Positions 1-64,000 of a stretch of 64,000 nucleotides of DNA are shown here, piece by piece. The notes beneath the pieces were generated by a model, which was given only the letters and a program-made list of their open reading frames with translations, did not search any database and was not told the origin of the DNA. The stretch is from Rugosimonospora africana (GTDB lineage Bacteria; Actinomycetota; Actinomycetes; Mycobacteriales; Micromonosporaceae). Position 1 is the first letter of the stretch, and every line of letters starts with the position of its first letter. Both the position numbers and the translations under genes were made by a program. Location of the stretch: the NCBI RefSeq assembly GCF_016862975.1, contig NZ_BONZ01000021.1, forward strand, positions 224,030-288,029. Direction: 5' to 3'.

Positions 1-35
1 CGGCAACTGAGACATCCAGGATTATTCGCGATCTA

Positions 36-78
36 CCCCGGGTACGCCGTGATGACCGTTTCCGCTGCGTACCCGGGG
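36..78 (+). promoter_or_regulatory. SD-masking hairpin in the permease leader
   Basis: A perfect 12-bp inverted repeat, CCCCGGGTACGC (36-47) and GCGTACCCGGGG (67-78), encloses a 19-nt loop. The right arm overlaps the Shine-Dalgarno GGGGAGG (75-81) of the ATG at 86, so the folded RNA would hide the ribosome binding site. It could act as a translational switch. As DNA it could equally be an operator. No known riboswitch class was recognised. Confidence 0.55.
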
Positions 79-85
79 AGGCGTC

Positions 86-1765
86 ATGACCGCGACGACG
101 GACGTACGACCGGCTCGATCCGGCAAACCGCACCTGCGGCGGGACATCGGCATGGTCGGCCTGCTGTTCACCGCAGTCGGTTCGATCATCGGATCCGGCT
201 GGCTGTTCGGCGCCATGAACGCCGCGCAACTGGCCGGGCCGGCGGCCATCTTCTCCTGGCTGATCGCCGCCGTCATGATCATGCTGATCGGGCTGACCTA
301 CGCCGAACTCGGCACGATGTTCCCGGTCTCCGGCGGCGTGGTACGGATGCCGCACTACGCGTTCGGCGGCCTGGCGAGCTACCTGATGGGGTGGATCACC
401 TGGCTGTCGTGCGCGGTCGTCGCCCCGATCGAGGTCGAGGGCGCGGTGCAGTACGCGACGAAATACTTCCCGCTGACCACCGCACACCCTCGCGGCGACG
501 AGACGGTCCACACGCTGACCCCGGCCGGGTTCGCCGTCTCGGTCGTCCTGCTCGCCGTGTTCTGCGTGGTCAACGTCGTCGGCGTACGGTTCTTCGCCCG
601 GCTCAACAACGTGCTGGTGTGGTGGAAGCTGGCCATCATCGGGATCGTCGTGGTGGCCCTGCTGGTCACCGCGTTCCACGGCGGCAACTTCACCAGCCAC
701 GGGTTCGCGCCCTCGGGCATGCACGGCGTGTTCACCGCCATCGCCACGGCCGGGATCACCTTCTCCTACCTCGGGTTCCGGCAGGGCATCGAGCTGGCCG
801 GCGAGACCACCAACCCCCGGCGCAACGTGCCGATCGCGGTCATCGGCTCGGTACTGCTGACCGCGGTCATCTACATCGCGCTGCAGATCGCGTTCATCGG
901 GGCCGTACCGAGCGGCACGCTGGGCTCCTCCGGCAGTTGGTCGGCGCTGACCTTCACCAACGACTTCGGGCCGCTCGCCGCGATCGCGAGCATCCTCGGG
1001 CTGACCTGGCTGGCCGTGATGCTCTACATCGACGCCATCGTCTCCCCCGGCGACACGGGACTGGTCTACACCGCGGTCACCTCGCGGCTCGGGTACGCGA
1101 TGGCCCGCAACGGCAACGCTCCCGACGGGGTGGCCAAGCTCAGCCGGACCGGCGTGCCGTGGGTGTCCACCGCCATCTCGTTCGTCGTCGGGCTGGTCAT
1201 CTTCCTGCCGTTCCCGAGCTGGCAGCAGCTGGTCGGTCTGGTCACCGGCGCCACGGTGCTGTCGTTCGGGTCCGGCCCGCTGGTCTTCGCGGCTCTGCGC
1301 CGTGAGCTGCCCGACCGGCCCCGGCCGTTCCGCCTGCCCGGCGGGGACATCATCCCGTTCCTCGGCTTCTACTCGTCCAACATGATCGTCTTCTGGGCCG
1401 GCTGGGACACCAACTGGAAGCTGTTCGTCGCGATCCTGGTCGGACTGGTGCTGCTGGCCGTGTTCGGCGCGACCGGCGCGCTGCGCGAACGGCGGATGGA
1501 CTGGCGGGCCGGCGTCTGGGCGCCGCTGTGGCTGGCCGGGCTCGCGCTGATCAGCTACCTCAGCTCGTACGGCGGCACCGGCACGATCGGGCTCGGCTGG
1601 GGTTTCGTGGTGAACCTGGTGTGGGCCGCGGTCATCTACGTGCTGGCGCTGAAGGTACGCCTGCCCAGCGCGCGGGTGCGGCAGATCATCGAGGAGACGC
1701 CGCACGACGAGGTCCGCGAGGGCGACGAGGCCGGCACGACGCCTCGCCCGGCGCCGACGGCGTGA
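86..1765 (+). CDS. APC-family amino acid permease
   Basis: This is a 559-aa integral membrane transporter of the amino acid-polyamine-organocation superfamily, expected to take up an amino acid by proton symport across the cytoplasmic membrane. The first helix carries the family glycine motif GSIIGSGW (about residues 32-39), and about twelve hydrophobic segments follow up to residue 525. The C-terminal tail of some 35 residues is acidic and hydrophilic. The ATG at 86 has a strong SD (GGGGAGG, 75-81), which lies inside a leader hairpin. The overall pattern resembles aspartate:proton symporter-type members, but the substrate cannot be read from sequence. It stands alone, with a convergent LacI gene downstream. 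Confidence 0.9.
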   Translation: MTATTDVRPARSGKPHLRRDIGMVGLLFTAVGSIIGSGWLFGAMNAAQLAGPAAIFSWLIAAVMIMLIGLTYAELGTMFPVSGGVVRMPHYAFGGLASYLMGWITWLSCAVVAPIEVEGAVQYATKYFPLTTAHPRGDETVHTLTPAGFAVSVVLLAVFCVVNVVGVRFFARLNNVLVWWKLAIIGIVVVALLVTAFHGGNFTSHGFAPSGMHGVFTAIATAGITFSYLGFRQGIELAGETTNPRRNVPIAVIGSVLLTAVIYIALQIAFIGAVPSGTLGSSGSWSALTFTNDFGPLAAIASILGLTWLAVMLYIDAIVSPGDTGLVYTAVTSRLGYAMARNGNAPDGVAKLSRTGVPWVSTAISFVVGLVIFLPFPSWQQLVGLVTGATVLSFGSGPLVFAALRRELPDRPRPFRLPGGDIIPFLGFYSSNMIVFWAGWDTNWKLFVAILVGLVLLAVFGATGALRERRMDWRAGVWAPLWLAGLALISYLSSYGGTGTIGLGWGFVVNLVWAAVIYVLALKVRLPSARVRQIIEETPHDEVREGDEAGTTPRPAPTA

Positions 1766-1809
1766 GCGTGCGGCGTCAGCCGTGACGTGGCTGGCTCGGG
1801 TACGAGAAG

Positions 1810-1869
1810 TTGGCGATCCAACCCGGCAGTCCGAGTGTTCCGGAAAGTTTTCGGTACACCGATCGCCAA
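1810..1869. other. Inverted repeat between convergent genes
   Basis: TTGGCGATC (1810-1818) is perfectly complementary to GATCGCCAA (1861-1869). Inside lies an imperfect palindrome, CCGGAAAGTTTTCGG. It lies in the 171-bp gap between the convergent permease and LacI genes, so a bidirectional terminator or a regulator site are both possible. There is no U-tract. Confidence 0.3.
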
Positions 1870-1936
1870 AACTACGGCCGGCTCGGTCGGTCATCAACTC
1901 TCGACACCCGCCCGGTCACCGTGAGTGCAGGGTCGG

Positions 1937-2956
1937 TCAGTCCGGCATCGGCGCGCAGCTGTCCCGTACCACCAGCTGGGTGGCCAGCTCGATGCGCAGG
2001 CTCTCGATGGTCTCGCCCCGGGCCAGGCGCAGCACGGTGCGCGCGGCCAGCGTCCCCATCTCGCTCAGCGGCTGGCGGACCGTCGTCAACGGCGGCGAGG
2101 CCCACCGCGCCTCGGGCAGGTCGTCGAAGCCCACCACGCTTACGTCGTCGGGGACCCGCAGCCCGCGCTGGCGCACGGCCTCGTAGGCGCCGAACGCCAT
2201 CTGGTCGCTGGAGGCGAAGATGGCCGACGGCGGCTGTTCCAGCTCCAGCAGCCGCCCGGCGCACGCGAAGCCGGACTCGTGGTAGAAGTCGCCCTGCTGG
2301 ATCAGCTCGTCCTCGACCGCGATGCCGGCGGCCTCCAGGCCGGCCCGGTATCCGTCCAGCCGGGTGCGGCTGCACAGCAGCTGGCGCGGGCCGGCGATGA
2401 AGCCGATGCGCCGGTGCCCGAGGGAGATCAGGTGCTCGGTCGCGGCCAGCCCTCCGGTCCAGTTCGCCGCGCCGACCGTGGGCACGTCGTGCGCCGGTAC
2501 GCCGGCCGGGTCGATGACCACCGTCGGGATGTTGAGCCGGCGCAGTTCGGCGTGCAGCGGCGACTGCACGTCGGAGGCCACCAGGATCACGCCGTCGGTG
2601 GCGCGCGCCTGGAGGTTGCGCATCCACTGTCGGGCGGACGCCGAGCGCTGGTGGATCGCGGACACCACGGTGCCGATCAGGGCCCCGTGGGCGACGTCCT
2701 CGACGCCTCGGATGATCTCCACCGCCCACGGGCTGTCCAGGTCGTTGAAGACCAGGTCGATGAGGCTCGCGGCCTCCCGGCGCGGACTCGCCCGGCGGCG
2801 GTACCCGTACCTGCGCAGCAACTCCTCGACCCGCTCGCGGGTGGCCGGCGAGACATCGGACCGGCCGTTGACCACCCTCGACACCGTGGGCACCGAGACT
2901 CCGGCCTCCCGCGCGATGCTGGTGATCGTGACCCGGGGTTCGTCCTCGACGGTCAA
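1937..2956 (-). CDS. LacI-family transcriptional regulator
   Basis: The N-terminal LacI helix-turn-helix reads ITSIAREAGVSVPTVSRVVN. It is followed by a periplasmic-binding-protein-like effector domain with the usual NWTGG and HRRIGFIAG segments; such proteins normally repress sugar-use genes and leave the operator on binding a sugar. I prefer the TTG start at 2956 because GAGGAG lies 5 nt upstream and the resulting 339 aa is the normal family length. The open frame extends to a GTG at 3016, which would add 20 unlikely residues. No sugar operon adjoins it, so it may act in trans, for example on the GCGC-centred palindromes elsewhere in this window. That last point is inference. Confidence 0.9.
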   Translation of the reverse strand: MTVEDEPRVTITSIAREAGVSVPTVSRVVNGRSDVSPATRERVEELLRRYGYRRRASPRREAASLIDLVFNDLDSPWAVEIIRGVEDVAHGALIGTVVSAIHQRSASARQWMRNLQARATDGVILVASDVQSPLHAELRRLNIPTVVIDPAGVPAHDVPTVGAANWTGGLAATEHLISLGHRRIGFIAGPRQLLCSRTRLDGYRAGLEAAGIAVEDELIQQGDFYHESGFACAGRLLELEQPPSAIFASSDQMAFGAYEAVRQRGLRVPDDVSVVGFDDLPEARWASPPLTTVRQPLSEMGTLAARTVLRLARGETIESLRIELATQLVVRDSCAPMPD

Positions 2957-3434
2957 CAGCGCTCCTCGCTCGTTTCCGGCTCGTCGGCTGATCCGGCCCG
3001 GCACGTCGCCGGGCACCCGGGCCGATGGTAACCGGCGGATGAACGCGGCGGGCCAGCCGATCCAGCCGGAAGTGGTGCCCCGTCCCCCATGTGTCAGCTC
3101 CTTCGCGCGTGCCCGCCGCCGATCGGTGAGCGACCCGCGGTAGACATCATTCCGGAACCCTTATCGAAAGGCTACGGCTGATCGTCCCCGGAACCGCCGG
3201 CAAGCGCACCGGCACCGTGCACCCGGGCACCGCGCACACAGGCACGGCACGCAAACAGGCACAGCGGCACCCCGGCCGGATCGAGACCGTCAAACCCGGA
3301 GGAGCGCCGAGCGACCCCGATCCCGTTACACCGGGTGATCCGCGTGTGCGTCATCCGCGAAAACGGCGACCGCGAAGCAATCAGATCAACTTCATGAGGT
3401 GCCGGAACCGTGGGGAACCGCTACGGTTCGCTGG
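2957..3434. other. Intergenic region, no gene seen
   Basis: This 478-bp divergent region must hold the promoter of the LacI gene (left) and of the membrane protein (right). A short hairpin, GAACCG-CTA-CGGTTC, lies just before the membrane-protein start (about 3415-3429). I found no convincing coding frame; the short reverse frame at 3172-3354 lacks homologous motifs and an SD. Confidence 0.4.
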
Positions 3435-4115
3435 ATGCGACACACTGCGACTCTCATCGCCGCGATCGTCATCGCCCCGCTGGCCTGGATTCTCATCGCC
3501 TTCGGCCAGGACCACTCGGCCCAGGCATTCGCCAACGCGGCAAGCAACGGCGGCTTCCACACCGGAGACTTCCTGCGGCCGCTGCTTTTCCTGGCCGCCG
3601 CCGGAATCCTCATCGGCCTGGTCGCCACGCTGCGTGTGTCTCCACTCGGCGCGGTGGTCGCCGGAGCTGCGTACACGGCCAGCTACGCGCTGCTCCTGGT
3701 GACGCCGAAGCGAGTGGTGAACCTGTTCCCCCACCATCTGGCCGTGTCCGGCCACGCGGCGGACCTCAGCACCCCGCTACGCAACGGCACCGCGCTGTTG
3801 CTGGGCGCGGCGATGCTGGTCGCCGTCGTGAGTGCCGCGCGCTGGCGGCGTTGGCCGGTGCCCGCGAACGAGACGGCCCTGGCCCCGGCGGTCGATCCGC
3901 TCGTGGCGGACAAGACTCGTCCGGTCGGCGTCGACGGGCTGCCGGAAACCACGGCCACCGAGACGTTCGCCGGGTTCGGCGACTCCGCCGGCAGCACGGG
4001 TTTCGGCGGCAGCGGGTACGACGAGAACCGGTACGGCGACCTGACCCGGTCCGCTGCCGGGGACTCCGGCGCCGCCCGGTGGGCCGACTCGCCGCGCGGC
4101 CCGTCGGGCGCCTGA
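3435..4115 (+). CDS. Small integral membrane protein, unknown function
   Basis: The product is 226 aa from the ATG at 3435, which starts directly with a hydrophobic signal-anchor (MRHTATLIAAIVIAPLAWIL). About four membrane helices occupy residues 1-135. A 90-residue hydrophilic tail rich in Gly, Ser, Asp and Thr (FGGSGYDENRYGDLTRS) follows and is probably cytoplasmic and disordered. An alternative ATG at 3399 would add 12 residues before the helix. An ECF sigma gene follows 187 bp downstream across a strong hairpin, so co-transcription is doubtful. The family was not recognised. Confidence 0.75.
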   Translation: MRHTATLIAAIVIAPLAWILIAFGQDHSAQAFANAASNGGFHTGDFLRPLLFLAAAGILIGLVATLRVSPLGAVVAGAAYTASYALLLVTPKRVVNLFPHHLAVSGHAADLSTPLRNGTALLLGAAMLVAVVSAARWRRWPVPANETALAPAVDPLVADKTRPVGVDGLPETTATETFAGFGDSAGSTGFGGSGYDENRYGDLTRSAAGDSGAARWADSPRGPSGA

Positions 4116-4163
4116 GCCCGCGGGCAGACCTCTGGCCGAGTTCGCCAGCCGGAATCTCACCCT

Positions 4164-4207
4164 CGGTGGCGGGTACGACGCGCGCGGTGCGCGCCGTACC
4201 CGCACCG
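4164..4207 (+). terminator. Long GC-rich hairpin, probable terminator
   Basis: CGGTG-g-CGGGTACG-ac-GCGCGC-ggt-GCGCGC-CGTACCCG-CACCG folds into about 19 base pairs with two small bulges and a 3-nt loop. It lies 48 nt after the membrane-protein stop and before the ECF sigma gene. There is no U-run, which is common for actinobacterial terminators. Confidence 0.55.
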
Positions 4208-4302
4208 AACACCGGGTGCCCCCATCGACCGACGTCGCCGTCATACCCGACCGCCGGCCGTGTAGCGTGTGCTGATCTGGTCGAGCCACAGGGCATGGGC
4301 TG

Positions 4303-4947
4303 GTGGGAGTCGGCAGGATCGGTACCTTCGATGACGGCGGACTCGCCGACGACCTGAACAGGGCCATCGGCGGCGACGAAGCGGCGTTCGCCCGGCTGTG
4401 GCGGTCACTGCAACCCGCGCTGCTGCGCTACCTGCGGGTCGTGGTGGGCGACGCGGCCGAGGATGTCGCGTCCGAAACCTGGCTGCAGGCGTCCCGCGAT
4501 CTACACCGGTTCGACGGCACCCCGGCCGCGTTCCGGGTGTGGTTGTTCCGCATCGCCCGGCACCGCGGGCTCGACGAACGGCGCCGCGCCGCGCGGCGGC
4601 GGGAGGACCCGCACGAACCCGCCGACCGGGACGCCACCGGCGGCCAGGTGCGCGACGTCGCGTACGACGTGCTGGAGAACTCGGACACCGGTTGGGCGCT
4701 GCGACTCATCGCCTCGTTGCCGCCGGACCAGGCCGAGGCGGTGATGCTGCGCGTGGTGGCCGGCCTCGACGTCGCGCAGACCGCGGAGGTGCTGGGAAAG
4801 CGACCCGGCGCCGTGCGGGTGGCCGCGATGCGCGGGCTGCGCCGGCTGTCGGCCGATCCGGAGGTGCGGGCGCGCGCTTCCACCCACCGGTACCAGCGCC
4901 CGCCGCGCGCGGCCGTCGAACCGGCACAGCAACACGAAGGGGTGTAA
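4303..4947 (+). CDS. ECF-type sigma-70 family RNA polymerase sigma factor
   Basis: This 214-aa protein has the two-domain ECF layout. Sigma region 2 is at about residues 20-95 (core FARLWRSLQPALLRYLRVVV, then DVASETWLQA and FRVWLFRIARHRGLDERRR). Region 4 is at about 125-185 (LPPDQAEAVMLRVVAGLDVAQTAEVLGKRPGAVRVAAMRGLRRL), for recognition of the -35 element. It would direct RNA polymerase to an alternative promoter set. Translation probably starts at the GTG at 4303. No zinc-finger anti-sigma gene is adjacent; the downstream small protein is not one. The C-terminus is a short basic and proline-rich tail. Confidence 0.88.
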   Translation: MGVGRIGTFDDGGLADDLNRAIGGDEAAFARLWRSLQPALLRYLRVVVGDAAEDVASETWLQASRDLHRFDGTPAAFRVWLFRIARHRGLDERRRAARRREDPHEPADRDATGGQVRDVAYDVLENSDTGWALRLIASLPPDQAEAVMLRVVAGLDVAQTAEVLGKRPGAVRVAAMRGLRRLSADPEVRARASTHRYQRPPRAAVEPAQQHEGV

Positions 4948-5154
4948 CGCCGGCCGCCGGCGCGGCGCTGTTTCTCCCGCGGTGCGTACCTGTCGAAGGT
5001 GGGTACCGCCGGCTACGGAAACGAACACAGCCTCGGTGGCGGCCGCGACTGCGTCCCCGTGGCCGGCGGTACGGCGTCGACGACGGCATCCGCGCGGCGA
5101 GGCGCAGACCGCTCGGCCGGCACCACGCCGGCACGCGACCAGGACGGAGTACGC

Positions 5155-5595
5155 ATGGACAGTTCATCGCCGGCTCCGCGCGACTCGCGCGGCCAGCCCC
5201 GCGCCGCCCGCGACGACCGGCAGCGCCCCTCCTGGCCGGGTAACAACATGGCGCGGTACCGGACGCCGGACGCGGTCTGCCTGGCGGTCGGCGACCTGCA
5301 CCTGTGGTCGCTGCTCACGGTCCACCACGCCCTGAACCGCGTCGGAGTGGTCGCGACGTTGCGGATGCTGACCGTCCGCAAAGTCCACCGCGCGGTGTCC
5401 GCGTGCCGGTACTTCGAGCTGACCGGGCTGGGCGACCTGCTGTCACTGATGCCGGAGGCGGCCGGGTCGGCGCAGTTCGCGGACGCTTTCGACGCCGAGT
5501 ACCGGCAGCGGTTCGCCGACGGTGCCGAGCTGATCCGCGCCGCTCAGTGGAAGGTCGCGACGGCTCCGGAAGACTTCACCGTCACCGGAGTGTGA
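5155..5595 (+). CDS. Hypothetical protein
   Basis: This is a 146-aa soluble protein. The ATG at 5155 is chosen because AGGACGGAG precedes it and the upstream frame is low-complexity. The first 30 residues are polar and proline/arginine-rich. From about residue 35 the protein looks folded and largely helical (DLHLWSLLTVHHALNRVGVVATLRML, then FADAFDAEYRQRFADG). No known domain was recognised. It follows the ECF sigma gene by 207 bp and is convergent with the pyrophosphatase gene. Confidence 0.65.
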   Translation: MDSSSPAPRDSRGQPRAARDDRQRPSWPGNNMARYRTPDAVCLAVGDLHLWSLLTVHHALNRVGVVATLRMLTVRKVHRAVSACRYFELTGLGDLLSLMPEAAGSAQFADAFDAEYRQRFADGAELIRAAQWKVATAPEDFTVTGV

Positions 5596-5627
5596 GCGGC
5601 CGGGCGTGAGCGCCGGGCACGCGAGGG

Positions 5628-6140
5628 TCAGCGGGTGGACGCCGAGGTGTCCGTGCCGGCCGCGATCCGGTACCGATCCCGGGCCTCGGTGAGCAGCAAC
5701 TCGGCCTCGTCGCGGTCGCGCCACCCGGACACCTCTGTGTGCTTGCCGGGTTCGAGGTCCTTGTAGACGTCGAAGAAGTGGCCGATCTCGGCGAGCAGGT
5801 GGGACGCCAGGTCCGACACGGCCGTCGTGTCCTGCCAGCGCGGATCCTCCGCCGGCACGCACAGCAGCTTCGAGTCCGGCCCGTCTTCGTCCTCCATCCA
5901 GAACACGCCGATCGGGCGCACCTTGATGCCACAGCCCGGAAACGTCGGCTCCTCCAGCAGGACGATCGCGTCCAGCGGGTCGCCGTCCTCCCCCGCGGTG
6001 TCGACCAGGTACCCGTAGTCGGTGGGAAATGTGGTCGCCGTGAACAATGTGCGGTCCAGGTTGATCCGCCCGGATTCGTGGTCCATCTCGTACTTGTTGC
6101 GAGAGCCGGCCGGAATCTCGACCACCATGTCGGCCTCCAT
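5628..6140 (-). CDS. ppa: Inorganic pyrophosphatase
   Basis: This 170-aa family I cytoplasmic pyrophosphatase hydrolyses pyrophosphate to two phosphates, pulling biosynthetic reactions forward. Signature segments are EIPAGSRNKYE near the N-terminus, FPTDYGYLVDT, and the metal-binding DGDPLDAIVL. Also present are VRPIGVFWMEDEDGPD and the C-terminal YKDLEPGKHTEVSGWRD. The ATG at 6140 is preferred over 6155 because GGGGAGG sits 6 nt upstream. Length matches actinobacterial homologues. It is divergent from the crcB pair. Confidence 0.97.
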   Translation of the reverse strand: MEADMVVEIPAGSRNKYEMDHESGRINLDRTLFTATTFPTDYGYLVDTAGEDGDPLDAIVLLEEPTFPGCGIKVRPIGVFWMEDEDGPDSKLLCVPAEDPRWQDTTAVSDLASHLLAEIGHFFDVYKDLEPGKHTEVSGWRDRDEAELLLTEARDRYRIAAGTDTSASTR

Positions 6141-6309
6141 GAGGCACCTCCCCACCGTGACGTTGGCTGTCCTGGTGGTACCCGCCAGGCGGCCCGGTAC
6201 CCGCCCGGGGCCCGGCCAAGCGAGGCGGGCTCCTCACCCGACCGGGGTGAGGCCGGCTCACCCGGCCGGTCCGGCGCACCCGCTGGAGATCCGGTCGGGT
6301 AACATGCAC

Positions 6310-6397
6310 GTGGCGGTGGGGCCCGCCACTCCGGTCAGCTGCCGGGAAACCGCGTGAAACGCCAACGGTCCCTACCAGACGGTGATGAGCTGGTAGG
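6310..6397 (+). promoter_or_regulatory. Candidate fluoride riboswitch (crcB motif variant)
   Basis: The RNA leader of crcB fits fluoride-riboswitch geometry. P1 is GUGGCG/CGCCAC (6310-6315, 6324-6329) with the loop GUGGGGCC. AAAC (6347-6350) precedes P3 GCG/CGC (6352-6354, 6360-6362), and a 4-nt spacer leads to GGUCCC (6367-6372). GGUCCC can pair with the P1 loop GGGGCC (6318-6323) as a 6-bp pseudoknot with one G-U. It differs from the consensus in carrying an extra CCGG/CCGG hairpin (6331-6345) and CAAC instead of the usual UGAU. An 8-bp stem, 6371-6378 with 6390-6397, masks part of the SD GGAGG (6396-6400) and competes with the pseudoknot for 6371-6372. This suggests translational control. 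The genes downstream support the call. Confidence 0.65.
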
Positions 6398-6405
6398 AGG
6401 ACGGC

Positions 6406-6918
6406 ATGGCGGAGGACACCGAGGACACGCGCCCCGGACAACCCCGATCCGGACAACCCACAGACCCGGACGTCGACCTCCGCGTACCGGCCCAGCGTGC
6501 CGAGTTGGGCCGCGCCCCGTGGTCGGTACTCGGCGTGATCTCGCTCGGCGGCGCGATCGGTTCCCTGGCCCGGTTCGGGATCGGCTACGCGTTCCCGGCG
6601 TCCCCCACCGGGTTCCCGCTGGCGACCTTCATCGTCAACGTCACGGGCTGCCTGCTCATCGGAGTCCTGATGGTGCTCATCGGCGAGCTGTGGGCCGGCC
6701 GGCGGCTGGTCCGGCCGTTCCTCGGGGTCGGTGTGCTCGGCGGGTTCACCACGTTCTCCACGTACGTGGTGGACATCCAGCGCGTCGCCCAGAACGGGGC
6801 CGCCGGTACCGCGCTCGCCTACCTGCTGGCCACGGTCCTGGCCGCGCTGGCGGCGGTGTACCTGGGCACGAGGCTCGGCCGCCTGGCGGTCGGCGGCCTG
6901 AAGACGGAGGCTCGATGA
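6406..6918 (+). CDS. crcB: Fluoride channel subunit CrcB/Fluc (first copy)
   Basis: This 170-aa membrane protein is one of two adjacent CrcB genes. CrcB/Fluc dimers are fluoride-selective channels that let toxic fluoride leave the cell. Four helices lie at about residues 40-165. Family signatures are GGAIGSLARFGIGYAF, the conserved Asn in FIVNVTGCLLIG, and GFTTFSTYVVD with the pore Phe/Ser/Thr track. A polar N-terminal extension of about 38 residues is unusual for the family. The SD GGAGG (6396-6400) lies 5 nt before the ATG at 6406. The stop overlaps the start of the second copy. Confidence 0.93.
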   Translation: MAEDTEDTRPGQPRSGQPTDPDVDLRVPAQRAELGRAPWSVLGVISLGGAIGSLARFGIGYAFPASPTGFPLATFIVNVTGCLLIGVLMVLIGELWAGRRLVRPFLGVGVLGGFTTFSTYVVDIQRVAQNGAAGTALAYLLATVLAALAAVYLGTRLGRLAVGGLKTEAR

Positions 6919-7289
6919 GCGCGCTGCTCGTGGTGATCGGCGCGATGGTGGGGGCGCCGCTGCGGTACCTGACCGACCGCACCGTCCAGGCACGGCACGA
7001 CTCGGCGTTCCCGTGGGGCACGTTCGCGGTCAACGTCGCCGGCTCGTTCGTCCTGGGGCTGCTGTTCGCCGCCGCCCAGGCCCACGGCATCTCGCCGCGG
7101 GTGATGACGCTCGCCGGCACCGGCTTCTGCGGTGCGCTGACCACCTACTCGACCTTCGGGTACGAGACGGTGCGGCTGCTGGAGCAGCGGTCCCGGTTCT
7201 ACGCGGCGGCCAACGCGGTGGCGAGCATCGTCGCCGGACTGGGCGCGGCCTTCTGCGGTGCGACCGTCGCCCACGCGATCTGGCACTGA
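6915..7289 (+). CDS. crcB: Fluoride channel subunit CrcB/Fluc (second copy)
   Basis: This is a compact 124-aa CrcB protein with four membrane helices. It has GAPLRYLTDR near the N-terminus, FAVNVAGSFVLG with the conserved Asn, and GALTTYSTFGYE. The ATGA overlap with the first copy (start 6915, preceding stop 6916-6918) implies translational coupling. Adjacent unequal crcB pairs are common in Gram-positive bacteria, where the two products are thought to form an antiparallel heterodimer. That is the likely arrangement here. Confidence 0.94.
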   Translation: MSALLVVIGAMVGAPLRYLTDRTVQARHDSAFPWGTFAVNVAGSFVLGLLFAAAQAHGISPRVMTLAGTGFCGALTTYSTFGYETVRLLEQRSRFYAAANAVASIVAGLGAAFCGATVAHAIWH

Positions 7290-7489
7290 CCCCACCGGCA
7301 CCGACGCAGCGGCACCGACCGCACCGGGCCATCGAGCCCGGTGATTACCGCATGCGGGCCGGGACTTGTCAGCTAACGGCCGTTGAAAGGCTGGTGAACG
7401 TTCCCCGCCGGGGGCCTCGGGACCGGCGGACGGGACCGGTCGGCGGCATACGCTGCCAGTCGTCGTGCTCGTTGTTCGAAGGGTTACCC

Positions 7490-8656
7490 GTGGCCGCTTC
7501 CGCCCCCATCCGCGCCGCCGGCTGGGCTCTGCTCGCCGTGGCGTGCGCCGGCCTGGTCAGTTGTACCGGCAAATCGTCCTCCCCGGACGACCCGGTGGCG
7601 ATCCAGGTGAACACCGGCACCTGCGGGCCGAAGTGGAGCGCGCACGGCGGTGAGCGCACCCTCCAGATCAAGAACGCCGGTACGGTCACCACCGAGGTCG
7701 ACCTGATCGCTCCGGACACCGGCGGGGTATACGCGGAGGTCGAGGCGCTGGCTCCGAACACGACCCGGTCGATGCGCCTGACCCTGGGCCGCGGTACCTA
7801 CGCGCTGCGGTGCTACGCCGAGGACACCGACGGGGTGACCGGCCCGGTCGTCACGGTGAGCGACGGCCCGGTTCACGGTGCGGCGGCCGTCAAACCGGTC
7901 GACAACCAGACCCTGCTCGCCTCGGTCAAGGACTACCGGACCCGGGTGACCGCCGGGCTGGGCCAGCTCGCCACGGACGTGGACACGCTGCGCCAGGCGC
8001 TGCGCGGCGGCGACCTGGCCACCTCCCGGGCGGCGTGGTTGACGGCCCACCTCGGCTACGAGCGGCTGGGCGCCGCGTACGACACGTTCGACGACTTCGC
8101 CGACAAGATCGACGGGATGCCGGACGGGCTGCCCGGCGGCGCGCACGACCCCGACTTCACCGGGCTGCGGCGCATCGAGTACGGGCTGTGGCACGGCGAG
8201 CCGCTCGGCTCGCTGGCCACCGTCGCCGACCAGCTCGCCACCGACGTCGCCGGGTTGATCAAGGCTTTCCCGCAGCAGCAGGTCGACCCGAACGACCTGC
8301 CCCTGCGGGCACACGAGATCATGGAGAACGCTTTGCAGTTCGAACTGACCGGCGAAGCCGACCAAGGCAGCCACACCGGGATGGCGACGATCGACGCCAA
8401 CCTGACCGGTACCCAGATGGTGCTCGACACCATCACGCCGGTGATGAAGACCCGGTACGCCGACTGGGACAAGGTCGCGCTCTGGATGTCCCGGACCCGT
8501 ACCGCGGTCGACTCCACCCGGCGCCCGGACGGCACCTGGACCCCGGTCAGCGCGCTCGACCGGGCCCAGCGGGAACAGCTCGACGGCGACATCGGCCAGC
8601 TCCTGGAGACGCTGGCCCCGGTCGCCGCCATCGGCGATGTGCGGAGGACGTCATGA
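7490..8656 (+). CDS. efeO: Iron uptake lipoprotein EfeO
   Basis: The 388-aa product starts at the GTG at 7490, with GAAGGG upstream. A signal peptide ends in the lipobox LVSC, so it is membrane-anchored outside the cell. A cupredoxin-like N-terminal domain (about residues 35-130) is followed by a peptidase-M75-like helical domain with the typical HLGYERLG, GLRRIEYGLWHG and AHEIMENALQFEL segments. EfeO binds iron for the EfeUOB ferrous importer. It overlaps efeB by ATGA. The permease gene efeU is not adjacent, so it must lie elsewhere or be absent. Confidence 0.93.
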   Translation: MAASAPIRAAGWALLAVACAGLVSCTGKSSSPDDPVAIQVNTGTCGPKWSAHGGERTLQIKNAGTVTTEVDLIAPDTGGVYAEVEALAPNTTRSMRLTLGRGTYALRCYAEDTDGVTGPVVTVSDGPVHGAAAVKPVDNQTLLASVKDYRTRVTAGLGQLATDVDTLRQALRGGDLATSRAAWLTAHLGYERLGAAYDTFDDFADKIDGMPDGLPGGAHDPDFTGLRRIEYGLWHGEPLGSLATVADQLATDVAGLIKAFPQQQVDPNDLPLRAHEIMENALQFELTGEADQGSHTGMATIDANLTGTQMVLDTITPVMKTRYADWDKVALWMSRTRTAVDSTRRPDGTWTPVSALDRAQREQLDGDIGQLLETLAPVAAIGDVRRTS

Positions 8657-9906
8657 CCGAGGACTCCACCACCCCCCGGGTCGCCAACCGCCGGTTGTTC
8701 CTGCGCGGCGCACTGAGCGCCGGAGTCGCCGGCGTGGCCACCGGCGCCGCGGCGGGTGCCGGGATCGCCGCGGCCCTGGACGGGAGTGCTCGGCCGGCCG
8801 CGGCGGCCGTCGACGACGCTGTGCCCTTCCACGGCGCGCACCAGGCTGGGATCGCCACGCCGTCGCAGCGCAACGTGGCCGTGGTCTCGTTCGACGTGCT
8901 GGCCGCCGACCGCGGTGAGCTGACCGACCTGATGCGCGCCCTCACCGACCGGGCGCGGTTCCTGACCTCCGGCGGTACCCCGCCCGACCCGGGCATCTCC
9001 GCGCCGCCCACGGACTCCGGCATCCTCGGCCCCTCTCTGCCGTCCGACCGGCTCAGCGTCACCGTCGGCGTGGGTGCCTCGCTGTTCGACGACCGGTACG
9101 GGCTTGCCTCACGCAAGCCGGCCGGCCTGACCTCGATGCAAACGTTCCCCAACGACCACCTCGACCCGGCGCAGTGCCACGGCGACGTGAGCCTGCAACT
9201 GTGCGCCGAGAACCCGGACACCGTGCTGCACGCGCTGCGCGACATCGCCCGGCACACCCGGGGCGCGATGCAGATCCGCTGGCAGATCGACGGGTTCAAG
9301 TCGCCGCCGCGACCGTCGGGTACCCCGCGCAACCTGATGGGTTTCAAGGACGGTACGTCCAACCTGCACGGCGACGACACCAAGACCATGGACCAGCTGG
9401 TGTGGACCGGCGGCGAGGCCGGCTGGGCGGCCGGCGGCAGCTACCAGGTGATCCGGAAGATCCGCATGCTGGTGGAGTTCTGGGACCGGGTGTCCATCTC
9501 GGAGCAGGAGAACATGTTCGGCCGCCGGCGGGACTCGGGTGCTCCGCTGGACGGCAACGACGAGCACGACACGCCCAACTTCGCGGTCGACCCGGTCGGC
9601 ACGGCCATCCCGCTGACGAGTCACATCCGCAGGGCCAACCCGCGCACACCGGACACCCAGGACAGCCGGATCCTGCGCCGCCCGTACAACTACAACCTGG
9701 GCATCGACTCCGTCGGGAACGTCGACTGCGGGCTGGTGTTCATCTGCTACCAGCGCGACGTGGCGAAGCAGTTCGAGGCGGTACAGAAGCGGCTGGCCGA
9801 CGAACCGCTGGTGGACTACATCCAGCCGGTCGGCGGCGGGTATTTCCTGGTACTGCCCGGCGTCCGCGACACGAACGACCACTTCGCCCGGGCGTTGCTC
9901 GCCTGA
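8653..9906 (+). CDS. efeB: Dyp-type peroxidase EfeB, Tat-exported
   Basis: This 417-aa heme peroxidase has an N-terminal twin-arginine signal (NRRLFLRG, residues 12-19, then a hydrophobic stretch). It therefore folds with heme before export. The Dyp hallmark GFKDGTSN is at 230-237, with Asp233 as the catalytic acid. The probable proximal heme ligand is His324 in SHIRRANPRTP, and the distal Arg lies in RILRRPYNYN. In EfeUOB systems EfeB supports iron acquisition by peroxidase chemistry. The start codon overlaps the efeO stop. The stop codon lies inside a duplicated 14-nt sequence. Confidence 0.95.
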   Translation: MTEDSTTPRVANRRLFLRGALSAGVAGVATGAAAGAGIAAALDGSARPAAAAVDDAVPFHGAHQAGIATPSQRNVAVVSFDVLAADRGELTDLMRALTDRARFLTSGGTPPDPGISAPPTDSGILGPSLPSDRLSVTVGVGASLFDDRYGLASRKPAGLTSMQTFPNDHLDPAQCHGDVSLQLCAENPDTVLHALRDIARHTRGAMQIRWQIDGFKSPPRPSGTPRNLMGFKDGTSNLHGDDTKTMDQLVWTGGEAGWAAGGSYQVIRKIRMLVEFWDRVSISEQENMFGRRRDSGAPLDGNDEHDTPNFAVDPVGTAIPLTSHIRRANPRTPDTQDSRILRRPYNYNLGIDSVGNVDCGLVFICYQRDVAKQFEAVQKRLADEPLVDYIQPVGGGYFLVLPGVRDTNDHFARALLA

Positions 9907-9966
9907 ACGCAGCCGGAGCCGGTTTGTGGCGGAGGCGAGCACAGGCCCACGTTTGCTCGCCTGAAC
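9895..9966. repeat. Dispersed GC-rich repeat at the efeB stop codon
   Basis: TTGCTCGCCTGAAC occurs at 9895-9908 (containing the efeB stop) and again at 9953-9966. Between them lies the sequence AGCCGGAGCCGG...GGCGGAGGCGAGCACAGGC, which is nearly identical to the three 57-bp units at 32501-32667. GCTCGCCT (9897-9904) can pair with AGGCGAGC (9933-9940). It looks like a mobile or duplicating palindromic element and may double as a terminator. Confidence 0.7.
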
Positions 9967-10010
9967 TCGCGCGTTTCGCACCTTGCCCGCACGGGGCATG
10001 CTTGGAAGCT

Positions 10011-10484
10011 ATGAGCCGTCCCGGATCGTATGCCCGCACCACCGCGCCGGCCCGGTACCGCCGTCACCGGGCGCCCCCGTCGATCCAGACGGCCGCCCTG
10101 TTCCAGTACCTGGGTGCCCTGCTCACCCTCGCGGCGGCCGCCACGGTCGAGACGATCGCCCGCGGCCGGCCGCACTACGCGGCCCTGGACCGGGTGCCCG
10201 ACTCGTTGCGCCGCAACCTGGACATGGGCGGTCCGGTGATCGCCGTCGCGCTGGCCGTGCTCGGGCTGTGCTGGTTGCTGGTCGCGCGCAAGCTTCAACG
10301 CGGGCGGCAATGGGCCCGGCACACCGTGATGGTGCTGAGCCTGGTCGCCATCGCCACCGCGGTCTACTTCGCCGGGCTGCGGCACGATCCGCGGGTGCTC
10401 GCCGGGTTGGCCCTGCCGGCGCTGTGGGCCATGCTGCTCAGTACCGACGCCGCCCGCGCGTGGTGCCGCGATGACGGTAGGTGA
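10011..10484 (+). CDS. Small membrane protein, unknown function
   Basis: This 157-aa protein starts at the ATG at 10011, after GGAAGCT. About four hydrophobic segments run over residues 28-150 (AALFQYLGALLTLAAAATVETIA, VIAVALAVLGLCWLLVARKL, HTVMVLSLVAIATAVYFAGL and VLAGLALPALWAMLLS). The N-terminal 25 residues are basic. It overlaps the next gene's earliest possible start by 4 nt, so the two may be translated together. Family not recognised. Confidence 0.75.
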   Translation: MSRPGSYARTTAPARYRRHRAPPSIQTAALFQYLGALLTLAAAATVETIARGRPHYAALDRVPDSLRRNLDMGGPVIAVALAVLGLCWLLVARKLQRGRQWARHTVMVLSLVAIATAVYFAGLRHDPRVLAGLALPALWAMLLSTDAARAWCRDDGR

Positions 10485-10528
10485 CGCTCGTCACCACGCC
10501 CACCGGCCTGACCTGTCAGAATGACCAC

Positions 10529-11551
10529 GTGGCGTGGCGCAACCGGTTACCCATCGACGGGTTCATCCTGACGCTGCTCGCGACTGTTCTCCTGGCCACC
10601 CTGCTGCCGGCACGAGGCGGGGGCGTACAGGTCTTCGACGTTCTCACCACGGTCGCGGTCGGGCTGCTGTTCTTCCTCTACGGCGCCCGGCTGTCCCCGC
10701 AGGCGGCCTGGGCCGGGGCGCGGCACTGGCGGCTGCACACCACGATCCTGCTCGCCACGTTCGCGCTCTTCCCGCTGCTCGGGCTCGCCGCCCGGCTCCT
10801 CGAACCCTGGCTGCTGACTCCCGCGCTGTACCAGGGCGTGCTGTTCCTGTGCGCGGTGCCCTCGACCGTACAGTCGTCGATCGCGTTCACCTCGATCGCC
10901 AAGGGCAACGTCGCGGCCGCGGTCTGCGGCGCGTCGTTTTCGAACCTCGCCGGCGTGGTGATCACCCCGCTGCTGGTGGCCGCGCTCTTGCACGGCGACG
11001 GCCAGGTGCGGCTGTCCGGTGGATCGGCCGTGACCATCGCCCTGCAACTGCTGGCCCCGTTCGCCTTGGGCCAGCTCGCCCGGCCGTGGATCGCCGGCTG
11101 GCTGGGCCGGCACAAGCGGCCGGTCGCACTCGTCGACCGGGGCTCGATCCTGCTCGTGGTCTACACCGCGTTCAGCGCCGGCGTGGTCGCCGGCATCTGG
11201 CACGAGGTCGCGCCGGGCCGGCTGGTCGCGGTGGCCGCGGTCGACCTCGTCCTGCTGGGCTGCGTCCTGGGAATCCTGGTACTGGCCAGCCGGATGCTGC
11301 GGTTCTCCCGCGCGGACCGCACCGCGGCGGTCTTCTGCGGTTCGAAGAAGAGTCTGGCCAGCGGCCTGCCGATGGCGGCGGTGCTGTTCAGCGGGCACAC
11401 CGTCGGGCTGGTCGTGCTGCCGCTGATGCTGTTCCACCAGATCCAGCTGATGGTCTGCGCGGCGCTGGCCCGGTTCTGGGGCGCCAGGGCCGGCGAGGAC
11501 GACACCGGGCAGCGGACCCGGTCGCTGGCGGCCGCCGGCTCGACCGGCTGA
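10529..11551 (+). CDS. Bile acid:sodium symporter family transporter (YfeH/SLC10A7 type)
   Basis: The product has about 340 aa and ten predicted helices and resembles the BASS-family subgroup that includes bacterial YfeH and eukaryotic SLC10A7. Recognisable parts are the N-terminal LPIDGFILTLLATVLLATLLPA, FLCAVPSTVQSSIAFTSIAKGN and FCGSKKSLASGLPMAAVLF. The substrate is unknown; the family moves organic anions with sodium. I prefer the GTG at 10529 because the family usually begins here and TCAGAAT just upstream could be a -10 box for a leaderless message. A GTG at 10481 overlapping the preceding stop is the alternative. Confidence 0.9.
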   Translation: MAWRNRLPIDGFILTLLATVLLATLLPARGGGVQVFDVLTTVAVGLLFFLYGARLSPQAAWAGARHWRLHTTILLATFALFPLLGLAARLLEPWLLTPALYQGVLFLCAVPSTVQSSIAFTSIAKGNVAAAVCGASFSNLAGVVITPLLVAALLHGDGQVRLSGGSAVTIALQLLAPFALGQLARPWIAGWLGRHKRPVALVDRGSILLVVYTAFSAGVVAGIWHEVAPGRLVAVAAVDLVLLGCVLGILVLASRMLRFSRADRTAAVFCGSKKSLASGLPMAAVLFSGHTVGLVVLPLMLFHQIQLMVCAALARFWGARAGEDDTGQRTRSLAAAGSTG

Positions 11552-11657
11552 CGGCACCCGTCGACGGCGCCGGACTTGGCGGGGCCGATCTGGCGGGGCC
11601 GGCCGACAGCGGCCGGTGCCGACCGGGCCCGGTTCGGACCCGGGCGGCACCGTGAGG

Positions 11658-12299
11658 TCACTCTCCGGCGGACGGAACGGTCTCGATCGCGTTCAGGAAC
11701 GCGTCGGCGAGCACGGCGTGGCCGGGCAGGTTCGGGTGGATGCGGTCTTCGGCCCAGTCGCTCGCGTCCGACGACACCAGCACCCGGTCGAACGCCTCCT
11801 GGCAGGCCACGTGAACGGCGTCGAACTCGGTCGCGAGCGACGCCACCACCTTGCCGTACCGGTCGGTCTCCGCGCGCTGCGGCTCGTTCCGGTCCGGCTC
11901 GATGAGGTACGGGTCGGCGAGGATCAGCCGGCAGCCGGTGGCCTCCACCGCCCGGGTCAGCAGTGCGCGCAGGGTGCTCTCGTACTCGTCGATCGGCACC
12001 GCCTGGTCCGGCTGGTCCTCGAAGGCGCGCCAGATGTCGTTGATGCCGATCATCACGGACAGCCAGTCCGGCCGCGCCTCGACGACGTCCTGCTCCCACC
12101 GGGCGGACAGGTCCCGCACGGTGTCGCCGCTGATGCCGTGGTTGAGCCAGGTGAGCCGGGTGTCGGGCTGGCGGGCCGTGACGAACGCCCGGACCAGACT
12201 CAGGTATCCGTTGCCGAACGGCGCGTACAGGTCCCTGCGCCCGCAGTCGGTGATGCTGTCGCCGATGAACACGACGCGCTGATTGTCCTGAAAGAGCAT
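11658..12299 (-). CDS. SGNH/GDSL-family hydrolase
   Basis: This 213-aa cytoplasmic esterase has the complete SGNH set: block I GDSIT (nucleophile Ser15), the conserved Gly/Asn in HGISGDT and GINDIW (85-90), and the catalytic Asp185/His188 in DRIHPN. Small intracellular members of this type remove acetyl groups from sugars or oligosaccharides. There is no signal peptide, so it would act on imported substrate. It is the last gene of the catabolic operon, 16 bp after the propeller gene. Acetyl-esterase specificity is inferred from family and context. Confidence 0.88.
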   Translation of the reverse strand: MLFQDNQRVVFIGDSITDCGRRDLYAPFGNGYLSLVRAFVTARQPDTRLTWLNHGISGDTVRDLSARWEQDVVEARPDWLSVMIGINDIWRAFEDQPDQAVPIDEYESTLRALLTRAVEATGCRLILADPYLIEPDRNEPQRAETDRYGKVVASLATEFDAVHVACQEAFDRVLVSSDASDWAEDRIHPNLPGHAVLADAFLNAIETVPSAGE

Positions 12300-12315
12300 G
12301 GTTGCCTCCGCGCGG

Positions 12316-13488
12316 TCACCGGGATCCCGCGGTGGCGAGCGTTACGCGTGCGTCCACGAAACGGGGCCGGTAGATGGACACGTCACTGTACAGGTCGGTG
12401 TTGTCGAAACTGTTGACGTTATAGGAGATCACAAGCCGCTCAGCGTCGCTGTACTCGGGGTGGACGTGCGGGTTGTACGTGTAGACGTTGGCGTTGCCGT
12501 AACTGCCGGACGCGCCCGTCTCCGGCGTCGTGTACAGCAGTGTCTTGCCGGTGAACGGGCCGGTCGGCGAGTCCCCGAGGTACCCGACGATCTTCGCGCT
12601 CAGCAACTCCGTGGTGTCCTGGGTGACCAGCAGGTAACGGCCGCGCCACGGGACGACGCTGTGCTCGTTGGCCACCCCGTCCATGACCCGCACCGAGTCA
12701 CCCTCCACGGTGGACCATCCGGCGCCGGTCCAGTACTGCCAGGCCGCCGCCCCCGGGTCCCGGCCCGGCACCCGGGCGACGTGCAGGTACTTCGTGGCGC
12801 TGAGGTCCTCGACGCCGTAGATGTACAGGTAGCGGCCGACCGGTTGCAGCCACGCCGACCAGGTGATCCCGGCGCTCGACGGCAGCGGGCGGATCGGTCC
12901 CGGCCGGTCGAGCCGATCGGTCGGCGTGCTGGCCATCGCGGTCCCCATCCAGGCGAAGTCGAACGGGCCGGTGCCGGTGCGCCCGAACTCGATGAGGATC
13001 TGGTGCAGCATGCCGCCGTCGACCAGGCTGGCGCCCATCCAGTACCAGTGGTCCGGGTTGGTGGGCGCGTACAGGGCGGCTGGCGCGTCGGCCGTACCGC
13101 CGTGCACGGTGGCGAACCGGTCGCCGGTCCGAACCACGGCCGAGTTGTTGATGAACGGCGTGGTCAGTGGGCGGCTACCGTCCGGATTCACCGGCCCGAG
13201 GAACGTGTCGGAGAAGATGAACATCTCGCGCCCGCCGGGCAGCTTCGCGGTGTAGGTGCTGTCCGCGCCGGTCCAGCCGGTGCCGCTGTCGCTGTACGCG
13301 TTGAGCGCGCCGGTCAGCGGGGTGTCCGGCGTGGCGGACAGCACGCGTAGCGCCGGGGCGCTCGCTGGTCCGGCCGGCGCCGCAGCCCCGGCAGCAGCAG
13401 CGGGTCGGGCGCCGAGCAGGCCGAGCGCGCCGGCACCGGCCACGCCGGCGGCGCCGCGCATCAACTGACGACGGGTGATCGGGGACAT
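12316..13488 (-). CDS. Tat-exported beta-propeller protein (DUF4185/DUF5005-like)
   Basis: The product is 390 aa with a clear twin-arginine signal, RRQLMRGAAGVAGAGALGLL. The mature part has repeated beta-strand blades such as GREMFIFSDTFLG, HWYWMGASLVDGG and GRYLYIYGVEDL. It carries an acidic DSGTGWTGADSTYTAKLPGG opening like proteins with DUF4185 or DUF5005 five-bladed propellers. Some DUF4185 proteins are arabinan-cleaving glycosidases, so an extracellular carbohydrate role is plausible. The ATG at 13488 follows GAAAGGTGG. It sits in the mannosidase operon and is the only secreted enzyme candidate there. Confidence 0.75.
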   Translation of the reverse strand: MSPITRRQLMRGAAGVAGAGALGLLGARPAAAAGAAAPAGPASAPALRVLSATPDTPLTGALNAYSDSGTGWTGADSTYTAKLPGGREMFIFSDTFLGPVNPDGSRPLTTPFINNSAVVRTGDRFATVHGGTADAPAALYAPTNPDHWYWMGASLVDGGMLHQILIEFGRTGTGPFDFAWMGTAMASTPTDRLDRPGPIRPLPSSAGITWSAWLQPVGRYLYIYGVEDLSATKYLHVARVPGRDPGAAAWQYWTGAGWSTVEGDSVRVMDGVANEHSVVPWRGRYLLVTQDTTELLSAKIVGYLGDSPTGPFTGKTLLYTTPETGASGSYGNANVYTYNPHVHPEYSDAERLVISYNVNSFDNTDLYSDVSIYRPRFVDARVTLATAGSR

Positions 13489-13553
13489 GTACGTACCACC
13501 TTTCACTACAGGGATGCCGCGGCACTCGGATGCCGGCCGCGGTCGGGTTGGGC

Positions 13554-14360
13554 TCAGGCGTCGTCGCGGTCCGGGAGAGCGGCCGGGTTCACGGCCAGCA
13601 GGCCGCCGTCCACCCGGTACTCGGCGCCGGTCACGAACGACGCGCGGTCGCTGGCGAGGAACGCCACGACCTCCGCCACCTCGGCGGGCCGGCCGACCCT
13701 GCCGAGCGGGTGGCTGCGTCCCCACTCGCGGACCGTTTCGTCCACAGTGGACTCGCCGCGGTACAGGTCGGCGGCCCAGCGCAGCATCGGCGTGTCCACC
13801 GAGCCGGGGCACACCGCGTTGACCCGGATCCGGTCGGCCGCGTGGTCCAGCGCCATGGACCGCACCAGCGCGTTGATGCCGGCCTTGCTGACCGCGTACG
13901 CGGCGACCCGCTCCTGCGAGACGTACGCCTGCACCGAGGACACCGCGACGATCGCGCCGCCGCCCCGGGAACGCAGGTACGGGATGGCCGCCCGGCAGGT
14001 GAGGAACACGCCGCGCAGGTTGACCCCGAGCACCTCGTCCCAGAGCTGGTCGCTGGTCTCCTCCACGGTGCCGTACCGCTGAATGCCGGCGCTGGTGACC
14101 ACGACGTCGAGTCCGCCGAAACGCTCGGCGGCGCCGGACACGAAGCCCGACACGGCCCCGGGATCGGTGACGTCGGCGACGCTGCCCCACACCCGGTGGC
14201 CCGCCTCGCGCATCCGCCGCTCCACCTCGTCCACGGTGGACCGCTCGTGGCCGCAGAACGCCACCGCCGCACCTGCCGTGGCGAGCCGGGTCACCACGGC
14301 CTCGCCGATGCCCATCGACCCGCCGGTGACCAGCGCGACTTTGCCGGTGAACTCAGCCAT
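13554..14360 (-). CDS. SDR-family NAD(P)-dependent oxidoreductase
   Basis: This is a 268-aa classical short-chain dehydrogenase. The nucleotide-binding TGGSMGIG is at residues 12-19. Ser141/142, Tyr155 and Lys159 form the catalytic set (AVSSVQAY...YAVSK). NAVCPGSVDTP and the C-terminal SFVTGAEYRVDGG are typical. It would oxidise or reduce a sugar, sugar acid or ketone in the pathway of this operon. Its start overlaps the preceding gene's end by 8 nt. The cofactor preference is not clear from the sequence. Confidence 0.93.
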   Translation of the reverse strand: MAEFTGKVALVTGGSMGIGEAVVTRLATAGAAVAFCGHERSTVDEVERRMREAGHRVWGSVADVTDPGAVSGFVSGAAERFGGLDVVVTSAGIQRYGTVEETSDQLWDEVLGVNLRGVFLTCRAAIPYLRSRGGGAIVAVSSVQAYVSQERVAAYAVSKAGINALVRSMALDHAADRIRVNAVCPGSVDTPMLRWAADLYRGESTVDETVREWGRSHPLGRVGRPAEVAEVVAFLASDRASFVTGAEYRVDGGLLAVNPAALPDRDDA

Positions 14361-15357
14361 CCCCGATCACTCCGATCGACCACGCCAGGGTCCGGGTCTG
14401 GCCACCCTCCAGCGTCAGCGCCGAACCGTTGTCCACCGCGCCGGGCAGGCCGTCGGTCGGGTAGCTGGAGAACGGCTCCACCCCGACCACGTAGGCCCGG
14501 CCCCACCACGGGTGGTCCCGGCTCGCCCCCAACTCGTGCCACAGCCACAGGTACGGCAGCACGGAGGCGTCCCACTCGACCCGTACGCCGGCCGCCGAGT
14601 CCGGGTCGGCCAGCTCGTACCAGCCGGCGGAGAACTCGGTGAGGTACACGATGTCGCTCGGCGCGCCCCGGTCGGGTACGACCGACAGGTCGACCCGGCC
14701 GCCGTCCGGCGTGGGTACCACCGGCCACGGGTACGGTCCGCCCGCCGCGACGGCGCGGTCCGGCGGGTTGATCGGTTCCGGATGCGGGAGCACGCACACA
14801 CCCTCCGGCAGCCGGATCCGATACCCGGGGCGCAGGAACGGCGCGCCGTACGCCAGGTGCTGGCCCCACATCGCGTGCACCGCCACCGGTGCCTCGTTGA
14901 CCAACTCCTCCTCGACGACCAGCCGGGCCTGGCCCCGGCGCAGCCGCAGTACCTTGCGCACCAGCAGCGGGGTGCGCACGCACCGCGCCGACAGCCGGAC
15001 GGCCACCTCGGACTCCCCGTCGGCGACGACGGCACAGTCCCAGCGCAGCCCGACCAGTTCGGCGTGCTGGTCCAGCGGCGCGCCCCGGTACCGGGCCGGA
15101 GCGCCGCCGTTGGGCAGCACCTCCTGCCACCCGCCCGGGTACGTGTCGAAGAAGCCGGCCGGCGCGCCGATCGGCGCGCGGGCGTTCGGGTTGAGCCAGA
15201 CCAGGTCCAGGTCCCGCCGCTTGTCGTTGAACTCCACCACATGTGCCCCGGCCAGGCACACGGTCACCCGCAGCCGCTCGTTCTCCAGGACCACGGCCGG
15301 GGCGCCGTCCCAGGTGGTCTCGCGCAACCGGGCACCCCAGTTGCGCCGCGCGACCAT
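14353..15357 (-). CDS. Aldose 1-epimerase-like protein (DUF4432-type)
   Basis: This 334-aa protein starts at the ATG at 15357, one base into the preceding stop. The galactose-mutarotase-like beta-sandwich shows in ERLRVTVCLAGAHVVEFNDKRRD, the conserved NPNARAPIG...YPGGWQEVLPNGG block, and WGQHLAYGAPFL with a likely sugar-binding His. The C-terminal YVVGVEPFSSYPTDG is also typical. Such proteins bind sugars and interconvert anomers. In this operon it would prepare a sugar released by the mannosidase for oxidation. A frame extension to 15393 is judged non-coding. Confidence 0.82.
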   Translation of the reverse strand: MVARRNWGARLRETTWDGAPAVVLENERLRVTVCLAGAHVVEFNDKRRDLDLVWLNPNARAPIGAPAGFFDTYPGGWQEVLPNGGAPARYRGAPLDQHAELVGLRWDCAVVADGESEVAVRLSARCVRTPLLVRKVLRLRRGQARLVVEEELVNEAPVAVHAMWGQHLAYGAPFLRPGYRIRLPEGVCVLPHPEPINPPDRAVAAGGPYPWPVVPTPDGGRVDLSVVPDRGAPSDIVYLTEFSAGWYELADPDSAAGVRVEWDASVLPYLWLWHELGASRDHPWWGRAYVVGVEPFSSYPTDGLPGAVDNGSALTLEGGQTRTLAWSIGVIGDG

Positions 15358-16586
15358 CACGCCATCACCGCCGGATCCGCCGGATCGGCCCACCGGTCGT
15401 TGGGGACCAGCGGGTACCAGCCCGGCCGGGCCGGGTCCCGGTCGTACGGGTAGCCACGCAGCTCCCGGTACAGCTCGGCGTACTGCGCCACCCGCTGCGG
15501 GTCCAGCCGCACGCCCAGCCCCGGCCCGGACGGCACCGTGATCGCACCGTCCACATAGGGCATCTTGCCGCCGGCGATGATGTCGTCGCGCAGGTGGTGG
15601 TAGTGCGCGTCGGCGGCGTACGTGAGGTTCGGCAGCACCGCGCCCAGGTGCAGCATGGTGGCCAGCTGGATGCCCAGCTCACCGGAGGAGTGCACCGCCA
15701 CGCCGAGCTGGAACGTGTCGCACACCGCGGCCGCCTTCACGCACGGCCGGATGCCGCCCCAGAACGTCGTGTCCAGCAGCACCACGTCGACCGACGGGTC
15801 GCGCACGTTCGTCGCCAGTTGCTCGAAGTTCACCACGACGGTGTTGGTGGCCAGCGGGATGCCCAGGTCGCGCAGCTGCCGCATCCCGTTGAGCCCCCAG
15901 GTCGGGTCCTCCAGGTACTCGTTGGGAAGGTCGGCGACCGCCTTGCCGAACCGCCACGCCTGTGCCACCGACAGCGCCGCGTTCGGGTCGTAGCGCAGCC
16001 GGTCGCCGGGCAGCGCGCCGGCCAGCGCGCGATAGCACTCCAACTCGTACTCCGGCGGGAACACCCCACCCTTGAGCTTGTGCACGGTGAAGCCGTGCTG
16101 GCGCTTCAGGTCCCGGGCGTGCTCGGCCAGCTGCTCCGGGGTGCGCACCTCCCCGGTGCCGTCCGCGCCGGGCAGCCGGAAGAACAGGTACGACGCGAAC
16201 GGCACCCGGTCGCGCAGCTTCCCGCCGAGCAGGTCGTACACCGGCACGTTCAGGTGCTGGCCGATCAGGTCGAGGCAGGCGAACTCCACCGCGGCCAGCA
16301 ATTGGGTCCGGTTGTTGTAGAGGCTCGCGGTCGGGTTGGCGATGGCGAACCGCAGCGCCTCCAGGGCGAACGGGTCGTGCCCCAGCAGGTACTCGCGCAG
16401 ACCCACCACGGCAGCCTCGGCGCTCTCCCCGCCGCCGCCCAGCTCGCCGAGCCCGACGAGGCCGTTGTCCGCCTCGACCTCGACGATGGTGCGGACGAAC
16501 CGGCCCCAGTGCGCGCCGTTCGAGTGGCGCAGCGGCGCCTCCAGCGGCACGGTGACCGTGGTGGCGCGGATGTCGACGATCCTCAT
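15357..16586 (-). CDS. Enolase-superfamily sugar-acid dehydratase (glucarate dehydratase-like)
   Basis: This 409-aa enzyme has an alpha/beta capping domain (1-130) and a TIM barrel. KLK at 170-172 provides the catalytic lysine, Asp200, Glu226 and Asn248 are the probable magnesium ligands, and Asp272/His299 form the second base dyad. This K-x-K plus His/Asp pattern with Asn as third ligand is that of glucarate dehydratases, which remove water from hexarates to give 2-keto-3-deoxy acids. The N-terminal [16 protein letters not shown] also fits. Specificity could be another aldarate or an aldonate. Its ATG overlaps the mannosidase stop (ATGA). Confidence 0.88.
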
Positions 16587-19500
16587 CGGGTCACCCGGTC
16601 GATCGACACCGCGATGAACCCGTTCGCCGGCACGGAGACCACCGTCTCGCCGTCGCGAACCTCCAGCGGTCGCTGGTCGCGTTCCAGGCTGGTGCCGACC
16701 TGGGCCGCGCGCATGCCGGGTACCGACAGCCGGGTGTCGACGGCCGACCCGGCCACCGAGGCGAGGTACGCGACGAGGTCGTGACCGCGCCGGGACGCGC
16801 CGAGTGCGACGACCCGCACCAGCGGGTGGTCGACGGTCGCGAACCGCTCGGTCGCCGCCGGCGGATCGCCCTGCCCGGACACCGGGACGGCCAGCAACGG
16901 ATCGGTGAACGACGCCGCGGTGGCCGGGCCGAGGATCGCCGGGTCGCCGGCCGGTTCCGAGGCGATGGCGTACCGGAAGGTGGTCTCGCCCTGCTGCTGC
17001 GCCGGGAAGTTGGTGTCCCAGATGTTGTTCATCGCCCACGAGTACACGGTGCCCGGCTCCGCCGGCTGGGGGCGCAGCGTCGGCGGGAACGGCGCGTACG
17101 GCAGGTACAGGTCGCCGAACATGACCAGTGGTGCCTCCAGGGTGGCCCAGGCGACGGCCAGTTCACCGTCGTCGAAGCCGACCCAGTGCCGTACCGGCGT
17201 CAGGTGCCGGGCAGCCCCCGGGACCACGGCGGCGTCCGGCCCGCCAACGCCACCGGTCAGTTCCCAGGCAGCCGGCGCACCGGTCGCGAGCGGGAACGCG
17301 AAGAAGATGCTCTCCTTCGCCGGTGCGCCCTGCTTGTACAGCCGGTTGGTCACGTCCACCCGGGGCACGCCGCGGTACAGGCTGATGGTGGTGCGCAGCC
17401 AGTCCACCCCGTCGCCGGACAGCTCGATCTCCAGCGTCTCCCCCACCGGCGTGCGGTGCGCGCGCAGCAGGGTGGGCCGCCGGCCCACCGCCCGCGAGGC
17501 GAGCAACGACAGGTCGGCGTGCTCCGGGTCGGTACCGGCCGAGATGTGCCCGGACAGGTGGTTGATGTGCGGCGCGGTCGAGTAGCGCTCGTACACGTAC
17601 TGGTTCATCCGGGCGTACCCGCCCGCGTTGACCAGCTCGCGGCCGGCCCGCTTGTCGAACAGCGAGGAGATGGCGCCGTCGGTCGGATCGACGACGACCC
17701 GGTAGAACTCGTTCTCCACCTGCCACGCCGCCAGCTCGACCGGCTCCGGGGACGGAACGTCCGCCGCGACGATGTCGAACCTGGCCTGCCCCACCGCCGG
17801 GACGTCCGCCGCGACGAACCACAGCCGACGCCCGGCCGGCCGGGTGGGCCACTCCTCGGGGCGTTCGAGGTGTTCGTGGTGGGGCACCGCGTCCCCGGTC
17901 CGCGCGTCCACGATGGACACGTGCGTGTCCAGGGGCACGGTGCTGGCCGGCAGGAACGCCTCGACGACGTCGGTGCGGTCGGCCGGCCCGAGGTTGGCGA
18001 CCAGGTACGCGGCCAGCGCCCCGTCCGGCCGCCCGTGCTCCGCGCCGAGCCGGTGCGCCCCGGCCCGCCGCAGGTCCTCGGCGTCGTCCGCGGCGGAGTA
18101 CGCCAGCTCGCACTTGCGCGCCCACTGCATCCCGCCGGAGTCGAAGCCGTCCTCGTGGTCGTGCCACGGGTTGGCCGCTCCCCAGGTGTGCTCGTCGAAC
18201 AGGCCGAGCTTGTCGTACGTGCCGTCCACACCGGACGGTGCGCCGGCGAGCGTGTGCAGGGTCTCCGCGTGCCGCAGCGCGTTCTGGGCGCGCCGGGCGT
18301 AGCCCAGCGGCCGGGCGCCCGAGCCGAGACCGTCGGCCCACCAGTCGGTCCAGTCGCCGCAGTGCTCGGCGAGCCGGTCGCCGAACCGCTGCTCGGCCTC
18401 GACGAAGAACTCGGTGTTGGTGGACATCCGCAGCCGGGGGTACGCGTACCGCTCGTTCCACGCCCGTACCACCGACGGCGGCATGAGCGACGGGCCGGCG
18501 TTGTCCGCGTTGCCGCCCTGGACCCGCAGGTGCAGCACGTCCCACGGGTACGGCGTCTTGGTCAGCCGGTCGTCCGGCAGCCCGGACCAGCCGAACGCCT
18601 CCCGCCCGTACGGCACCGCGTGCTCCGCCACCCGCAGCAGGTACCCGGGCAGCAGTCCCTGCGCCGCGTCAAAGCTCTCCCCGAGCCCGACGACGTTGCC
18701 CTCCATGTACGCCATGCCGTGCGGTGTGTCGGTGAACCAGACCAGCACCCGGTTCCCGGCCGGCGAGCGCCACCAGAACGGCCGGCCCAGTTCCTGGCCG
18801 CCGGTCAGGAACGGCACCGAGCGACCCGCCCAGTTGTGCGCGGCCGACAGGTACCGCACGCCGCTGGCGGCCAGCGCGTCGACGAACCCGACGACGGCCC
18901 CCGGTACGTCGGTGTGCATCGCCGAGGTGACCGGAATGTCGTACCGTTCGCGCAGGTCGTCGGTGAAGCGCAGCATGCGGTGCAGCTCGTCGACCGAGCA
19001 CGCCTCGGTGTGCAGCTGGAACGGCATCGCGGTGACCTCGATCCGGCCCGCCTTGACCAGCCGCGTGAACTCGCCGACGGCGTCGGCCGGGCGGGCATCG
19101 AGGAAGTGGCGCACCGGCAGCGCCGACTCCACGGTCCATCGGAACCGTGAGTCGTCGGGCCAGTCATCTGTCTCGGCGGCCAGCTCGACGGCGGAGTCCA
19201 GGTAGTCGAGGTGGTTGCGCAGCACCACACCCTGCCGGTCGGTGTACCCGATGTCCAGGTGCGAGTGGTGCACCACGTGCACGGTCCACTTGCGCTGCGG
19301 CGCGACCCGTACCGTGCCCTGACCGTGCCCCTCCACCTCGACGGTGACGTCGATCGGAGAATCGACCTCCGGCATCCAGAGGTCAGCCCGGTCGGTCACC
19401 GTCGCTCGGTCCACAGTGGACTCGCCGACGCGCAGGGCGACGGTCACCGGCACGGTCGAGGTCACCCGCACCGCCTGCTCCAGACCGCCTGAGCCGTCGC

Positions 19501-19639
19501 GGAACAGGGGTAGCGCGGCGGCGGTCACCGTCGCCTGTGGACTGTCGATGACGGTGGTGGCTCCCGCGGCGCGCAGCGTGGCGCGCATGTCGTCGTAGCC
19601 CGGTGAGCCGAGACTCGCCCGCAGCAGGCGGCTGGTCAT
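16583..19639 (-). CDS. GH38-family alpha-mannosidase-like glycoside hydrolase
   Basis: This large 1018-aa protein has a GH38 catalytic domain. Zinc-binding HSHLD is at 125-129 (the family HxHxD-type motif), with candidate nucleophile Asp244 in AMHTDVPG. Downstream are [29 protein letters not shown] and the C-terminal beta-sandwich ([41 protein letters not shown]). There is no signal peptide, so it acts on imported oligosaccharides or glycosides. SD GAAAGGA precedes the ATG at 19639. Bacterial GH38 relatives also cleave other alpha-linked sugars, so mannose is the likely but not certain target. Confidence 0.88.
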
Positions 19640-19686
19640 GCAGGTCCTTTCGGGTTGGTACGGGTGGCAGGTTGGGAACTGCCGAG

Positions 19687-19723
19687 TTTCAGGGACTGGC
19701 CCAGCTTTCAGAACTGGCCCAGC
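19687..19723. repeat. Tandem duplication across a stop codon
   Basis: TTTCAGGGACTGGCCCAGC (19687-19705) is followed directly by TTTCAGAACTGGCCCAGC (19706-19723). The second copy encodes the last residues and the stop (19708-19710, reverse strand) of the downstream permease; the first lies just after it. This is a local duplication of a gene end. Confidence 0.7.
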
Positions 19724-20538
19724 GCGAGTCCGCGCGCGAACAGGCGCTGGGTACCGAGGAACAGCAGGACGGTCGGCAGGGACATCACGAGTCCGGAGGC
19801 GAGTACCACCGGGATCGTGCTGCCCCCGTACGCGCTGGACAGGGACGACAGCGCGGTCATCACCGGCCGCACGGTGTCGGTCTGCGACAGGGTGAGCCCG
19901 AACAGCAGATCGTTCCAGATGAACGCGAACTCCAGGATGAACACCGCCCACAGAGCCGACAGCGCGAGCGGCAGGTACACCCGCCAGAAGACGCGCCAGA
20001 TCGACGCGCCGTCCATCCGGGCGGCCTCGAAGATGGTGTACGCGACGCCGGTGAAGAAGTTGCGCATCACGAACGCCGCGAGCGGGATACTCACCGCCAG
20101 GTAGATGAGGACCAGGCCGCCGCGCCGGTCGTACAGGTCGGTCGAGCTGTACCCGAGGAACAGCGGGATCAGCAGCATCTGGGTCGGCACCACGGTGCCG
20201 CCGAACAGCAGCATGAACCACCAGAACCCGGCGCGCACCCGCAGTACCGCGATGGCGAACCCGGCCATCGCGCCGAGCACGACCGCCAGCCCCGGCGAGG
20301 CGATGCTGTAGAGGAAGGTGGAGGCGAGGCTCGATCCGAGCCCGGCCGAGTCCCAGCCCTGGCGGATGTTGTCGAACAGACCGAGGTGGGTGTCCGGTGT
20401 CCAGATCTTCGACTGGTCGTACGAGGTGCTCGGCCGGGCCGCGTTGACCAGCAGCAGGTAGACCGGGATCAGCCAGACCAGGCCGAGAACCAGCAGCACC
20501 GCGCGGCGGACGAACCAAGCCGCGTTCCGCTCGCGCAT
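19708..20538 (-). CDS. Sugar ABC transporter permease, MalG type
   Basis: This 276-aa inner-membrane permease has six helices and the cytoplasmic EAA loop EAARMDGASIWRVFWRVYLPL, which docks the ATPase. Companion genes upstream encode the MalF-type partner and the binding protein. The start overlaps the MalF stop by one base (TGATG). No ATPase gene is in the operon, so it probably shares a general MsmK/MsiK-type ATPase, as is usual for actinobacterial sugar importers. The stop region is duplicated. Confidence 0.95.
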   Translation of the reverse strand: MRERNAAWFVRRAVLLVLGLVWLIPVYLLLVNAARPSTSYDQSKIWTPDTHLGLFDNIRQGWDSAGLGSSLASTFLYSIASPGLAVVLGAMAGFAIAVLRVRAGFWWFMLLFGGTVVPTQMLLIPLFLGYSSTDLYDRRGGLVLIYLAVSIPLAAFVMRNFFTGVAYTIFEAARMDGASIWRVFWRVYLPLALSALWAVFILEFAFIWNDLLFGLTLSQTDTVRPVMTALSSLSSAYGGSTIPVVLASGLVMSLPTVLLFLGTQRLFARGLALGQF

Positions 20539-21497
20539 CAGCCCAGCCCCTCTCGCGTCTTGACCTGCCGGCGCAGGTACGCCAGCGTCACCGCGGCCGT
20601 GGTCAGGGTGAGCACCAGCGCGACCGCCGAGCCGTACCCGTAGTCCCCGCTGACGAACGCGTCCCGGTACATGGTCACGGCGAGCGTCTCGGACGACCGG
20701 CCCGGACCGCCCTGCGTGGTCACCCAGACGATGTCGAAGGTCTTGAGGCTGGCCACCAGCGCCAACCCGACCACGACCGTGGTCAGCGGCGCGAGCAGCG
20801 GCCAGGTGATGCTGCGGAAGAGCCGGAACCCGCCGGCGCCGTCCAGCCGCGCCGCCTCCAGCGGCTCCTTCGGAATCGACTGCAGCCCGACCATGAACAG
20901 CAACGCGTTGACCCCGGTCTGCTGCCAGGTCCAGGCAACGATCATGGAGATCGTGTTGTACGGCCAGTGCTGCAGGAAGTCCGTGTGAGCACCGGGCAGG
21001 TGCAGCGCGCCGAGGACGTCGTTGGCGGCGCCGCCGTCCTGCAGGATGAAGCCCCAGATGACGCCGAGCCCGGCTCCGGACAGCGCGTACGGCAGCATGA
21101 ACGGCAACCGGAATCCGCTGCCGCCCCTGATACCGAAGGACAGCAACGCGATCAGCAGGCCCAGGCCGACCGGAAGCACCGTCGTGCCGACCACCCACAT
21201 CAGAGTGTTGCGCACCGAACTGCCGAGGGCCGGGTCGCTGAAGAACTTGCGGAAGTTGTCCAGCGCCACCCACTGCGGGGAGCTGAGCCCGTCGTACTTG
21301 GTGAAGCTCAACACCACCGTGTAGAGGAACGGCAGGTACAGCAGGAGGGCGACGACCAGAGCGGCCGGCGAGAGGAAGCCGATCGCGGTCCAGTTTCCCC
21401 TACCGCGCCGCCGGCCGGGGCGGGCCCCGGGAGCGGTCGCTCCCGGGGCCTGCCGTGCTCCGGCGGCCGCGACGGCCGGTGCGCCGGGCGCGGACAT
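20538..21497 (-). CDS. Sugar ABC transporter permease, MalF type
   Basis: This 319-aa permease starts with a 35-residue Ala/Gly/Arg-rich cytoplasmic tail. About six helices follow, with the EAA loop EAARLDGAGGFRLFRSITWPLL. It pairs with the MalG-type subunit to form the membrane channel of the carbohydrate importer. The ATG at 21497 overlaps the binding-protein stop (TGATG). The long basic N-terminal tail lacks an obvious function. Confidence 0.95.
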   Translation of the reverse strand: MSAPGAPAVAAAGARQAPGATAPGARPGRRRGRGNWTAIGFLSPAALVVALLLYLPFLYTVVLSFTKYDGLSSPQWVALDNFRKFFSDPALGSSVRNTLMWVVGTTVLPVGLGLLIALLSFGIRGGSGFRLPFMLPYALSGAGLGVIWGFILQDGGAANDVLGALHLPGAHTDFLQHWPYNTISMIVAWTWQQTGVNALLFMVGLQSIPKEPLEAARLDGAGGFRLFRSITWPLLAPLTTVVVGLALVASLKTFDIVWVTTQGGPGRSSETLAVTMYRDAFVSGDYGYGSAVALVLTLTTAAVTLAYLRRQVKTREGLG

Positions 21498-22747
21498 CAG
21501 TTGCTCTTCCAGTATTCGTCGGCAGCCTGCTGGATGGTCTGCAGCTGCTTCTGGTAGCTCGACGGGTCGGCGAGGAATCCACTGAAGGCGTCGAGCGCGG
21601 CGGTCAGGATCGGCGCCGGTGTCGCGTCGAAGTACCGGTTGTCCAGCGTGACCTGGTCGCCGGTCGCGGCCTGCGCCACGGTGTTGAGCGCCGGGTCATC
21701 GATCGTCACCTTCGGATTGGCCGACACGTCCTTGCGGCTGTTGGCCCACGTGGACTGCGCGTCCGGCTGGATCCACCACTTCATGAACTTGGTGTTGGCG
21801 GCCGGGTCGGGTGCCTTGGCCAGCGAGCACAGCGGCCCGCTCTCGAACGCCACCTGGGTCTTCGATGCCCCGGTGGTCACGTTCGGTACCACGAACATGC
21901 CGTAGTCGGAGTCGCTCTTCATGCCCGCCTGGACCAAGCTCGTGTTGAACCAGGTGCCCAGCAACGTCATGGCCGTCTTGCCCGACTTCATCTGGTCGGC
22001 CGGCTGCTCCTTGCTGCCCGGGTCGGCGAAGAGGCCCTGGTCGATCATTGACTTCCAGCGCTGCATCACGGCGACGACACCCGGGTCGGTGTACTTCGCC
22101 TTACCGGTCGCCAGCCGGTTGTAGAGGTCCGGGTCGGTACCGATGAGCAACTGCTGGAACCAGACGAAGCTGAACAGGATCGAGGTCTGGTAGAACGGCG
22201 CGAAGCCCTTGGCCTTCAACGCCGCCGCGTCGGCCATCAGGCCGTTCCAGTCCGTGGGCGGCGTGGTGATGCCGGCCGCGGCGAAGTCCTTCTTGTTGTA
22301 GAACATCACCCAGTAGGCCACGTTCAACGGCACGCAGTACTGCTTGCTGTCGAAGGTGAAGTACGGCTCCAGGTTCTTGGGCAGGTAACCCTTGTCGATC
22401 CCGTCCGACCAGATCGACGAGGTGTCCGCCACCTGCTTCGTGGAGATGAGATCCTGCAACTGGCCCCCGGTCGCCCAGGTGAACAGGTCGGGCTTGTTGG
22501 GGGTGCGCAGGGATGCCTTGATGAATGCCTGGTAGGTGTTCTCATCGGTGTACCCGACCGGGTTGACAGACAATCCGATCTGACTCTTGGACATGGTGCC
22601 GAGCTGCTGGAAGAACGGCTTCCATGCGCCCTTGTCGTTATAGAGCTTGAGCTCGCTCTTGTTGGCAGAGCCCGAGTTGCCACCACACGCGGTCAGAGCC
22701 AGCGCCGCGGTCGCGACCAGGGTCACGAGAATCCGTGTCCGCCGCAC
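21497..22747 (-). CDS. Extracellular sugar-binding lipoprotein (ABC type)
   Basis: This is a 416-aa family 1 solute-binding protein. The signal peptide ends in the lipobox LTAC, so it is tethered outside the membrane. The mature protein has the family's two-lobe pattern with many aromatic residues (WFQQLLIG, WWIQPDAQSTWANS). I prefer the GTG at 22747 because AAAGGTGA lies 8 nt upstream; the GTG at 22756 has no room for an SD. It delivers a saccharide to the two permeases. The enzymes downstream suggest a mannose-containing or uronic-acid-containing oligosaccharide. GntR gene spacing (37-46 bp) is compatible with one transcript. Confidence 0.92.
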   Translation of the reverse strand: MRRTRILVTLVATAALALTACGGNSGSANKSELKLYNDKGAWKPFFQQLGTMSKSQIGLSVNPVGYTDENTYQAFIKASLRTPNKPDLFTWATGGQLQDLISTKQVADTSSIWSDGIDKGYLPKNLEPYFTFDSKQYCVPLNVAYWVMFYNKKDFAAAGITTPPTDWNGLMADAAALKAKGFAPFYQTSILFSFVWFQQLLIGTDPDLYNRLATGKAKYTDPGVVAVMQRWKSMIDQGLFADPGSKEQPADQMKSGKTAMTLLGTWFNTSLVQAGMKSDSDYGMFVVPNVTTGASKTQVAFESGPLCSLAKAPDPAANTKFMKWWIQPDAQSTWANSRKDVSANPKVTIDDPALNTVAQAATGDQVTLDNRYFDATPAPILTAALDAFSGFLADPSSYQKQLQTIQQAADEYWKSN

Positions 22748-22766
22748 AGACGTCACCTTTCATCTT

Positions 22767-22796
22767 GAGGGACGGTTCATTTCGAGGGACGGTTCA
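22767..22796. repeat. 13-nt direct repeat at the GntR stop codon
   Basis: GAGGGACGGTTCA occurs at 22767-22779 and 22784-22796, a period of 17. The second copy contains the stop (22794-22796, reverse strand) of the regulator gene. It may be a gene-end duplication or a pair of regulator half-sites ahead of the sugar-binding-protein gene. Confidence 0.65.
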
Positions 22797-23519
22797 GGAG
22801 GGCGCCAGGCGACCGCGTACCACGGCGGTGACGTCCTCAAGGTGTCGCCGCATCAGTTCGCCGGCCCGTTCGCGTTGGCCGGACTCGATAGCGGCGAGGA
22901 CGGCCCGGTGCTCCACGTGGTCGCGGCTCCGGTCGTCGAAGAGTTGCAGAATCTCGCGCTGCTCACCGGCATGCACCGAAAGCAGCGAATCCAGTACCTC
23001 GCGCAGGATGCGATGCCCGCTCGCGGTGGCCACGGCACGATGGAAGGCCATGTTCGCCTCGTGCAGCCGCTGATCGTTGCCCGCCAGGCAGCGTTCGGCC
23101 GTGGCGAGCGTGTCACGCAGTTCGGCTCGTGCCGCCGCTCCCCTGTGCTCGGCGGCCAACCCGGCCAGGTGCGGCTCGATGAGCAGCCGCGCCTCGAGCA
23201 GCTGGACGAGCTGCTCGCCACCGAGCCGGGGCGGGTTGGGGTTGGCCATCACCAGCCGGTCGATCCCGGCGTTGACATACATCCCCGAGCCATGGCGGAT
23301 GTCGATCGCACCGGTGGCCTGGAGCCGGCGCAGCGCCTCGCGCATGGTCGGCGTGGCGACGGCGAACCGGTCCGCCAGTACTCGTGCCGCCGGCAACCGG
23401 TCGCCCGGTTCCAGGCCCTCGCCACGGATCAGTTCGACGATGCCGACCTGCAACGCGTCGGACAGGCTCGGCCTGGCTACCTCGGTACCGGCGTCGCCGG
23501 CAACCGCTGGATCAGCCAC
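22794..23519 (-). CDS. GntR/FadR-family regulator of the sugar operon
   Basis: The product is about 241 aa. The winged helix reads IVELIRGEGLEPGDRLPAARVLADRFAVATPTMREALRRLQATGAI, followed by an all-helical FCD ligand-binding domain (HEANMAFHRAVATASGHRILREVLDSLLSVH with conserved His and Asp/Asn for metal and acid ligands). Such proteins sense sugar acids or other carboxylates. It lies immediately upstream of the importer on the same strand and is paralogous to the divergent GntR gene at 23708. I prefer the GTG at 23519; a TTG at 23552 would run into the palindromic operator region. Confidence 0.9.
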   Translation of the reverse strand: MADPAVAGDAGTEVARPSLSDALQVGIVELIRGEGLEPGDRLPAARVLADRFAVATPTMREALRRLQATGAIDIRHGSGMYVNAGIDRLVMANPNPPRLGGEQLVQLLEARLLIEPHLAGLAAEHRGAAARAELRDTLATAERCLAGNDQRLHEANMAFHRAVATASGHRILREVLDSLLSVHAGEQREILQLFDDRSRDHVEHRAVLAAIESGQRERAGELMRRHLEDVTAVVRGRLAPS

Positions 23520-23549
23520 GACCTCACCCGCCCTGTGCTCTCCCGTGAA

Positions 23550-23620
23550 CAAGTGAGCAAGAGATTAGATGACTTATTCACTTGATGTCTAGACCCAGCG
23601 TCCTGCCTAGACCCAGCGTC
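23550..23620. promoter_or_regulatory. Operator-like repeats between two GntR genes
   Basis: CAAGTGA (23550-23556) is inverted as TCACTTG (23578-23584), and similarity extends to CAAGTGANNAAG. Next to it CTAGACCCAGCGTC is repeated directly at 23589-23602 and 23607-23620, an 18-bp period. The stretch is far more AT-rich than its surroundings. It should hold both divergent promoters and the sites for one or both regulators. Confidence 0.6.
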
Positions 23621-23707
23621 ACGCACACCTGCGCAGTTGGTGAGAGCGCGCGCGATGCGCGACAATGACGCGTCGTCGATGGCGCCGCCACGGAAAGGTG
23701 CGCTGCC

Positions 23708-24550
23708 GTGCCTTCTTTTGAACTCGCCGGTCCTCCGGTCGAGCCGGTCGAACGCCGGCGGCTCGCCGACGAACTGACCGTGCGGATCCTGGAACACATC
23801 AGGAACGAGGACCTGCGCCCCGGCGACCGGCTGCCCGCGACGCGGGTGCTCGCGCAGCGGTTCGCCGTCGCCACCCCCACGCTGCGCGAGGCGCTGCGGC
23901 GCCTGGAGGCGACCGGCGCGCTCGAGCTGCGTCACGGCTCCGGTGTGTACGTACGTGGCGAGCACGGCCGGCTCATCGTGGCCAATCCGAACCGGCTACG
24001 CCTGGACCGCTCCGCGATCCTCGACCTGATCGCCGCGCGCGAGCTGATCGAGCCGCACCTGGCCGAGGGCGCCGCACGGCGGGCGGTGCAGGACAGTGCC
24101 CGGCTCACCCGACTCTCGACGAGCCTCGACCGGGCCGCGCGGGCGTTGAGCGACGGCACGGGCGACGGCACGGGTGACATCGCCGGTGACCGCATCCGCC
24201 CGAACAGCGGTGCCAGGCCGAAGGGCACAGGCGACGCGGCCGGAGCACCCGACGCGGACGACGCCGAACTGCACGCGGCGAACATGGACTTCCATCGTGA
24301 GATCGGCCGGCTCGGCGGCAACCAGGCCCTGACTCAGGTACTCGACTCGCTGCTGGACGTCTACGACCAGGAGCAGCGGCACATCCTGGCCCTGTACAAC
24401 GACCGCGACCAGGATCTGCACGTGCATCAGTCGATCCTGGCCGCGATCGTCGCGGGTAAGCCGGCGCGCGCCCAGCGCCTCATGCGTGACCACCTGCGCG
24501 ACGTACGCACCGTGGTCAGCGCGGCGTTGGACGCGCGCGACGTGGGCTGA
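23708..24550 (+). CDS. GntR/FadR-family regulator (paralogue)
   Basis: This 280-aa protein is clearly paralogous to the reverse-strand GntR protein: GDRLPATRVLAQRFAVATPTLREALRRLEATGALELRHGSGVYV is nearly the same. The FCD domain has HAANMDFHREIGRLGGNQALTQVLDSLLDVY. Between the DNA-binding and effector domains it carries an extra glycine/aspartate-rich insert of about 40 residues (around 147-187, with GDGTGDIAGD) absent from the paralogue. The ATG at 23708 follows GGAAAGG. Its stop codon abuts the MFS stop (TGA|TCA) with no gap. It may co-regulate the sugar operon or respond to a related ligand. Confidence 0.88.
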   Translation: MPSFELAGPPVEPVERRRLADELTVRILEHIRNEDLRPGDRLPATRVLAQRFAVATPTLREALRRLEATGALELRHGSGVYVRGEHGRLIVANPNRLRLDRSAILDLIAARELIEPHLAEGAARRAVQDSARLTRLSTSLDRAARALSDGTGDGTGDIAGDRIRPNSGARPKGTGDAAGAPDADDAELHAANMDFHREIGRLGGNQALTQVLDSLLDVYDQEQRHILALYNDRDQDLHVHQSILAAIVAGKPARAQRLMRDHLRDVRTVVSAALDARDVG

Positions 24551-26047
24551 TCAGAAGGCCGCGGGTGCTCCCTCGGTCGCGGACAGCTGGTCACGACGTG
24601 CCCGTACCAGCACCGCGGTGATGACCGCGGCCAGCGCGATCAGGCCCGCGCTGACCCAGAACGCCACCGTGTAGCTGTGCACCGTACCGACCGCCAGCAC
24701 CTGCGCCGGGGATCCGGACTTCGCGTGGTCGGCCAGGTACGAGGTCAGCGCCGAGGCGGCGATGGTGTTCAGCAGCGCGGTGCCGAGCGAGCCACCGATC
24801 TGCTGGGCGGTGTTGACCAGTGCGCTGGCCACCCCCGCGTCGTGATTGGCGACGCCGACCAGCGCGGTGTTTGACAGCGGGCCGAACGTGATGCCCATGC
24901 CGAAGCTGATCACGAGTACCGCCGGCAGGACGTGCGACCAGTATCCGGTGTCCACCCCGATCCGGGTCAGCAGCGCCATCCCCACGGCGGCCAGCGTCAG
25001 GCCGATCACCATCGAGACCCGCGGGCCGACCCGGGTCAGCAGCTGCGTGGACAGCCCGGCGCCGAGGATGATGCCCACGGTGAACGGCAGGAACGCCACA
25101 CCGGTCATCAACGCCGAGTACCCCAGGGTGATCTGCATGTAGTACGTCAGGAACAGGAACACCCCGAACATGCCGACGCCGACCAGCAGCGCGGCGAGGT
25201 AGGAGCCGCCCCGGTTGTTGTCCAGGATGACCCGCATCGGCAGCAGCGGGTGCTTCGACCGCAGCTCGATCACGACGAACGCGGCGAGCAGGACCGCGGC
25301 ACCGATCAGCAGGCTGAGCGTGGTCGCCGAGGTCCAGCCGTCGGACGACGCCTTCGTGAAGCCGTACACCAGCGCGACGAATCCGACCGTCGAGGTGAGC
25401 GCGCCCGGAATGTCGTACCGGGTGTTGCCCTCCGCCCGGCTCTCGTGCACGAACCGCAGTGCCAGGATCGCCGCCACGATCGCGACCGGCGCACTGACCA
25501 GCAGGCACCACCGCCACGACAGGTACTCGGTGAGCACACCGCCCGCCAGCAGGCCCACCGCGAGACCGCCACCGGCGATCGCGCCGTACACGCCGAATGC
25601 CCGGGCGCGCTCGCGCGCGTCGGTGAAGGTGACCGTCAGCAGGGACAGCGCGGCCGGCGCCATGAGCGCGGCGAACGCACCCTGTGCCCCCCGGGCGATG
25701 AACAGCATGCCCTCGTTGACCGCGCCACCGCCGATCGCGGAGGCGGCGGCGAAGCCGATCAGGCCGATGATGAAGGCCCTCTTGCGGCCGGTGAAGTCGG
25801 CGATCCGTCCGCCGAGCAGCAGCAGGCCGCCGAACGCCAGGGTGTAGGCGGTCACCACCCACTGCCGGTTGGCGTCGCTGATGTGCAGGTCGTGTTGGGC
25901 GGTGGGTAGCGCGATATTGACGATCGAGGCGTCCAGCACGATCAGCAACTGGGCCAGCGCTATGACTCCCAGCGCCAACCAGCGCCCCGGGTCAAGGGCG
26001 GGCGCCCTGGTCTGTGCCGGCGCCACCGTTTCGGTGGACATTGACAT
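24551..26047 (-). CDS. MFS drug transporter, DHA2/EmrB-QacA type
   Basis: This 498-aa efflux protein has 14 helices. Motif A is GGRIADFTGRKRAFIIG, motif D1 is LIVLDASIVNIALPTAQHDL and motif C is AIAGGGLAVGLLAGGVLTEYLSWRW. DHA2 members export hydrophobic drugs or dyes in exchange for protons. The ATG at 26047 is preferred because GAGAGGAA sits 7 nt upstream. It is next to a TetR gene on the same strand (divided by 159 bp), a classic regulator-pump pair. Confidence 0.93.
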   Translation of the reverse strand: MSMSTETVAPAQTRAPALDPGRWLALGVIALAQLLIVLDASIVNIALPTAQHDLHISDANRQWVVTAYTLAFGGLLLLGGRIADFTGRKRAFIIGLIGFAAASAIGGGAVNEGMLFIARGAQGAFAALMAPAALSLLTVTFTDARERARAFGVYGAIAGGGLAVGLLAGGVLTEYLSWRWCLLVSAPVAIVAAILALRFVHESRAEGNTRYDIPGALTSTVGFVALVYGFTKASSDGWTSATTLSLLIGAAVLLAAFVVIELRSKHPLLPMRVILDNNRGGSYLAALLVGVGMFGVFLFLTYYMQITLGYSALMTGVAFLPFTVGIILGAGLSTQLLTRVGPRVSMVIGLTLAAVGMALLTRIGVDTGYWSHVLPAVLVISFGMGITFGPLSNTALVGVANHDAGVASALVNTAQQIGGSLGTALLNTIAASALTSYLADHAKSGSPAQVLAVGTVHSYTVAFWVSAGLIALAAVITAVLVRARRDQLSATEGAPAAF

Positions 26048-26206
26048 GATATGTTCCTCTCCAGGCACGGCCGCGTCCCCCACGGTCCCGTCCGTGGCAT
26101 GGGGCGTCGTGCGCGTTATCTGTCCGGTCGTGCCGGGTTCGGGTCGGTCGGTCGTCGGTATGGGTCAGGCGGGCCGTCGCGGCCCGTGACTCATCGGCTT
26201 ATCGGG

Positions 26207-26851
26207 TCATCGGCTCAGCAGGGGCAGGATGATGTCGTCCACCAGGTGACCGACGAACCGCGCGTCCACCGGTTCACCCAGGACGAAGCTGTGCATGAAC
26301 ATCAGACCGGGGACGATCTCCTCGATGAGATCGACGTTGTATCCGGGCCTCAGCTCCCCGCGCGCCTCCGCGCGGTCGCACATGACCTGGGCGATGGGAC
26401 TCTTGGAGGAATGCAACGCCCGCATCTCGGCGGCCAATTCCGGGTCGTTGTGCATCGCCATGACGACGCCGGCGAGCAGCGGCCCCTCCTCGCCGGTGAC
26501 CGCGTCAGCCATCTCGGAGAACCAGGCGATCAGGTCTCCGCGCAGGCTGCCGGTGTCCGGGGCAGCCGCGCCGCTGCCCTTGCACATCCGGATCGCGTCG
26601 ACCACCAGCTGCGCCTTGCGCGGCCAGTGCCGGTACAGCGTGGCCTTGCTGGCCCGGGCCCGAGCCGCCACCTCGTCCATCCGGACACACTCGTAGCCGA
26701 CCTCGGCGAGCAGGTCGTAGGTCGCTTGCAGGATGGCCCGCTCGCGCTCGCCACCCAGCCGCGACGGCCGGGACCGCTGGGCGTCCCCGGCGGCGTCGGG
26801 CGAGATGGCCGCGGCGGCCGCCTGAGTACCCGCCGTCCCCTGCGTTCCCAT
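26207..26851 (-). CDS. TetR/AcrR-family repressor
   Basis: This 214-aa regulator has a helix-turn-helix at about residues 38-85 (ERAILQATYDLLAEVGYECVRMDEVAARARASKATLYRHWPRKAQLV). A C-terminal dimerisation and ligand domain (TetR_C-like) follows. The N-terminal 35 residues are low-complexity Ala/Gly-rich. The ATG at 26851 follows GGGGGTTG. A perfect palindrome 25 bp upstream is the likely autoregulatory operator. It probably represses the adjacent DHA2 pump gene and is released by an exported compound. Confidence 0.9.
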   Translation of the reverse strand: MGTQGTAGTQAAAAAISPDAAGDAQRSRPSRLGGERERAILQATYDLLAEVGYECVRMDEVAARARASKATLYRHWPRKAQLVVDAIRMCKGSGAAAPDTGSLRGDLIAWFSEMADAVTGEEGPLLAGVVMAMHNDPELAAEMRALHSSKSPIAQVMCDRAEARGELRPGYNVDLIEEIVPGLMFMHSFVLGEPVDARFVGHLVDDIILPLLSR

Positions 26852-26875
26852 AATCAACCCCCTCGCCCCCGCGAA

Positions 26876-26890
26876 ACGAAACCGTTTCGT
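26876..26890. promoter_or_regulatory. TetR operator palindrome
   Basis: ACGAAAC-C-GTTTCGT is a perfect 15-bp palindrome ending 25 bp from the tetR start. Position and symmetry fit an autorepression site. No copy was seen in the short gap upstream of the MFS gene, which may be read from the same transcript. Confidence 0.65.
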
Positions 26891-27181
26891 ACAGTACCAG
26901 GGCAGGTCCATGACCCGTCGTGATTTCGAGGTGACGACGCCCACAAGCGCCCAACCTCCGAGTGCGCGGCGCTCGACGGGCGGCGCTCGACGGGCGGCTG
27001 CGGCTCCGCCCGCCCGGCCGTCGGCCGCCCGGCTGCCGGTAGGCGACATCCCGGGACGAACGTGACGCAGACCGCTGCGGGGTACCCCGCCGGGCACCCG
27101 CTGCGGGACAGAGCGCACGCTTGACGATTGTCGTTCGCTCGTTCGAGTGTCGTCCGGCCAGTTCGGGATCGAGGATCAGGC

Positions 27182-28501
27182 ATGCAGAACCGCACCACCC
27201 TTGTCGAGGACCTCATGCAGCGCTTCCCGCACGTCCCGCGGGAGGCGGTCATCAAGGAGGACCTGCTGCGCGGAGGGCTGGCGTTCGACGACTCGGCGCT
27301 GTCGGACAACGAGGACGGCGAGGTCAAGCCCAAGTCGTACTTCATCTTCTCGTTCGACCACCGGACGCTGCCGGAGTTGGGCACCGCCGCCCTGCGCCGG
27401 CCGCCGGAGGAGATCGTGCTCACCGGCGGCCCGTACGAGCTGCGCCGCACCGTGGTCTCGGTGCGGGTCAACCCGGACTCGCCGTACCACGTGAAGGCGG
27501 ACTCCGACGGCGCGCTGCGGCTGTTCCTGGACGGCCGGCCGATCGCCGACGTCGGGTTGCCGCCGATGCCGGAGTACTACCGGCACAAGCTCTCCGGCGG
27601 GAAGTCGGTCATGGAGATCGCGCCGACGATCCAGTGGGGCTACCTGATCTACCTGACCGTGTTCCGGGTCTGCCAGTACTTCGGCGCCAAAGAGGAGTGC
27701 CAGTACTGCGACATCAACCACAACTGGCGCCAGCACAAGGCGGCCGGCCGGCCGTACACCGGGGTCAAGCCGGTCGACGAGGTGCTGGAGGCGATGGAGA
27801 TCATCGACCGGTACGACACGTCCGGGATCTCCAAGGCGTACACGCTGACCGGCGGCAGCGTGACCTCGAAGGTCGACGGGCTGGCTGAGGCCGACTTCTA
27901 CGGCCGGTACGCGGAGGCCATCGAGCAGCGCTTCCCGAACCGGTGGATCGGGAAGGTCGTCGCCCAGGCGCTGCCCAAGGCCGACGTGCAGCGGTTCCAC
28001 GACTACGGGATCAAGATCTACCACCCGAACTTCGAGGTCTGGGACAAGCGCCTGTTCGAGCTGTTCTGCCCGGGCAAGGAGCGGTACGTGGGGCGCTCCG
28101 AGTGGCACCGGCGGATCCTGGACTCCGCCGAGGTCTTCGGTCCGCGCAACGTGATCCCGAACTTCGTGGCGGGCGTCGAGATGGCCAAGCCGTTCGGGTT
28201 CACGACGGTCGACGAGGCGATCGCGTCCACCGCCGAGGGCCTGGAGTACTTCATGTCCCGGGGCATCACCCCGCGGTTCACCACCTGGTGCCCGGAGCCG
28301 ACCACCCCGCTCGGGAGCACCAACCCGCAGGGCGCGCCGCTGGAGTACCACATCCGGCTGCTGGAGGTGTACCGGGCGACGATGGAGGCGCACGGCCTGT
28401 CCAGCCCGCCCGGGTACGGTCCTCCCGGCGCCGGCAACGCGGTGTTCTCGGTCAGCTCGTTCATGGACAGCCTGCCCGCGAAGGTGGACTCCGCGCCCTG
28501 A
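27182..28501 (+). CDS. Radical SAM enzyme with atypical cysteine spacing
   Basis: This 439-aa cytoplasmic enzyme starts at the ATG at 27182, after GAGGATC. The probable cluster motif is CQYFGAKEECQYCDIN, spacing C-X8-C-X2-C, instead of the usual CX3CX2C. Supporting radical SAM features are TLTGGS after the first strands (GGE-like SAM contact), the IYHPNFEVWD barrel strand, and PNFVAGVEMAKPFGF (the GxIxG-like strand). The long N-terminal domain before the cysteines is not recognised. No substrate peptide or partner enzyme is adjacent. The fold call is fairly safe, but the reaction is unknown. Confidence 0.8.
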   Translation: MQNRTTLVEDLMQRFPHVPREAVIKEDLLRGGLAFDDSALSDNEDGEVKPKSYFIFSFDHRTLPELGTAALRRPPEEIVLTGGPYELRRTVVSVRVNPDSPYHVKADSDGALRLFLDGRPIADVGLPPMPEYYRHKLSGGKSVMEIAPTIQWGYLIYLTVFRVCQYFGAKEECQYCDINHNWRQHKAAGRPYTGVKPVDEVLEAMEIIDRYDTSGISKAYTLTGGSVTSKVDGLAEADFYGRYAEAIEQRFPNRWIGKVVAQALPKADVQRFHDYGIKIYHPNFEVWDKRLFELFCPGKERYVGRSEWHRRILDSAEVFGPRNVIPNFVAGVEMAKPFGFTTVDEAIASTAEGLEYFMSRGITPRFTTWCPEPTTPLGSTNPQGAPLEYHIRLLEVYRATMEAHGLSSPPGYGPPGAGNAVFSVSSFMDSLPAKVDSAP

Positions 28502-28504
28502 CCT

Positions 28505-28671
28505 GGGCCGTGTCTCGAAGTGCTCGGTCGAGCCGAGGCGAGGTCCAGGTGGCGGTCCGGCAAGGCGGCGTTTCGTCCGGATACCGGTGTTGTATCCGGG
28601 CGAGACGCCAACGCCGCCGGTCGTCGTCTGGACCCGCCGCAGGCCGGCCAGGTACTTCGAGACACGGCCTA
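28505..28671. repeat. Large imperfect palindrome (MITE-like or bidirectional terminator)
   Basis: The ends GGCCGTGTCTCGAAGT (28506-28521) and its exact complement (28654-28669) are perfect 16-bp inverted repeats. The inner sequence is also largely self-complementary (for example GGTCCAG and CGTCCGGATAC with GTATCCGGGCG), so the whole ~165 bp can fold into one long hairpin. It fills the gap between two convergent genes. This could be a non-autonomous transposon end-pair or a giant terminator. No flanking duplication is obvious. Confidence 0.7.
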
Positions 28672-28685
28672 ACCCAGGCGGCCGG

Positions 28686-29843
28686 TCACCAGCCCCGTAC
28701 CCGCTGCCAGACCGCCCGCACCACCGGCGAGCCGGACCCGACGACGTGGTACCGCTCGTGCTGTGCGGCGGTCGCGCAGGCGTGGTTGGGCAGGATCCGC
28801 ACCCGGGTACCGATGGGAAGGTCGGGCAGCGCGGCCCGGCTTCCCGGTCGGATGGCGAGGATGCCGTGCTCCTGGCTGGCGTCGGTCATCAGCAGGTCGT
28901 CGAACGGGACACCGGCGAGGTCCGCGACCAGCCCGTACCCCTGGTCGACGCGCTGGCGGGCGGTGCCCCGGTCGCGGGACATGGCCATCCAGCCCCCGTC
29001 GGTCAGGATCCACCCCTTGTCCGGCCGGTGCCCGATCACCGTGGTCACCACGCTCAGCGCGAGATCCCCGATCCGGCACACCCCGATGCCGGCCATCACC
29101 AGATCGAAGAACACGAAGTTGCCGGCGCGTACCTCGGTCACGCCGGTCAGGTCGGCCGCGAAGTGCGCGGTCGGCGTCGATCCGACGCTGACCACGGGCG
29201 CGTCGTGACCGTCGGCCCGCAGTGTTCGGGCCACCCGCAGCGCGCACCGGCGCTCGTTCTCGGCGGCGGCGGCCAGCGCGCCGGGACCGTCGGCGAAGTA
29301 GGACTCGCCGGCGTGGGTGAGGACTCCTCGGGCCTCCGCGCCGCCGCCGGCGAGGGCGCGGGCGATCCGTACCGCGACCGGGTCGCCGGGCGGGACACCG
29401 CCCCGGTGGCCGTCGCAGTCGACCTCGATCAGTGCCGGAAGACGGATCCCGCTGGTACGCGCCGCCTCCGCGACGAACTCGGCCTGCGCCAGGCTGTCGA
29501 GCAGGACGGCGACGTCCACCCCGCGCCGGTGCAGCGCCACGACCCGGTCGAGCTTGTCCGGCGTGATGCCGACGGCGTACACGATGTCGGTGAAGCCGGC
29601 ACCGGCGAACGCCTCGGCCTCGGCGAGCGTCGACACGGTGATCGGACCGGCGTGGCCGTCGAACAACAGCCGGGCCACCTCGACGGACTTGGCCGTCTTG
29701 ACGTGCGGGCGCAGCGTGGCGTTCAGCCCGGCCAGGTGCCCGCGCAGGCGGGCGATGTTCGCCTCGACCTTGTCGGAGTCCAGCGCCGCGAACGGGGTGA
29801 CCGGCTGGTCGAGGCTCGGGTGCGTCGGGGTGTTCGCGCTCAT
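28686..29843 (-). CDS. D-threonine aldolase/D-serine dehydratase-like PLP enzyme
   Basis: This 385-aa protein has an alanine-racemase-type fold III barrel. LRPHVKTAKS carries the PLP lysine (Lys49). VSVGSTPTAHFA and GNFVFFDLVMAGIG are typical. The C-terminal metal-binding motif PNHACATAAQHERYHVV (His and Cys) marks the DSD1/D-TA group. These enzymes use PLP plus a divalent metal to cleave D-3-hydroxy amino acids or dehydrate D-serine. It is a single gene, convergent with the radical SAM gene across the palindromic element. Exact substrate uncertain. Confidence 0.9.
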   Translation of the reverse strand: MSANTPTHPSLDQPVTPFAALDSDKVEANIARLRGHLAGLNATLRPHVKTAKSVEVARLLFDGHAGPITVSTLAEAEAFAGAGFTDIVYAVGITPDKLDRVVALHRRGVDVAVLLDSLAQAEFVAEAARTSGIRLPALIEVDCDGHRGGVPPGDPVAVRIARALAGGGAEARGVLTHAGESYFADGPGALAAAAENERRCALRVARTLRADGHDAPVVSVGSTPTAHFAADLTGVTEVRAGNFVFFDLVMAGIGVCRIGDLALSVVTTVIGHRPDKGWILTDGGWMAMSRDRGTARQRVDQGYGLVADLAGVPFDDLLMTDASQEHGILAIRPGSRAALPDLPIGTRVRILPNHACATAAQHERYHVVGSGSPVVRAVWQRVRGW

Positions 29844-29949
29844 CGGAACCGCAGCGTAGGTGCTGCCGGTGGACGCCCGGTCCTCGGGGCCGACCAGCGA
29901 TCATGCGAGCCGGCCGGGGGGGCTCAGGTCAGCACAGCGCCCCGGCTGC

Positions 29950-30207
29950 TCAGTGCGTGGCGTCTCTCGCCCGCTCCCGCGGGCCGAACCGCCTGACCTC
30001 CCCCGTCGCCTCGTAGTCCCACACCCGTCCGGCGTACGGGTTGCGGGCTGCCCGGCGGTACACCCGGAACTCCACCTGCTCGCGCAGGCTCTCCACCGTG
30101 TAGCCGAGTTCGTACAGGATCGGTGGGTCCTGCGGGTCCTCCACATCGATCGAGACGACGCGGCCGTTCAGCGGGCCGCCGTGCAGTTTTGCCCTGACGC
30201 TAGGCAT
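29950..30207 (-). CDS. Small conserved-looking protein, unknown function
   Basis: This 85-aa basic soluble protein (GGPLNGRVVSIDVEDPQD...YELGYTVESLREQVEFRVYRRAARNPYAG) has regular strand/helix alternation. GGGGAG lies upstream of the ATG at 30207. The family was not recognised. The deduced composition and codon pattern look like a real gene rather than a shadow frame. Confidence 0.65.
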   Translation of the reverse strand: MPSVRAKLHGGPLNGRVVSIDVEDPQDPPILYELGYTVESLREQVEFRVYRRAARNPYAGRVWDYEATGEVRRFGPRERARDATH

Positions 30208-30373
30208 CCATCAACTCCCCAGTTGTCCGGCCTCCAGCCTGGCGGGCGGCGCGTCCGCCGGGGGTCGGTCCGTCCCGCCGTCAGCCGGGAGAGTGCCAGT
30301 GGTCAGCCGCCAGAGTGAAAAGCCCGAGTCCGGCTCGCGTTGACGGGCACAGCGGTGGTCGTCACACTGGTGG

Positions 30374-30385
30374 GTGAGTACTCAC
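30374..30385. promoter_or_regulatory. Palindromic operator before the F420-type protein
   Basis: GTGAGTACTCAC is a perfect 12-bp palindrome 22 bp before the start at 30408. Sites of this form often bind TetR-family repressors. No TetR gene adjoins, so the regulator would act from elsewhere. Confidence 0.55.
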
Positions 30386-30407
30386 TAACCACAATCTGGA
30401 GATCCGC

Positions 30408-30893
30408 ATGACTACCGCATCCGCCCCGAGCGCGTCCGAGGCACGATCCCGGACCCCTCAGTCCCGCCTTCAACGGTTCGGCAACAGCGTCGTCCGCGTC
30501 CTGCTCCGCTCGCCGCTGCACCGAGTGCTGAGCCGACGCCTGCTCATCGTCACCGTCACCGGGCGCCGGACCGGTCGGATCTACCGGCTACCGGTGGGTT
30601 ACGTCGAGCACGACGGCACTCTGCTCATCGGGGCCGGCGGCGCGTGGCGGCGCAACGTGCGGCCGGGCGAACCGGTGAGCGTGCGGCTGCGCGGGCGCAA
30701 CAGGCTGGCCGACGCCGAGGTGATCACGGACGAGGAGCGGGCCGCCGACCTGTACCGGCACATCCTGCTCGGCAACCCGGTGCACGGCCGGTTCGCCCGG
30801 ATCGGCATCGGACCCGACGGCACACCGGACCGCGCGGACCTGCGGCGGGCGCTGGCCCGCGGGGTCGCGGTCGTGCGCCTGGTGCCCCGCTGA
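30408..30893 (+). CDS. Nitroreductase/quinone reductase family protein (DUF385, split-barrel)
   Basis: This 161-aa protein has the deazaflavin-dependent nitroreductase (DUF385) split-beta-barrel pattern: RLLIVTVTGRRTGRIYRLPVGYVEHDGTLLIGAGGAWRRNVRPGEPVSVRLRGR, then an ending helix. Relatives in actinobacteria use reduced F420 to reduce quinones or nitro compounds, and some only bind fatty acids. The RRTGRIYRLPV stretch is the cofactor-phosphate region. The ATG at 30408 follows GGAGATC. A palindromic operator suggests inducible expression. Confidence 0.85.
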   Translation: MTTASAPSASEARSRTPQSRLQRFGNSVVRVLLRSPLHRVLSRRLLIVTVTGRRTGRIYRLPVGYVEHDGTLLIGAGGAWRRNVRPGEPVSVRLRGRNRLADAEVITDEERAADLYRHILLGNPVHGRFARIGIGPDGTPDRADLRRALARGVAVVRLVPR

Positions 30894-30927
30894 GCCTCCC
30901 GGGCTGACCCGTCACGCCCCGCCTCAA

Positions 30928-31062
30928 GCCGGCGCGACCCGAGCCGGCGTGACGGAAGCCGGCGCGACCCGAGCCGGCGCGACCCGAGCCGGCGCGACCC
31001 GAGCCGGCGCGACCCGAGCCGGCGCGACCCGAGCCGGCGCGACGCAGGCCGGCGCGAGGCTC
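30928..31062 (+). repeat. 15-bp tandem repeat, nine units
   Basis: GCCGGCGCGACCCGA is repeated with period 15 from 30928; units 30958-31032 are identical. The array lies between convergent genes and is probably a variable-number minisatellite. A frame through it reads AGATR repeats but has no gene-like start or conserved continuation. Confidence 0.9.
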
Positions 31063-31079
31063 CCGGGCCGGCGGGAGCG

Positions 31080-31421
31080 TCACGCGTCGAGCAGCGCGCT
31101 GATCCGGTCGGTGAGGTCGGCGGGCGCGTCGGCGACCTCGAACAGCTTGTCCCGGCTGGTGCGGCCGGCCCGCAGCGTCACGTCGGCCGGCCGCAGGCCC
31201 AGTGCCTCCGCGACCGCGCGCAGCGCCACCTCGGTCGCCCGACCGTCCACGGCCGGGGCATTGACCGCGACCACCAGCGCCCGCCCGTACCGGCCCGGGT
31301 GACCCCCGCCGACCCGGATGTTCGCGGCACCCGGGCGCACCCGTACCGGGATCACGACCCCGCCACCGGAAGCCGCCGCCTCCCGGCCCTTTCCCGTCCC
31401 GCTCCGCGCCACGGCAGCCAT
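31080..31421 (-). CDS. DUF167/YggU-family protein
   Basis: This 113-aa protein shows the DUF167 pattern VRVRPGAANIRVGG...LVVAVNAPAVDGRATEVALRAVAEALGLRPADVTLRAGRTSRDKLFEV. The family is a small alpha/beta fold of unknown biochemical role. The start may be the ATG at 31421, or a GTG nearer the conserved part, since the first 20 residues are low-complexity. Tandem repeats flank the gene on both sides. Confidence 0.82.
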   Translation of the reverse strand: MAAVARSGTGKGREAAASGGGVVIPVRVRPGAANIRVGGGHPGRYGRALVVAVNAPAVDGRATEVALRAVAEALGLRPADVTLRAGRTSRDKLFEVADAPADLTDRISALLDA

Positions 31422-31490
31422 TCTGCCTACCGGTCGCCGGCCCGACCGGCCAGCGACCCACCCCGCGGACGACCGACCCGGCGACCGACC

Positions 31491-31563
31491 GACCGGCAGG
31501 CGCCGACCGGCAGGCGCCGACCGGCGGGCGATCGACCGGCAGGCGACCGACCGGCGGGCGGCG
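31491..31563 (+). repeat. 14-15-bp tandem repeat, five units
   Basis: GACCGGCAGGCGCC is repeated twice exactly (31491-31518), then continues as three 15-bp variants (GACCGGC[AG]GGCG...) to 31563. It lies upstream of the DUF167 gene and of the YcnI promoter. Confidence 0.8.
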
Positions 31564-31603
31564 CGACGTCCACGCCGGTCGATTCCGCGCGATGACCGAC
31601 ACC

Positions 31604-31632
31604 GGGAACTTTCCCGACGCCTCGGGCGACTA
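31604..31632 (+). promoter_or_regulatory. ECF-type promoter upstream of ycnI
   Basis: GGGAAC (31604-31609), a 17-bp spacer, then CGACTA (31627-31632). The same arrangement precedes copC and the anti-sigma gene. The start of ycnI is 162 bp further on, implying a long leader. A sigma factor of the neighbouring pair is the likely reader. Confidence 0.6.
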
Positions 31633-31793
31633 TCTCTGACGGGCTGCGTCTCCGACGGGACGCACGGTGTGGCCGACTCCGCCGCGTAGCTGGCGCGCGA
31701 ACGGGTGCCGCCGCCCGGCCCACCGATCCCTGGTGGCCACCCGGTACCAGCCCTCGGGACGGACCCCGGGGGAATGATCACGAAAGGACAACG

Positions 31794-32510
31794 ATGAACC
31801 GGACACTGCGCGGTGGGCTGCTGATCGGCGCCGCCTCATTGATCGGCGTACTGGTCAGCGCCGGGGCCGCCCAGGCCCACGTCACCATCGACCCGAAACA
31901 GGCCAGCCAGGGCGGGTACACCCGGATCGCCTTCCGGGTACCCACCGAGAGCGACACCGCCTCGACCACGAAGCTCGACGTCAACCTGCCCACCGACCAG
32001 CCCATCGCCTCGGTGTCGATCGAGCCGGTCCCGGGCTGGACCGGCACCTTGATCAAGAAGAAGCTGCCCAAGCCGATCACCACCGACGACGGCGAGGTGA
32101 CCGAGGCGGTGACCGAGATCACCTGGACCGCGACCTCGGCCGACACCGCGATCAAGCCCGGCCAGTTCCAGGAGTTCCCGGTCTCGCTCGGCCCGCTACC
32201 GAAGACCGGTTCGATCGCCTTCAAGGTGCTCCAGACCTACTCGGACGGCAATATCGTCCGGTGGATCGAGGTCCCGACGCCTGGCCAGGCGGAGCCGGAG
32301 AACCCGGCCCCGGTCCTGACCCTGACGACGGCCTCCAGCGACTCCGCCGCCGGAGTGACCGCCCAGCCGCCGGTGACCGCTCAGGCCGACCCGGCCGGTG
32401 GTACCTCGTCGACCGCGGCACTTGTGACCGGGATCATCGGGGCCGTATTCGGCCTGGTCGGGTTGATCCTGGGAGGGCTGGCGTACGTGAAGACTCGTAG
32501 AACCGCCTGA
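31794..32510 (+). CDS. YcnI-like copper-binding protein (DUF1775)
   Basis: The product is 238 aa with a Sec signal peptide ending AQA, so the mature N-terminus is His29 (HVTIDP). In YcnI relatives this single His helps bind copper. The DUF1775 beta-sandwich follows (YTRIAFRVPTES, WTATSADTAIKPGQFQEFPVSLGPLP, FKVLQTYSDGNIVRWIE). A linker and C-terminal membrane helix (210-232) anchor the protein to the outer face of the membrane. It begins the copper locus, with CopC and CopD-CtaG downstream. Its stop lies in the first unit of a 57-bp repeat. Confidence 0.92.
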   Translation: MNRTLRGGLLIGAASLIGVLVSAGAAQAHVTIDPKQASQGGYTRIAFRVPTESDTASTTKLDVNLPTDQPIASVSIEPVPGWTGTLIKKKLPKPITTDDGEVTEAVTEITWTATSADTAIKPGQFQEFPVSLGPLPKTGSIAFKVLQTYSDGNIVRWIEVPTPGQAEPENPAPVLTLTTASSDSAAGVTAQPPVTAQADPAGGTSSTAALVTGIIGAVFGLVGLILGGLAYVKTRRTA

Positions 32511-32667
32511 GCGCAGCCGGAGCCGGGGTGTGGCGGAGGCGAGCACAGGCACGACCAAACCGCCTGAGCGCAGCCGGAGCCGGGGTGTGGCGGAGGCGAG
32601 CACAGGCACGACGAAACCGCCTGAGCGGAGCCGGGCCGATCTGTGGCGAGGCGAGCACAGGCACGAA
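32501..32667 (+). repeat. 57-bp tandem repeat, three units, starting at the ycnI stop
   Basis: Units begin at 32501, 32558 and 32615 with AACCGCCTGAGCG; the first includes the ycnI stop (32508-32510). Each has GCCTG...CAGGC ends and an inner GCCGGAGCC/GGCGGAGGC inverted part, so every copy can fold. The third unit is shortened. The core is shared with the element after efeB. Confidence 0.92.
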
Positions 32668-32775
32668 TTTTGACGGGTGAGCGCTACCGTGTGGGTCGGA
32701 AGCTGGAAGCGACACCCGACCCCGGAACCGGGTCGCGAACGGCGTGGCGGTGCATGTCCAAGGAGGGCGGATCGG

Positions 32776-33687
32776 GTGTCGAAGAGTAGTCGGCAGGCGC
32801 AGCAGCGAGCACGGGAGGCGTTGGAGGCCCAGCGCAAAGCGGAGCGCGCCCGCCGGCAACGGTTCACGATCGCCGGTTCCGCGGTGCTCGTGGTCATCGT
32901 GGTGCTGGGGATCCTCGTCGGCGTGAAGCTGACGGGTGGCAAGCATCACGCTCCCGCGCCCGCGTCCGAGGTCGCGTCCTCCGACGTGGTGGGCCCGCTG
33001 ACCACGGTTCCGGCCAGTGCCCTGGAGCAGGTCGGCATCGGCAAGGTCACCACCCTGCCCAGCATGACGACCGGCCAGCCGCTGCTCAGCGACGGCGGCA
33101 AGCCGTTGATCGTGTACGTCGGCGCCGAGTACTGCCCATACTGCGCCGCCGAGCGCTGGGCCATGGTCCAGGCGCTCAGCCGCTTCGGCACGTTCACGAA
33201 CCTGGGCGAGACCCACTCGTCGTCGACCGACGTCTTCCCGAACACCGCGACGCTGACCTTCCACGGCTCCAGCTACAGCAGCCAGTTCATCGCCTTCCAG
33301 GGCGTCGAGACGGAGACCAACCAGCAGAAGGGCAACGGGTACGCGCCGCTGGACACGCCCACGTCGGCGCAGCAGGCGCTGCTGAACAAGTACAACGCGG
33401 CGCCGTTCGTCCCGTCCGAGGCGGCCGGGTCGATCCCGTTCATCGACTTCGGCAACAAGGCGCTGGTCTCCGGCGCGTCGTACAGCCCGCAGTTGCTGGC
33501 CGGCAAGACCGCCGCCCAGATCGCCGCGGCGCTGTCCAACCCGTCGGACCCGATCGCGCAGGCGGTCAACGGCACGGCGAACGCGTTCACCGCCGTGATC
33601 TGCCAGCTGACGAAGGGACAACCGGGCAACGTGTGTACCAGCTCCGCGGTGACCGCGTACCAGAGCAAGCTCCATGTCAACGACTAA
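32776..33687 (+). CDS. DUF929-family thioredoxin-like membrane protein
   Basis: This 303-aa protein has a charged cytoplasmic N-terminus (1-29), one membrane helix (about 31-52) and an extracytoplasmic DUF929 domain. CPYC at 120-123 in [15 protein letters not shown] resembles a thioredoxin/DsbA active site. The GTG at 32776 has a very strong SD, AAGGAGGGCGG. It overlaps the VKOR gene by 14 nt. DUF929 plus VKOR probably form an oxidative folding pair: the CPYC protein makes disulfides and VKOR re-oxidises it. Partner function is inferred. Confidence 0.87.
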
Positions 33688-34162
33688 GTCCACCGGGCGG
33701 CCGGCCGTACCAGAGCCGGCCGCACCGCCGCGCTGGCCGGCGTTCACGACCCTGGTGCTCACCGTGCTGGGGTTGGCGGTGTCCGTCTACCTGACCATCG
33801 AGCACTTCACGTCCTCGACCACGCTGGCCTGCCCGGAGACAGGGGTGATCAACTGTCAGAAGGTCACCACGAGCGCCGAGTCGAGCATCGTGGGCATCCC
33901 GGTGGCGCTGCTCGGCCTGATCTTCTTCGTCGTCATGCTGCCGCTGTGCGTGCCGGCCGCCTGGCGCTCACGCCGACCGGAGCTGCGCTGGGGGCGCCTC
34001 GCCTTCACGGTGATCGGCATCGGGTTCGTGTTCTACCTGGTGTATACCGAGCTGTTCACCCTGGACGCCGTCTGCCTCTGGTGCACGGCGGTCCACGTGA
34101 TCACCGTGCTCCTGTTCGCGGTGGTCGCCATGGCCACGGCGAGCACGTCGACCGGTGACTGA
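33674..34162 (+). CDS. Vitamin K epoxide reductase (VKOR) family protein
   Basis: This 162-aa membrane protein has four helices and all the redox cysteines of bacterial VKOR: loop cysteines Cys53 and Cys61 (CPETGVINC) and active-site CLWC at 134-137 near the quinone. It re-oxidises a thioredoxin-like partner using menaquinone. It lies 14 nt inside the DUF929 gene. Bacterial VKOR is sometimes fused to such a thioredoxin domain, so the tight overlap supports a functional pair. Confidence 0.93.
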
Positions 34163-34190
34163 GCCGACCGTCCGTGCCACGGCCGGTCGC

Positions 34191-34220
34191 GGGAACTTCC
34201 GGCGCGGCGGTACCGACTAA
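34191..34220 (+). promoter_or_regulatory. ECF-type promoter of copC
   Basis: GGGAAC (34191-34196), 17-bp spacer, then CGACTAA (34214-34220). The GTG start is at 34227, so transcription probably starts at or near the start codon (leaderless). The motif matches those before ycnI and the anti-sigma gene. Confidence 0.65.
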
Positions 34221-34226
34221 CCAGAC

Positions 34227-34802
34227 GTGACGATCAAGCCCGAACCACCGGTACGCCGTGCCCGGCCCGCCCTTTGGCCGGCCAGGCTCGCCGCGTCCGC
34301 CGCCGTGACTCTCGTGGCGACGCTCGCGGTGGCCTCCCCCGCCTGGGCGCACTCCCGGCTGGAGCGCACCGACCCGGCGGACGGATCCACGGTCACCGCT
34401 GCGATGTCAACGGTTACCCTGACGTTCAACGAGATGGTTCGGGGGCAGTTCACGACCGTACGGGTCACCGGCCCGGGCAAGGTCTCCTACAGCGAGGGTC
34501 ATGTGCAGGTGATCGACAACGACGTGCACCAGAAGGTGTACCCACTGCACTCCGGCGCCTACACGGTGGCCTGGCGGGCGATCTCCGCGGACGGGCACCC
34601 GGTCGAGGGGCAGTTCCACTTCACCGTCGCCCTGCCGGCCGGCCAGGAACCGGTCGCCGGCCCGCCCACCGGCCCGGCCGCCGCGGCACCGGGCACCGGC
34701 TCCAACCGCCTGTGGCTGTGGGGCGGCGCGGCCGCGGTGGTCGTCGTGATCGCGGTACTCGCGGTGGCCCTGACCCGGCGGCGGGCGGTGAGCGGCCGAT
34801 GA
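34227..34802 (+). CDS. CopC-domain copper-binding protein
   Basis: This 191-aa protein has a signal peptide cleaved before His42 (WA-HSRLERTDPADG). The mature N-terminal His with Asp122 and His124 (SADGHPVEG) forms the Cu(II) site typical of CopC. The rest is the seven-strand CopC barrel (VTLTFNEMV...YTVAWRAISADGHPVEGQFHFTV). A Pro/Gly linker and C-terminal helix (165-185) anchor it. It would hand copper to the CopD-CtaG protein encoded next (ATGA overlap). The GTG start is leaderless-like. Confidence 0.93.
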   Translation: MTIKPEPPVRRARPALWPARLAASAAVTLVATLAVASPAWAHSRLERTDPADGSTVTAAMSTVTLTFNEMVRGQFTTVRVTGPGKVSYSEGHVQVIDNDVHQKVYPLHSGAYTVAWRAISADGHPVEGQFHFTVALPAGQEPVAGPPTGPAAAAPGTGSNRLWLWGGAAAVVVVIAVLAVALTRRRAVSGR

Positions 34803-36931
34803 GCGTGGATCGCGGTCGGACCGCTGCGGACAGTGCGGCGGCGCCGGTGAGCCCGGCCCCAGCGGGAGCTGTGCCGGAGACGGCTGGCCCGGAGACGGGC
34901 GGCCCGGCCGGCACCCCATTGGCGGGCACCGGTCCGGCGGGCGCCGGTCCGCGCTGGTGGCTGCCGGTGGTGGTCGGCATCGCGGCCCTCGCCGTCCTGG
35001 TACTCGCGCTCGAAGGCGGCCACGGGCTCAACGCCACCACCATCACCGGGCTGCCCGACCCCGGGCGGTTCGTCGACTGGGCGCTGCCGGTGGTCACCCT
35101 CCTCATCGAGGCGCTCGGCACTCTCACCGTCGGCCTGTGCGTCGCCGCCGCGTTCCTGCTGCCCGGCAAGGAGCGGACCGTCGGCGCGCAGGGGTTCCGG
35201 ATGCTGCGCCTCGCGACCGGCTTCGCGCTGGCCTGGACGGTCGCCAGCCTGGCGCTGCTCGTCCTGAGCGTCTCCGACCTGCTCGGCCAGCCGCTGTCCC
35301 AGCTCGGTCCGCGCAGCGTCTACAGCTTCGCCGTGTCCGTGTCCCAGGGCCAGGCTCTGCTGGTACAGGCCGGTATGGCGCTGGTGCTGGCGATCCTGAC
35401 CCGGGTCGGATTGTCCCGGACCAACGCCGCCTGCTGCGCCGTCCTCGCGGTCGTCGCCGTACTGCCGCCCGCGTTCACCGGCCACGCCGCCGGCGCCGGC
35501 AACCACCAGATCGCGGTGACCAGCCTCGCCCTGCACGTCGGCGCCGCCGCGTTGTGGGTCGGCGGGCTGGCCGCGCTGCTGTTGATGCGGCGCAGCAGGC
35601 TGCTAGCCGCCGCGGCCGCCCGGTACAGCCGGCTGGCCCTGTTCTGCTGGGTCACGGTCGCGATCAGCGGGGTGGCCAACGCCTGGGTCCGGCTGGGTTC
35701 TTTCGACCAGCTGTGGCGCTCCAGCTACGGGGTACTGGTGATCGGCAAGCTGGCCGCGCTGGTACTGCTCGGCGGCATCGGGGCGGCACACCGGTCCGGT
35801 ACGCTGCCGGCTCTGCGGGCCGGCAACCGTCGGGCGTTCTGGCGCCTGGCCGCCGGCGAGCTGGTCGTCTTCGGGGCGACGTTCGGCCTCGCGGTGGCCC
35901 TGTCCCGCAGCCCCACCCCGGTGGGGACCAACCCGGTCGACACGAATCCCGTGGTGGACATCCTCGGCTTCGGCATGCCGCCGAAGCCGACCCTGACCGC
36001 GATGATCAGCGACGTGCTGCCGGACATGTTCTTCCTGGCCGTCACCGTCGCCGGCACGCTGGCCTATCTGGTCGGGGTGTGGCGGCTGCGCCGGGCCGGG
36101 CATCGCTGGCCGGTGGCGCGCACCGCCAGCTGGATCGCCGGCATGGTCCTGCTGGCCGCGGTGACCGACCTGGGCGTGGCCCGGTACGCGTACGTGCTGT
36201 TCAGCGTGCACATGGCCCAGCACATGGTGCTGTCGATGCCGGTACCGATCCTGCTCGTCGGCGGTGCCCCGCTCACGCTGGCGCTGCGTACCCTGCGCCG
36301 GCCGGTCGACCCGGACGTGCGAGGCGCCCGGGACTGGCTGCTGATCATCCTGCACAGCCGGGTCATGAAGGTGTTCACCCACCCGCTGGTGGCCCTGGCC
36401 CTCTACGTCGCCAGCCTGTACGGGCTGTACTTCAGCGGCCTGCTCGGCACGCTGATGCGGTACCACCTCGGCCACCTGGCGATGCTCACGCACTTCGTGA
36501 TCGCCGGGTACCTGCTGTTCTGGGTACTCATCGGCATCGACCCCGGGCGCCGGCAGTTCCCGCAGCCGGTGCTCGTTCTGGTCCACTTCGCCGCGATGGT
36601 CTTCCACGCGTTCTTCGGCGTCATCCTGCTCCAGTCGAACACGGTCATCTCGGCGGACTGGTACACGTCGGTCCACCCGAGCTGGGCGCCGAGCCTGCTC
36701 TCCGATCAGCGCCTCGGCGCGAGCATCGCCTGGGCGTTCGGCGAGATCCCGGCCGCGGTCGTGTTCGGCATCCTGGTGCTGCGCTGGATCCGGTCGGACG
36801 AGCGCGAACAGGCCCGGCTCGACCGGGCAGCGGACCGTGCCCAGGCCACCGGCGAGGAGGACGAGCTGGCCCGGTACAACGCGTTCCTGCAGCGGGCCGC
36901 GGAGGCCGACGCCCGGCGCGGCGGCCGCTGA
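34799..36931 (+). CDS. CopD-CtaG fusion: copper transport and caa3 oxidase assembly protein
   Basis: This 710-aa membrane protein joins two families. The N-terminal half (about 50-390) is CopD-like, with ITSLALHVGAAALWVGGLAALLL and conserved His in a helix. The C-terminal half (about 400-680) is CtaG, the caa3 cytochrome oxidase assembly factor, with VHMAQHMVLSMPVPILLVGGAP, HLGHLAMLTHFVIAGYLLFWVLIGIDP and HFAAMVFHAFFGVILLQS. Together it has around 16 helices. It presumably imports copper from CopC and supplies it to oxidase assembly. The first 45 residues are Pro/Ala-rich and cytoplasmic. Such fusions occur in actinobacteria. Confidence 0.92.
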   Translation: MSVDRGRTAADSAAAPVSPAPAGAVPETAGPETGGPAGTPLAGTGPAGAGPRWWLPVVVGIAALAVLVLALEGGHGLNATTITGLPDPGRFVDWALPVVTLLIEALGTLTVGLCVAAAFLLPGKERTVGAQGFRMLRLATGFALAWTVASLALLVLSVSDLLGQPLSQLGPRSVYSFAVSVSQGQALLVQAGMALVLAILTRVGLSRTNAACCAVLAVVAVLPPAFTGHAAGAGNHQIAVTSLALHVGAAALWVGGLAALLLMRRSRLLAAAAARYSRLALFCWVTVAISGVANAWVRLGSFDQLWRSSYGVLVIGKLAALVLLGGIGAAHRSGTLPALRAGNRRAFWRLAAGELVVFGATFGLAVALSRSPTPVGTNPVDTNPVVDILGFGMPPKPTLTAMISDVLPDMFFLAVTVAGTLAYLVGVWRLRRAGHRWPVARTASWIAGMVLLAAVTDLGVARYAYVLFSVHMAQHMVLSMPVPILLVGGAPLTLALRTLRRPVDPDVRGARDWLLIILHSRVMKVFTHPLVALALYVASLYGLYFSGLLGTLMRYHLGHLAMLTHFVIAGYLLFWVLIGIDPGRRQFPQPVLVLVHFAAMVFHAFFGVILLQSNTVISADWYTSVHPSWAPSLLSDQRLGASIAWAFGEIPAAVVFGILVLRWIRSDEREQARLDRAADRAQATGEEDELARYNAFLQRAAEADARRGGR

Positions 36932-37003
36932 ACGGGTCGCGGTCGCTGAACCGGCCGCCGGCGCTGAGCGAATCGCCGTTGTTGAGCGGGCCGCCGGCGG
37001 TCA
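36929..37003. repeat. 18-bp degenerate repeat with four in-phase TGA stops
   Basis: Starting at the stop of the CopD-CtaG gene, TGA recurs exactly every 18 nt at 36929, 36947, 36965 and 36983, embedded in variants of GC[GC]G[GT]CGCTGA. The next step, 37001, is TCA, the reverse-strand stop of the anti-sigma gene. The array fills the whole gap between the convergent genes and gives redundant stops. Confidence 0.75.
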
Positions 37004-37765
37004 GGCCACGCCGCGGTCGCGGGCCCGCGCCTCGCGGGCGCCGGGCGCGCCGCCGCCCGGGCGCAGCTCGACCACGTTCTCCCTGGGCGGGTCCTGCCGC
37101 CACCGCGACCGGTCGCGCCGCCGGCCGGCGCCCACCGGTGGGTCCTGGTTGAGCGAGGGCCGGCACATCGCCACCACGATCGCGTACCCGACCAGGAGCA
37201 GCACGTGGCTGGCCAGCCGGCTCGCCGCCACCGTGCCGTCGATCAGGTCACCGAGGCTCATCGCGGTCAGCACGCCCACGAACGCGGTCAGCGTCGGCAC
37301 CACACCGGCCGGGCGGCTGCGCCGCCACGCGATGAACAGGAACCCCGCGCCGACGGCCAGGTTCCACGCCGCGGACTCGTGCGCCAGATGGTCGAGGCTG
37401 GCGCCCTCCATCCGACCGTCGGCCATCGCGCCGGCCATCGTCGCCCCGACCATCCCCGGCCCGGCCATCTGCGCCACGCCGAGCAGCACCTGCCCGGCGC
37501 CGATCGCGCCGAGCGCCACCCGCAGCGCGGCGGCCCAGTGGGTACGGCGGCCCCGGGGTACCGCGTCGAGCACACTGTCCGGTACGCCCGGAACGGAGGC
37601 CACGGGCCCCAGCCGGGCGAGCCGGGTGACCGCCGCCGCGTCCTCGAACCACTGCCGGCACTCGGCGCATCCGGCGAGATGGGCGTCCACCAGCGGGGCC
37701 TGGTCGGCGTCCTCCTCACCGTCCAGGCGCGCCGACAGCGCCTCGCGCCACTGACCGCATCCCAT
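37001..37765 (-). CDS. Membrane anti-sigma factor with zinc-finger domain
   Basis: This 254-aa protein begins with a ZAS-type anti-sigma domain: HLAGCAEC (H-X3-C-X2-C, residues 29-36). About five or six membrane helices follow at 78-205 (ALRVALGAIGAGQVLLGVA, AAWNLAVGAGFLFIAWR, VVPTLTAFVGVLTAMSLGDL and VLLLVGYAIVVAM), with a basic tail. It should hold the adjacent sigma factor at the membrane and release it on a signal, perhaps copper given the locus. The extended membrane part resembles a sensor. Its promoter carries GGGAAC-N17-CGAC 10-36 bp upstream, suggesting autoregulation. Confidence 0.88.
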   Translation of the reverse strand: MGCGQWREALSARLDGEEDADQAPLVDAHLAGCAECRQWFEDAAAVTRLARLGPVASVPGVPDSVLDAVPRGRRTHWAAALRVALGAIGAGQVLLGVAQMAGPGMVGATMAGAMADGRMEGASLDHLAHESAAWNLAVGAGFLFIAWRRSRPAGVVPTLTAFVGVLTAMSLGDLIDGTVAASRLASHVLLLVGYAIVVAMCRPSLNQDPPVGAGRRRDRSRWRQDPPRENVVELRPGGGAPGAREARARDRGVA

Positions 37766-37774
37766 AGTCGACAG

Positions 37775-37801
37775 GTCGCCGGGCGCGGCCCGTTGGTTCC
37801 C
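37775..37801 (-). promoter_or_regulatory. ECF-type promoter of the anti-sigma gene
   Basis: On the reverse strand, GGGAAC (37801-37796), a 17-bp spacer, then CGAC (37778-37775). The start codon at 37765 lies 13 nt after the CGAC start, identical to the copC geometry, so a leaderless message is likely. Confidence 0.65.
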
Positions 37802-37848
37802 GGGTGCCCCGGGAAAATCCGACTAAGTAGGCAGGCTACGGTTGCGTC

Positions 37849-38430
37849 ATGGTCGGGTCCGGGTACGACGACGAAACGATCACGAACGCCGCGCTGGCCG
37901 CGAGGGACGGCGACCGCGCGGCCGCGACCACCTTCGTCGAGCTGACCCAGCGGCACGTGCACCGGTTCCTCGGCCACCTCGCCGACGTCCGGGACGTCGA
38001 GGACCTGGCCCAGGAGACCTACCTGCGGGCGATGTCCGGGCTGCGCGGGTTCGCCGCCCGGTCCTCGGCCCGCACCTGGCTGCTGTCGATCGCCCGCCGG
38101 GTCGCGGCCGACCACGTCCGTACCGCCTCACGCAGGCCCCGCACCACGCGGCTCGACGACCGGGAGTCCGACGCCGAGACCGCCACCGCCCGGGTGGCCG
38201 GCGGCTTCGAGGACGCCGTAGTGCTCCAGCACCTGCTGGCCGGTCTCGACCGGGACCGGCGCGAGGCGTTCGTCGCGACCCAGGTGCTGGGGCTCAGTTA
38301 CGCGGACGCGGCCGAGGTGTGCGACTGCCCGATCGGCACGATCCGGTCCCGGGTCGCCCGGGCCCGCGAGGATCTCGTGACCGCCCTGAACGACGACCGG
38401 GACGCCGGCCACGGCAGGACCGCGACGTAA
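37849..38430 (+). CDS. ECF sigma factor (SigC-like), partner of the membrane anti-sigma
   Basis: This 193-aa ECF sigma has region 2 at about 22-90 (FVELTQRHVHRFLGHLADVRDVEDLAQETYLRAMSGLRGFAARSSARTWLLSIARRVAADHVR). Region 4 is at about 120-180 (LLAGLDRDRREAFVATQVLGLSYADAAEVCDCPIGTIRSRVARAREDLV). It is divergent from the membrane anti-sigma gene, and both are next to the copper genes. SigC-type sigma factors have been linked to copper in mycobacteria (general knowledge). The upstream GGGAAAA-N18-CTACGG is a weaker version of the local promoter motif. The stop region is duplicated downstream. Confidence 0.92.
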   Translation: MVGSGYDDETITNAALAARDGDRAAATTFVELTQRHVHRFLGHLADVRDVEDLAQETYLRAMSGLRGFAARSSARTWLLSIARRVAADHVRTASRRPRTTRLDDRESDAETATARVAGGFEDAVVLQHLLAGLDRDRREAFVATQVLGLSYADAAEVCDCPIGTIRSRVARAREDLVTALNDDRDAGHGRTAT

Positions 38431-38458
38431 CGACCACCTTCCGCCGGCAGGACCGCGA
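38412..38458. repeat. 14-nt duplication around the sigma-gene stop
   Basis: CGGCAGGACCGCGA occurs at 38412-38425, the last codons before the TAA at 38428, and again at 38445-38458, a period of 33. This is another example of a duplicated gene end in this window. Confidence 0.65.
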
Positions 38459-38563
38459 GGTCACCGGGGTCCGGCCGGACGCGGTGCCGGGCGCCTTGAC
38501 CCGACTGAATACTGTGTCGATCGTGCTCGTGATGACGACGCGATCCGCGATCGGCGACTGCTC

Positions 38564-39928
38564 GTGACGACGACGCAATCCGCGACCCGCAACGGCCGCG
38601 ACGGAACCAAGAAACCCATGGCGACACCGGTGAGGCTGCGCCTGCTCGCCGGGTCGGCGATTCTCCTCGCGGCGGCGTTGCTCGCGGTGACCACCGCCGG
38701 CATGGTCCAGACGCGCCAGCAGGTCAGGGTCATCGGCGAGCAGGCCGCCCCGCAGGCCGCCACCGCGTCCGACCTCTACCTCGCGCTCAGCGACCTGGAC
38801 TCCCAGGTGGCCCGCCTCATCATGATCGGCAACTCGGACGAACTGTCGGCCAGCCGGCTCGACGCGCTGCTCACGTACCAGCGACGCAGTGCCGAGGTGG
38901 ACGCCGACCTGTCCCGGGCGCAGAACGCGGCCGTCACCGAGGCCACCCGTGCCCAGTTGGGCACGCTCGCCACCCAGCTCGCCCTGTACCGCCAGCTGGC
39001 CTGGCAGGCGCTCGCCGTCCAGGACCAGGCGACCGACCAGGCGCCGGGCCGGCCGCCGGCCGACACCCTCGGGTACTACGCCCGGGCCAACACCCTGTTG
39101 CACGCCGACCTGCTGCCCACAGCGAAGGCGCTGCGCGCGGCCAATCAGGCCACGCTGGAGCGCAGCTACGCGCGGCAGCGCACGATCGCGTGGTGGGGGG
39201 TCGGGCTCGCCGTGCTGTTCGGCACGGCCGGGGTGGTCCTGCTCGTGGCACTCCAGTGGCGGCTGACCCGGAGCTTCCGCCGTCTGGTCAATCCGGCGCT
39301 GGCCCTGGCGACGCTGGCCACCGCCGGCTTGGTCGTCTCGGCCGGCGTGGTCTTCGTGAGCGAGACTCACCGGTTGGACAGCGCGCAGCGCACCAGTTTC
39401 GCGCCGTTCCTCGCGCTGACCGCGGCGCAGGCGGTCAGCTACGACGCGGCCGGGGACACCAGCCGGTACCTCATCTCCGCCGACCCCGGCGACGTCCAGC
39501 AGGACGTGGCGACCAAGTCCCGGTGCGTGATCGACGGCGGGGCCTGCGGCCGGGGCGGCGACGACCTCACGGCCGGGCTGAACGACCTCGGGACGGCGCC
39601 GACCGGCACCGGGCCGGACGCGCTGGACCGGTGGAACGCATACCAGCGTGACCACAACCAGATCGTGGCCCTGGCCGACGGGGGCAAGCTCAGCACCGCG
39701 GTGGACCGGCTCACCGGCATCGCCCGGGGCGACGCCGCGTTCGACTTCTTCTACTACGACACCGCGGTCAGCCAGGTCACCGCCAGTCGCGAGGCCAGCT
39801 TCGAGGACGCCATCACCGGTGCACGCGGCGCGCTGTCGGGGTGGACGGTGATCCCGGCGGTCCTGATGGGCGCGGTCATGCTCCTGGTACTGGTGGGAAT
39901 CCGACCCCGGCTCGCCGAATACCGTTAG
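38564..39928 (+). CDS. Membrane protein with two sensor-like helical ectodomains
   Basis: This 454-aa protein has helices at about 25-47, 210-232, 246-268 and 430-448. Two extracytoplasmic helical regions (about 50-205 and 270-425) are rich in Ala, Leu, Gln and Asp and resemble the four-helix-bundle sensor modules of chemoreceptors and histidine kinases. No kinase, HAMP-output or enzyme domain follows. The two halves look like a duplicated TM-ectodomain-TM unit. The start is probably the GTG at 38564, though an ATG at 38618 is nearer the first helix. Function unknown; it may be a stand-alone sensor or envelope protein. Confidence 0.7.
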   Translation: MTTTQSATRNGRDGTKKPMATPVRLRLLAGSAILLAAALLAVTTAGMVQTRQQVRVIGEQAAPQAATASDLYLALSDLDSQVARLIMIGNSDELSASRLDALLTYQRRSAEVDADLSRAQNAAVTEATRAQLGTLATQLALYRQLAWQALAVQDQATDQAPGRPPADTLGYYARANTLLHADLLPTAKALRAANQATLERSYARQRTIAWWGVGLAVLFGTAGVVLLVALQWRLTRSFRRLVNPALALATLATAGLVVSAGVVFVSETHRLDSAQRTSFAPFLALTAAQAVSYDAAGDTSRYLISADPGDVQQDVATKSRCVIDGGACGRGGDDLTAGLNDLGTAPTGTGPDALDRWNAYQRDHNQIVALADGGKLSTAVDRLTGIARGDAAFDFFYYDTAVSQVTASREASFEDAITGARGALSGWTVIPAVLMGAVMLLVLVGIRPRLAEYR

Positions 39929-40155
39929 TGGAACTGCGGGACGATCAGGTAGATCCCGTAGATCGCACCCGCCGCGCACAGCAGGAAGCACAGCACGGCG
40001 ATCCCGAACCCGAGCGACGTCGCCTGACCCCGCTCGCGGGCCGAGCCGGCGAGAGACAGCCCGAGCACGCCGCCGGTGAAGACGATGACGGTACCGGCGC
40101 CGGCCAGCAGGCCGACGAGGAGCACCAGACCCAATGAGTGCCACGCGATGTTCAT
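39925..40155 (-). CDS. Small two-helix membrane protein next to Pit
   Basis: This 76-aa protein is made of two hydrophobic helices (LGLVLLVGLLAGAGTVIVFTGGVLGLSL and LGFGIAVLCFLLCAAGAIYGIYLIV) joined by a charged loop (AGSARERGQAT). AAAGGAGC precedes the ATG at 40155. It follows the phosphate transporter gene by 118 bp on the same strand, and similar small proteins often accompany Pit transporters in actinobacteria. It overlaps the convergent gene by four bases. Confidence 0.72.
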   Translation of the reverse strand: MNIAWHSLGLVLLVGLLAGAGTVIVFTGGVLGLSLAGSARERGQATSLGFGIAVLCFLLCAAGAIYGIYLIVPQFH

Positions 40156-40273
40156 AGCCGCTCCTTTCGATTCGACCGCTCTGGCTCGGCGCGTCTGGCG
40201 CCGCGCCGCGACCCAGACCAGTCGCTGGTCAGGCCGACGTACGCACCGCGCCCCGACCCAGACCGGTCGCCGA

Positions 40274-41422
40274 TCAGGCCGGAGTACCGGCCGGGGTGGG
40301 CGTGGGGCGCGTCTGGGTCGCTCCTGAGGAGTCGACCTCGTTGATGTTCCCGGCGTGGATCGCGTTGGGCCGGGACCGGAGGTAGATCGCGGCGGCCGCG
40401 GCGACGCCGAGCGCCGCGACCAGCACGATGCCCCAGGTGCCCGCCGAGGCGAGCCGGCCGGCCAGCGCGCCGACCACCGCCGCCGCGGGCAGCGTGAGTA
40501 CCCAGGCGATGACCATCTGCCCGGCGACGCCCCAGCGCACCTCGGCCAGCCGCTTGCCCACACCGGACCCGATGACCGAGCCGGAGCACACATGGGTGGT
40601 GGACAGCGCGTAGCCCTGGTGGGACGACGCGAGGATGACCGCCGCCGCGGCCGTCTCCGCCGCGAAGCCCTGCGGCGACTCGACCTGTGTGATGCGGTGG
40701 CCGACGGTGCGGATGATGCGCCAGCCGCCGAGGTAGGTGCCGGCCGCGATGGCCAGCCCGGCGGTCACGATGACCCAGAACGGCGGCCCCGACCCGGACG
40801 GCAGTTCCTTCGCCGCGATCAGGGTCAGCGTGATGACGCCCATCGTCTTCTGAGCGTCATTCGTACCGTGCGCGAGCGACACCATCGACGCCGAGATCGC
40901 CTGGCCGGAGCGGAACCCGCGGGTCACCGTGTCCTTGCGCGCCCGGCGGGTCAGCGTGTAGACGGCGAACGTCGCGATCAGCGCGACGAAACCGGCGATC
41001 AGCGGTGAGGCCAGCGCCGGGATGATGACCTTCTCCATCACCTTGTCGAAGTGCACCGCGCCGTGGCCGGCGGCGATCCAGGTCGCTCCGATGAGCCCGC
41101 CGAACAGCGCGTGCGACGAACTGGACGGCAGACCGGCGAGCCAGGTCATCAGGTTCCACAGGATCGCGCCGATGAGCCCGCCGAACACGATCGCCGGAGT
41201 GATCTTCGCGTCGTCGACGATGCCGCCGGAAATCGTCTTGGCCACCTGTACCGACAGGAACGCTCCGACGATGTTGAGTACCGCGGACAGGCCGACCGCC
41301 ACCTTTGGTCGCAGCGCGCCGGTGGCGATGGAAGTCGCCATCGCGTTCGCGGTGTCGTGAAAGCCGTTGGTGAAGTCGAACGCCAGCGCTGTGATGATGA
41401 CCAGCACGACGAGCAGGGACAT
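40274..41422 (-). CDS. pit: Low-affinity inorganic phosphate transporter (Pit family)
   Basis: This 382-aa permease takes up metal-phosphate by proton symport. Both inverted family signatures are present: DFTNGFHDTANAMATSIATGAL near the N-terminus and SLAHGTNDAQKTMGVITL in the middle. About ten helices run to residue 355, with a short Thr/Pro-rich tail. The ATG at 41422 has a strong SD (AGAGGAGG). A small membrane protein gene follows. No PhoU-like gene is adjacent. Confidence 0.96.
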   Translation of the reverse strand: MSLLVVLVIITALAFDFTNGFHDTANAMATSIATGALRPKVAVGLSAVLNIVGAFLSVQVAKTISGGIVDDAKITPAIVFGGLIGAILWNLMTWLAGLPSSSSHALFGGLIGATWIAAGHGAVHFDKVMEKVIIPALASPLIAGFVALIATFAVYTLTRRARKDTVTRGFRSGQAISASMVSLAHGTNDAQKTMGVITLTLIAAKELPSGSGPPFWVIVTAGLAIAAGTYLGGWRIIRTVGHRITQVESPQGFAAETAAAAVILASSHQGYALSTTHVCSGSVIGSGVGKRLAEVRWGVAGQMVIAWVLTLPAAAVVGALAGRLASAGTWGIVLVAALGVAAAAAIYLRSRPNAIHAGNINEVDSSGATQTRPTPTPAGTPA

Positions 41423-41656
41423 GGGGCCTCCTCTCGATTGCCGCCAGGCTAGGCCGCCGTCCGCAAACATCGGGCGATGGACACATGGCAATGGGGTGAA
41501 CGCGGTGACGGCCGCCACAGCCGCGCCACACCGCCACGGATGCCGGGCCGCCTGCCAGAGCGATCTGGCCGCAAGGCAGACTGCACCTGACGGCTTGGGG
41601 TCGCCGCCATGCGATCACGGTGCCGTCACCGCGGGAAACCGGTCCTGGGAGGGCAT

Positions 41657-42883
41657 GTGGCCTACTCGTTCCTGAGTCACCTGGAATGCTCGCGTACTGG
41701 CACGACCTATGACGCCGACACCGTGCAGGGGCTCAGCGCCGACAACGCTCCCCTACTGGCCCGGTACGACCTCGACGGGGTGGCCGCCACGGTCAGCCCG
41801 GCCGAGATCGCGTCCCGGCCGCCGACGCTGTGGCGCTACCACGAGGTGTTGCCGGTCCGCGACGAAGCGAACGTGATCACCATGGGTGAGGGGATGACTC
41901 CGCTGATCCCCCTGTCCACGTACGGCGCGAAGATCGGGGTGCCCGGTCTCCTGATGAAGGACGAGGGAGTCATCCCGACCGGCACGTTCAAGGCCCGGGG
42001 CGCGGCCGTGGGCGTGTCCCGCGCGGCCGAGCTGGGGGTACGCGGCATCGCCATGCCCACCAACGGCAACGCCGGTTCGGCCTGGGCCTCCTACGCCGCC
42101 CGCGCCGGACTGGCCAGCCTGATCGCGATGCCGCTGGACGCCCCGCTCATCACCCGGGTGGAGTGCGTGGTGGCCGGGGCCGAGCTGTACCTGGTCGACG
42201 GACTCATCGGAGACGCCGGCCGGCTGATCGGCGAGGCGGTCGCGGCGCGCGGAGGGTACCAGGACGTGTCCACCCTCAAGGAGCCGTACCGCATCGAAGG
42301 CAAGAAGACCATGGGGTACGAGATCGCCGAACAGCTGGGCTGGCGGATGCCCGACGTCATCTGCTATCCGGCCGGCGGCGGGGTCGGCCTGATCGGCATC
42401 TACAAGGCGTTGCTGGAGATGCGTACGCTCGGCTGGATCCCGGACCAACTCCCCCGGCTCGTCGCGGTGCAGGCCGAGGGCTGCGACCCGATCGTGCGGG
42501 CGTTCAAGTCCGGCGCGAAGACCAGCGAGCCGGTCCAGAACGCGAGCACGGTGGCGTTCGGCATCACGGTACCGAAGGCTCTGGGCGACTTCCTGGTCCT
42601 GGACGCGGTACGGGCCACCGGCGGCACCGCGGTCGCGGTCAGCGACCCGGCCCTGCTGGCCGAGCAGCATACTCTCGCGGCGCAGGAGGGCACGTTCATC
42701 TGCCCGGAGGGCGCCGCGTGCCTGGCCGCGGTGCGGCAGTTGCGGGAGTCCGGCTGGCTCGCCGAGCGCGACCGGGTACTGGTGCTCAACACCGGCGCGG
42801 GCCTCAAGTACCCGGACACCGTTCAGGTCGACGTACCCACCCTCCCCCACGACGGTCACATCCCGGCCGCACCGGCCGCCTAG
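41657..42883 (+). CDS. thrC: Threonine synthase
   Basis: This 408-aa PLP enzyme converts O-phosphohomoserine to threonine. The PLP lysine is Lys112 in PTGTFKARG. NGNAGSAWASYAARAG and the glycine-rich PAGGGVGLIGIYKAL phosphate loop are typical. The N-terminus HLECSRTGTTYDAD keeps one of the cysteines of the LxCxxCG finger found in many homologues. I choose the GTG at 41657, after GGGAGGGC, because the family begins at this block. The gene stands alone, far from hom/thrB, suggesting a second or relocated copy. Confidence 0.92.
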   Translation: MAYSFLSHLECSRTGTTYDADTVQGLSADNAPLLARYDLDGVAATVSPAEIASRPPTLWRYHEVLPVRDEANVITMGEGMTPLIPLSTYGAKIGVPGLLMKDEGVIPTGTFKARGAAVGVSRAAELGVRGIAMPTNGNAGSAWASYAARAGLASLIAMPLDAPLITRVECVVAGAELYLVDGLIGDAGRLIGEAVAARGGYQDVSTLKEPYRIEGKKTMGYEIAEQLGWRMPDVICYPAGGGVGLIGIYKALLEMRTLGWIPDQLPRLVAVQAEGCDPIVRAFKSGAKTSEPVQNASTVAFGITVPKALGDFLVLDAVRATGGTAVAVSDPALLAEQHTLAAQEGTFICPEGAACLAAVRQLRESGWLAERDRVLVLNTGAGLKYPDTVQVDVPTLPHDGHIPAAPAA

Positions 42884-42986
42884 GACGCGTTCCGGTCTGC
42901 CCTGTCCTCCGGTGGCTCCGGCCGCCGGAGGTTGTCCGCCCTGCCGCCCGGGGCTAACGGCCGGGCGGGCGACCGACGGGGCGGGG

Positions 42987-43709
42987 CTACCGACGGGGCG
43001 GGGCGACCGTCGCGTCCGGCTGGTTCGAGCGCCGGAGCGACTCGGCGACGAACCCGCCGGCCTTCAACTCCTCGATGAGGTCCGCGAGGAACGCGACGGT
43101 CTCCGGCCGGCGGCTCCTGGTCGTACCCACCGCCTGCTGGATCTGCATGAACCGCTCCGGGATCAGGCGGACCCCGGGGTGCGCCGCGACGAACGCGGTC
43201 ATCGGCTGCCGGATTCCCGCCGCGGCCTCCAGCCCCTCGGCGCGAAACACGTCCACGCCCTCGTCGCCGCGCACCACCGTGGCGTGCGCGAGGGTACGGG
43301 AGAGGAACAGGTCGTACGCGGATCCGCGCTTCACGCCGATCCGTACCCCGGGGCGGTCGACGTCGGCGACGCCGGTGAGGTCCGAGTCCTCGGGTACCGC
43401 GAACACTCCCTCGATCACCACGTACGGCGCGGTGAACGCGACCTCGGCCTCCCGGGCCGGCTCGATGGCCAGGAAGCAGATGTCGGCCCGACCGGTCGCC
43501 ATGGCCTCGTACGACTTGCGCGCCGCGTCGAAGCACAGGAACTCCACCGGTACGCCCAGCCGCGCGCCGATCTGACGAGCGAGGTCGACCGTGACACCGC
43601 TCGGCGCGTCCGGCGTGCCCTGGGCAAGCACCGGGTTGCCCAGGTTGATGGACGCGCGCAGGGCGCCCGTGGGCGCCAGGTCCTCGGCTACAGCGGTCGC
43701 GATCTCCAC
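42987..43709 (-). CDS. Solute-binding protein family 3-like protein without signal peptide
   Basis: This 240-aa protein has the whole amino-acid-binding (SBP_bac_3) fold: LRASINLGNPVLAQGTPDAPSGVTVDLARQIGARLGVPVEF, the ligand-Arg area GRADICFLAIEPAREAEVAFTAPYVVIEG, and GVRIGVKRGSAYDLFLSRTL. It starts MEIATAVAEDLAP and has neither a hydrophobic signal nor a lipobox, so it should stay in the cytoplasm. No ABC permease is adjacent. It might be a cytoplasmic ligand sensor or enzyme-like relative such as a cyclohexadienyl-dehydratase-type protein. The start is the GTG at 43709. Confidence 0.82.
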   Translation of the reverse strand: MEIATAVAEDLAPTGALRASINLGNPVLAQGTPDAPSGVTVDLARQIGARLGVPVEFLCFDAARKSYEAMATGRADICFLAIEPAREAEVAFTAPYVVIEGVFAVPEDSDLTGVADVDRPGVRIGVKRGSAYDLFLSRTLAHATVVRGDEGVDVFRAEGLEAAAGIRQPMTAFVAAHPGVRLIPERFMQIQQAVGTTRSRRPETVAFLADLIEELKAGGFVAESLRRSNQPDATVAPPRR

Positions 43710-43729
43710 GACAGCCGAGGCTAGCGCAT

Positions 43730-43815
43730 CTCACGGGCGCCCTGACTCACGAGCGCTGTGCCTCACGAGCGTTGTGCCTCACGAGCGTTGTGCCTCACGG
43801 GCGCCCTGACTCACG
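43730..43815. repeat. 16-bp tandem repeat, five units
   Basis: CTCACGAGCGTTGTGC and close variants repeat with period 16 at 43730, 43746, 43762, 43778 and 43794, with a partial sixth. The two outer units read CTCACGGGCGCCCTGA and the inner ones CTCACGAGCG[CT]TGTGC, giving a symmetric arrangement. The array lies between the solute-binding-like gene's start and the GH44 gene's end. Confidence 0.9.
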
Positions 43816-43827
43816 CGGGCCGCGGGG

Positions 43828-45834
43828 TCAACTGTGGCCGGTGCAGCCGACCGCCTGTGCCGCACCGGAGCTGCCGGTGCCCAGGAAGCCGACCGACTGG
43901 CTGCCGCCGGGCGGGATCGAGCCGTTCCACGCCGTGTTGGTCACGCTGACCGTGCCGCCGGTCTGGGTCCAGGTGCCGTTCCACAGCTGCGTGACCTTCT
44001 GCCCGTTGGCGTACGTCCAGGTCGCGGACCAGCCGGTGAACGGCGTGGTGCCGGTGTTCTTCACGGTCACCTGGCCCTGGAAGCCGCCCGGCCACTGACC
44101 CGTCGTCTGGTACGTGGCCGTGCAGCCGGTGGATCCGCCGCCGGTACCGCCCGGGCCGACCACCACCTCAGTGATCGAGTTCGCCGGGAACGTGCCGGTG
44201 TACAGGTACAACGGGGGCTGCCCGTACGCGACCGGTGCGGCGATGAGGCGCTGGTCGGGCTGGCGGGTGATGGCGGTCAGGTTCGCCGGGGCGTACTGGT
44301 ACACCTTCGCGGTGGGGACCAGCGACCGGCCCCGGATCGAGACCTGGCTGGTCAGGTCGTTACCGGTCTTGTTGATGATCATGAGGGTGGTGTTGCCGTC
44401 GCTCGTCCGGTCGGCCGCGTACACGGCCAGTTGCCCCTGGTCGGCGCTGGTCGCCTGGACGCCGGTGTCGCCGAACGCGCCGCCGTTGCCGTCGTAGTTG
44501 AGGTACATCCGGAACGCGTACGCGCCCGGCTGGCTCGCGGTCGGCGGGGACCACAGGGTGGCCAGGTCCAGCCCCTCACGGCCGAAGATGCCCAGCACGT
44601 CGGCCTGCGCCAGGGCGCCGTTCATGGTGTCCAGGGCGCCCCAGTTGTACTCGGTGATCGCGGTCTTGGTGCCCGGGTAGTTCGCCGCCACGAGCTGCTT
44701 CATGCGCGGGATCAGCTGGGTCGCGGTGTTGATCCAGCTTTCGTCCACATAGGACGGATCCCACAGGTTGCGGGTGGAGCGCAACCGCAGCGCGTTGGTG
44801 GCCGGGTCGCTGTCGTTGCCGAACGCGACCCCGGTCTCCTGCGGGTACCAGTGGTTGTCGTAGTAGTCCAGGATCCGCACCCCGTGCGCCTGCTGGTACG
44901 CCTTCATCTGCCCGAGGTACCAGGCGCCGAAGTCCACCCCGCCGTGCGCCGCCTTGTCCGGCGGGTTGCTCCAGCACGACCCGCCCTGGATGTTGCAGGT
45001 CTGCTGGTCGGCTCCGGACAGGGTCAGCGAGTTCCAGCCCCAGCCGACCGGTCCCAGGGTCGCGGCACCGGGGTCTGCCGCCTTCACCGCCGCGGCGATG
45101 CTTTCCGTCGAGTCGCGCATCTCGTCGTACCCGGCGCCGTTCGGGTGCACGTCCCGGTGCGTCTGGAACCAGATGTCCGGCTCGTTGTCCAGGTTGTAGA
45201 ACTTCACGCCGCCGTTCGCCGCCGTTCCGTACGTGCCGGTCAGGTGGTGGATCCAGTCGGTGACGTAGGCGGCGCCGGCCGGAGCGCTGGTGTCGGCCGG
45301 ATCGTTGCCGGTGATCGGGGTGCCGTCCGACTTGATGCCGTTGCCACAGTCCGGTCGCCACTGGTCGGTCTGTTGCTGCGGCCCGTACTTGGTCACGCTG
45401 AACCCGCACGAGTAGTCGCGGGCCTTCGGCACCCAACCGATGAGCGGAACGGTGAGGATCGAGTCGGTACCGGTCCGGCGGTCCTGGTCGACGAACGTGT
45501 CGGTCTCCGAACCGTCCGGCAGGCCGGCCGGGTCGGCGTTGCCCGGTACGTTCTCGAAAAACCAGTCGGAGCCGCGGTTGGTCTCGTCCAGCGCGTAGTT
45601 GTACCGGGTCGTGGCGTTGCCGCCCCACCGGCGTACCGGCAGGCGCAGCGCGGCGGCCAGGTCCTCGTCGGCGAAGTTCATCCCGTAGATGTCCCGGCTG
45701 ATGGCGTGCCGGCCCGCGGTGACGTCGACCGCGAGCGCCGGCCCGTTCGCCGCGCCGGCCGCGACCGGCGAGGCCACCAGCACGGTCGCGACGACCAGCG
45801 GTAGCCCGGCGAGAAACACAGTAGTACGACGCAT
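43828..45834 (-). CDS. Secreted GH44 endoglucanase/xyloglucanase with CBM2
   Basis: This 668-aa protein has a Sec signal (1-28), a GH44 catalytic domain (about 33-555), a glycine/proline linker and a C-terminal family 2 cellulose-binding module (about 567-665; TGCTATYQTTGQWPGGFQGQVTVKNTG, with conserved Trp). The family signature RWGGNATTRYNY is at 69-80. Candidate acid/base is Glu218 (NLDNEPDIW) and nucleophile Glu395 (ITEYNWG). It would cut beta-1,4-glucans such as xyloglucan or carboxymethylcellulose outside the cell. SD AAGGGGAC precedes the ATG. A near-palindromic site upstream resembles a CebR operator. Confidence 0.95.
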   Translation of the reverse strand: MRRTTVFLAGLPLVVATVLVASPVAAGAANGPALAVDVTAGRHAISRDIYGMNFADEDLAAALRLPVRRWGGNATTRYNYALDETNRGSDWFFENVPGNADPAGLPDGSETDTFVDQDRRTGTDSILTVPLIGWVPKARDYSCGFSVTKYGPQQQTDQWRPDCGNGIKSDGTPITGNDPADTSAPAGAAYVTDWIHHLTGTYGTAANGGVKFYNLDNEPDIWFQTHRDVHPNGAGYDEMRDSTESIAAAVKAADPGAATLGPVGWGWNSLTLSGADQQTCNIQGGSCWSNPPDKAAHGGVDFGAWYLGQMKAYQQAHGVRILDYYDNHWYPQETGVAFGNDSDPATNALRLRSTRNLWDPSYVDESWINTATQLIPRMKQLVAANYPGTKTAITEYNWGALDTMNGALAQADVLGIFGREGLDLATLWSPPTASQPGAYAFRMYLNYDGNGGAFGDTGVQATSADQGQLAVYAADRTSDGNTTLMIINKTGNDLTSQVSIRGRSLVPTAKVYQYAPANLTAITRQPDQRLIAAPVAYGQPPLYLYTGTFPANSITEVVVGPGGTGGGSTGCTATYQTTGQWPGGFQGQVTVKNTGTTPFTGWSATWTYANGQKVTQLWNGTWTQTGGTVSVTNTAWNGSIPPGGSQSVGFLGTGSSGAAQAVGCTGHS

Positions 45835-45992
45835 GGACTGTCCCCTTCTGGGAGAGCGTGTGCTCGGGGTCGGGACCGGGCGCCCGGTCCCGACCCGAAC
45901 GCGCCCGTGACCGTGCCTGCCCTACCGGCCGCGCGGCCCCGTCGACTCACCGCTGCTCACGTATCCATCGGACGCGCCGACGGACAGTGCGG

Positions 45993-46006
45993 CGGAAGCG
46001 CTCCCA
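45993..46006. promoter_or_regulatory. CebR-like operator upstream of GH44
   Basis: CGGAAGCGCTCCCA differs at two positions from the palindrome TGGGAGCGCTCCCA known for the cellulose-use repressor CebR. It lies about 160 bp from the GH44 start. A LacI-family repressor would bind here. Confidence 0.55.
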
Positions 46007-46218
46007 AGAGGCTGGAACGGACGCTAGCCAAGGAATCCAAGTGTGTCAATAGCGGTGTCGCTCGGCCCAGCTTTCCGTTTTTCTCAGCCCCACACCTCGT
46101 GGGCGGTCTCCACGATCAGGCGTAGCTTCGCCACCTGCTCCTCGTGGCTGAGCACGACCCGCACTCTCCGTCGTCCACAGCGGACGGATGGCTCGGCGGC
46201 GGGTACCTCTCGTCGACG

Positions 46219-46287
46219 CTTTGCTCTGCTTACCCCCGCGCAACACTCGAACGCCGTTTGTGTTGCGTGGAGGTAAGCAGAGCAAAG
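46219..46287. repeat. Long hairpin (28-nt arms) in the GH44/pectinesterase gap
   Basis: CTTTGCTCTGCTTACC (46219-46234) pairs perfectly with GGTAAGCAGAGCAAAG (46272-46287). The inner CGCAACAC (46239-46246) pairs with GTGTTGCG (46260-46267). The loop is TCGAACGCCGTTT. About 26 bp form in total. It is AT-richer than the surroundings and lies between divergent genes, so it is not a terminator of either. It may be a dispersed palindromic element or an RNA structure. Confidence 0.7.
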
Positions 46288-46383
46288 GCGGTCGCGAAGA
46301 CCTAGGCGGCGGCGACCGCGGCGCGGCCCGGTGAAGCGCGACAGGTTGACAGCAGTCGATGAGCGGGCTAGGTTCCTGAGAGT

Positions 46384-46399
46384 TGGAAAGCGCTTTCCA
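46384..46399. promoter_or_regulatory. LacI-type operator upstream of pectinesterase
   Basis: TGGAAAGCGCTTTCCA is a perfect 16-bp palindrome with the central CG of LacI-family sites, 60 bp before the pectinesterase start. It probably makes pectin degradation inducible. Confidence 0.7.
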
Positions 46400-46459
46400 T
46401 CTCCGGAGCACACGCCCACCCCGCCCAGGCGACCCGCCCCGATTCCCCCGAGGTCAGCC

Positions 46460-47560
46460 ATGAACCCGCGAACCGCCACACGCATGCGCCCGCTCCGCCC
46501 CGGCTCCACCACCCTGGCCGGCATCGCGCTGGCCGCCCTGGCCGGCCTCGGCCTGGCCACGCTCCCGGCCGGGGTGGCCCAGGCCGCCTGTCACCGGTCG
46601 TCAACCGTCGTCGTCGCCGGAAACGGCAGCGGCGACTTCACCAGCGTGCAGGCCGCCGTCGACGCGGCACCGTCTGGCAACACCCACCGGTACACCATCA
46701 GGATCAGACCGGGCACGTACAAGGAACTCGTCACCATCCCGGCGGACAAGCCGTACCTGTCGTTCGTCGGCACCGGCCGCCGGGCCAGCGACGTCGTCAT
46801 CACGTACGACAACGCCAACGGCACGCCCAAGCCTGGCGGCGGCACGTACGGCACCTCGGGCAGCGCCTCGGTGACCATCGACGGCAACGACTTCACCGCG
46901 CGGAACCTCACGTTCTCCAACTCGTTCGACGAAGCCGCACATCCGGAGATCACCAGCCAGCAGGCGGTCGCCGTGCTCACCCACGCCGACCGGCTGGTGT
47001 TCGACAACGTCCGGTTCCTCGGGAACCAGGACACCCTCTACGTGAACAGCCCGGCCGCCACCACCGTGTCCCGGGCGTACTTCCGCTCCTGCTATGTCGA
47101 GGGCGACGTGGACTTCATCTTCGGCCGGGGCACCGCGGTGTTCGACCACTGCCACGTCAACTCGCTGGACCGTGGATCGGCGACCAACAACGGGTACGTC
47201 ACGGCGGCGTCGACCGACATCAGCAACCCGTACGGGTTCCTGTTCTACCGCTGTACGTTGACGAGCGCGGCGGCCGCCGGGACTGTATACCTCGGCCGCC
47301 CGTGGCACCCGAGCGGCGATCCGAACGCGCTCGGCCAGGTGGTGTACCGGGAGTCGACGCTCGGCGCGCAGATCCAGAGCGCTCCCTGGACGGACATGTC
47401 CGGGTTCTCCTGGAAGGACGCGCGGTTCGCCGAGTACCGGGACCGGGGTCCGGGTGCGGCGGTGAGCACCGACCGGCCGCAGCTGACCGACGCGCAGGCG
47501 GCCACCTACACCCCCCGCCGATACCTCGCCGGCACCGACGGCTGGAACCCGATCCACTGA
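46460..47560 (+). CDS. Secreted pectinesterase (CE8)
   Basis: This 366-aa protein has a signal peptide ending about residue 44 (VAQA-A). The right-handed beta-helix of pectin methylesterases shows in FTSVQAAVDAAP, the oxyanion-hole region ITSQQAVAV, GNQDTLYV (first catalytic Asp), GDVDFIFGRGTAVFDHC (second Asp) and YLGRPW (Arg). It removes methyl esters from pectin. The ATG at 46460 follows GAGGTCA. It sits behind a perfect LacI-type palindrome and divergent from the GH44 glucanase, forming a plant-cell-wall module. Confidence 0.95.
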   Translation: MNPRTATRMRPLRPGSTTLAGIALAALAGLGLATLPAGVAQAACHRSSTVVVAGNGSGDFTSVQAAVDAAPSGNTHRYTIRIRPGTYKELVTIPADKPYLSFVGTGRRASDVVITYDNANGTPKPGGGTYGTSGSASVTIDGNDFTARNLTFSNSFDEAAHPEITSQQAVAVLTHADRLVFDNVRFLGNQDTLYVNSPAATTVSRAYFRSCYVEGDVDFIFGRGTAVFDHCHVNSLDRGSATNNGYVTAASTDISNPYGFLFYRCTLTSAAAAGTVYLGRPWHPSGDPNALGQVVYRESTLGAQIQSAPWTDMSGFSWKDARFAEYRDRGPGAAVSTDRPQLTDAQAATYTPRRYLAGTDGWNPIH

Positions 47561-47568
47561 CGCCACCC

Positions 47569-47642
47569 CCGGCGACGTTGACCCGGCCTGCGTCCCGGCG
47601 ACGTGACCCCGGCCGGCGTCTCTAACCGGCCGGCGTCTCACC
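47569..47642 (+). repeat. Degenerate tandem repeats after pectinesterase
   Basis: About 26-nt units starting CCGGCGACGT (at about 47570 and 47595), then two 17-nt units ACCGGCCGGCGTCTCTA/ACCGGCCGGCGTCTCAC. They begin 9 nt after the stop codon and show the same gene-end repeat habit as elsewhere in the window. Confidence 0.6.
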
Positions 47643-47798
47643 GGATGGGCGCCGCCCGATCGGGGCGTGGGGCATCCGCACCCGATCGGGCGGCGCCCGG
47701 CGGACCGGTCGAGGGGTAGAGCCGGCCCGCCCGCGGTGATGCCGTGCCGGTGATGCGCCACCGGTAGGCGGCACGGCGGCGCATCACCGGTGCCGGAG

Positions 47799-48455
47799 TC
47801 AGCGGGTACCGGTCAGTGCGGCACCGGTCCGGCCGAGCGACCCGTTGCCGAGCCGCATCGGCGAGCCGACCCTCAGCACCGCGTTGCCGGTCATGCCGTT
47901 GATGACTCCGGCCGCGGACGTGTACCAGGCACACGCCGCCGTCAGTACGCCGATGTACCCACCGACGTGCAGGATCTGTTCGTTGCCCGAGAAGTTCGCG
48001 ACGACCAGGACGATCTCGGTGATCTGCAGGGTCAGGAAGACCGCCGCCACCGCTCCGTTGACCTGGGTGCTCCACAGCAGCATGTACAGGTTGAAGATGG
48101 CGAACGCCAGCAGGATCCACGCCTCGTCGTTGCTCACCTGTGCCGCGCTGGCCTTCGGCGCCACCAGCAGCGCGTAGAGCCCGAGGCCGATCCAGAAGCC
48201 GCCGTACGTGGCGAACGCGGTGGACCCGAACACGTTGCGGTTGCGGAACTCCCACATGCCGGCCAGCAATTGGCACAGCCCGCCGTACGCGAACGCGTAG
48301 CCGAGCCACGCGTCGGTGCCGTGCGTCCAGCCCGCGTTCTTCGCCGAGAGCAGGAAGGTGGTCAGTGCGAACGCGGCCAGCCCGAGTGGTGCCGGGTCGG
48401 CGATGCCGGTCACAGCGGGCGGTGTGGATTCGGGGGTGCTGAGTTCATCGGTCAT
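47799..48455 (-). CDS. Acetate uptake transporter, GPR1/FUN34/SatP family
   Basis: This 218-aa membrane protein has six helices. The family N-terminal motif is present as ADPAPLGLAAFALTTFLLS, with GGLCQLLAGMWEFRNRNVFGSTAFATYGGFW and FGLYALL-type helices following. It moves acetate or succinate with protons or as a channel. Acetate is a product of deacetylating plant polymers, so its place among polysaccharide genes is sensible. SD GAGGAGA precedes the ATG at 48455. Confidence 0.92.
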   Translation of the reverse strand: MTDELSTPESTPPAVTGIADPAPLGLAAFALTTFLLSAKNAGWTHGTDAWLGYAFAYGGLCQLLAGMWEFRNRNVFGSTAFATYGGFWIGLGLYALLVAPKASAAQVSNDEAWILLAFAIFNLYMLLWSTQVNGAVAAVFLTLQITEIVLVVANFSGNEQILHVGGYIGVLTAACAWYTSAAGVINGMTGNAVLRVGSPMRLGNGSLGRTGAALTGTR

Positions 48456-48758
48456 GTGACGGTCTCCTCGTCCGGTAGGGCTACGTAGGGCTACCTGACA
48501 GGGCGTCGGTGCGGGCGGCGCGGTACGTCGCGGGCAGGGGCGCCGGACGGGACCGGCGCCCCTGCCACCAGCAGCGCCGGCCAGCGGCCCTCCAGCCGGC
48601 ATCAGCCGGCACCGGACCACCTCGGATCTAGCGTCTTATGCACAATTAAGCAACTAATATCACGCGTGACCATCGATGTCACCTGTGGCAGTGGAGATCG
48701 CGGGACGGCCGGATTGCCTGATTAGTAGAAGCCTCTGTGTCAGAGGTATCGTGGCAAC
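48456..48758. promoter_or_regulatory. Divergent promoter region with MarR-type half-sites
   Basis: GTAGGGCTAC is tandemly repeated at 48475-48494 near the acetate transporter start. Nearer the marR start an AT-rich island contains CAACTAAT (48651-48658) and its near-inverse ATTAGTAG (48721-48728). The first belongs to TTAGTTGCTTAA on the other strand, typical of MarR sites. CCTCTG-tgt-CAGAGG (48732-48746) lies just before the GTG. No gene is present. Confidence 0.5.
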
Positions 48759-49483
48759 GTGATCAACCCGGAGCCCGTCGACCCGGCGCCCATGGACCCG
48801 CCGCCCGTCGATCCGGCGGCCATCGACCCGGAACCGGTCGACTCAGAGCCCGCCGACCCGGCACCCATCGACCCGGAGCCCGGGCCCGGCAGCGACCCAC
48901 TCGCCGAGGAGTTGCTGGCCACTCTCGGCCTGGTGCGCCGGCACCTGCGCCGGCTGGTCGGGCGGCCGTGGCCGCAGTCCCCGATGACCGGGTCGCAGTC
49001 CGAACTCATCCGGCTGGTGCGCCACAACCCGGGCATCTCGGTCGCCGAGGCCGCGGCCGAGCTGGGTCTGGCCGCCAACACGGTGTCCACACTGGTACGC
49101 CAGCTCACCGAGCTGGACCTGTTGCGCCGCTCGCCGGACGAACACGATCGCCGGATCGCCCGGCTGAGCCTGACCGCGCCGGCCCAGCGGCAGGCCGAGG
49201 CGCGGCGCGACCGCAGAATCGCCCGCGTCTCGCAGGTACTCGACCGGCTCGACCGCGCGGACCTCGATGCACTGCGCGCGGCCCTGCCGACCCTGAACGC
49301 CATCGCCGAACACCTCCGCCCCACCCAGACCCAGGCGGCGCCGGGCTCGGGCCGCAACGACCGGACCGGGGGCGTGGAGAGCAGCAACTCGGACAACAGC
49401 AACGCGGGGAACGGAAGCGAAGAGAACGACCGCGCACAGAACGACGGCGCAGAGAACGACCGCGCACAGAACCTGGAGAACGC

Positions 49484-49487
<4 letters not shown>
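48759..49487 (+). CDS. MarR-family transcriptional regulator
   Basis: This 242-aa protein has a central MarR winged helix (about 48-185): LIRLVRHNPGISVAEAAAELGLAANTVSTLVRQLTELDLLRRSPDEHDRRIARLSLT. The N-terminal 45 residues are a striking low-complexity repeat of P-[EAPI]-x-D units (PEPVDPAPMDPPPVDPAAID). The tail is a repeat of NDRAQNDGAE. Both are unusual for MarR proteins. The stop overlaps the ABC ATPase start (ATGA), so it likely controls that exporter. The start is the GTG at 48759, but a later start would remove the Pro/Asp repeat. Confidence 0.87.
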
Positions 49488-50332
<845 letters not shown>

Positions 50333-51174
50333 GCCCCGGTACCGCAGCGTCACCCGGCTGTTTTCCCGGATCGTCACGTTCTGCCTGGTCGAGCTGCAGA
50401 AGCTCAGGCACGACCGGAGCGAACTGATCACCCGCGCGATCCAGCCGATCCTCTGGTTGGTCATCTTCGGCGAGACGTTCACCCGGATCCGCGCGATCCC
50501 CACCGGCAACGTTCCCTACCTGGACTACCTCGCCCCGGGCGTCATCGCGCAGTCGGCGCTGTTCATCTCCATCTTCTACGGCATCCAGATTATCTGGGAG
50601 CGCGACGCCGGCATCCTCACCAAGCTGCTCGTGACGCCGACCCCGCGCAGCGCGCTGGTGGCCGGCAAGGCGTTCGCCGCGGGCGTCCGTACCATCGCGC
50701 AGACCATCGTCGTGCTCGTGGTCGCCGCGTTGCTCGGCGTCGGCCTGACCTGGAATCCGCTGAAACTGCTGGCGGTCCTGGTCGTCGTCGTGCTCGGTTC
50801 GGCGTTCTTCTCCTGCCTGTCCATGACCATCGCCGGGCTGGTGCTGCGCCGGGAGCGGTTGATGGGCATCGGCCAGGCGATCACCATGCCGCTGTTCTTC
50901 GCGAGCAACGCGCTCTATCCGGTCAACGTGATGCCGGTGTGGTTGCGCGCGATCAGCCACTGCAACCCGCTCACCTATGAGGTTGCCGCCCTGCGCGGGC
51001 TGCTCATCGGGCAGGCCACCACGTACTGGCTGGACTTCGTGGTGCTCGTCGCGGCCGCGGTCGCCGGCATCTGCGCCGCCGCCGCGCTGCTGGGTCGCCT
51101 CGCCCGCTGACCACCGCTTCCGTACCGCATGCGGGCATGAGGCGCGGTGTTGCGGCTTACGGCACAATGGGCGC

Positions 51175-51435
51175 GTGACCCAGTGGGAGTACGCACGGCT
51201 TGAATACCGGTCGACCGGCAGCACGGGCACCGACAAATACCTGGACTGGAGGGCCACCTTTCACTACCCGGGCGGCGCCCAGTCGTGGGGCACCGACGAG
51301 AGCTTCAACGACATACCCCATCTCAACCGTGCCGGCGCCGACGGTTGGCAGGTCTACGACCGCGCCGCGATGCTGATCGGCCAGCCGCAGCGGCTGTACG
51401 CGCTCACCTACTCGATGAAACGCCCGGTCACCTGA
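51175..51435 (+). CDS. Small hypothetical protein
   Basis: This 86-aa protein (TQWEYARLEYRSTGSTGTDKYLDWRATFHYPGG...LNRAGADGWQVYDRAAMLIGQPQRLYALTYSMKRPV) has the QWEYA...LNxxGADGWxV pattern of DUF4177-like small proteins. The GTG at 51175 follows a CACAAT box by 6 nt, so a leaderless message is possible. It is convergent with the GH13 gene, 7 nt away. Function unknown. Confidence 0.75.
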   Translation: MTQWEYARLEYRSTGSTGTDKYLDWRATFHYPGGAQSWGTDESFNDIPHLNRAGADGWQVYDRAAMLIGQPQRLYALTYSMKRPVT

Positions 51436-51442
51436 GCCATCG

Positions 51443-53005
51443 TCAGGGCCCGGTGCGGTAGACGGCGTAGCCGAAGCCCGGCACCTCCAGCTGCCGCTCG
51501 ACGTATGCCGCCGAGCCGAGCAGGAGCGTGCCGGGCGGCATGGTCAGCGGCGCGGACGCGGGGGTGGCCCGCGGATTGACCGCTACCAGAAACTCGCCGC
51601 CGCGCCGGTACACGAACGGGTAGCCGGCGTTCAGCACCTCGGTCGTGCCGCGGCTGCCGAGAGTGCGGTTGCTCCGCCGCAGCGCGATCAGGTCGCGGAT
51701 CAGCCGCAGCAGGGAGCCGGGGTCCGCGCGCTGCGCTGCGACGGTGGGGCGGTCCGGGTCGGGGTCGATCGGCAGGTACAGCTGGTCCGCGGGCGCGGTC
51801 GAGAATCCGGCGTTCGCCGAGTCGTCCCACTGCATCGGGGTCCGGCAGCCGGCCCGGTTGTAGCTCGGGTTGCGCCGGCTGCCCTCCTTGTCCGGCAGGC
51901 CCGTCACGAACCGCATGCCGATCTCGTCCCCGTAGTAGATCGCCGGCAGCGTCGGCCAGGTCAGCAGGAACGTGAAAGCGGCGTGCATCTGCCTGCCGGT
52001 ACGCACGCCGGCGGCCAGCCGGGGGAAGTCGTGGTTGGCCGACGGCAGCGCGGCGAACCCGTTGCCCGCGACCACCTCGTCGGCCGTGGACCACTCGGCC
52101 AGGAACTCGCGCAGCGACCCCTCCCCCGACTCGTGGAAGAACGGCGTGCCCGCCGGCCAGTCCGGCCGGGTCACCGCGCCGTTGTCCCACAGCGACCGGA
52201 ACCCGCGGCCGGTGCAGTGAAGGAAGAAGTCGACGTGGAAGCCGCTGGGCACCGACAGCCCGGGGTCGCCCCACTCGGCGATCAGCACCGCACCCGGGTG
52301 ACTGGCGTCGAGCCAGCCGCGCATCTCGTGCCACAGCCTGGCGGTCTCCGCCGAGTTCGGATCGTCCTTCACCAGCGAGCTGGCCATGTCGACCCGGAAG
52401 CCGGCGATACCGACCGGCATCCAGTAGTCGACGATCTCGCGCAACGCCCGCCGGTTGGTCGCCGGCCCCGGCGCGTCGACCGGCTGGCGCCACGGCTCAC
52501 GGGGATCGGGGCGGGCGAAGCCGAAGTTGAGCGCGGGCTGGATCGGGTAGTAACTCTTCAGGTACGCGCCGGGGCGGCTGCCCGGCGAGGGGATGTAGTC
52601 CTCGACCGGAGCCGGCGCCCAGATGTACCGGTGGTCGGTCGGGTCGTCGATCGCCGTCCGGAACCACGGGTGCTGGTCGGAGGTGTGGCCGGCGACTAGG
52701 TCCAGGAGCACCCGGATGCCCCGCGCCCGGGCCGCGTCGACGAGCCGGACCAGGTCGTCGCGGGTACCGTAGCGTGGCGCGATCGCCCGGTAGTCGCTGA
52801 CGTCGTACCCGGCGTCGCGGAACGGCGAGACGAAGCAGGAGGCCAGCCACACGACGTCGACGCCGAGCCAACTGAGGTAGTCGAGGCGGGCTTCGGCGCC
52901 GGCGAGGTCGCCGATCCCGTCGCCGTTGCCGTCGGCGAAGCTCGGCGGATAGATCTCGTACAAGACGGTGTCGGTCAGCCACTCCGGCGGTCGGTTCCCG
53001 GGCAT
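51443..53005 (-). CDS. GH13 alpha-glucosidase-like enzyme
   Basis: This 520-aa cytoplasmic enzyme has the full GH13 catalytic barrel: nucleophile Asp206 (GFRVDMASS), acid/base Glu244 (LIAEWGDPG) and Asp326 (PSANHDFPR). Region I is DLVAGHTSDQHPWF. It most resembles oligo-1,6-glucosidase/alpha-glucosidase types, releasing glucose from maltose-like or isomaltose-like oligosaccharides. TATAGT (53014-53019, reverse) ends 8 nt before the ATG, suggesting a leaderless transcript. The C-terminal beta domain is shorter than usual. Confidence 0.92.
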   Translation of the reverse strand: MPGNRPPEWLTDTVLYEIYPPSFADGNGDGIGDLAGAEARLDYLSWLGVDVVWLASCFVSPFRDAGYDVSDYRAIAPRYGTRDDLVRLVDAARARGIRVLLDLVAGHTSDQHPWFRTAIDDPTDHRYIWAPAPVEDYIPSPGSRPGAYLKSYYPIQPALNFGFARPDPREPWRQPVDAPGPATNRRALREIVDYWMPVGIAGFRVDMASSLVKDDPNSAETARLWHEMRGWLDASHPGAVLIAEWGDPGLSVPSGFHVDFFLHCTGRGFRSLWDNGAVTRPDWPAGTPFFHESGEGSLREFLAEWSTADEVVAGNGFAALPSANHDFPRLAAGVRTGRQMHAAFTFLLTWPTLPAIYYGDEIGMRFVTGLPDKEGSRRNPSYNRAGCRTPMQWDDSANAGFSTAPADQLYLPIDPDPDRPTVAAQRADPGSLLRLIRDLIALRRSNRTLGSRGTTEVLNAGYPFVYRRGGEFLVAVNPRATPASAPLTMPPGTLLLGSAAYVERQLEVPGFGYAVYRTGP

Positions 53006-53057
53006 GTGCCGACACTATAGCCAGTGCGGCGCCCGGTCGGCCCGTCTCGCCGGACAC

Positions 53058-53070
53058 GTCCACTGTGGAC
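53058..53070. promoter_or_regulatory. Palindrome in the GH13/DUF2142 divergent region
   Basis: GTCCAC-T-GTGGAC is a perfect 13-bp palindrome 53 bp upstream of the GH13 start, a candidate regulator site. The same TCCACNGTGGA core occurs inside several coding regions here by chance of codon use, so the evidence is weak. Confidence 0.3.
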
Positions 53071-53158
53071 CTCACGCGGCTGGGTTCCTTTATTCGTAAG
53101 GATTTCTCAGTTTCCGCGTTTGGCTGAGGGCGCGGAGATCCGCTCGTACTCTGGCTCC

Positions 53159-54697
53159 GTGCGCCGCTGGTGGTGGCTCTCGCTTACAGCGTTTTTCCTG
53201 ATGGGTGCCGCGTGGGCGGTCGCCCTGCCCGCCAACGGTACGTACGACGAGAAGGACCACATCACCCGGGCGTACGCGGTGGCAACCGGCCAGCTGATCC
53301 CGCACCACACCATCGTCAACCGGCGCGGCGACGTCGTACCCGGGTTCCTGGCTCCGGCGAGCCTGCTGCCCAGCGCCGCGACCGTGGACTGCACGTGGTC
53401 GCCCCGGCCGCCCAAACCCGCGTCCTGCCAGCGCTGGACGGACAGCCGGACGAGGATCGTGACGCAGTCCGCCGCCGCCCGGTACAGCCCGGTGTACTAC
53501 CTGCCGGCCGGCCTGCCGCTGGTCCTGGTGCCGGACCTGACCGGGATCGTGCTCGCCCGCCTGGTCTCGGTCGCGCTGTCGGCGCTGCTGCTGGCCTGCG
53601 CGGTCGGCGCCGCGCTGCGGCTGGGCGGCCGGCTGTTCCCGGTGGCGATCATGCTCAGCGGCACGCCTCTGGTCATGAACCTCAGCGGATCGGTGAACCC
53701 GAACGGGTTGGAGATCGCGGCCGGCGTACTCGTGTTCAGTTCGCTGCTGGCGCTCGTGCGCGCCCCGGACGGGCGGCTGGACGACCGTGCCGTCCGGCGG
53801 CTGCTGGTGTCCGCCTGCGCCGGCTCGGTACTCCTGTTGACCCTGCGCGAACTCGGGCCGGTGCTGCTGGCCCTCGACGTCGGGGCGTGCGCGTTGCTGG
53901 CCCGCCGGGGCCGGCTGGCCGCGCTGTGGCGGCGCCGGGACGCCCGCTGGGCGCTGGGCGCCTGCTGGGTCGCCGGCCTGGCCTTCGCGGCCGGTTGGAT
54001 GGAGTTCTCCGGGTTCACCGACATCGCGCCGAACGTCCGGGACGCCATCCACCTGCCGCTGTCCGGGGAGCTGGACCAGATCGCGACGTACCGGATTCCG
54101 TTCTATCTCCGGCAGGTCGTCGGCGAGTTCTCCTACGGCGAGACCCTGGTGTCGTCATACATGATCATCGGCTGGTACCTGCTGGTGGCGGCCATCGTGG
54201 TGCCGTGCGTGCGGTACGCGGGGCGGCGCCACGCCGCCGTACTGGCCGCCCTGGGGGTGGTCTGCCTCGCCCTGCTGGTCGTGCTGGAGCTGCGCTTCCT
54301 GCCCAGCATCGGCTGGTTCTCCCAGGGCCGGTACGCGCTGCCCGCGCTGGTCGGTGTCATGCTCGGCGCGGCCAGCACGGACGGGTTCGAACGCAGGCTC
54401 GCCGCGCGGGCACGGCTGCGTTGGTACCCGGCAGCGCTCGTCGCCGGGGCCACCGTGCTTCAGGTGTACGCGCTGTGCCGGGTGCTGACCCGGTTCGAAA
54501 GCGGGATCGCCGCACCACTCAACCCGTTTCCCGGCACCTGGCACCCCAGCCTCGGTCCGGTGCCGCCGTTGCTGGCCCTGCTCGCCGGTTCGGCCCTGCT
54601 CGCGGCCGTGGTGACCGTCGCGCCCGGGCGGTGCCCGGCCACCGAGCCGCCGACCGCGGCGACCGATCTCGGCACTGTTCCGGCGACAAGCGTGTGA
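53159..54697 (+). CDS. DUF2142-family polytopic membrane protein
   Basis: This 512-aa protein has about twelve helices. The N-terminal loop PANGTYDEKDHITRAYAVATGQLIP and the YSPVYYLPAGLPLVL segment fit DUF2142, a family found with surface-polysaccharide genes and likely related to GT-C glycosyltransferases (the Asp/Glu in the first outside loop would be catalytic). The GTG at 53159 starts the first helix directly (RRWWWLSLTAFFLM). An AT-rich stretch upstream (TTTATTCGTAAGG) probably holds the promoter. It is followed by flippase and ligase genes. Confidence 0.82.
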   Translation: MRRWWWLSLTAFFLMGAAWAVALPANGTYDEKDHITRAYAVATGQLIPHHTIVNRRGDVVPGFLAPASLLPSAATVDCTWSPRPPKPASCQRWTDSRTRIVTQSAAARYSPVYYLPAGLPLVLVPDLTGIVLARLVSVALSALLLACAVGAALRLGGRLFPVAIMLSGTPLVMNLSGSVNPNGLEIAAGVLVFSSLLALVRAPDGRLDDRAVRRLLVSACAGSVLLLTLRELGPVLLALDVGACALLARRGRLAALWRRRDARWALGACWVAGLAFAAGWMEFSGFTDIAPNVRDAIHLPLSGELDQIATYRIPFYLRQVVGEFSYGETLVSSYMIIGWYLLVAAIVVPCVRYAGRRHAAVLAALGVVCLALLVVLELRFLPSIGWFSQGRYALPALVGVMLGAASTDGFERRLAARARLRWYPAALVAGATVLQVYALCRVLTRFESGIAAPLNPFPGTWHPSLGPVPPLLALLAGSALLAAVVTVAPGRCPATEPPTAATDLGTVPATSV

Positions 54698-54853
54698 CCA
54701 ACAGGTGAACATCCCGGAACGGGTCGATCCCGACGAGCTCAGCCGGCTCCTCGCCTGACCCCGCGCAGAGGCGGCACGCGTATCGTACGACCGTCTTTAG
54801 GCAAATGCCGGGTGCGCGGACGAGCGCCGCACCGCGGTGGCGGAAGGAGAACA

Positions 54854-56380
54854 GTGCCTGTGCGTGACAGGTTGCCCCGGCTCAGGCTGCGCGGCCACAG
54901 CTGGCTGACTTTCGGCCTGGTCGATCAGGTCGTCTTCGCCGTCGCGAACGCCGCGAACACGCTGCTGGCACTCGCCCTGCTGAACCGGGCGGACGCCGGG
55001 ATCATGCTCCTTTCCCTCGGTCTGGGCTATTTCGTGATCGGGGTCAGCCGAGCCTTCGTGGGCGAGGTGCTGCTGGCGCTGGCGTCCCGGTACGACGACG
55101 ACCGCCGGCTGCGCCTGGTGCGCAACGGGATCACCGCCGCGCTGACCAACGCCGTCATCGCCGCGGTGATCCTGTTCCTGGTGTGGCTGCTGCTGCCCGC
55201 CAAGGGCGGCGTGGACCTGCGCTACCTGATCTGGGTGGTGCCGTTCCTGCCGTCGTTGCTGCTGCACGACACCGGCCGGTACAGCTTCCTGGCAGCCCGC
55301 ACCCCGCAGCGCGCGCTGGTGATCGATGCGGTCTGGGTGGGTACCCAGCTCCTCGCCGTACTTGTGATGATCCTCACCGGCCTGGTCAGCCCCGGCGGCC
55401 TGCTGTTCTGCTGGGGGCTGGGTGCCACGGCCGGGGCGACCACCTTCCTGCTGCGCTCACGCATCAAGCCGTGGAGCGGCAACGCGCGCGCCTGGCTCGC
55501 CGAGACCCGGCACCTGTCCGGCTGGTTCACCGCCACCGCGCTGGTCGGCCAGCTCCAGGGGCAGCTCGTCGGCTTCCTCGTCGCGAACCGGCTGTCCCCC
55601 AAGGAACTCTCCGGCCTGCGCGGCGCCCAGACCGCGTTGCTGCAACCCGTCCAGAACTTCATCACGGCCGTGATGGGACTGCTGGTCCCGCGCACCTCGC
55701 GGCTGGCGGCGAAGGCGACGCCGGAGGCCGACGGGCGCCGGGCCGCGCATCAGCTGCGCCGGCAGACCCGGCTGCTCGCCCTGAGCTTCGCCGGGCTGGC
55801 GATCGTCATGATCGCGATCGTGGTACCGGTCGCCCGGCTGGTGCTGGTCCGGATTCCGAAGTTCGCCGACATCGCGCCGCTGGCCCTGCCGATCGCCATC
55901 CAGCCCGGCATCTACCTGGTGCAGCTGCCGTTCGCGGCGGCGATCCGGGGCATGCACCGCGCCCCGCTGCTCTTCTTCCAGTACCTGATCTTCACCACGA
56001 CCAGCCTGTCCGGCCTGGTCGCCGGCGCCAGCGCGGGCCGGCTCACCGGAGCCGCGTGGGGCCTGACCACCGGTTCGGCGGTGGGCCTGGTCGCCATGAT
56101 CGCGATGTACTGGTACGCCCAGCGCCGCCTCGACCGCGAGGCCGGCGATGAGCGGGCCGACGGCGAGCAGTCCGGCGATGAGCGGGCCGATGGTGAGCAG
56201 GCCGGCGACCGCGACGGAACCGTCCGCGACGAGACCGACCGCGACGATCAGACCGACCGGAACGGCGAAACCGGCGGCGAGGACCCAGATCCGGTCCCCA
56301 CCGCCGGTTCGGTGGAACGCGACGCGGTCAGCTCGCCCCGGACGTCGACGCCGGAGCCGGCCACCCAGGCGTCGCCGTAA
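54854..56380 (+). CDS. Polysaccharide flippase-like membrane protein (MATE/Wzx type)
   Basis: This 508-aa protein has about twelve helices (20-435) with the internal two-half symmetry of MOP exporters. An example is FGLVDQVVFAVANAANTLLALALLNRADAG at the start and LRGAQTALLQPVQNFITAVMGLLVPRTSRLA at the start of the second half. It probably flips lipid-linked saccharides across the membrane. The last 70 residues are a charged Asp/Glu/Arg/Gly repeat-like tail (GDERADGEQ twice). The GTG at 54854 follows GGAAGGAGA. Its end overlaps the convergent ligase gene by 53 bp. Confidence 0.82.
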   Translation: MPVRDRLPRLRLRGHSWLTFGLVDQVVFAVANAANTLLALALLNRADAGIMLLSLGLGYFVIGVSRAFVGEVLLALASRYDDDRRLRLVRNGITAALTNAVIAAVILFLVWLLLPAKGGVDLRYLIWVVPFLPSLLLHDTGRYSFLAARTPQRALVIDAVWVGTQLLAVLVMILTGLVSPGGLLFCWGLGATAGATTFLLRSRIKPWSGNARAWLAETRHLSGWFTATALVGQLQGQLVGFLVANRLSPKELSGLRGAQTALLQPVQNFITAVMGLLVPRTSRLAAKATPEADGRRAAHQLRRQTRLLALSFAGLAIVMIAIVVPVARLVLVRIPKFADIAPLALPIAIQPGIYLVQLPFAAAIRGMHRAPLLFFQYLIFTTTSLSGLVAGASAGRLTGAAWGLTTGSAVGLVAMIAMYWYAQRRLDREAGDERADGEQSGDERADGEQAGDRDGTVRDETDRDDQTDRNGETGGEDPDPVPTAGSVERDAVSSPRTSTPEPATQASP

Positions 56381-57890
56381 CGTCGCCGCCCGGCCTGCCG
56401 GCGCCCGCCGAGACCAGTTCCGGCGACGATTGCGCCGCCACGCGGCCCGGCCGCAGCAGGTATGCCTCACCGGCCAGCAACAGGATCCAGATTCCGCCGT
56501 TGGTCCCGCCGAGCAGCCAGTCCTCCAGCGCGATCGACGGCACCAGAGCCAGCGACGCGATGGTGAACCAGGCCGGCGGCGCGAGGCCGGCACGGCGCCC
56601 GAAGAACACCCGCCAGAGCAGAAGCAGCACGCCGAACAGGAACGCCGCCAGGCCGAGCACCCCGCCCCGGCGGAACGCGCCGACCGCGGCGTTGTCGGTG
56701 TTCAGCTCGGCACCGGGGTCGTTGGCCCGGGTCACCACCGCGCGCGAGGTCCGGGTGTCCCCGAAGATCTTCTCGGCCACGCCGGCGTGTGCCCAGTCGG
56801 TGGCCACCTGGCGCCAGGTGTCGGTCCGGCCGCTCGTGACTCCGGACCCCAGGGTGTTCGGAGTCGTCACGTTGGCGGGCTTCGGTACGTCGCCGAACCT
56901 GCTCTTGACGACGAAGTCGGAGCCGCCGAGGGCCACCAGTACCAGTCCGAGCAGGACAAACGGCGTGAGTACGGCGAGCCACGGGCGCCGGTAGACCGGC
57001 AGGTCGCCCCGGCGCCACCCGCCGAAGACCATCACGGCGTGCACCAGAGCGGCGATCAGCGCCACGCCCCACGGCGTGCGGGAGTTCGTCAGGTACAGCA
57101 CGAAACCCGCGGTGCCGCTGGCCGCCAGGCGCTGCCACCAGGTGAACGCACGATCCGGCGCGATCCGCAACGCGATCACGACCGCCAGCCCGGCCAGCGC
57201 GTTGGGCTGGAAGTACAGGCCCGTGCCGCCCCAGAACCGGTCGGCCATCTTGTGCGCCTCGGCACTGTGCTCCGGTATGGCGTGGTACGCGTCGAACATG
57301 CTGCCGGACCCGGCGAGCAGCAACAGCGCGATCGCCACCAGCAGCGCCGCCGCGATGCCCACGCTCGGGTCGCCGCCGCCCTTCTCGGTCGGGCGCCGGG
57401 CGGCGGCCACGGCGGCCATCGCGGCGAGCGCGAACACGCCCGCGTACGCGACACGTTGGCCGCCCACGGTCGCATGTCCGACCAGAACGGCACCGATGAC
57501 GCCGAACACCCAGTACGGCAGCCCCAGCCAGGCGGTGCCCAGCCGGGACGTCTCCTTGAGGCGGCCGAGCCAGGGCCAGCTCCAGAGCAGGAAGACGATG
57601 CCCTCCAAGCCCAGGACGCCCCAGATGACGATCGGGTGGCTGGTGAACGTCCAGGTGGAGACGCCGGCCGCGATGAAGAAGGCGCCGATCACGACTCCAC
57701 GCCGGGTGATGCCGGGCAGGCTCACGGCAAGCCCACCGATCGCGACGGCGATGGCCGCGGCGATCAGCGTCTTGACGCTGTCGAGCAGGTCTGTCCGAGC
57801 GACGTACTCGGCGACCGCGGCGGCCACCGCGACCGCTCCTCCGATGGCTAGTGCCCAGTTGCGCCGTCGTTGAGGGGTGGCCATGCTCAT
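56328..57890 (-). CDS. O-antigen ligase/polymerase-like membrane protein
   Basis: This 520-aa protein has about twelve helices and a large outside loop (about 325-405; DVPKPANVTTPNTLGSGVTSGRTDTWRQVATDWAHAG). It contains the SGRTDTW Arg and LNTDNAAVGAFRRGGVLGLAAFL (in place of the usual H-N) found in Wzy/WaaL-type proteins. It likely joins or polymerises surface saccharides. The start overlaps the GT2 stop (ATGA), so the two are one operon. Its last 17 codons overlap the flippase gene on the other strand. Confidence 0.8.
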   Translation of the reverse strand: MSMATPQRRRNWALAIGGAVAVAAAVAEYVARTDLLDSVKTLIAAAIAVAIGGLAVSLPGITRRGVVIGAFFIAAGVSTWTFTSHPIVIWGVLGLEGIVFLLWSWPWLGRLKETSRLGTAWLGLPYWVFGVIGAVLVGHATVGGQRVAYAGVFALAAMAAVAAARRPTEKGGGDPSVGIAAALLVAIALLLLAGSGSMFDAYHAIPEHSAEAHKMADRFWGGTGLYFQPNALAGLAVVIALRIAPDRAFTWWQRLAASGTAGFVLYLTNSRTPWGVALIAALVHAVMVFGGWRRGDLPVYRRPWLAVLTPFVLLGLVLVALGGSDFVVKSRFGDVPKPANVTTPNTLGSGVTSGRTDTWRQVATDWAHAGVAEKIFGDTRTSRAVVTRANDPGAELNTDNAAVGAFRRGGVLGLAAFLFGVLLLLWRVFFGRRAGLAPPAWFTIASLALVPSIALEDWLLGGTNGGIWILLLAGEAYLLRPGRVAAQSSPELVSAGAGRPGGDVTATPGWPAPASTSGAS

Positions 57891-58888
57891 TCGGAGAGTG
57901 TCCTCGCTTCGCTCATTGGAGTAACGGTCCGGGATTCGCGGGCACGCCGCCGACCAAGGACGAAGTCTCGCACAGCCCGCCGAGGCCGCGGAGGGACCAG
58001 CCACACCTGCATGAACGTCACATAGTCCGTAATGCCTGGTTTGCCGTGCTTATGCGCCTCGCGGAGCAGGTCGAGAAAGACCCGCGGGTTGCTGCTGTCG
58101 GCCGCCACCGAACTCACGACGCTCATCGCGAGCGCGGCGTAGGCGCGCGGCGTGACCAGGTCACGGCTCTCCTTGAGCCATTCGAACGACTGCCGCCACG
58201 GCGAGTCGAAGCTGATCCGCTGGCGATTTTCGTCGGCGTACCAGACGACCAGCGGCTCCGACGCGTACTCCACGCCGACACCCTCGACCTGCAGGGCGCG
58301 CAGCGTCCAGTCCAGCTCCTGGAAGCGACGCAGGCCGGGGGTGAACGGCACCTGGAGCAGGAGTTCGGTCGGCGCGAAGATCGTCGAGGTCTGGATGAAG
58401 CCCTCGCCGTGGAACAGGCCGCGACGTACCGAGAAGTACTCGCTGAGCGGCTCGGCCGGCTCGGGCAGCCGGCGGGGGATGACGAACTCCGCGCGCGGGG
58501 TGCGCACCGACAGCCGGCTCGCCACGATCGGAAGCCGGTGCTCCGACTCCTGGGCCAGCTTGAGCTGGGTGGCCAGCTTCTCCGGTAGCCATTCGTCGTC
58601 GTCGTCCAGCAGCGCGACGTACGGCGCCGTGGCCTCCTTGGCACCGATGTTGCGGGCCGCCGGGGCACCGCCGGACTCGGGCAGCTCGACGAGGCGCAAC
58701 CGGGGGTCGGCATGCGCGGCGAGCGCCTCCCCGGTGGAGGGATCCGGCCCGTCCACCACGACGATGACCTCGATCTCCCGCAGTGTCTGGTCCAGCGCGC
58801 TGCGGACGGCCCTGGGGACGAGTTCGGGGCGGTTGCGGGTGGGAATAACGACACTGACCTCAGGTCGTTGCATCATGGACAGGCCCAT
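57887..58888 (-). CDS. Family 2 glycosyltransferase
   Basis: This 333-aa cytoplasmic GT-A enzyme has VSVVIPTRNRPELVPRAVRSALDQT at the start (nucleotide-sugar binding), GGAPAARNIGAKEA, and the metal-binding DDDDEW at 95-100. The acceptor region is RRFQELDWTLRAL. It transfers a sugar from a nucleotide donor to a growing surface saccharide. It leads the two-gene reverse operon with the ligase-like gene. Confidence 0.93.
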   Translation of the reverse strand: MGLSMMQRPEVSVVIPTRNRPELVPRAVRSALDQTLREIEVIVVVDGPDPSTGEALAAHADPRLRLVELPESGGAPAARNIGAKEATAPYVALLDDDDEWLPEKLATQLKLAQESEHRLPIVASRLSVRTPRAEFVIPRRLPEPAEPLSEYFSVRRGLFHGEGFIQTSTIFAPTELLLQVPFTPGLRRFQELDWTLRALQVEGVGVEYASEPLVVWYADENRQRISFDSPWRQSFEWLKESRDLVTPRAYAALAMSVVSSVAADSSNPRVFLDLLREAHKHGKPGITDYVTFMQVWLVPPRPRRAVRDFVLGRRRARESRTVTPMSEARTLSE

Positions 58889-58921
58889 CTGTATCGATCG
58901 AGATCACCGGACGATTTAGCC

Positions 58922-59137
58922 GTTCACCAGAAAACACCGCTTGGTGCCCGGAAACGTTGCATCGCCGAGTGACCCGGCGCCGGCGCCGGGGCACACCCGG
59001 AACGCGGGCACAGCGATTCCTTCCGGCTGGTCGGCCAGGCACGGACACCACTTTCGGACCGTTATGAGAAGGCCAGGACAAGTCACGATGGTCTTCTGGT
59101 GAACAACAGCCACACATGCGGGTTAGTAACGGTCCGA
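58922..59137. other. Non-coding region with two overlapping inverted repeats
   Basis: The 467-bp gap between the GT2 and GNAT genes (58889-59355) shows no gene. GTTCACCAGAA (58922-58932) is exactly inverted at 59094-59104. TCGGACCGTT (59054-59063) is exactly inverted at 59128-59137. These may be regulator sites or remnants of a small element. The divergent promoters must lie here. Confidence 0.4.
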
Positions 59138-59355
59138 CAGATGGGGAGCAACCGGCTCCAGCAGGCCGGTTCCGCGCGACAAGTGTTTACCTTGAGCCGG
59201 GTACCGGTGGGTGCGGCGCCCGTTACCGAACCGGTGACCGGCGGCGAACGGGCCGCCACCGGCCGGGTACCGTTTCAGGATATGAAAATCCCGCCGTGCG
59301 GCCCGGCCCGGCCGCCCCGCTGTCACGCACGCGCCATGGTTCCGGCGAGGGTCGC

Positions 59356-60066
59356 GTGATCCGTACGAGCCACGTGCTGGACGACCCGATCCTGGCCGCG
59401 TTGCGCGGGAACCACGCGCACCTGGCGGAAACCAGCGGTCTCGCCGCCCGGTACCCCGCCGACGTCTCACTGTTCTCGGCACTGGCCGACCGGTCGGACG
59501 CGCGGGCCTGGGCCGACCTGGCCGCGATGGCCGGGCCGTCCGCCACGGTGGTGCTGGCCGGGGACCCGCCGACCCCGCCACCGGACTGGACGATCACCGC
59601 GCTGCTCGACGGCGTCCAGATGATCGGTGCCGGGGTGGAACCCGCCTCCGACCCGGAGGCCGAGGTGCTCGGTCCGGCCGACGTACCCGAGATTCTCGAC
59701 CTGGTGGCGCGCACCGAGCCCGGCCCGTACCTCCCCCGTACCATCGAGATGGGCCGCTACCTGGGCATCCGGCGCGACGGCGCGCTCATCGCGATGGCCG
59801 GCGAACGGATGCGCCCGCCGGGGTGGACCGAGGTCAGCGCCGTGTGCACCGATCCGGCCTACCGGGGACAGGGGCTGGCCGGCCGGCTGATCCGCGCCGT
59901 GGCGGAGGGCATCCTGGCGCGCGGCGAGACGCCGTTCCTGCACGCCGCCGCGTCGAACACCAACGCGGTCCGGCTGTACGAGAAGCTCGGCTTCACGCTC
60001 CGCCGGCAGCTCACCATCGCCTTGATGCGCACGCCCGACGCGCCGGCCGGATCGGCGCCCGCGTGA
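59356..60066 (+). CDS. GNAT-family N-acetyltransferase
   Basis: This 236-aa protein has a C-terminal GNAT/FR47-type domain: the acetyl-CoA loop is EVSAVCTDPAYRGQGLAGRLIRAVAEGI, then FLHAAASNTNAVRLYEKLGFTLRRQ. The N-terminal half (LLDGVQMIGAG, then ADVPEILDLV) looks like a second, degenerate GNAT repeat. It acetylates an unknown amine. The GTG at 59356 follows GCGAGGG; the longer upstream frame has no coding look. Confidence 0.9.
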   Translation: MIRTSHVLDDPILAALRGNHAHLAETSGLAARYPADVSLFSALADRSDARAWADLAAMAGPSATVVLAGDPPTPPPDWTITALLDGVQMIGAGVEPASDPEAEVLGPADVPEILDLVARTEPGPYLPRTIEMGRYLGIRRDGALIAMAGERMRPPGWTEVSAVCTDPAYRGQGLAGRLIRAVAEGILARGETPFLHAAASNTNAVRLYEKLGFTLRRQLTIALMRTPDAPAGSAPA

Positions 60067-60089
60067 CGGTGCCATCGTGACGGTGCCGC

Positions 60090-61439
60090 GTGACTGAGGC
60101 GGTGCGCGCGGTCGACGAGGTTGTCGGGTTCGCCAGCGACCTGATCAGGATCGACACCACCAACACCGGTGACGAGGCCACCACGGTCGGCGAACGGGCC
60201 GCGGCCGAGTACGTGGCCGGCAAGCTCACCGAAGTCGGATACGAGGCCACGTACCTGGAGTCCGGCGCCCGGGGCCGGGGCAACGTGGTCGCCAGGCTCG
60301 CCGGGGCCGATCCCGGCCGGGGTGCGCTGCTCGTGCACGGGCACCTGGACGTGGTACCCGCGGATGCCTCGGAGTGGACGGTGCACCCGTTCTCCGGTGA
60401 GGTCTCCGGCGGGTACCTGTGGGGCCGAGGCGCCGTCGACATGAAGCACATGGTGGCGATGAGCCTCGCCGTCGCCCGGCAGTTCAAGCGCGACGGCTAC
60501 CTGCCCCCGCGTGACCTCGTCTTCGCGTTCGTCGCCGACGAGGAGTCCGGCGGCTTCCGGGGCGCCCGCTGGCTGGCCGAGCGCCGGGCGGACCTGTTCG
60601 ACGGCGCCACCGAGGCGATCAGCGAAGTCGGCGGCTTCTCCGTCACTGTCGCGGACGGGCTGCGGGCGTATCCGGTGCAGACCGCGGAGAAGGGCGCGGG
60701 GTGGCTGCGGCTGCGCTCGCGCGGGCGGGCCGGACACGGCTCGCTGCCGAACGACGAGAACGCGGTGGCCCGGCTCGCGGCCGCGGTGACCCGGCTCGAC
60801 CGGCACCGCTTCCCGCTGGTGTGGACCGAGCCGGTACGGGAGGCGGTCGCCGCCCTCGGCCGGCTGACCGGGCGCCAGATCCCGCTCGACGACCCGGAAC
60901 GCGCCCTCGCGGAGCTGGTTGAGGCGGCGACGACCGCCGGGCTGCCGGGGCTGGCCAGCCTGTCCGGGTTGGTCGCCACGGGGCTGCGGGACACCGCGAC
61001 GGTCACCATGTTCCACGCCGGCTACAAGGCGAACGTCGTGCCGTCCACGGCGTCGGCCGAGGTGGACTGCCGCGTCCTGCCCGGGCGCGAGGAGGACTTC
61101 CTCCGGGAGCTTGCCGCCGTACTCGGGCCGGACATCGAGCGCGAGTGGGACAGCCTGCCGGCTATCGAGACATCGTTCGGCGGCCGGCTGGTGGACAGCA
61201 TGCGCGCGGCGATCCTCGCCGAGGACCCGGGCGGCCGGCTGCTGCCGTACCTGCTTCCGGCGGCCACGGACGCGAAGTCGTTCCAGCGCCTGGGCATCCG
61301 GCACTACGGCTTCGCCCCGCTGCTGCTGCCGCCGGACCTGGACTTCCCGTCCCTGTTCCACGGGGTGGACGAACGGGTACCGCTGGACGGCCTGCGGTTC
61401 GGCACCCGGGTCCTGGAGCGCCTGCTGCGTACCTGCTGA
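60090..61439 (+). CDS. M20 family metallopeptidase/carboxypeptidase
   Basis: This 449-aa cytoplasmic di-zinc hydrolase has metal ligands His85 and Asp117 (VHGHLDVVP, WGRGAVDMK) and the base-plus-ligand pair Glu151-Glu152 (DEESGG). A dimerisation domain begins at GWLRLRSRGRAGHGSLP, and the final ligand is the His in FHGVDERVP. It would cleave a dipeptide or N-acyl amino acid. The GTG start follows the acetyltransferase stop by 23 nt. Its stop falls in a hairpin shared with the convergent sigma-factor gene. Confidence 0.93.
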   Translation: MTEAVRAVDEVVGFASDLIRIDTTNTGDEATTVGERAAAEYVAGKLTEVGYEATYLESGARGRGNVVARLAGADPGRGALLVHGHLDVVPADASEWTVHPFSGEVSGGYLWGRGAVDMKHMVAMSLAVARQFKRDGYLPPRDLVFAFVADEESGGFRGARWLAERRADLFDGATEAISEVGGFSVTVADGLRAYPVQTAEKGAGWLRLRSRGRAGHGSLPNDENAVARLAAAVTRLDRHRFPLVWTEPVREAVAALGRLTGRQIPLDDPERALAELVEAATTAGLPGLASLSGLVATGLRDTATVTMFHAGYKANVVPSTASAEVDCRVLPGREEDFLRELAAVLGPDIEREWDSLPAIETSFGGRLVDSMRAAILAEDPGGRLLPYLLPAATDAKSFQRLGIRHYGFAPLLLPPDLDFPSLFHGVDERVPLDGLRFGTRVLERLLRTC

Positions 61440-61454
61440 GTCTGAGGACTCAGC
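61435..61454. terminator. Hairpin containing both convergent stop codons
   Basis: GCTGAGTC-TGAG-GACTCAGC is a perfect 8-bp stem with a 4-nt loop. It includes the M20 stop (61437-61439) and the sigma-GH128 gene stop (61450-61452, reverse), so it is a compact bidirectional terminator candidate. Confidence 0.55.
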
Positions 61455-63453
61455 CGGCCGCCTCGAAGGCCCGGCCGGCGGCGGTCACGCTCGGCCCGCT
61501 GTGGAACAGCCCGGTGCTCGGGCCGCTGTCCGCGGCCGGCAGGCCGAACCACGCGTACCGCTGGACGTAGGACAGGCCGCCGAGCATCTTCGCCGACGCG
61601 GTGACGAACGCGGCCTGCTGGGAGTCGCTCGGGTACGACGTGCCGTTCGCGAAGTTGATGAGGGCGTACTCGGTGAGCCAGATCGGCTTGTGGTACCGGT
61701 TGTAGACCGCGCTGAGGTACGACTTGAGTTCGCTCACCGCGCTCGCCGTGACGAAGTCTCCGCCGTACCAGTGCAGGGTGATGAAGTCGACCCGGTAGCC
61801 GCGGCTGGCCGCGCCGGACATGAACTGGTCCAGCCAGCCGCCGGCCTTGTCGCCGCCGGTCGCCACCGCCGGGCTGCCCAGCGTCGACCCGGTCGCCATC
61901 AGCTGCGGCCAGAGGTCCAGCGCCTGCGCGACGGTCATGTTCGCCTGGTCGCCACGGTCCGGTTCGTTGAAGCCGAGCAGGTAGTGCCCGGCGTTCTTCG
62001 CCTGGCTCAGCGCGCTTGCGGTGACGCTGGCGGAGCCCCAGATCATCGGTACGAACTGGACGCCGGACGGCGTGGTGACGCCGGAATGCGTGGTGGACCA
62101 GGTGTAGTACCAACTGGCCTTCGACTGGGCCAGCGCCTGGCTCACGCCGGTGAAGTTCCACACGCACACGCCCTTCTTCGCCGAGACGACCGCCGGCGCG
62201 GGCGGTGCGGCCGCGGTGTGCGTCGGCTTCGGGCGCGGCGACGGCGATGGGGACGGCGGCACCGGGCTCGGCGACGGCGGAGTCGGCGATGCCACGACCG
62301 ACGTCGCGACCACGGCGGACGGCGACGCGACCGCGGCCACCGCCGGAGGTGTGGCCGATCCACTCAGCCGTACGGCGGCGAACGCCCCGACCGCGACGAC
62401 GGCGACGCAGGTCGCCGCGGCGGCGACCACGCCGACCGGCCCGTGCGAGCCGAACGTGAGCAGCGAACGCAGCCGCCGCACGGGTGCCGCGTGCGAGGGC
62501 CCGAGACCGCCCTTCGCCATGCCCGCCCCGTGACCGGCCGCGCCGTGACCCGCAGTGCCGTGACCCGCAGTGCCGTGACCCGCAGTGCCGTGACCGGCCC
62601 CATCATGACCCGCCGCGCCGTGACCCGCCGCACCATGGCCGGCGGCGCCGTGCGCCGCAGCGTGTCCGGCCAGCGGTGCGGCCGGCAGCGGTACCAGCGC
62701 CACCCCGGCGAGCAGGCGGTCCATCGGCAGCATCCCGCCGGTCCGGCTGGCGCAGGTCCGGCAGTCACGCACGTGCCGGGCCAGCCGCTTGCGCCACAGC
62801 GCGCTGGGCCTGCCGTCCCAGTCCCGGGTCAGCCCGGCCAGCTCACCGCAGCCCGGACGGGCCCGCAGCGCCCGCACCACGGTACGCGCGGACTGCACCT
62901 GTTCCTTCATCCGCTGCACCCGTACCGCGGCATGCGGCCCGGACAGTCCCAGCGCCATGGCGAGTTCGGCACGGTTCAGCTCGCCGGTCTCCTCCAGCCA
63001 CCAGAGGGAGAGCAGCGCACGATCGTCCTCTTCCAGCCACCGGGTCGCCTCCGCTACCTCCCGCCGCTGGTCGGTCAGGCCCAGTCGCAGGACGGTCAGC
63101 TCGGCGAAGTCGGCGGCGGGGTCGGGTACGGCCTGTGCCGCGTCCAGCTCGGCGCTGCGGTTCAGGACGGTGCGCCGGTACTGTTCGCGGTCGCGTACCT
63201 GGCGCACCGTGATGGCCACGAGCCAGGACCGGAACGCGTACGGGTCGCGCAGGTCGGGCAGGTGGCGCACGACCCGCATGAGCGTCTCCTGGACCACGTC
63301 GTCGACGTCGGCGTGCCCGTTCAGCGCCCGGCCCACGATGTTGTAGACCAGCGGCAACGACTGCGCCACCAGGGTGTCGAGCGCCTGCTGGTCGCCATCG
63401 CGCGCGGCCACGACCATGGCGCTGTCGGGTCCGCTCCGACCGGCTCCAACCAT
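61450..63453 (-). CDS. Transmembrane ECF sigma factor fused to a GH128-like glycosidase domain
   Basis: This 667-aa protein has, in order: sigma region 2 (about 14-92; DVDDVVQETLMRVVRHLPDLRDPYAFRSWLVAITVRQVRD) and sigma region 4 (about 130-195). Next are a zinc-finger anti-sigma-like element HVRDCRTC (227-234), ten or so GAAGH/GTAGH repeats (about 261-309), and one membrane helix (about 336-362). A Ser/Pro linker leads to an outside GH128/Asl1-like barrel (about 425-667). Glycosidase residues are kept: Glu near 497 in GFNEPDRGD and Glu near 594 in WLTEYAL. It is a one-piece signalling protein that can sense a glucan outside and act on transcription inside. ECF classes with such extensions are known in actinobacteria. 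SD AAGGAG is upstream; a GTG at 63456 is also possible. Confidence 0.93.
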   Translation of the reverse strand: MVGAGRSGPDSAMVVAARDGDQQALDTLVAQSLPLVYNIVGRALNGHADVDDVVQETLMRVVRHLPDLRDPYAFRSWLVAITVRQVRDREQYRRTVLNRSAELDAAQAVPDPAADFAELTVLRLGLTDQRREVAEATRWLEEDDRALLSLWWLEETGELNRAELAMALGLSGPHAAVRVQRMKEQVQSARTVVRALRARPGCGELAGLTRDWDGRPSALWRKRLARHVRDCRTCASRTGGMLPMDRLLAGVALVPLPAAPLAGHAAAHGAAGHGAAGHGAAGHDGAGHGTAGHGTAGHGTAGHGAAGHGAGMAKGGLGPSHAAPVRRLRSLLTFGSHGPVGVVAAAATCVAVVAVGAFAAVRLSGSATPPAVAAVASPSAVVATSVVASPTPPSPSPVPPSPSPSPRPKPTHTAAAPPAPAVVSAKKGVCVWNFTGVSQALAQSKASWYYTWSTTHSGVTTPSGVQFVPMIWGSASVTASALSQAKNAGHYLLGFNEPDRGDQANMTVAQALDLWPQLMATGSTLGSPAVATGGDKAGGWLDQFMSGAASRGYRVDFITLHWYGGDFVTASAVSELKSYLSAVYNRYHKPIWLTEYALINFANGTSYPSDSQQAAFVTASAKMLGGLSYVQRYAWFGLPAADSGPSTGLFHSGPSVTAAGRAFEAAG

Positions 63454-63634
63454 CACCCAAGCGCTCCTTCCGCACCCGTACGCTACGGCCGCCGGTACGG
63501 CCGCCTGTATCGGAGACCCGTCGCACCACGCCGGATAACGCTTTTCTCCGCTCCCGGGACGGTACCGGACGCCGACCCAGAGGCATCGATGACGACCTCT
63601 TGACAAGACGGCGAACTGCCGGCAACCTCTGGGC

Positions 63635-63646
63635 GAGAGCGCTCTC
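63635..63646. promoter_or_regulatory. LacI-type palindrome, copy 1
   Basis: GAGAGCGCTCTC is a perfect 12-bp palindrome between the sigma-GH128 gene and the divergent secreted-protein gene. A second copy lies with its centre 53 bp away, about five DNA turns, suited to cooperative binding by one dimer pair. Confidence 0.7.
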
Positions 63647-63687
63647 CCTTCTCCCCCAAAATTCACGTGCCGCCCTTAGCTGCCGGA

Positions 63688-63699
63688 GAGAGCGCTCTC
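63688..63699. promoter_or_regulatory. LacI-type palindrome, copy 2
   Basis: GAGAGCGCTCTC again, here inside GGAGAGAGCGCTCTCAG, 53 bp before the secreted-protein start. The two copies probably control the divergent genes together. Confidence 0.7.
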
Positions 63700-63752
63700 A
63701 GCTCTGGCATCGGCGACCCGGTCGCCGCCTCCGACCGTCCCTGGAGGAACCC

Positions 63753-64000
63753 ATGAGTACCGTCCCCCCGCTGCCCGTCCGGCGACCAGCCCGGTCCCGG
63801 CTCTGGCTCGCGGTGGCCGTGCTGGCCACCGCCGCACTCGTCGCCAGCTACCTGGCCGTGACCGCGCTGACCGCGAGCGCGGCGGCCACCCTGCTGTCCC
63901 AGGGGCGCCCGGCGACCGCGTCGTCCTCCGAGAACGCCGGCAGCCCGGCCTCGGCCGCCGTCGACGGCAACACCGGCACCCGGTGGTCGTCCGCGTTCAG
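63753..64000 (+). CDS. Secreted discoidin/CBM32-domain protein, 5' part only
   Basis: The frame is open from the ATG at 63753 (SD GGAGGAA) to the end of the window, so the gene is cut off. A signal peptide occupies about residues 1-45 (LWLAVAVLATAALVASYLAVTALTASAAA). Then TLLSQGRPATASSSENAGSPASAAVDGNTGTRWSSAF begins an F5/8 type C (discoidin, CBM32-like) fold. The rest is likely a glycoside hydrolase or polysaccharide-binding protein. Promoter palindromes are shared with the sigma-GH128 gene. Confidence 0.85.
   Translation, partial: MSTVPPLPVRRPARSRLWLAVAVLATAALVASYLAVTALTASAAATLLSQGRPATASSSENAGSPASAAVDGNTGTRWSSAF

Follow-up and report, generated by a model that had tools for sequence, protein, structure and literature searches.

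A one-piece ECF sigma factor with a predicted outer GH128 domain and a promoter-like motif shared with glucan-directed genes of relatives

The minus strand of the window (the whole 64-kb stretch of DNA analysed) encodes a single chain in which an ECF sigma factor is joined to a finger motif, a predicted transmembrane helix and a GH128 domain. The catalytic and candidate zinc-ligand residues are conserved, the C-terminal part matches a GH128 barrel and a promoter-like motif is shared with relatives. We consider that the protein is probably an autoregulated one-piece sensor, likely of outside β-1,3-glucan, which switches on itself and, in relatives, secreted glucan-directed genes. In the proposed mechanism, the finger segment would hold the sigma part inactive at the membrane. 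The outer GH128 domain would bind, and probably cut, β-1,3-glucan, and glucan at this domain would trigger proteolysis in or close to the membrane helix. Once released, the sigma part would read GTTRTCC-N15/16-GTCTCC promoters, including that of its own gene. The features of the gene are as follows.

61450..63453, minus strand: fused gene, ECF sigma, finger motif, predicted transmembrane helix and GH128 (open frame and Pfam)
63187..63372, minus strand: sigma region 2, residues 28-89 (PF04542, Sigma70_r2, E 9.5e-13; fold like solved sigma-2 domains)
62863..63111, minus strand: sigma region 4, residues ~115-197 (TIGR02937 match 24-188; helices in the model)
62704..62850, minus strand: anti-sigma-type (ZAS) finger segment, residues 202-250 (C202, H227, C231 and C234 as candidate zinc ligands)
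62523..62652, minus strand: His-rich repeat, variable, residues ~268-310 (TRF, 15-bp tandem repeat, 8.7 copies)
62380..62436, minus strand: predicted transmembrane helix, residues 340-358 (hydropathy 2.41)
62182..62367, minus strand: Pro/Ser-rich linker, residues 363-424, predicted to lie outside and to be largely disordered (model pLDDT)
61453..62181, minus strand: GH128 subgroup I domain, residues 425-667 (Pfam and alignment to solved structures)
61963..61965, minus strand: E497 codon, aligned with AmGH128_I E102 (6uat alignment and title)
61669..61671, minus strand: E595 codon, aligned with AmGH128_I E199 (6uas and 6ufl alignments and titles)
63464..63469, minus strand: AAGGAG, likely ribosome-binding site of the fused gene (sequence)
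63512..63539, minus strand: predicted own promoter GTTATCC-N15-GTCTCC, 58 bp ahead of the ATG (30.2 bits)

The fused gene is a single open frame of 667 aa with no internal stop. Matches to PF04542 and TIGR02937 identify ECF sigma regions 2 and 4, with the ECF superfamily model covering residues 24-188, and Glyco_hydro_cc (Pfam) spans residues 441-663. The HxxxCxxC finger lies at residues 227-234, and the FNEPD and WLTEY motifs are both present. This one-frame build, from sigma regions 2 and 4 through the finger and helix to a GH128-type domain, was put forward in the original prediction and is confirmed and conserved. The prediction would have failed had a frameshift or sequencing error separated the sigma and glycosidase parts. 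We looked for one and found the frame intact; the open frame, together with the recurrence of both domains in many homologues, rules out a frameshift or assembly artefact. PADLOC gave no match.

The sigma-GH128 fusion is frequent among actinomycetes. When residues 1-259 were used as the query, with scoring limited to the 7992 candidates that share most words, 4928 proteins matched, including sigma factors of other build. Both PF11790 and PF04542 were present in 117 of the best 120 of these 4928 matches, own entry counted. Among the matches listed, the named hosts of fused proteins are actinomycetes (Micromonospora, Streptosporangium, Sphaerisporangium, Planotetraspora, Streptomyces, Streptacidiphilus and others), and the ECF sigma of the fused protein is likely actinobacterial. 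We also assembled 263 full-length, sigma-bearing homologues, a set still including duplicates between sources. HxxxCxxC is kept in 261 of the 263, and a strong hydrophobic helix (hydropathy >1.6) is found in every one.

In a first alignment of 95 rows, C202 is present in all rows and H227, C231 and C234 in 94. All four are invariant in a second alignment of 46 rows. It is this conserved motif alone that marks the C-terminal ZAS-like zinc-finger segment; a Pfam scan of the fused protein returned no zinc-finger family. ZAS anti-sigma domains, and the proposal made for ECF48, ECF52 and ECF53 in the cited part of PMC8999054, make it likely by analogy that this segment holds the sigma part in an inactive state until proteolysis releases it. 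A second structure model, built from 46 sequences (pLDDT 77.9), fitted solved chains well when only sigma region 2 was compared; alignments to solved chains that spanned both sigma regions had an rmsd of ~10-17. The SigE-ChrR and SigW-RsiW chains aligned with the model over region 2 only. Across the transmembrane stretch, and on to residue 420, model pLDDT is below 50. Basic residues before a membrane helix point to an inside N-terminus (the positive-inside rule). Hence, the RRLR sequence ahead of the helix makes an inside N-terminus likely. The single hydrophobic helix with a GH128 outer part corresponds to the membrane and carbohydrate arrangement of ECF53-type proteins.

The GH128 domain belongs to subgroup I and is 60% identical to the solved AmGH128_I of Amycolatopsis mediterranei (6uaq). 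The two domains have the catalytic glutamate pair in common: in the alignment, E497 falls on E102 and E595 on E199. AmGH128_I was solved as a single domain, whereas here the domain is part of a fused sigma-GH128 chain. Peptide strings of AmGH128_I were contained in no chain among the proteins and ORFs examined. The TIM-barrel is closest to subgroup I structures, which answers the concern, raised with the original prediction, that the C-terminal part might not model as a GH128 barrel. Its claim that the catalytic glutamates are intact also held: both catalytic motifs are retained in 262 of the 263 full-length homologues. In the 95-row alignment C202, E497 and E595 are invariant, and so are the residues flanking both glutamates.

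Upstream of the fused gene in relatives lies the motif GTTRTCC-N15/16-GTCTCC, with a T-rich stretch ahead of it. A loose form (spacer 11-22) was found in 35 of 47 non-redundant upstream regions and not in the other 12; Markov-1 shuffles gave a mean of 0.085 and a largest value of 2. The spacer is 15 or 16 in 34 motif sites, and 11 of the 47 regions carry a mirror copy in the opposite orientation. In the 64-kb window the predicted own promoter is the only strong site, with a runner-up of 9.3 bits.

A position weight matrix (PWM) was trained on 34 sites, every one before a sigma gene, and run over 80 loci (1.29 Mb). It returned 119 sites above 22 bits, while reversed sequence gave none and six shuffles gave 0, 0, 0, 0, 0 and 1; no site above 22 bits was found in 4 of the 80 loci. 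Target classes were assigned by phmmer, with a sample confirmed by Pfam. On this basis the gene behind the site encodes a sigma factor in 64 cases, a thaumatin-family protein in 26 (spread over 21 loci), an F5/8C-GH128 protein in 12 and an F5/8C-DUF1996 protein in 8, with 9 labelled other. Two of the last group are a thaumatin gene at L044, seen again as L166, and the sigma gene itself at L067. Five of the remaining seven sites precede a DUF305 gene in Herbidospora loci (a label from scans of three of these proteins); the last two precede a gene resembling ferric reductases and a short frame without a name. The motif stands before every one of the 12 separate GH128 genes in the 80 loci, and some of these genes are on contigs apart from the sigma gene of the same species (e.g. 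Herbidospora L066 and L071-L074). The Micromonospora loci among the 80 have no site before any non-sigma gene.

A strict pattern gave 56 sites in twelve genomes (5 in the own genome, 51 in 11 others), of which 46, representing 45 distinct sequences, were examined. Scores of at least 22 bits were obtained for 28 of the 45, and 24 of those lie before recognised gene classes. These are F5/8C-DUF1996 genes (6), F5/8C-GH128 genes (4), thaumatin genes (3), a sister sigma gene (1) and fused genes (10), the last overlapping the PWM training set and so not independent. The other four are the own C61 site, a weak-PATR secreted protein, an alginate-lyase-family protein and one site without a clear gene. 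None of the 17 strict sites below 22 bits belongs to these recognised classes. Strong motif sites are found upstream of two Streptomyces genes, L190:1631-3112 (-) and L195:829-2934 (-); the Tat-signal alginate-lyase-family protein and the weak-PATR secreted protein at these loci are possible extra targets.

We also considered a set of 31 genomes (the own genome and 30 relatives). In three other genomes with a fused gene the motif precedes that gene, at 27.9, 31.5 and 29.0 bits. Five separate GH128 genes, in genomes without another GH128 match, have no motif (-8.2 to -0.1 bits); no fused gene was found in these genomes, one of which is 69% complete. Hence, in these few genomes, the motif appears to follow the sigma factor and not the enzyme.

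In the own genome the only strong sites are that of the fused gene (30.2 bits) and one on contig C61 (G000:C61:131455-131482, 36.6 bits). The C61 site has no clear gene within 500 bp; the nearest likely gene, SDR-like by eye, is 515 bp on. Strict sites on C34 and C101 are inside predicted coding genes (17.6 and 15.8 bits) and were taken as chance, and that on C93 scores -2.5 bits. The motif is also absent upstream of both DUF1996 genes of this genome. A thaumatin search of the same genome, whose control matched nowhere, returned no gene. With no clear targets here, the output side is seen in relatives and not in this organism. A divergent gene adjoins the fused gene, and the intervening DNA contains two palindromes.

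63753..64000, plus strand: start of divergent gene, predicted secreted, with the first part of an F5/8C domain, truncated at the contig end (PF00754, E 2.6e-4, under the family cut-off)
63635..63646, no strand: palindrome GAGAGCGCTCTC, LacI-operator-like (15 genome sites vs 1 in the reversed control)
63688..63699, no strand: second palindrome GAGAGCGCTCTC (15 genome sites vs 1 in the reversed control)

The divergent gene resembles the F5/8C start of relatives' DUF1996 and GH128 proteins, and several such F5/8C proteins are divergent neighbours of the fused gene in those relatives. It has no GTCTCC-type motif (best score -1.6). The palindromes likely serve the divergent gene. The same GAGAGCGCTCTC sequence also lies close to where one of the two DUF1996 genes of this genome (F5/8C-DUF1996) and a LacI-family gene (C45, L176:4591-5712) start, which suggests a LacI regulon for secreted F5/8C enzymes. 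We infer that a LacI-type regulator may have taken over the divergent F5/8C output in this organism. The palindrome was rejected as a conserved switch: only 2 of 73 relatives' sigma starts (L020 and L030) have its core, GAGCGCTC, in the 500 bp upstream, and it is thus a local feature.

The protein resembles ECF53 and ECF52 members in its C-terminal zinc-finger segment, its membrane region (one or two helices in those groups) and its carbohydrate-related outer part, as described in the cited part of PMC8999054. Nothing categorical sets it apart, the likeness being drawn by domain build. The original prediction described the apparently active enzyme as a less-described part. This stands only in part: section 6 of a 2024 review (PMC10766802) notes predicted glycosyl hydrolase catalytic domains in some ECF52 and ECF53 proteins, there without experimental validation. 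Since such proteins are in print and the fusion is common, the architecture is not new. What is new, as far as the literature searched extends, is the promoter-like motif with its predicted thaumatin, GH128 and DUF1996 target set; neither was found there, and the ECF classification papers, with possible motif lists, were outside that search. SCO4117 of Streptomyces coelicolor (ECF52) is likewise a one-piece sigma with a zinc finger, membrane region, Pro-rich linker and carbohydrate-type outer module, and its autoregulation has been suggested (PMC5826349, sections cited). However, that outer module is a binding module and not GH128, and the published motif (CSGYN-17bp-SRHA) and regulon are unlike those here (same sections). 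The nearest working parallel is SigI6-RsgI6 of Clostridium thermocellum, which has a GH-family outer domain, polysaccharide sensing and an autoregulated sigma (PMC4711584, sections cited). According to the same source, the RsgI6 GH10 domain is 57% identical to the xylanase Xyn10D, whose promoter responded to SigI6. By this analogy the fused protein would work like a SigI/RsgI system. It is not a member: there sigma and anti-sigma are two proteins, the sigma family is another and the domain is GH10, whereas here one chain carries GH128.

The original prediction also coupled glucan outside to transcription inside. The relatives' motif before GH128, DUF1996 and thaumatin genes supports the coupling indirectly, while binding, cutting and proteolysis are predicted. 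The target set points to the fungal wall, from which the glucan probably derives in nature; a stress sensor of DUF1996-WSC build is on record (PMC9148135, section cited). We propose only tentatively that this is a widespread one-protein actinobacterial fungus detector, in which a competent GH128 domain would cut fungal glucan, free the sigma part and turn on a dedicated set of secreted proteins against the fungal wall (GH128, thaumatin-like and DUF1996) through GTTRTCC-N15/16-GTCTCC. Catalysis could instead be irrelevant to signalling, with the GH128 domain a binding sensor whose residues are kept for binding, an alternative that we regard as quite possible although we do not favour it. The GH10 domain of RsgI6, itself read in this way, binds its polysaccharides and has very low activity (PMC4711584, sections cited), and GH128 subgroup VII members are oligosaccharide-binding proteins (PDB title). 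Conversely, the near-complete retention of both catalytic motifs (262 of 263), the invariant glutamate-flanking residues (95 rows) and the 60% identity to a subgroup I enzyme argue against a role in binding alone. Binding-only domains often drift at catalytic-type residues.

Other readings concern what is sensed and what the sigma part does. An own envelope or developmental cue, and not fungal glucan, is an unlikely signal. β-1,3-glucan is not known as a common component of actinomycete walls, and the relatives' motif has few targets beyond the GH128, DUF1996 and thaumatin genes that it precedes. Such a cue would nevertheless suit an own genome without a clear glucan-directed target, and SCO4117 may be read in this way: the one tested ECF52 relative, it controls development and antibiotics, not glucan use, and its deletion delays both (PMC5826349, sections cited). 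It is quite improbable that the protein serves chiefly as a surface glucanase anchored in the membrane, with a sigma part that only tunes its own synthesis. The fused gene is the only clear target in the own genome, and Micromonospora loci have sites only before the sigma gene, but unlinked GH128 and DUF1996 genes carry the motif in other relatives. Finally, the original prediction treated the His repeat as a functional collar, and binding of metal by it would make the protein a metal or redox switch. The nine His per 40 residues are indeed the highest count among the 263 homologues, and the linkers of two near relatives have 15-16 His. Against this, the near relative P0004 has only 3, so that the count among the four closest relatives runs from 3 to 16, and 220 of the 263 homologues have 0-4 His per 40 residues. 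The repeat columns have 53% occupancy and a 20% majority residue in the 95-row alignment, and the repeat is a 15-bp tandem array. We consider a metal switch very improbable. The collar was not borne out and is rejected as a core functional metal part; the repeat appears variable and unlikely to be of functional importance.

If the preferred reading of an autoregulated glucan sensor is true, soil actinomycetes likely sense fungal-type glucan and respond through a fused sigma factor. The motif, the short list of target classes and the structure-based ligand guess make the prediction directly checkable in these organisms. DUF1996, a domain of unknown function, gains a regulatory context alongside β-glucan enzymes.

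Some loci depart from the usual arrangement. The fused gene is broken into two frames between the sigma and GH128 parts at L049, L056, L059 and L063, and the L067 locus has an N gap. A Frankia-labelled MAG has a tandem pair of fused sigma-GH128 genes (L002:7581-9920 and 10039-12129). A sister sigma-finger-membrane protein, L189:2018-3712 (-), is 60% identical over the sigma part. Its outer domain differs from GH128 and has no Pfam name, and it has a weaker motif copy (22.9 bits). With this other outer domain on a related sigma part, the inner half looks like a module that can be reused.
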